A DNA stretch of 12,538 nt, taken from NCBI GenBank assembly GCA_002869095.1, contig PKTO01000301.1:1-12538 (forward strand), written 5' to 3'. Of the stretch, positions 1-12,538 are shown in pieces. The notes under the pieces are model-generated. The model was not told the DNA's origin. It saw only the letters and a list, made by a program, of their open reading frames with translations, and did no database searches. A program made the position numbers and the translations under genes. Each line of letters begins with the position of its first letter. Position 1 is the first letter of the stretch. The stretch comes from Clostridiales bacterium. Its GTDB lineage: Bacteria > Bacillota > Clostridia > Peptostreptococcales > BM714.

Positions 1-536
1 CGGATGCCTTTTTTGCCAAGCTCTTTGCACCATGTCTTGGTCATTCCGATAACGCCCCATTTGCAGGCGGCATAGTTGGTTTGACCGAAATTGCCGTAAA
101 GGCCGACAACAGAAGATGCGCTGAGTATTACTCCGCCTGTGCCCTGCTCAAGCATTTGGAGAGCTGCGGCCTGTCCGCAAAGATATACGCCCTTGAGGTT
201 TACGTTTATAACCTTGTCAAAGTCCGCTTCGGGCATTTTCTTGAGCTGGTTGTCAGCAGTGATTCCCGCATTGTTGACTATTATATCGAGCTTTCCGAAA
301 GCCTCCACCGTGTCGGCAACCATCTTGTCGACAGCTTCCTTGCTTGTGACATTGACATTCAGTCCGATTGCTTCTCCGCCCGCAGCCTTGATTTCAGCAA
401 CAGTTTTTTCAACATCGGCCATGTTCATGTCGGCAACCGCAACTTTTGCGCCCTCTGCGGCGAATTTCTTTGCTGTAGCGGCCCCTATTCCTCTTCCTCC
501 GCCGGTAACAATACCAACTTTTCCTTCAAGTCTCAT
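1..536 (-). CDS. SDR-family 3-oxoacyl-(CoA/ACP) reductase, FabG/PhbB-like; 3' end beyond window
   Basis: Short-chain dehydrogenase interconverting a 3-oxoacyl thioester and the (R)-3-hydroxyacyl thioester in the cytoplasm. The 178 visible residues contain the Rossmann motif TGGGRGIG (11-18), NNAG (88-91), Asn113, and the catalytic Ser142-Tyr155-Lys159 with the family's 13-residue Ser-Tyr spacing. The active-site string is YAACK, with Cys where Ser is common. Asp36 at the end of the second beta strand suggests NAD(H) rather than NADP(H) use (inference). About 70 C-terminal residues of a roughly 245-residue family are off the left edge. The ATG at 536 follows AAGGAGGGG by 5 bases. It is the third visible gene of the sigma-54 operon that starts with the CoA transferase, 75 bp after the permease gene. 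The middle region (GITADNQLKKMPEADFDK) resembles FabG/PhbB more than 3-hydroxybutyrate dehydrogenase BdhA. CoA thioesters are a more likely substrate than ACP thioesters given the neighbours. I am sure of the family and less sure of the substrate. Confidence 0.9.
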   Translation of the reverse strand, partial: MRLEGKVGIVTGGGRGIGAATAKKFAAEGAKVAVADMNMADVEKTVAEIKAAGGEAIGLNVNVTSKEAVDKMVADTVEAFGKLDIIVNNAGITADNQLKKMPEADFDKVINVNLKGVYLCGQAAALQMLEQGTGGVILSASSVVGLYGNFGQTNYAACKWGVIGMTKTWCKELGKKGI

Positions 537-611
537 TAAAACCCCTCCTTATTAAATTTTTCTGTATTTAAACAAATTTCAATTGCAATCTTTTATTAAA
601 ATCTTTCAGGA

Positions 612-1985
612 TCAAACAACGCCCATTGTTGCGAAAACAATTGCAATTGCTGTGGCTATAATAGGTATGACAACCGTGCACATTCCGATGTCAGCATAGG
701 ATTCCCTGTGCGACAATCCGCATATTCCAAGAAGCGTTATGACTGCTCCGTTATGAGGCAAGCTGTCCAAGCCGCCGCAGGCCATTGCAGCTATTCTGTG
801 GAAGGCCGCCGGGTCGATTCCGAGAGCCAAAGCCTTTTGCATGTATATGTCTCCAAGAGCGCCGAGCGCTATGCTCATTCCGCCTGATGCCGAGCCTGTG
901 ATACCTGCCAAGACACTGGTTGAAACAGCCAGCGAGATAAGCGGTGTCCCCGGTATTGCCAGGATTGCAGTCTTGACGAGCGCGAATGCTCCCAAAGTCT
1001 TGATTACGTTTCCGTAACCTACTTCTGAAGATGTGTTTACGATAGCAAGAAGCGAACCGAATGCGCCTTGGTTGACACAATTCTTGACATCGCCGATTTT
1101 GTTTTTGAAAAGAAGAATTGTCAAAATAACGGCTGCTACGAGTGAGATTATGATGCTCCAAATTCCTCTTACCTTGGCAATCGATGTTCCGTAATCAGCC
1201 AGATAAGCCGCTTCCATGTTTGCGAAAACAAACTTGGTGAGAACAAAGTTGAGGCCCAAGACCAAGAATATGGGAAGAAGCGCCATCATGAGGCTTGGAA
1301 GCTCATCATAAGCAATTTCCTTGATATTTTCGTTGGGATGGTCTCCATAGCCTTCGCCCTTTGCCATGGCCGCCTTCGATCTTCTTTGAAGCCAGAATAC
1401 GCCGCCGCCGAACATTACTGCCGCGCCTATGAGCCCGAGGAACGGTGCCGCCCAAGGAGTAGTCTCAAAGAAAGGCATCGGTATTGCGTTTTGTATTTGC
1501 GGAGTTCCGGGAAGCGCCGTCATTGTGAATGTGAAAGATCCAAGCGCTATTGCAGCTGGTATGAATCTTTTCGGAACTTCAGCTTCTCTGAAAAGAGCTG
1601 CCGCGATCGGATAAACAGCGAAAGCAACAACGAAAAGCGAAACTCCACCGTATGTAAGGATTCCGCAGGAAAGAACGACTGCAGTGATGGCTTTTCCTTT
1701 TCCCAATTTATCGGTGATTCCATGGGCAATCGCTTTTGCAGCTCCGGACTCGTCCATCAATTTGCCGAATATGGCTCCCAAGAGGAAGAGCGGAAAGTAT
1801 GCCTTTGCGTATCCTGCAAATGCAGTCATGAAAACTTCCGTATAACTTGCCATAAGCGGAACGTCTCCGGACATAAGTGCTGCCAGTCCTGCGAGAATCG
1901 GGGCCAAAATCAAAACCGTGATACCTCTATAAGCAAGATACATCAATAAACCCAGAGATATGATAATTCCAAATATTCCTAACAT
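612..1985 (-). CDS. GntP-family permease (gluconate/organic-acid transporter type)
   Basis: Integral membrane transporter of 457 residues, a usual length for the GntP family (gluconate:H+ symporters and relatives that carry hydroxy acids and short organic acids). The protein is hydrophobic throughout, with about a dozen likely transmembrane helices. One longer hydrophilic loop lies near residues 200-230 (QRRSKAAMAKGEGYGDHPNE), as expected between two halves. Glycine/serine-rich re-entrant stretches such as GITGSASGGMSIALGALG (about 360-380) and the DSLPHNGAV segment (about 405-415) are typical of the family. The ATG at 1985 follows AAGGAG. The gene sits 78 bp after the CoA transferase stop and 75 bp before the SDR gene, with no terminator visible in either gap, so the three are probably one transcript. 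Substrate inference: GntP-type permeases next to 3-hydroxybutyrate dehydrogenase and a sigma-54 activator occur in pseudomonad 3-hydroxybutyrate clusters, so a short hydroxy or keto acid is likelier here than gluconate. Confidence 0.88.
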   Translation of the reverse strand: MLGIFGIIISLGLLMYLAYRGITVLILAPILAGLAALMSGDVPLMASYTEVFMTAFAGYAKAYFPLFLLGAIFGKLMDESGAAKAIAHGITDKLGKGKAITAVVLSCGILTYGGVSLFVVAFAVYPIAAALFREAEVPKRFIPAAIALGSFTFTMTALPGTPQIQNAIPMPFFETTPWAAPFLGLIGAAVMFGGGVFWLQRRSKAAMAKGEGYGDHPNENIKEIAYDELPSLMMALLPIFLVLGLNFVLTKFVFANMEAAYLADYGTSIAKVRGIWSIIISLVAAVILTILLFKNKIGDVKNCVNQGAFGSLLAIVNTSSEVGYGNVIKTLGAFALVKTAILAIPGTPLISLAVSTSVLAGITGSASGGMSIALGALGDIYMQKALALGIDPAAFHRIAAMACGGLDSLPHNGAVITLLGICGLSHRESYADIGMCTVVIPIIATAIAIVFATMGVV

Positions 1986-2063
1986 GGTTTTTCTCCTTTT
2001 TTATTTTTTCCCCCTACAACGTTTTTACATTTTTATATCCCGTATTTATGTCTGGAAGTCTTT

Positions 2064-3614
2064 CTATATTTCCAGCCCCATCAATCCCTCTTTGAATATT
2101 GCCGGATTCATTTCTTTCAGGTCTTCCGCAACAATCGGTTCAAAATCCATCAAATCGAGAACTTGCGTTTTCAAGTCTATTCCAGGGGCTATTTCAGTCA
2201 GTGTAAGCCCCTCTTTTCTGAGTTCGAATACAGCTCTCTCCGTAACATAAAGCACCGGTTGTCCAACTTCATTGGCATAGTCTCCGCTGAAGGTTACCTG
2301 TTCAACCTCTTTGATGAATTTTTTGAATCTTCCTTCATTTTCAATGACAAGCTTTCCGTTGTCGGCCTTAACCTTAAGTCCGCCAGCCATGAAAGTTCCA
2401 CAGTAAACGACTTTCTTTGCATTTTGTGTTATGTTTATGAATCCTCCGCAACCGGCTATCTTGGGTCCGAATTTGGAAACATTGATATTTCCTCCAAAGT
2501 CGCACTGGGCAAGCCCGAGGAATGCAACATCGAGTCCTCCACCGTCATAAAAGTCAAACTGGTACGGCTGGTCTATTATGCACTGGGCATTTATGCTCGC
2601 TCCAAAGCTCAGTCCTCCTGCGGGAACTCCGCCGATAGGTCCAGCCTCTACAGTAAGAACCATTTCATCTCCGCAGCCTTCTTCATTGGCTACAGCAGCA
2701 ACACCCTCCGGAACTCCTATTCCCAAGTTCACTTTGGAGTTTGGCACCAATTCCATGGCCGCCCTTCTGGCAATCATTTTTCTTTCATTGAGTTTCATGG
2801 CTTTGATTCCATCAAGCGGCATGCGTATATCGCCACAGTAAGCAGGATTGAACTGCTCCGCAAAAGTCTGCATATGGTTTTCAGCTTCAGCTGCTACAAC
2901 CGCATCCACATATATTCCCGGAATCTTCACATCATGAGGATGCAAGCTTCCATTTTCCACGACTTTCTGAACCTGAACTATTACTTTTCCTCCCGAATTG
3001 GTTACCGCTTGAGCTATCGAAAGATTCTCAAGAAAAGCCGCTTCCTTTTCGAGTGTGATGTTGCCGAATTCATCGGCATATGTTCCCCTTATAAGGGCCA
3101 CATCAATCGGGAAAGCCTTGTACAGCAGCCTTTCCTTGCCTGTGATTTCCACCACTTCCACTACATCTTCCTTTGTCATCTCATTGAGCTTTCCACCCTC
3201 CAAACGGGGGTCGACAAACGTCTTGAGCCCTACATGAGTGATTGTTCCGATTTTACCCGCCGCAATGTCCCTGAACATATGCGATATTACACCCTGCGGG
3301 AGATTGTAGGCCTCAATCTTGTTTTCAAGCGCAAGCTTCTGCATTTTTGGAGCCAAGCCCCAATGGCCGCCGATAACTTTTTTTATGAGTCCTTCGTGTC
3401 CCAAATGATTGAGTCCCCGCTCCGCGCCGTCGCCCTGTCCGGCCGCGTATACGAGACCGAGATTTTTCGGCGATCCGTCTTCCACGAATCTTTTTTCAAG
3501 TGCCTTTGTCAATTCTTCCGGGTGCCCGTTTCCTACGAACCCGCCGGTTGCCACCATGTCTCCATCTTTTATCAGAGCTACGGCAGCTTCAGCTGTCATG
3601 ACCTTCGATTTCAA
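2064..3614 (-). CDS. Fused alpha/beta acyl-CoA:carboxylate CoA-transferase (YdiF/propionate CoA-transferase type)
   Basis: Class I CoA transferase with both subunits in one chain. It moves CoA from an acyl-CoA such as acetyl-CoA to a free short-chain acid through a glutamyl-CoA thioester. From the TTG start the protein has 516 residues, close to the 517-531 of YdiF and clostridial propionate CoA-transferase. The N-terminal half carries [19 protein letters not shown], and the C-terminal half carries VEAGPIGG with the presumed catalytic Glu323, followed by glycine-rich [19 protein letters not shown]. Start choice: an in-frame GTG at 3647 would add 11 residues, but it has no ribosome site and falls at the predicted sigma-54 transcription start. 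The TTG at 3614 lies 7 bases after AAAGGAGGG (3621-3629) and begins [18 protein letters not shown], where the family normally begins. It is the first gene of the sigma-54 operon. Substrate (3-hydroxybutyrate, acetoacetate, propionate, etc.) cannot be read from sequence. Confidence 0.93.
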
Positions 3615-3657
3615 ACTGTTCCCTCCTTTATGTATTTTTTGTCGCACCTATATATCA

Positions 3658-3674
3658 AGCAAATATTATGCCAA
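3658..3674 (-). promoter_or_regulatory. Sigma-54 (-24/-12) promoter of the CoA-transferase operon
   Basis: On the minus strand the element reads TTGGCATAATATTTGCT, with GG (3672-3671) and GC (3660-3659) separated by exactly 10 bases, as RpoN promoters require. The expected start of transcription is about 3647, giving a leader of about 33 bases to the TTG start at 3614. The activator gene lies directly upstream and a dyad enhancer is centred 144 bp upstream of the GG. Confidence 0.88.
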
Positions 3675-3715
3675 TATTCAAAGAAACGCATATTGCGCGA
3701 CACTTCAAATCAAAA

Positions 3716-3759
3716 GCAGCCATAAAGCCGATTTTGACGCCTTCGGCTTTAATGGCTGC
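3716..3759 (-). terminator. Intrinsic terminator after the sigma-54 activator gene (probably bidirectional)
   Basis: Arms 3716-3731 and 3743-3759 pair over 16 bp with a single bulged base around an 11-base loop. On the minus strand the hairpin is followed by TTTTGATTT, which would end transcription of the activator gene. On the plus strand it is followed by seven T (3761-3767), so it can also stop antisense transcription. It stands between the enhancer dyad (3808-3824) and the sigma-54 promoter (3658-3674). Confidence 0.85.
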
Positions 3760-3807
3760 ATTTTTTTGAAAAATACAAATACGCCCTTTGCGTTCACATT
3801 GACTACA

Positions 3808-3824
3808 TGTAAACATTGTTTACA
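3808..3824. promoter_or_regulatory. Enhancer (UAS) dyad for the sigma-54 activator, operon B copy
   Basis: The sequence TGTAAACATTGTTTACA is a perfect 7-3-7 inverted repeat that begins 3 bases beyond the activator stop codon. The same dyad with a different 3-base centre occurs at 9218-9234. The flanks are also shared (ACA before, CTC or CTT after). Position, symmetry and proximity to the activator gene fit a binding site for its Fis-type helix-turn-helix. Binding by this activator is an inference. Confidence 0.82.
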
Positions 3825-3826
3825 CT

Positions 3827-5545
3827 CTATTGTTGCAGATATCTCTCCAAACGGTAGCGTTCTATCTTGGCATAAAGACAAGTCCTGCTTATCCCCAAAA
3901 TTCTCGCCGCCTTGTTTTTGTTGCCTTCGTGCTCAATAAGGGTTTTCTTTATAATCTCCTTTTCTATGTCCGCCAGAATTTCCTTCAACTGTCCATCCGG
4001 ACATGCGTATGTCCTTGCATTTTGGGCTAAAAGTTTCTGTGGGAAGTGCTCGGGCCTTATGAGCAAATCGCTTTCCAGCATATTGAGGGCCCTTTCAATA
4101 ATATTTTCGAGTTCCCTCGCGTTTCCGGGCCAGTCATATGCAACTAGATGCTTAAGTGCTTCAGCCGAAATCCCCTCGACATGAACCCCAAGCCTGGTTT
4201 CAACCTTTTTCATCAAGTTTTTTGCAATTATCTCAATGTCCTCTTTTCTTTCCCTCAGAGAAGGGAGCCTTAGCCTTACAACGTTCAGCCTGTAATAGAG
4301 GTCCTCTCTGAAAGTTCCCTCGTCCACCATTTTTTCGATGTCCCGGTTTGTTGCCGCAATGACGCGCACATCAAGCTCATGAATCTTGTTGCCTCCGACG
4401 GATTCAATTTCTTTCTCCTGTATCACCCTTAGGAGCTTTGCCTGCATTTTGAGAGGCATGTCGCCTATTTCATCAAGAAAAATGGTTCCCTTGTCGGCCA
4501 AAAGGAATTTTCCTCTTTTGCCGCCCTTTCTGGCTCCTGTGAAAGCCCCCTCCTCGTATCCGAAAAGTTCGGACTCAAGCAACTCCGCAGGTATTGCGGC
4601 GCAGTTGATTTTCACAAAAGGGCCAAGACGGCGATCGCTGTCGCTGTGGATTGCATGGGCGAAAAGCTCTTTTCCTGTACCGCTTTCCCCGGTTATGAGG
4701 ACATTGGAATTTGTTTTGGTCGCCCTCTGGGCAATCCTCTTGACATCGTTTATCTTCCTGCTTATTCCGGCAATATTGTCAAAAGAGTATTTTGCCGTCC
4801 GCTCCTTTCCCAGCTCGCTTTTATAGTACTCGACTTCCTTTTCAAGGACATTGAGTTTTTTGTTCAGAAAATCCAATTCACTTATGTCCTTTAGCACTAC
4901 CTTACCTATCGCCCCATAGATCTTTCCATCTTTTTTGAGAGGCATCCTCATTGCTATCATCTTGTTGTCGCCTATCTGCTGGATGTCCCCGAATTCCTTT
5001 TCACCGGTCTTGAGAACTATGTCCATCCGAGTGTTTTCTATTACGTCCCAAACGTATTTGCCTTCCGGATTTAGGTCACCTATGAATTCCTTGTATCCCT
5101 TGCTCATCATCACTATCTTCGCATCCTCGTCAACTACCACCATCCACTCGTTGAATGTGTTGAGAAGGGTGTTTACGATGTTTATGTAGATTTCATCCTC
5201 TTCGAGCTTGTTGCTCATTATTTTAAAATCGGTGACATCCCTGAAAAAGGAAACTGCTCCCAGTATTTCGCCCGCTTCCTTGACCGGATATCTGTTGACT
5301 CTGAAAAACTTGCCGTTTTCCTCGAAAAGCTCTCCTATTTCCTTTTCACCCGTCTCCATGACCCTGCAGATTCCGCAATTCTTTATTACTTCCGAAAGGT
5401 TTTTTCCTATCGCCTCCTCCCACTCTATCCCGAGGAGTTTTACCGCTTTTTCGTTGAAAATCGTAATTTTTTTATGTCTGTCGACACATACTATTGCGTC
5501 AGTAGTATTGTCCAGCACAGCATTGAAAATCATTCTGTCATTCAA
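3827..5545 (-). CDS. Sigma-54-dependent transcriptional activator (PAS-PAS-AAA+-Fis HTH)
   Basis: Cytoplasmic enhancer-binding protein that drives open-complex formation by RpoN polymerase. Domains, numbered from the TTG at 5545 (572 residues): PAS 1 about 4-105, PAS 2 about 120-220, a charged helical linker about 222-250, AAA+ about 255-480, and Fis-type helix-turn-helix about 530-567. Visible motifs are Walker A GESGTGKE (286-293), the sigma-54 contact loop GAFTGA (333-338), Walker B IFLDEIGD (355-362), and [18 protein letters not shown] in the DNA-binding domain. All are intact. There is no response-regulator receiver domain, so the signal is probably a small molecule or redox state sensed by the PAS domains. 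PAS 1 carries CGIC (Cys57, Cys60). Start choice: an upstream TTG at 5569 has no ribosome site, whereas the TTG at 5545 follows GGGGGTGGAG closely. The ATG at 5533 is a third option. Its likely targets are the two dyads and three sigma-54 promoters in this window (inference). It resembles HbcR-type activators in context, but orthology was not tested. Confidence 0.93.
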
Positions 5546-5622
5546 AATTCTCCACCCCCAAAATTTCAACGGTTCTTTTTATGTAAATTTTGAACTATCC
5601 AAACAATTAGAAACATAGGGTA

Positions 5623-5631
5623 ATTATATCA
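5623..5631 (-). promoter_or_regulatory. Sigma-A extended -10 promoter of the activator gene
   Basis: The minus strand reads TGATATAAT, a perfect TATAAT hexamer with the TGn extension. No good -35 box is seen at 17 bases, which is tolerated by extended -10 promoters. Transcription would start near 5616, about 70 bases before the TTG start at 5545. It lies just downstream of the terminator of the thiolase operon, so the activator has its own constitutive-type transcript. Confidence 0.65.
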
Positions 5632-5667
5632 CAATTTTCAAACAATTTTAGTGCCTCCTCCGTATTT

Positions 5668-5701
5668 TCAAAAAAGCAAAAATGCCAATCCTGGATTGAC
5701 A
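5668..5701 (-). terminator. Intrinsic terminator of the hbd-thiolase operon
   Basis: On the minus strand TGTCAATC and GATTGGCA form an 8-bp stem (one G-T pair) with a 3-base loop (5683-5701), followed by TTTTTGCTTTTTT (tail to 5671). It lies about 120 bp after the stop of the SCP2-type thiolase gene and before the activator promoter. The remaining bases 5702-5819 hold nothing I recognise beyond a weak GCAAGG/CCTTGT hairpin without a T tract. Confidence 0.72.
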
Positions 5702-5819
5702 ATTTTTGCATATGTTCCAACTATTATGGGGGTTTATTTCAAACTTCGGCGACAGCCATAGGCGTTCATTATGTACATGCCGCACAAGGATACCCCTTGC
5801 CCGCCGCCAAAGCCGAAAA

Positions 5820-7010
5820 CTATTTTATGCGTTTGTAAACCAATGCGTAGCAGCTTGCCGAGCTTCCGCCGACATTGAACGTCAATCCCGTTTCAGCGTC
5901 CTTTTTCTGTATGCCTACGGCTTTTCCAAGAAGCTGCCTTGTTGCAAGAACCGCCATCGAAACACCCGTTGTGCCGACAGGATGGCCTTTGGCCTTAAGC
6001 CCGCCCGAAAGATTGACCGGGAGCTTGCCGTCACGGAAAACTATGCCCTCTTCGAGCGCAAGGTGTCCCATTCCGCCTTCTTTGATTCCCATCGCTTCAT
6101 AGGCAAGCAATTCATTTATAGTGAAGCAGTCGTGAACTTCTGCAAAATCCAGGTCGTCGACTGTTATTCCGGCTTTTGCGTACGCCTTTTGAATTGCCAG
6201 TTTTCCGGCGGTAAGTTCGTAATCCGCGCGTTTGCCTGAAACGAGACTGAGGTAATCGGTGGTATGGCCTATGGCAGAAATTTCTACAACCTCTTCCATT
6301 GTTTTTAACGCATTCTCAGTCTTGGTAAGCACCATAGCCGCGGCTCCGTCGGAAACAAGAGAACAGTCGAAGAGCCTTAGAGGATCCGCTATTATGGGAT
6401 TCTTCCTGTCTTCCTTGCCCAGTATCTTTTCGGCGGTTATGTTCATCGGCATATGGGCCAGCGGGTTTTCAACCGCATTGGTATGGTTCTTGGCAGCTAT
6501 TTGAGCGAATGTGTTTCTCATCATTTCCAATGAATAGTCATAATGCTTCATATACCCTTTTGCATATTCCGCGAAGAGTCCCGGGAAAGTCATCCCGTTC
6601 GCTCCCTCATCCGGCCAGTAGGATGCCGTCGCAAGGGCATGGGTGACGCCACGGGTGTCCAATGATGTCATTTTCTCCGCGCCGATTACGAGGGCGTAAT
6701 CGATTTCTCCAGCTTCCAATGCATAGGATGCCATCTCAATTGCCGCCGACCCGGATGCGCATGCGTTCTCGAGACGCGTGGAGGGCTTGAATCTGAGCCC
6801 CGGGTCGATATCTACGACCATGGCTCCAAGATGCTCCTGGTTTACAAATTGCCCAGCCGAAAAGTTGCCTAGGAATACTGCGCCAATCGCATCCGCTTCA
6901 ATGCCGGAGTCCTTCAGCGCTCCCCGTCCGGCATTCAAGATCAAGTCGTATATTGTTTCTTCCAAAGCTCCAAACTTGCTGTGGTATGTTCCGATTACAC
7001 TGATGCTCAT
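5820..7010 (-). CDS. SCP2-type thiolase (acetyl-CoA C-acyltransferase family)
   Basis: Thiolase-fold enzyme of 396 residues, expected to cleave a 3-oxoacyl-CoA or to condense acyl-CoAs. Nucleophile Cys84 lies in ENACASGSAA. His343 lies in the GHP motif of NLSGGLKAKGHPVGTTG. HDCF (293-296) replaces the NEAF motif of classical thiolases. In the SCP2/SCPx group the second catalytic cysteine comes from this HDCF motif (here Cys295), and the C-terminal CxG motif is absent. This protein agrees: it ends in GGSSASCYALVYK. There is no C-terminal sterol-carrier domain. The ATG at 7010 follows AGGAGG, which overlaps the stop of the upstream thiolase gene; the gap is 10 bp, so the two are translated from one mRNA. 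Such thiolases are often encoded beside a DUF35 zinc-ribbon/OB-fold partner, but none is present here. The substrate is unknown, perhaps longer or branched 3-oxoacyl-CoA compared with its neighbour. Confidence 0.9.
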   Translation of the reverse strand: MSISVIGTYHSKFGALEETIYDLILNAGRGALKDSGIEADAIGAVFLGNFSAGQFVNQEHLGAMVVDIDPGLRFKPSTRLENACASGSAAIEMASYALEAGEIDYALVIGAEKMTSLDTRGVTHALATASYWPDEGANGMTFPGLFAEYAKGYMKHYDYSLEMMRNTFAQIAAKNHTNAVENPLAHMPMNITAEKILGKEDRKNPIIADPLRLFDCSLVSDGAAAMVLTKTENALKTMEEVVEISAIGHTTDYLSLVSGKRADYELTAGKLAIQKAYAKAGITVDDLDFAEVHDCFTINELLAYEAMGIKEGGMGHLALEEGIVFRDGKLPVNLSGGLKAKGHPVGTTGVSMAVLATRQLLGKAVGIQKKDAETGLTFNVGGSSASCYALVYKRIK

Positions 7011-7020
7011 TTTTTTCCTC

Positions 7021-8202
7021 CTATGACCGTTTTACAATTACAGCTTCGCCCATTCCTCCGCCTATGCAAAGTGTGGCCAAACCGTATTTGCTTTCGCGCT
7101 TCTGCATTTCATAAAGAAGCGTTACAAGTATTCTTGCTCCGGAGCACCCAATCGGATGTCCAAGCGCTATCGCCCCTCCATTTACATTGACTATGTCCGT
7201 GTTGAGGCCAAGATCTTTTACAACTGCAAGCGATTGGGCGGCAAATGCTTCGTTGGCCTCTATGAGATCCATGTCGTCCACTGCAAGGCCGGCAATCTCA
7301 AGCGCTTTTCTTGTAGCCGGAATTGGTCCGGTTCCCATTATGCTGGGGTCGACCCCTGCCGACGCATGCGAGACTATTGTTGCCAAGGGCTTTATTCCAA
7401 GCTCATCGGCCTTTTCCTTTGTCATTATTACGAGCGCAGCGGCTCCGTCGTTTATTCCGGATGCGTTTCCTGCTGTAACAGATCCGTCTTTCTTGAATGC
7501 GGGCCTGAGTTTGGCCAATTTTTCCGCTGTGCTTCCGAACTTTGGATGCTCGTCCGTGTCGAATACGATTGGGTCTTTCTTCCTTTGCGGTATTTCTATG
7601 GGAAGTATTTCGTCCTTGAATCTTCCCGATGTGATTGCCTTCTCGGCTCTGAGCTGGCTCTCGAGTGCAAAAGCATCCTGTCCTTGGCGGTCGAGTCCCC
7701 ATTGCTCGACTATGTTCTCAGCAGTCACGCCCATGTGGTATCCGTTGAATATCTCCCAAAGTCCGTCCATAACCATCGGATCGTACAATTCTCCGTTGCC
7801 CATTCTCTGTCCCCATCTGGCGTTCTTTACCAGGTATGGAGCCATGCTCATGTTTTCGGTTCCACCCGCAACAACTATCTCGCAATCGCCTGCGGCAATC
7901 TGCTGCATTGCCAGCGATACGGTCTTGAGGCCCGAACCGCAAATCATGTTGACGGTCCATGCAGGCACTTCGCATGGAATGCCGGCTTTTATAGCCGACT
8001 GCCTTCCTACTCCTTGTCCATATCCAGCCTGGAGCACGCAGCCGAAAATAACCTCGTCAACTTTTTCGGGTGCAACTTTTGCCCTTGACAAAGCTTCTTT
8101 TATTACAGCGGCGCCCATGTCCATGGGAGTGACTGTCTTAAGCGCTCCGCCGAAAGTTCCTATTGCCGTTCTGACTGCACTTGCAATAACTATTTCCTTC
8201 AT
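7021..8202 (-). CDS. thlA: Acetyl-CoA C-acetyltransferase (biosynthetic/degradative-type thiolase)
   Basis: Classical thiolase converting two acetyl-CoA to acetoacetyl-CoA and CoA, reversibly, in the cytoplasm. At 393 residues it has the usual length. Nucleophile Cys88 lies in [13 protein letters not shown] is at 317-320, the GHP motif has His349 ([16 protein letters not shown]), and the acid/base Cys379 lies in CIGGGMGEA. All catalytic positions of the tetrameric clostridial ThlA/AtoB/PhbA group are present. The ATG at 8202 follows GGAGGAG. The hbd stop is 18 bp upstream and the next thiolase 10 bp downstream, so it is the middle gene of a three-gene operon driven by the sigma-54 promoter at 9113-9129. 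In this context it would form or cleave the acetoacetyl-CoA handled by Hbd. The symbol thlA is used by family resemblance; atoB would serve equally. Confidence 0.95.
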
Positions 8203-8220
8203 GTTGACTCCTCCATTTTT

Positions 8221-9069
8221 CTATTTTGTATAATCGTAGAATCCCTTTCCTGTTTTTCTTCCCAAAAGATTCGCGCGGCACATTTTTCTGAGAAGAGGAT
8301 GGGCCCTGTATTTTGGATCGCCGTACTCTTCGTATAAAACTTCCATTATTGCAAGGTTTACATCATTTCCAATAAGGTCGGCAAGCGCCAAAGGCCCTAT
8401 CGGATGGTTGGCTCCAAGCTTCATGGCGGCATCAATATCCTCTGCCGTTGCAACTCCGTCTGCAAGGATTCCCACGGCCTCGTTGATCATGGGAACAAGT
8501 ATCCTGTTGACCACAAACCCCGGAGCCTCTTCCACTTCAACTGGAGTCTTGCCCAACTCCCTGGCAAGCTCAAGAACAGTATTGCATGTCTCGTCTGAGG
8601 TAAGCATTCCCCTTATCACTTCAACCAGCTTCATTACAGGAACAGGATTGAAAAAATGCATTCCTATTATGTTTGCGGGTCTTCCGGTCACGCTTGCCAC
8701 ATCTGTAATCGAAAGGGATGATGTGTTTGTAGCAAGTATCGCCCCTTCCTTTACAACTCCATCGATTTCTTCGAATATTTTTTTCTTGATCGCCATGTTT
8801 TCGGTAGCGGCCTCGACAACCAAGTCGCAGTCGGCCAAGTCCAGCACATCGGTAGTTTGATGGATTCTTCCCAATATGGCTTTCTTTTCAGCCTCGTCGA
8901 TTTTTTCCTTCTTTACAAGACGGCCCAAGCTTTTTTCTATCCCCGCCATGCCTTTTTCAAGAAATTCCGGTTTCAAATCGCGATTGACCACTTCAAAACC
9001 TTTTGAAGCAAAAGCCTGCGTAATACCGGACCCCATTGTTCCGGCGCCTATAACACCAATTTTCTTCAT
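8221..9069 (-). CDS. hbd: 3-hydroxybutyryl-CoA (3-hydroxyacyl-CoA) dehydrogenase
   Basis: NAD-dependent enzyme that interconverts (S)-3-hydroxybutyryl-CoA and acetoacetyl-CoA. At 282 residues it matches the short clostridial Hbd. The Rossmann fold spans about 1-185, with GAGTMG (8-13) and Asp31 at the end of the second beta strand, the usual NAD mark. NTSS (115-118), HFFNP with catalytic His138, Glu150 twelve residues later, and Asn188 in APGFVVNR complete the active site. The C-terminal helical domain (about 186-282) ends in GRKTGKGFYDY, as in clostridial Hbd. The ATG at 9069 follows AGGGAGG. It is the first gene of operon A, directly under a sigma-54 promoter with a leader of about 33 bases, and has no crotonase or acyl-CoA dehydrogenase beside it, unlike the clostridial bcs butyrate operon. 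That points to catabolic or substrate-induced use rather than the core butyrate pathway (inference). Confidence 0.95.
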   Translation of the reverse strand: MKKIGVIGAGTMGSGITQAFASKGFEVVNRDLKPEFLEKGMAGIEKSLGRLVKKEKIDEAEKKAILGRIHQTTDVLDLADCDLVVEAATENMAIKKKIFEEIDGVVKEGAILATNTSSLSITDVASVTGRPANIIGMHFFNPVPVMKLVEVIRGMLTSDETCNTVLELARELGKTPVEVEEAPGFVVNRILVPMINEAVGILADGVATAEDIDAAMKLGANHPIGPLALADLIGNDVNLAIMEVLYEEYGDPKYRAHPLLRKMCRANLLGRKTGKGFYDYTK

Positions 9070-9112
9070 AAAATCCCTCCCTGTTATGTATGTTCTGTCG
9101 ACTTATATATCA

Positions 9113-9129
9113 AGCAAGTTTCATACCAA
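9113..9129 (-). promoter_or_regulatory. Sigma-54 (-24/-12) promoter of the hbd-thiolase operon
   Basis: The minus strand reads TTGGTATGAAACTTGCT, with GG-N10-GC spacing. The C at the fifth position of the consensus is T here, so it may be somewhat weaker than the other two promoters. The expected start is about 9102. The sequence just after it (CTTGATATATA, GT, CGACA, ATACATAA) nearly matches the region after the promoter at 3658-3674, which supports both calls. Confidence 0.86.
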
Positions 9130-9178
9130 TACCAAAAATATATTCTTCTCGCATTTTGAACCTTTAAGAGCGGCAAAC

Positions 9179-9204
9179 AAAAAAAAGACACATGAAAATG
9201 TGTC
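9179..9204 (-). terminator. Intrinsic terminator between enhancer and hbd promoter
   Basis: GACACAT (9187-9193) and ATGTGTC (9198-9204) form a perfect 7-bp stem with a 4-base loop. On the minus strand it is followed by eight T (complement of A at 9179-9186). It can only terminate leftward transcription that starts to the right of it, where no sizeable minus-strand gene is seen. Confidence 0.78.
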
Positions 9205-9217
9205 CATCTATACGACA

Positions 9218-9234
9218 TGTAAACTTAGTTTACA
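9218..9234. promoter_or_regulatory. Enhancer (UAS) dyad shared by two divergent sigma-54 promoters
   Basis: TGTAAACTTAGTTTACA is a perfect 7-3-7 inverted repeat with the same half-sites as the one at 3808-3824. Its centre is about 100 bp from the GG of the hbd promoter (minus strand) and about 122 bp from the GG of the plus-strand promoter at 9346-9362, both normal enhancer distances. One activator-bound site could therefore serve both directions. Confidence 0.82.
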
Positions 9235-9298
9235 CTTTAAATTTCGCCTCATTCGGCATTTTTGCAATTCGCATTTTGAATTCCTGCATTAATTTCAT
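9230..9298 (-). CDS. Possible small ORF (22 aa) or gene remnant upstream of hbd
   Basis: A reading frame MKLMQEFKMRIAKMPNEAKF plus two residues ends with a TAA inside the enhancer dyad, and the frame is open back to a stop at 9338-9340. The peptide is basic and amphipathic-looking. A possible sigma-A promoter lies upstream (9366-9374) and a good terminator downstream (9179-9204), so a transcript of about 180 bases is plausible. The ribosome site is poor (AAAGG about 11 bases before ATG). It may be a small protein, a non-coding RNA, the end of a decayed gene, or chance. I do not recognise it. Confidence 0.2.
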   Translation of the reverse strand: MKLMQEFKMRIAKMPNEAKFKV

Positions 9299-9345
9299 GC
9301 CGTCTTGTGCCTTTTTCTCCAGAGTGGTAAGATGACACTATATTC

Positions 9346-9362
9346 TTGGCATCTTAATTGCA
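9346..9362 (+). promoter_or_regulatory. Sigma-54 (-24/-12) promoter of the unknown membrane-protein gene
   Basis: TTGGCATCTTAATTGCA matches the RpoN consensus almost fully, with GG (9348-9349) and GC (9360-9361) separated by 10 bases and both the TTGGCA and TTGCA blocks intact. The expected start is about 9373, 36 bases before the ATG at 9409. The bases after it (TTGATTATA) resemble the TTGATATATA that follows the other two sigma-54 promoters. Confidence 0.84.
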
Positions 9363-9365
9363 TTG

Positions 9366-9374
9366 ATTATACCA
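9366..9374 (-). promoter_or_regulatory. Possible sigma-A extended -10 promoter facing hbd
   Basis: The minus strand reads TGGTATAAT, a perfect -10 hexamer with the TGn extension. A TTGAAA lies about 20 bases upstream, too far for a normal -35 box. If active, it would start a transcript near 9359 that passes through the enhancer dyad and ends at the terminator at 9179-9204. In A/T-rich DNA such a match can be chance. Confidence 0.35.
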
Positions 9375-9389
9375 TAGAATATATTCTAT
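9374..9389. repeat. 16-bp perfect palindrome at the start of the plus-strand transcript
   Basis: ATAGAATATATTCTAT equals its own reverse complement. It begins at the predicted +1 of the sigma-54 promoter at 9346-9362 and ends before the ribosome site (AAAGGAG, about 9396-9402). It could be an operator for a repressor or only an A/T-rich coincidence; it has no loop for a stable RNA hairpin except by opening its centre. Confidence 0.4.
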
Positions 9390-9408
9390 ATTTTCAAAGG
9401 AGCGGCTT

Positions 9409-9876
9409 ATGAACCAATACGAGATTTTAAGGGTCAAACTGGCAAGTGAATATATCGATGATAAAATAAGCGAAATGAAATGTTTCGGTTGGCAGGTAAA
9501 AGAAAAAACCGATAGCACAAGACGCGGAAAGGCTTACACCCGTACAAAAGACAGCAGGCCTGTACCCGTTTTGACCAGGGGGGTATTCTACTCGACGGTC
9601 GTTTTCAAACGAAGGTCAGACCATAAACCCGTCGTTGCCTCGATAGTGGAATTGGAGAATGAATACAGAAAGCCAGGTTTGTTTCCGGCAGTAAGCATAC
9701 CTATACTTTTCACAATAATATGTTTGATCGGCACCGCGATGAGGATCGACTGGGTGTATTACGCAGGCACGGCACTCGGCGCCGCTTGGATATACTACAG
9801 CTACAGAAAGCGCAAGCAGACAAAGGAAAGCTACATTTGTCTGATGGAACGAATGAAAGAAACCTTTTCAATCTGA
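9409..9876 (+). CDS. Unrecognised two-helix membrane protein, 155 aa, under sigma-54 control
   Basis: I do not recognise this family. The first 90 residues are hydrophilic and basic, with a predicted alpha-helical start (EILRVKLASEYIDDKI) followed by strand-like segments (VFYSTVVFKRRS). Two hydrophobic segments follow, about 91-110 (LFPAVSIPILFTIICLIGTA) and 115-131 (WVYYAGTALGAAWIYYS), joined by a very short turn. A basic tail RKRKQTKES follows, so both ends are probably cytoplasmic by the positive-inside rule. There is no signal peptide and no conserved Cys/His cluster. The ATG follows AAAGGAG and the gene ends at a strong terminator, so it is monocistronic. It diverges from hbd and has its own sigma-54 promoter sharing the enhancer dyad at 9218-9234, so it is probably induced with the CoA-ester operons. 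That context suggests a role in uptake, sensing or membrane adaptation during growth on the same substrate, but nothing in the sequence shows it. Confidence 0.85.
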   Translation: MNQYEILRVKLASEYIDDKISEMKCFGWQVKEKTDSTRRGKAYTRTKDSRPVPVLTRGVFYSTVVFKRRSDHKPVVASIVELENEYRKPGLFPAVSIPILFTIICLIGTAMRIDWVYYAGTALGAAWIYYSYRKRKQTKESYICLMERMKETFSI

Positions 9877-9886
9877 ATGACAAGAA

Positions 9887-9917
9887 ATCAAATCCCGCCT
9901 CTCAGGCGGGATTTGAT
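9887..9917. terminator. Bidirectional intrinsic terminator between convergent genes
   Basis: ATCAAATCCCGCCT and AGGCGGGATTTGAT form a perfect 14-bp stem with a 3-base loop (9901-9903). The GC-rich core is followed by T-rich sequence on both strands (ATTTGATATT on plus, ATTTGATTTC on minus). It lies 10 bp after the stop of the plus-strand membrane-protein gene and also serves the leftward lipoprotein gene. Confidence 0.88.
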
Positions 9918-9988
9918 ATTGAATAAAAAGGCTCAAGCACACTGCTGCCACCCACATGCCACAGTTGAAAGCCAGTGAAGCAAGAATT

Positions 9989-10105
9989 TTAAGACATAGG
10001 TGACCAAACGGATTTTGCCTGTGCTTTGCGGGCAGCAATCAAACACAAAGATTTGTGTTCTTCTTCAGTCTGAGATGGAATTTCTTTGACAACCCATTTT
10101 TTCAT
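9989..10105 (-). CDS. Possible small ORF (38 aa) directly after the lipoprotein gene
   Basis: The ATG at 10105 comes one base after the TAA of the lipoprotein gene (TAAAATG). The frame runs 38 codons (MKKWVVKEIPSQTEEEHKSL and on, ending SVWSPMS), mostly charged with a short helical Ala/Lys part. There is no clear ribosome site, only GAAGG about 16 bases upstream, so expression would depend on translational coupling. The terminator at 9887-9917 would close the transcript. The rest of 9918-10106 shows nothing else I recognise. It is an unrecognised protein and may be spurious. Confidence 0.25.
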   Translation of the reverse strand: MKKWVVKEIPSQTEEEHKSLCLIAARKAQAKSVWSPMS

Positions 10106-10106
10106 T

Positions 10107-12536
10107 TTAATAAAGCTTTGAGCCTTCAAACTCGTAAGTTGTATACTGATCATACATTGAGCTGCCATTAGGGCTGATTCGTGAAATTCTTCCATACATG
10201 TCGGCTCCATCCCCGGTAGCGGTAAACTGGATGATTCCTTGGAATGTCATGCCCCTTTTTTCCATGGAGAATGTTACGTTTCCGCCATTGAAAGAAACAT
10301 CTCTTATTTCCGACAATGCAGTATTGAAGCCAAGAAAATCACTCAAAGTAATATTTGCAATTCCGTCTTCCGAAATTCTCAGTCCAAAATTGTCTCTGTC
10401 GATTTGCGTCTGCCCAAGTAATTTCGAATAATCCTCATAGCTGTTTTCTGCATTCTCTATCGCCATGGTTCTGCGCTGTTCTGCAGTGTACCAGATGTCG
10501 CCATGAAAATCTGTCCAGGGAACAGCTTCATATCCTGACATCCAGAATGTGCATGAATACGTTCCCTTGATGTCGGCGTACTGGTCTTCGGTGATTTCTT
10601 CCACCGGTTCGACAGGCTGTTCGGAAACCTCGATCGAGATTTCAGATGAAACAATTTCATCCAAATCTTTTGCCGCAATCTTATGGAAACCCGTTTCGCC
10701 GCTTGAAAAAGTGAGTTTGTCTCCATAATTCTCTACAGCTTCGCCATCAATAAACCAATATAGATCAGGAGGATCGATTCCCGATTCCATGAATGCTGTA
10801 ATCCCGGTTGTTTCATTAATGCCGACAATATTTTTTTCAGAGACCATCATCAGTTCAGTATCATTGAAGACCTTGACCCATTCGAACCCGGCCCATCGTA
10901 CAGGGTCATGCGGCCTTTGACCTTCAAAAATGAAACCGATCCAGTTTTCATCTTCCTCGAGCACAGGCAGGAGATACATGGTCTTTCTGTCCGGATAAGG
11001 CTGAAGGTGATATGGCCTTTCTATTTCTTCCAAAGTTTCCCGGTCATAAAGAACGAGCTCTGCGCCGGAAGAATCGATGACTCTTATTGTATAGTCCGGA
11101 AAGATGCCCTCGGGAACTTCAATAATGAAATCATAGTGGCCTATTACGCCATTCGGTCCATTTGAGAGAATTTGAAAATGGGGGAAATATTCATTTGAGA
11201 GAAGGCCTTCGGAAACCTCTTTCCAGCGCTTTTCGACCTTATACTCGTCAACTGTGGAAAATTCCCCCAGATAATAGAATTCGTCATATGCTACCGAATC
11301 GCCATCGTCGATTGATGTGAAATCAGTGCCGGAAGAATACGGCTTGAAATGGCCGTTTTCAAATTCGATATATCGTTCCTGACCGGGATAATTCGGATCC
11401 GCCACATAAAGTTTGTTTCCTTTTATTCCGTAGGCAATCATGGCATGGCCTGAAGATCCTCCCGAATAAATGCCAATAAGCTGTGGACGGCAGGTAAGAG
11501 CCATGCTCATATAAAAAGCATCCCAATTGTTTTGATCGATGCCCTTTCCTAAAATACCGGAGGGATCCATGATATCCTCGGCATACATCATTGCATAAAT
11601 ATAACTGCCCTTCGTGACATCAAGGTGCACGCTGCTTGCAAACCTGTAAAGCCAACTGTCGTCTTCCCAAATATCAGGTGTCCTGAAAGGGAGATCGTTG
11701 TTGTCAAACAGATGATATAGGGCGGTTGACGAATCGTCCATATTTTTCTGGCGGATATTCTTGAAATACCAAAGCGCACCGACCGACTGCCCTTCGCAGT
11801 GTCCGCCGGGGACCGCATAAGATCCTCTGTTTACAAAGCTGAAATCATCCATTCCCGGGGTGAAACCTGTCGCAATGTCGGCAGATGATTTTACTTTTTC
11901 TAGCTGGTCGCGACTCATTTGGGCTATAAATATATTGCTGAAATGATTGGTATGTATTTTCAGGATACCGTCTTCTGCACAGGATGGAATCATCTCGATT
12001 TCATTGGCTTGAGAATCGTAATAAAAAGCCATCGGGTAGTGTGTTTCTTCATTGTTGAATTCGAAGGACAAATCGATGATTTTTGAGGAAAAGGCGTTTG
12101 AATTGTCAATGACATATAATGGGGAAACAACTTCGATGCCATCAATATTAAGGTTTGTTATGGATTTTGTTGAAATCTTGAAATCAACCGGCTCCGCAAA
12201 AGATTCTTCCGGTATCGAAATAATCAAATTCCCGACATCGATTATGCATTGGTCCGAGTTGACGGTTTCATTGATTTGCTCTTCACTGGAAGCGGAAAGT
12301 TCCACCAGGGGAACAACTTGAGTCTCTTTTTCGTTTTCCTGGTTTTCCGCATCTTGATTTTCTTCCACTATTTTGGAATCAATTGCATTTGCATTGTTTT
12401 CGGAGCCGCTTTCAGTCACAGCTTCTTCAGCCGCCTCATAATCCATATCGGCTTCATCAATCCTGTCGGAGTTGCATCCCGTCAGAAAAATCAAAACAAG
12501 CACTGTAAAAAAGACAAAACGAATTTTAGATTTCAA
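10107..12536 (-). CDS. Secreted lipoprotein with ZU5-like region and papain/C39-like cysteine-peptidase core
   Basis: Surface lipoprotein of 809 residues. The signal peptide MKSKIRFVFFTVLVLIFLTG ends in a lipobox with Cys21. An acidic Glu/Asn/Gln-rich spacer spans 22-95. Residues about 96-205 look like a ZU5-type beta domain (ISIPEESFAEPV and the closing THNFS-like TNHFSNIFIA). Residues about 222-440 hold a probable cysteine-peptidase fold: Cys247 in GGHCEGQSVGALWYF, His364 in SSGHAMIAYG and Asp380/Asn382 in VADPNYPG, in the Cys-His-Asp/Asn order of papain-like and C39-like enzymes. Residues about 460-545 and 565-640 look like beta-sandwich or Ig/PKD-type modules, and about 650-809 is a beta-rich C-terminal domain. 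Substrate and role are unknown. The start is TTG, 2 bases from the right edge, chosen because the signal peptide begins there; its ribosome site is outside the window. It has no evident link to the CoA genes and is separated by a terminator. Confidence 0.8.
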   Translation of the reverse strand: MKSKIRFVFFTVLVLIFLTGCNSDRIDEADMDYEAAEEAVTESGSENNANAIDSKIVEENQDAENQENEKETQVVPLVELSASSEEQINETVNSDQCIIDVGNLIISIPEESFAEPVDFKISTKSITNLNIDGIEVVSPLYVIDNSNAFSSKIIDLSFEFNNEETHYPMAFYYDSQANEIEMIPSCAEDGILKIHTNHFSNIFIAQMSRDQLEKVKSSADIATGFTPGMDDFSFVNRGSYAVPGGHCEGQSVGALWYFKNIRQKNMDDSSTALYHLFDNNDLPFRTPDIWEDDSWLYRFASSVHLDVTKGSYIYAMMYAEDIMDPSGILGKGIDQNNWDAFYMSMALTCRPQLIGIYSGGSSGHAMIAYGIKGNKLYVADPNYPGQERYIEFENGHFKPYSSGTDFTSIDDGDSVAYDEFYYLGEFSTVDEYKVEKRWKEVSEGLLSNEYFPHFQILSNGPNGVIGHYDFIIEVPEGIFPDYTIRVIDSSGAELVLYDRETLEEIERPYHLQPYPDRKTMYLLPVLEEDENWIGFIFEGQRPHDPVRWAGFEWVKVFNDTELMMVSEKNIVGINETTGITAFMESGIDPPDLYWFIDGEAVENYGDKLTFSSGETGFHKIAAKDLDEIVSSEISIEVSEQPVEPVEEITEDQYADIKGTYSCTFWMSGYEAVPWTDFHGDIWYTAEQRRTMAIENAENSYEDYSKLLGQTQIDRDNFGLRISEDGIANITLSDFLGFNTALSEIRDVSFNGGNVTFSMEKRGMTFQGIIQFTATGDGADMYGRISRISPNGSSMYDQYTTYEFEGSKLY

Positions 12537-12538
12537 TA

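Follow-up and report, generated by a model that had tools for sequence, protein, structure and literature searches.

A probable local sigma-54 regulon around a PAS-domain activator in a Clostridiales bacterium

A sigma-54 activator gene flanked by two operons for short-chain acid metabolism raises the question of which genes the activator controls and through which DNA sites. The window, the whole stretch of 12,538 nucleotides analysed (contig PKTO01000301.1), is in all probability a local sigma-54 regulon that comprises the activator, its predicted dyads, two operons and probably a third target. This reading draws on sequence comparison throughout.

The activator gene (3827..5569, minus strand) probably starts at TTG 5545, judging by the ribosome-binding site and homologue starts, and would encode 572 aa. 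The protein has a PAS domain at residues 15-116, a further N-terminal stretch with no Pfam match, an AAA+ domain (PF00158, 242 bits) with a GAFTGA motif, and a Fis-type HTH at the C-terminus (PF02954, 52 bits, residues 532-572), which is the architecture given in the earlier note. GAFTGA was invariant across 12 aligned proteins. The 16 Pfam matches included PAS families and no receiver family. The genome has a single rpoN (PF04552, E 1.1e-62), and with sigma-54 present, the GAFTGA-bearing AAA+ domain and C-terminal HTH mark the protein as a sigma-54 enhancer-binding protein. Its gene appears to be a separate unit with no sigma-54 promoter match of its own, and a terminator-like hairpin (5683..5701, minus) lies between the end of the hbd operon and the activator gene.

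The dyad TGTAAAC-N3-GTTTACA occurs at exactly two places in the window, as had been observed before. Site 1 (TGTAAACATTGTTTACA, 3808..3824), symmetric at 7/7 pairs, lies 2 nt past the activator's stop codon, and site 2 (TGTAAACTTAGTTTACA, 9218..9234) lies between the divergent promoters of hbd and of a gene for a 155-aa protein (p155). Both are predicted upstream activator sites. The host assembly (1,927,370 bases or 1.93 Mb, 370 contigs, 90.87% complete) contains the exact dyad only at these two places, with about 0.01 expected. When up to 3 mismatches were allowed, 109 places were found versus 121 for the reversed control. For 0, 1, 2 and 3 mismatches the scan counted 2, 0, 11 and 96 places (96 being obtained by subtraction). 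An i.i.d. model at the GC content of the window predicts 0.011, 0.46, 8.6 and 99, which leaves the exact pair as the single outlier. The exact dyad was absent from 59/59 other relatives' genomes searched. It is present in some further genomes of the order, a point against the local regulon.

Three promoters, TTGGCATAATATTTGCT (3658..3674, minus, read 3674-3658), TTGGTATGAAACTTGCT (9113..9129, minus, read 9129-9113) and TTGGCATCTTAATTGCA (9346..9362, plus), all fit GG-N10-GC and are good sigma-54 matches, as the earlier note proposed. They precede the CoA-transferase operon, the hbd-thiolase operon and the 155-aa gene, respectively. TTGGYATN5TTGC is matched with 0 mismatches by these three and nowhere else in the window. 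The strict form TTGGCAYN5TTGC has 25 matches in the genome versus 1 for the reversed control, and 2/25 are inside the window. Among the 24 that could be scored for dyads (one, on L028, is too close to the end of its stretch), 14/14 dyads occur only at the two in the window. The first two assignments also draw on relatives, whose CoA-transferase homologues are preceded by promoters, and the TTGGTAT form recurs upstream of hbd in L160, L161, L216, L217 and L218. Measured edge to edge as coordinate differences, the dyads lie 134, 89 and 112 bp from the three promoters; a distance of 100-145 bp had been claimed, which holds for 134 and 112, while 89 falls slightly under it.

All genes of the two operons are on the minus strand. 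The first begins with an acyl/3-oxoacid CoA-transferase that carries both halves in one chain (2064..3647; best NCBIfam match FadX, below cut-off), whose probable start is TTG 3614 from the ribosome-binding site and homologue starts. It is followed by a GntP-type permease (612..1985; a weak Pfam match, E 0.0038, below cut-off) and a short-chain dehydrogenase that is FabG- or 3-hydroxybutyrate dehydrogenase-like and truncated by the contig end (3..536). The second operon encodes a 3-hydroxybutyryl-CoA dehydrogenase (hbd, 8221..9069; NF004474), an acetyl-CoA acetyltransferase (thiolase, 7021..8202; TIGR01930) and a thiolase-domain protein (5820..7010; NF005704), each above cut-off. The two transcript leaders, 3615..3657 for the CoA-transferase and 9070..9112 for hbd (both minus), resemble each other.

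Because terminator-like hairpins lie near the dyads, one may ask whether the dyads themselves are RNA hairpins, as parts of terminators or attenuators, and not protein sites. A strong hairpin (3717..3763) that is T-rich past the stem on both strands lies between site 1 and the CoA-transferase promoter, and a terminator-like one (9186..9205, minus) separates site 2 from the hbd promoter. Past the activator gene, L157 has a dyad embedded within a longer hairpin, as does L158 in less perfect form. This explanation is very improbable, since the flanks of the window dyads pair at just 4/12 and 3/12 positions, for which it was rejected here. Moreover, N11 spacing with TGT/ACA ends is strongly enriched and does not characterise terminators.

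Like the parts, their spacing and their rarity, the conservation of the sites and the correspondence of helix to half-site can be read from the sequences. Of 51 loci, 16 (L047-L061, L070) were compared with the window proteins and 8 were scanned for promoters. Sigma-54 promoters precede homologues of the window's targets in 17/20 relative loci with an activator orthologue (28 promoters), the relatives being non-independent members of few clades chosen for possessing the activator. In the other three loci (L162, L220, L221) no target homologue was seen to be preceded by a sigma-54 promoter; they are omitted from the dyad counts, as are the weak L157 hbd promoter (score 0.86) and the promoters preceding activator genes in L159, L163 and L223; L049-L052, L057, L070 and L164-L167 were scanned and fall outside the 28. 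TGT-N11-ACA was found at 34 sites upstream of 20/28 promoters (shuffles, mean 0.8 and largest 4; reversed pattern, 1) and was missing at 8/28 by the rule used. Upstream of hbd in L222 no TGT/ACA dyad with 10-12 bp spacing was listed. The half-sites of the window are kept at 13/14 in 7/28 promoters (0.01 expected per set), before both target kinds and in two families, and a site of at least 12/14 is confined to 9/28 promoters (8/17 loci). The window and the 7 loci with 13/14 sites share the recognition helix ISRx[G/C]LY[K/A]K, and where the sites are TGTTCA/TGTACA (5 loci) it reads ISRTSLYQK; 9/22 compared helices belong to neither clear site group. Several relatives share the gene neighbourhood around the activator.

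Because the promoters and dyads are conserved and the helix corresponds to the half-site, binding of the dyads by the activator, with activation of both the CoA-transferase/permease and the hbd/thiolase operons, is very likely, and the comparison with other genera thus favours what the earlier note had put forward for the two minus-strand transcripts. Since the genome has 13 strong sigma-54 activator matches, the tie to this particular activator comes from neighbourhood and comparison.

The motif had also been offered as a guide to the rest of the regulon, which did not hold, as the genome has no further exact site and, with up to 3 mismatches, the count is no higher than in the control. The proposed genome scan for the dyad near strict sigma-54 promoters (24/25 scored) gave one near match outside the window, on C42. 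It matches at 13/14 with a spacer of 4 bp (TGTAAACATGAGTTTACG) and lies about 80 bp before a promoter (TTGGCATGATATTTGCT) of ptb-iorA. These genes are named by best family match, ptb's own models being just below cut-off and iorA truncated by the contig end. With a variable spacer, the pattern was matched 5 times on the forward strand and 4 times on the reverse, versus 4 and 2 for the control, and besides the window dyads C42 alone was near a strict promoter. A genome of the same genus, G001, has no orthologue of the activator (best match 42%) and retains the ptb-iorA promoter with TGTCAGCGATGGTTTACA in place, a TGT-N12-ACA remnant. Another activator therefore probably serves ptb-iorA, which was set aside as a further target on this ground and is a possible target of the window activator. 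No strict sigma-54 promoter was found upstream of ptb in the 28 other relatives' loci examined; loose matches occur in L238, L246 and L262.

The TyrR box is TGTAAA-N6-TTTACA. Its similarity to the window half-site, and the near match at ptb-iorA that is partly kept without this activator, so that a second regulator of similar taste probably exists, leave an improbable alternative in which the dyads are bound by a different sigma-54 activator of the genome or by a TyrR-like repressor. Against a repressor of this kind, the window spacing is 1 base shorter than in the TyrR box, and the window's own activator scored 262 bits against the TyrR model, whose cut-off is 576. Against either regulator, the dyads accompany orthologues of the window activator and correspond with its helix, and the dyads beside two other activators differ (TGTTAAC at C61, TGTTCTA at C223). 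Several other activators of the genome had no dyad by the same scan.

It is by its promoter that the 155-aa gene (9409..9876, plus) is a possible third target. The ATG follows 47 nt past the end of the promoter, a strict match that is 112 bp from a perfect dyad. The protein has a hydrophobic stretch near the C-terminus (by eye). Pfam gave only UbiA (E 0.061, far below cut-off), PHROGs gave no match at E up to 1, and the structure model is of low confidence (mean pLDDT 54.8). The gene was found in 1/393 genomes of the order, its own, which left no relatives for a comparative footprint of the third promoter. The regulon might then consist of two operons, with the plus-strand match weak or inactive and another promoter serving the 155-aa gene. 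Agreeing with this are the lack of relatives in the 392 other genomes, a leader unlike the other two, and overlapping sigma-70-like matches (9346-9375, 9363-9392), which are about as frequent in shuffles. We consider it rather unlikely, given the position of the promoter and the specificity of the strict pattern in the genome (25 vs 1). In addition, 155-aa homologues and three activator orthologues are on contigs of equal size (36815, 230590, 245817), suggesting that the gene and the activator probably share contigs in relatives. Inclusion of the 155-aa gene is probable.

Regulation of this kind has precedents. AtoC, the acetoacetate regulator of E. coli, is a sigma-54 activator over a CoA-transferase, a short-chain acid transporter and a thiolase, which carries a receiver domain and is paired with a kinase. 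The window activator resembles it in targets and differs in having a PAS domain and no receiver; it scored 347 bits against the AtoC model (cut-off 714). Sigma-54 in C. beijerinckii is reportedly the subject of earlier papers (PMC7017808, PMC6510779). In Pseudomonas aeruginosa, which belongs to another phylum, use of (R)-3-hydroxybutyrate is reportedly under the sigma-54 activator PA2005 (Harris et al. 2015, as cited in PMC13390443), a likeness by description in that sigma-54 and an activator serve ketone-body-type substrates.

The closest likeness is to the clostridial AhcR, CrbR and XcgR regulons, for which Nie, Dong and Yang (2019, PMC6615313) give PAS-type activators that mostly adjoin their targets, sites with TGT and ACA 10-12 bp apart, mostly 100-250 bp upstream of the -24/-12 promoter, and the promoter TTGGCATN5TTGCT. 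The window has a PAS activator beside CoA-transferase/gntT- or hbd/thl-type targets, a similar promoter, and TGT-N11-ACA within the 10-12 bp criterion at both places; 134 and 112 bp are inside the distance range and 89 just short. It differs from those regulons in its single perfect dyads and in its targets, CoA-transferase/permease/SDR and hbd/thiolase/thiolase-like, with the orphan 155-aa gene probably included. PrdR, the proline reductase activator, is also given there with TGT/ACA sites and is the best NCBIfam match of the window activator (497 bits, cut-off 795), which has other targets. The window circuit thus appears to be a further, well-conserved example of the circuits that Nie et al. 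described, a kind known from fermenting clostridia. Among the matches listed, no other paper described cot/gntT and hbd regulons, and a query with the half-sites gave no title on this regulon.

As to dyad binding, activation, inducer and direction of flux, we infer the following. The activator would sense a small molecule, probably via its PAS domain, and a dimer unit of it would occupy TGTAAAC-N3-GTTTACA. By looping the DNA over about 90-135 bp and hydrolysing ATP, it would then open RNA polymerase-sigma-54 at two promoters. Transcription of CoA-transferase, GntP-type permease and short-chain dehydrogenase, and of hbd, thiolase and thiolase-like genes, would jointly provide uptake, CoA-activation and interconversion of short-chain (3-hydroxy/3-oxo) acids and acetyl-CoA. 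The third promoter would use site 2 in the opposite direction and probably add the 155-aa orphan protein. More tentatively, and less probably than not, one control cassette (dyad, sigma-54 promoter and leader of about 43 nt) may have spread or been copied to both operons, after which the divergent site 2 recruited a lineage-specific 155-aa membrane protein into short-chain acid uptake or sensing.

The well-supported pairing of TGTAAAC with ISRx[G/C]LY, set beside the TGTTCA/TGTACA sites and ISRTSLYQK of a related clade, may aid the reading of clostridial sigma-54 regulons. It would also place an uncharacterised protein family beside short-chain acid metabolism.

The earlier note had placed two copies of the dyad TGTAAAC-N3-GTTTACA and three sigma-54 promoters around one activator gene. 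Pattern scans confirmed exact dyads at 3808-3824 (site 1) and 9218-9234 (site 2), and promoters 1 (3658-3674, minus), 2 (9113-9129, minus) and 3 (9346-9362, plus) lie where they had been claimed. The activator, on the minus strand at 3827-5569 with TTG at 5545 as its likely start, possesses every part ascribed to it, namely a PAS domain, an AAA+ domain with GAFTGA and a Fis-type HTH. Scans found no sigma-54 match upstream of its own gene. The two exact dyads are the only copies in the available assembly of the organism's genome, where 0.011 are expected. With up to three mismatches the dyad occurs at 109 places compared with 121 for a reversed control, and counts in mismatch classes 1-3 match chance expectation. 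The exact pair departs from chance, unlike these classes.

The strict promoter pattern TTGGCAYN5TTGC has 25 matches in this genome versus 1 for its reversed control, so a strict match would usually be a genuine promoter. The hbd promoter carries TTGGTAT instead, a variant that also stands upstream of hbd elsewhere, at five loci (L160, L161, L216, L217 and L218). The genome has one rpoN and 13 strong matches to sigma-54 activators. Five more PF00158 matches (21-30 bits) exceed the family cut-off and are probably other AAA proteins.

Activator orthologues (E <= 1e-170) were found in 22/393 genomes of the order, own genome counted. The closest named orthologues come from Paramaledivibacter, Maledivibacter, Wukongibacter and similar anaerobes, so the host is probably a clostridial anaerobe too. 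Homologues of the CoA-transferase, permease, hbd and thiolase recur near many of them. At L159 in relative G006 (7053-16293), permease, CoA-transferase, SDR and thiolase homologues lie between two activator paralogues. Dyads were counted upstream of 28 promoters belonging to 17 loci other than the window, and TGT-N11-ACA was accepted only with at least 5/7 symmetric pairs. It occurs 34 times in 20/28 promoter stretches, against a mean of 0.8 (maximum 4) in shuffles and 1 for the reversed pattern; with any other spacer in the range 6-16 the count is 0-8. Seven of the 28 promoters match the window half-sites at 13/14 (0.01 expected per set), those of the CoA-transferase in G028 and G056 and of hbd in G034, G012, G077, G089 and G100. 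Two further promoters reach 12/14 and 19/28 score 11 or less.

The exact dyad also occurs in other genomes of the order, e.g. G326, G254 and G229. The looser TGTAAAYN3RTTTACA matches 52/393 genomes, and most such sites are probably chance because the reversed control likewise matches many. In G034, G100, G077 and G012, however, the looser match is upstream of hbd (L160, L218, L216 and L161, respectively), and about 1.3 kb separates it from the activator orthologue. The helix ISRx[G/C]LY[K/A]K is found in the window and 7 loci with TGTAAAC, and ISRTSLYQK in 5 loci with TGTTCA/TGTACA; 9 more helices belong to neither site group. Judged from these sequences, recognition helix corresponds with site type, a correspondence that represents one or few evolutionary changes and not many independent ones. 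Close orthologues carry a CxxC (NCGICRV, NCEICRV) in the PAS domain (window ~5340-5365, near residue 72). It is missing from the more distant orthologues aligned and is possibly redox- or metal-sensing.

The dyad had also been proposed as a motif for finding a wider regulon, and here it failed, with no 14/14 site at strict promoters outside the window. Among strict promoters (24 of 25 scorable) the two in the window are the only 14/14 dyads, in a screen that targets with looser promoters and looser dyads could escape and which may have lacked ~9% of the genome. The ptb-iorA promoter on contig C42 scores 13/14 with a 4-bp spacer, and the remainder 11 or less. There (L141, 1156-1270), TGTAAACATGAGTTTACG lies ~80 bp upstream of a perfect sigma-54 promoter, within the loop formed by a long inverted repeat whose tail is T-rich. 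We did not count ptb-iorA as a member because G001, of the same genus, lacks an orthologue of the window activator and yet retains this promoter, together with a remnant of the form TGT-N12-ACA. Elsewhere in the genome (L128, contig C15, 2328-2470), another activator gene precedes a dyad of TGCAA type (TGCAATTATTTGCA). Next come a hairpin and its T run, then the sigma-54 promoter of a gene resembling acetate/butyrate-kinase by eye. The order of parts is like that of the window, but the half-site differs.

Between dyad and promoter 1 lies a strong hairpin at 3717-3763, where the folded stretch reaches -28.5 kcal/mol (z -4.9); a weaker one (9186-9205; -9.0, z -2.7) lies between dyad and promoter 2. 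Both would block read-through into the sigma-54 promoters. A terminator-like hairpin at 5683-5701 lies between the hbd operon and the activator gene; such hairpins are not enriched across the window (15 vs 12.7 in shuffles). 3' of the activator genes at L157 (~11557-11602) and L158 (~7834-7882) a dyad tops a longer hairpin with a T-rich stretch behind it, less perfectly so at L158, so that the putative activator site and the terminator of the activator gene may share bases. Both minus-strand operons have a 43-nt leader (3615-3657 and 9070-9112), and the two leaders are identical in 35/45 alignment columns, counted by hand on the printed alignment. Their score of 21 exceeds the maximum of 10 among 2000 single-base shuffles, and the likeness, owed partly to a common ribosome-binding site, hints at a copied control cassette.

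The 155-aa orphan gene after promoter 3 occurs in 1/393 genomes of the order. Its protein, for which the fold model has low confidence, has 8 homologues in a large protein collection. Three of these lie on contigs equally long as those of activator orthologues, which suggests, without proving, linkage to the activator in those relatives. An 809-aa protein (10107-12536) with no Pfam match above cut-off has a lipobox-like LTGCN by eye and is probably a lipoprotein.

Promoter 1 precedes a fused CoA-transferase, a permease weakly matching the GntP type and a short-chain dehydrogenase truncated by the contig end; promoter 2 precedes hbd, thiolase and a thiolase-domain protein. By family, these genes would suit a pathway in which short-chain 3-oxo/3-hydroxy acids are taken up, activated with CoA, and either cleaved to acetyl-CoA or made from it. 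In their paper on clostridial sigma-54 regulons, Nie et al. 2019 (PMC6615313) file operons of such kind under butyrate/butanol synthesis. For the activators that control cot-gntT, hbd and thl operons they reconstruct sigma-54 promoters and sites of the TGT/ACA type. Given that reconstruction, the kind of regulon is already known, and the window adds a well-supported new example, whose regulon is local.
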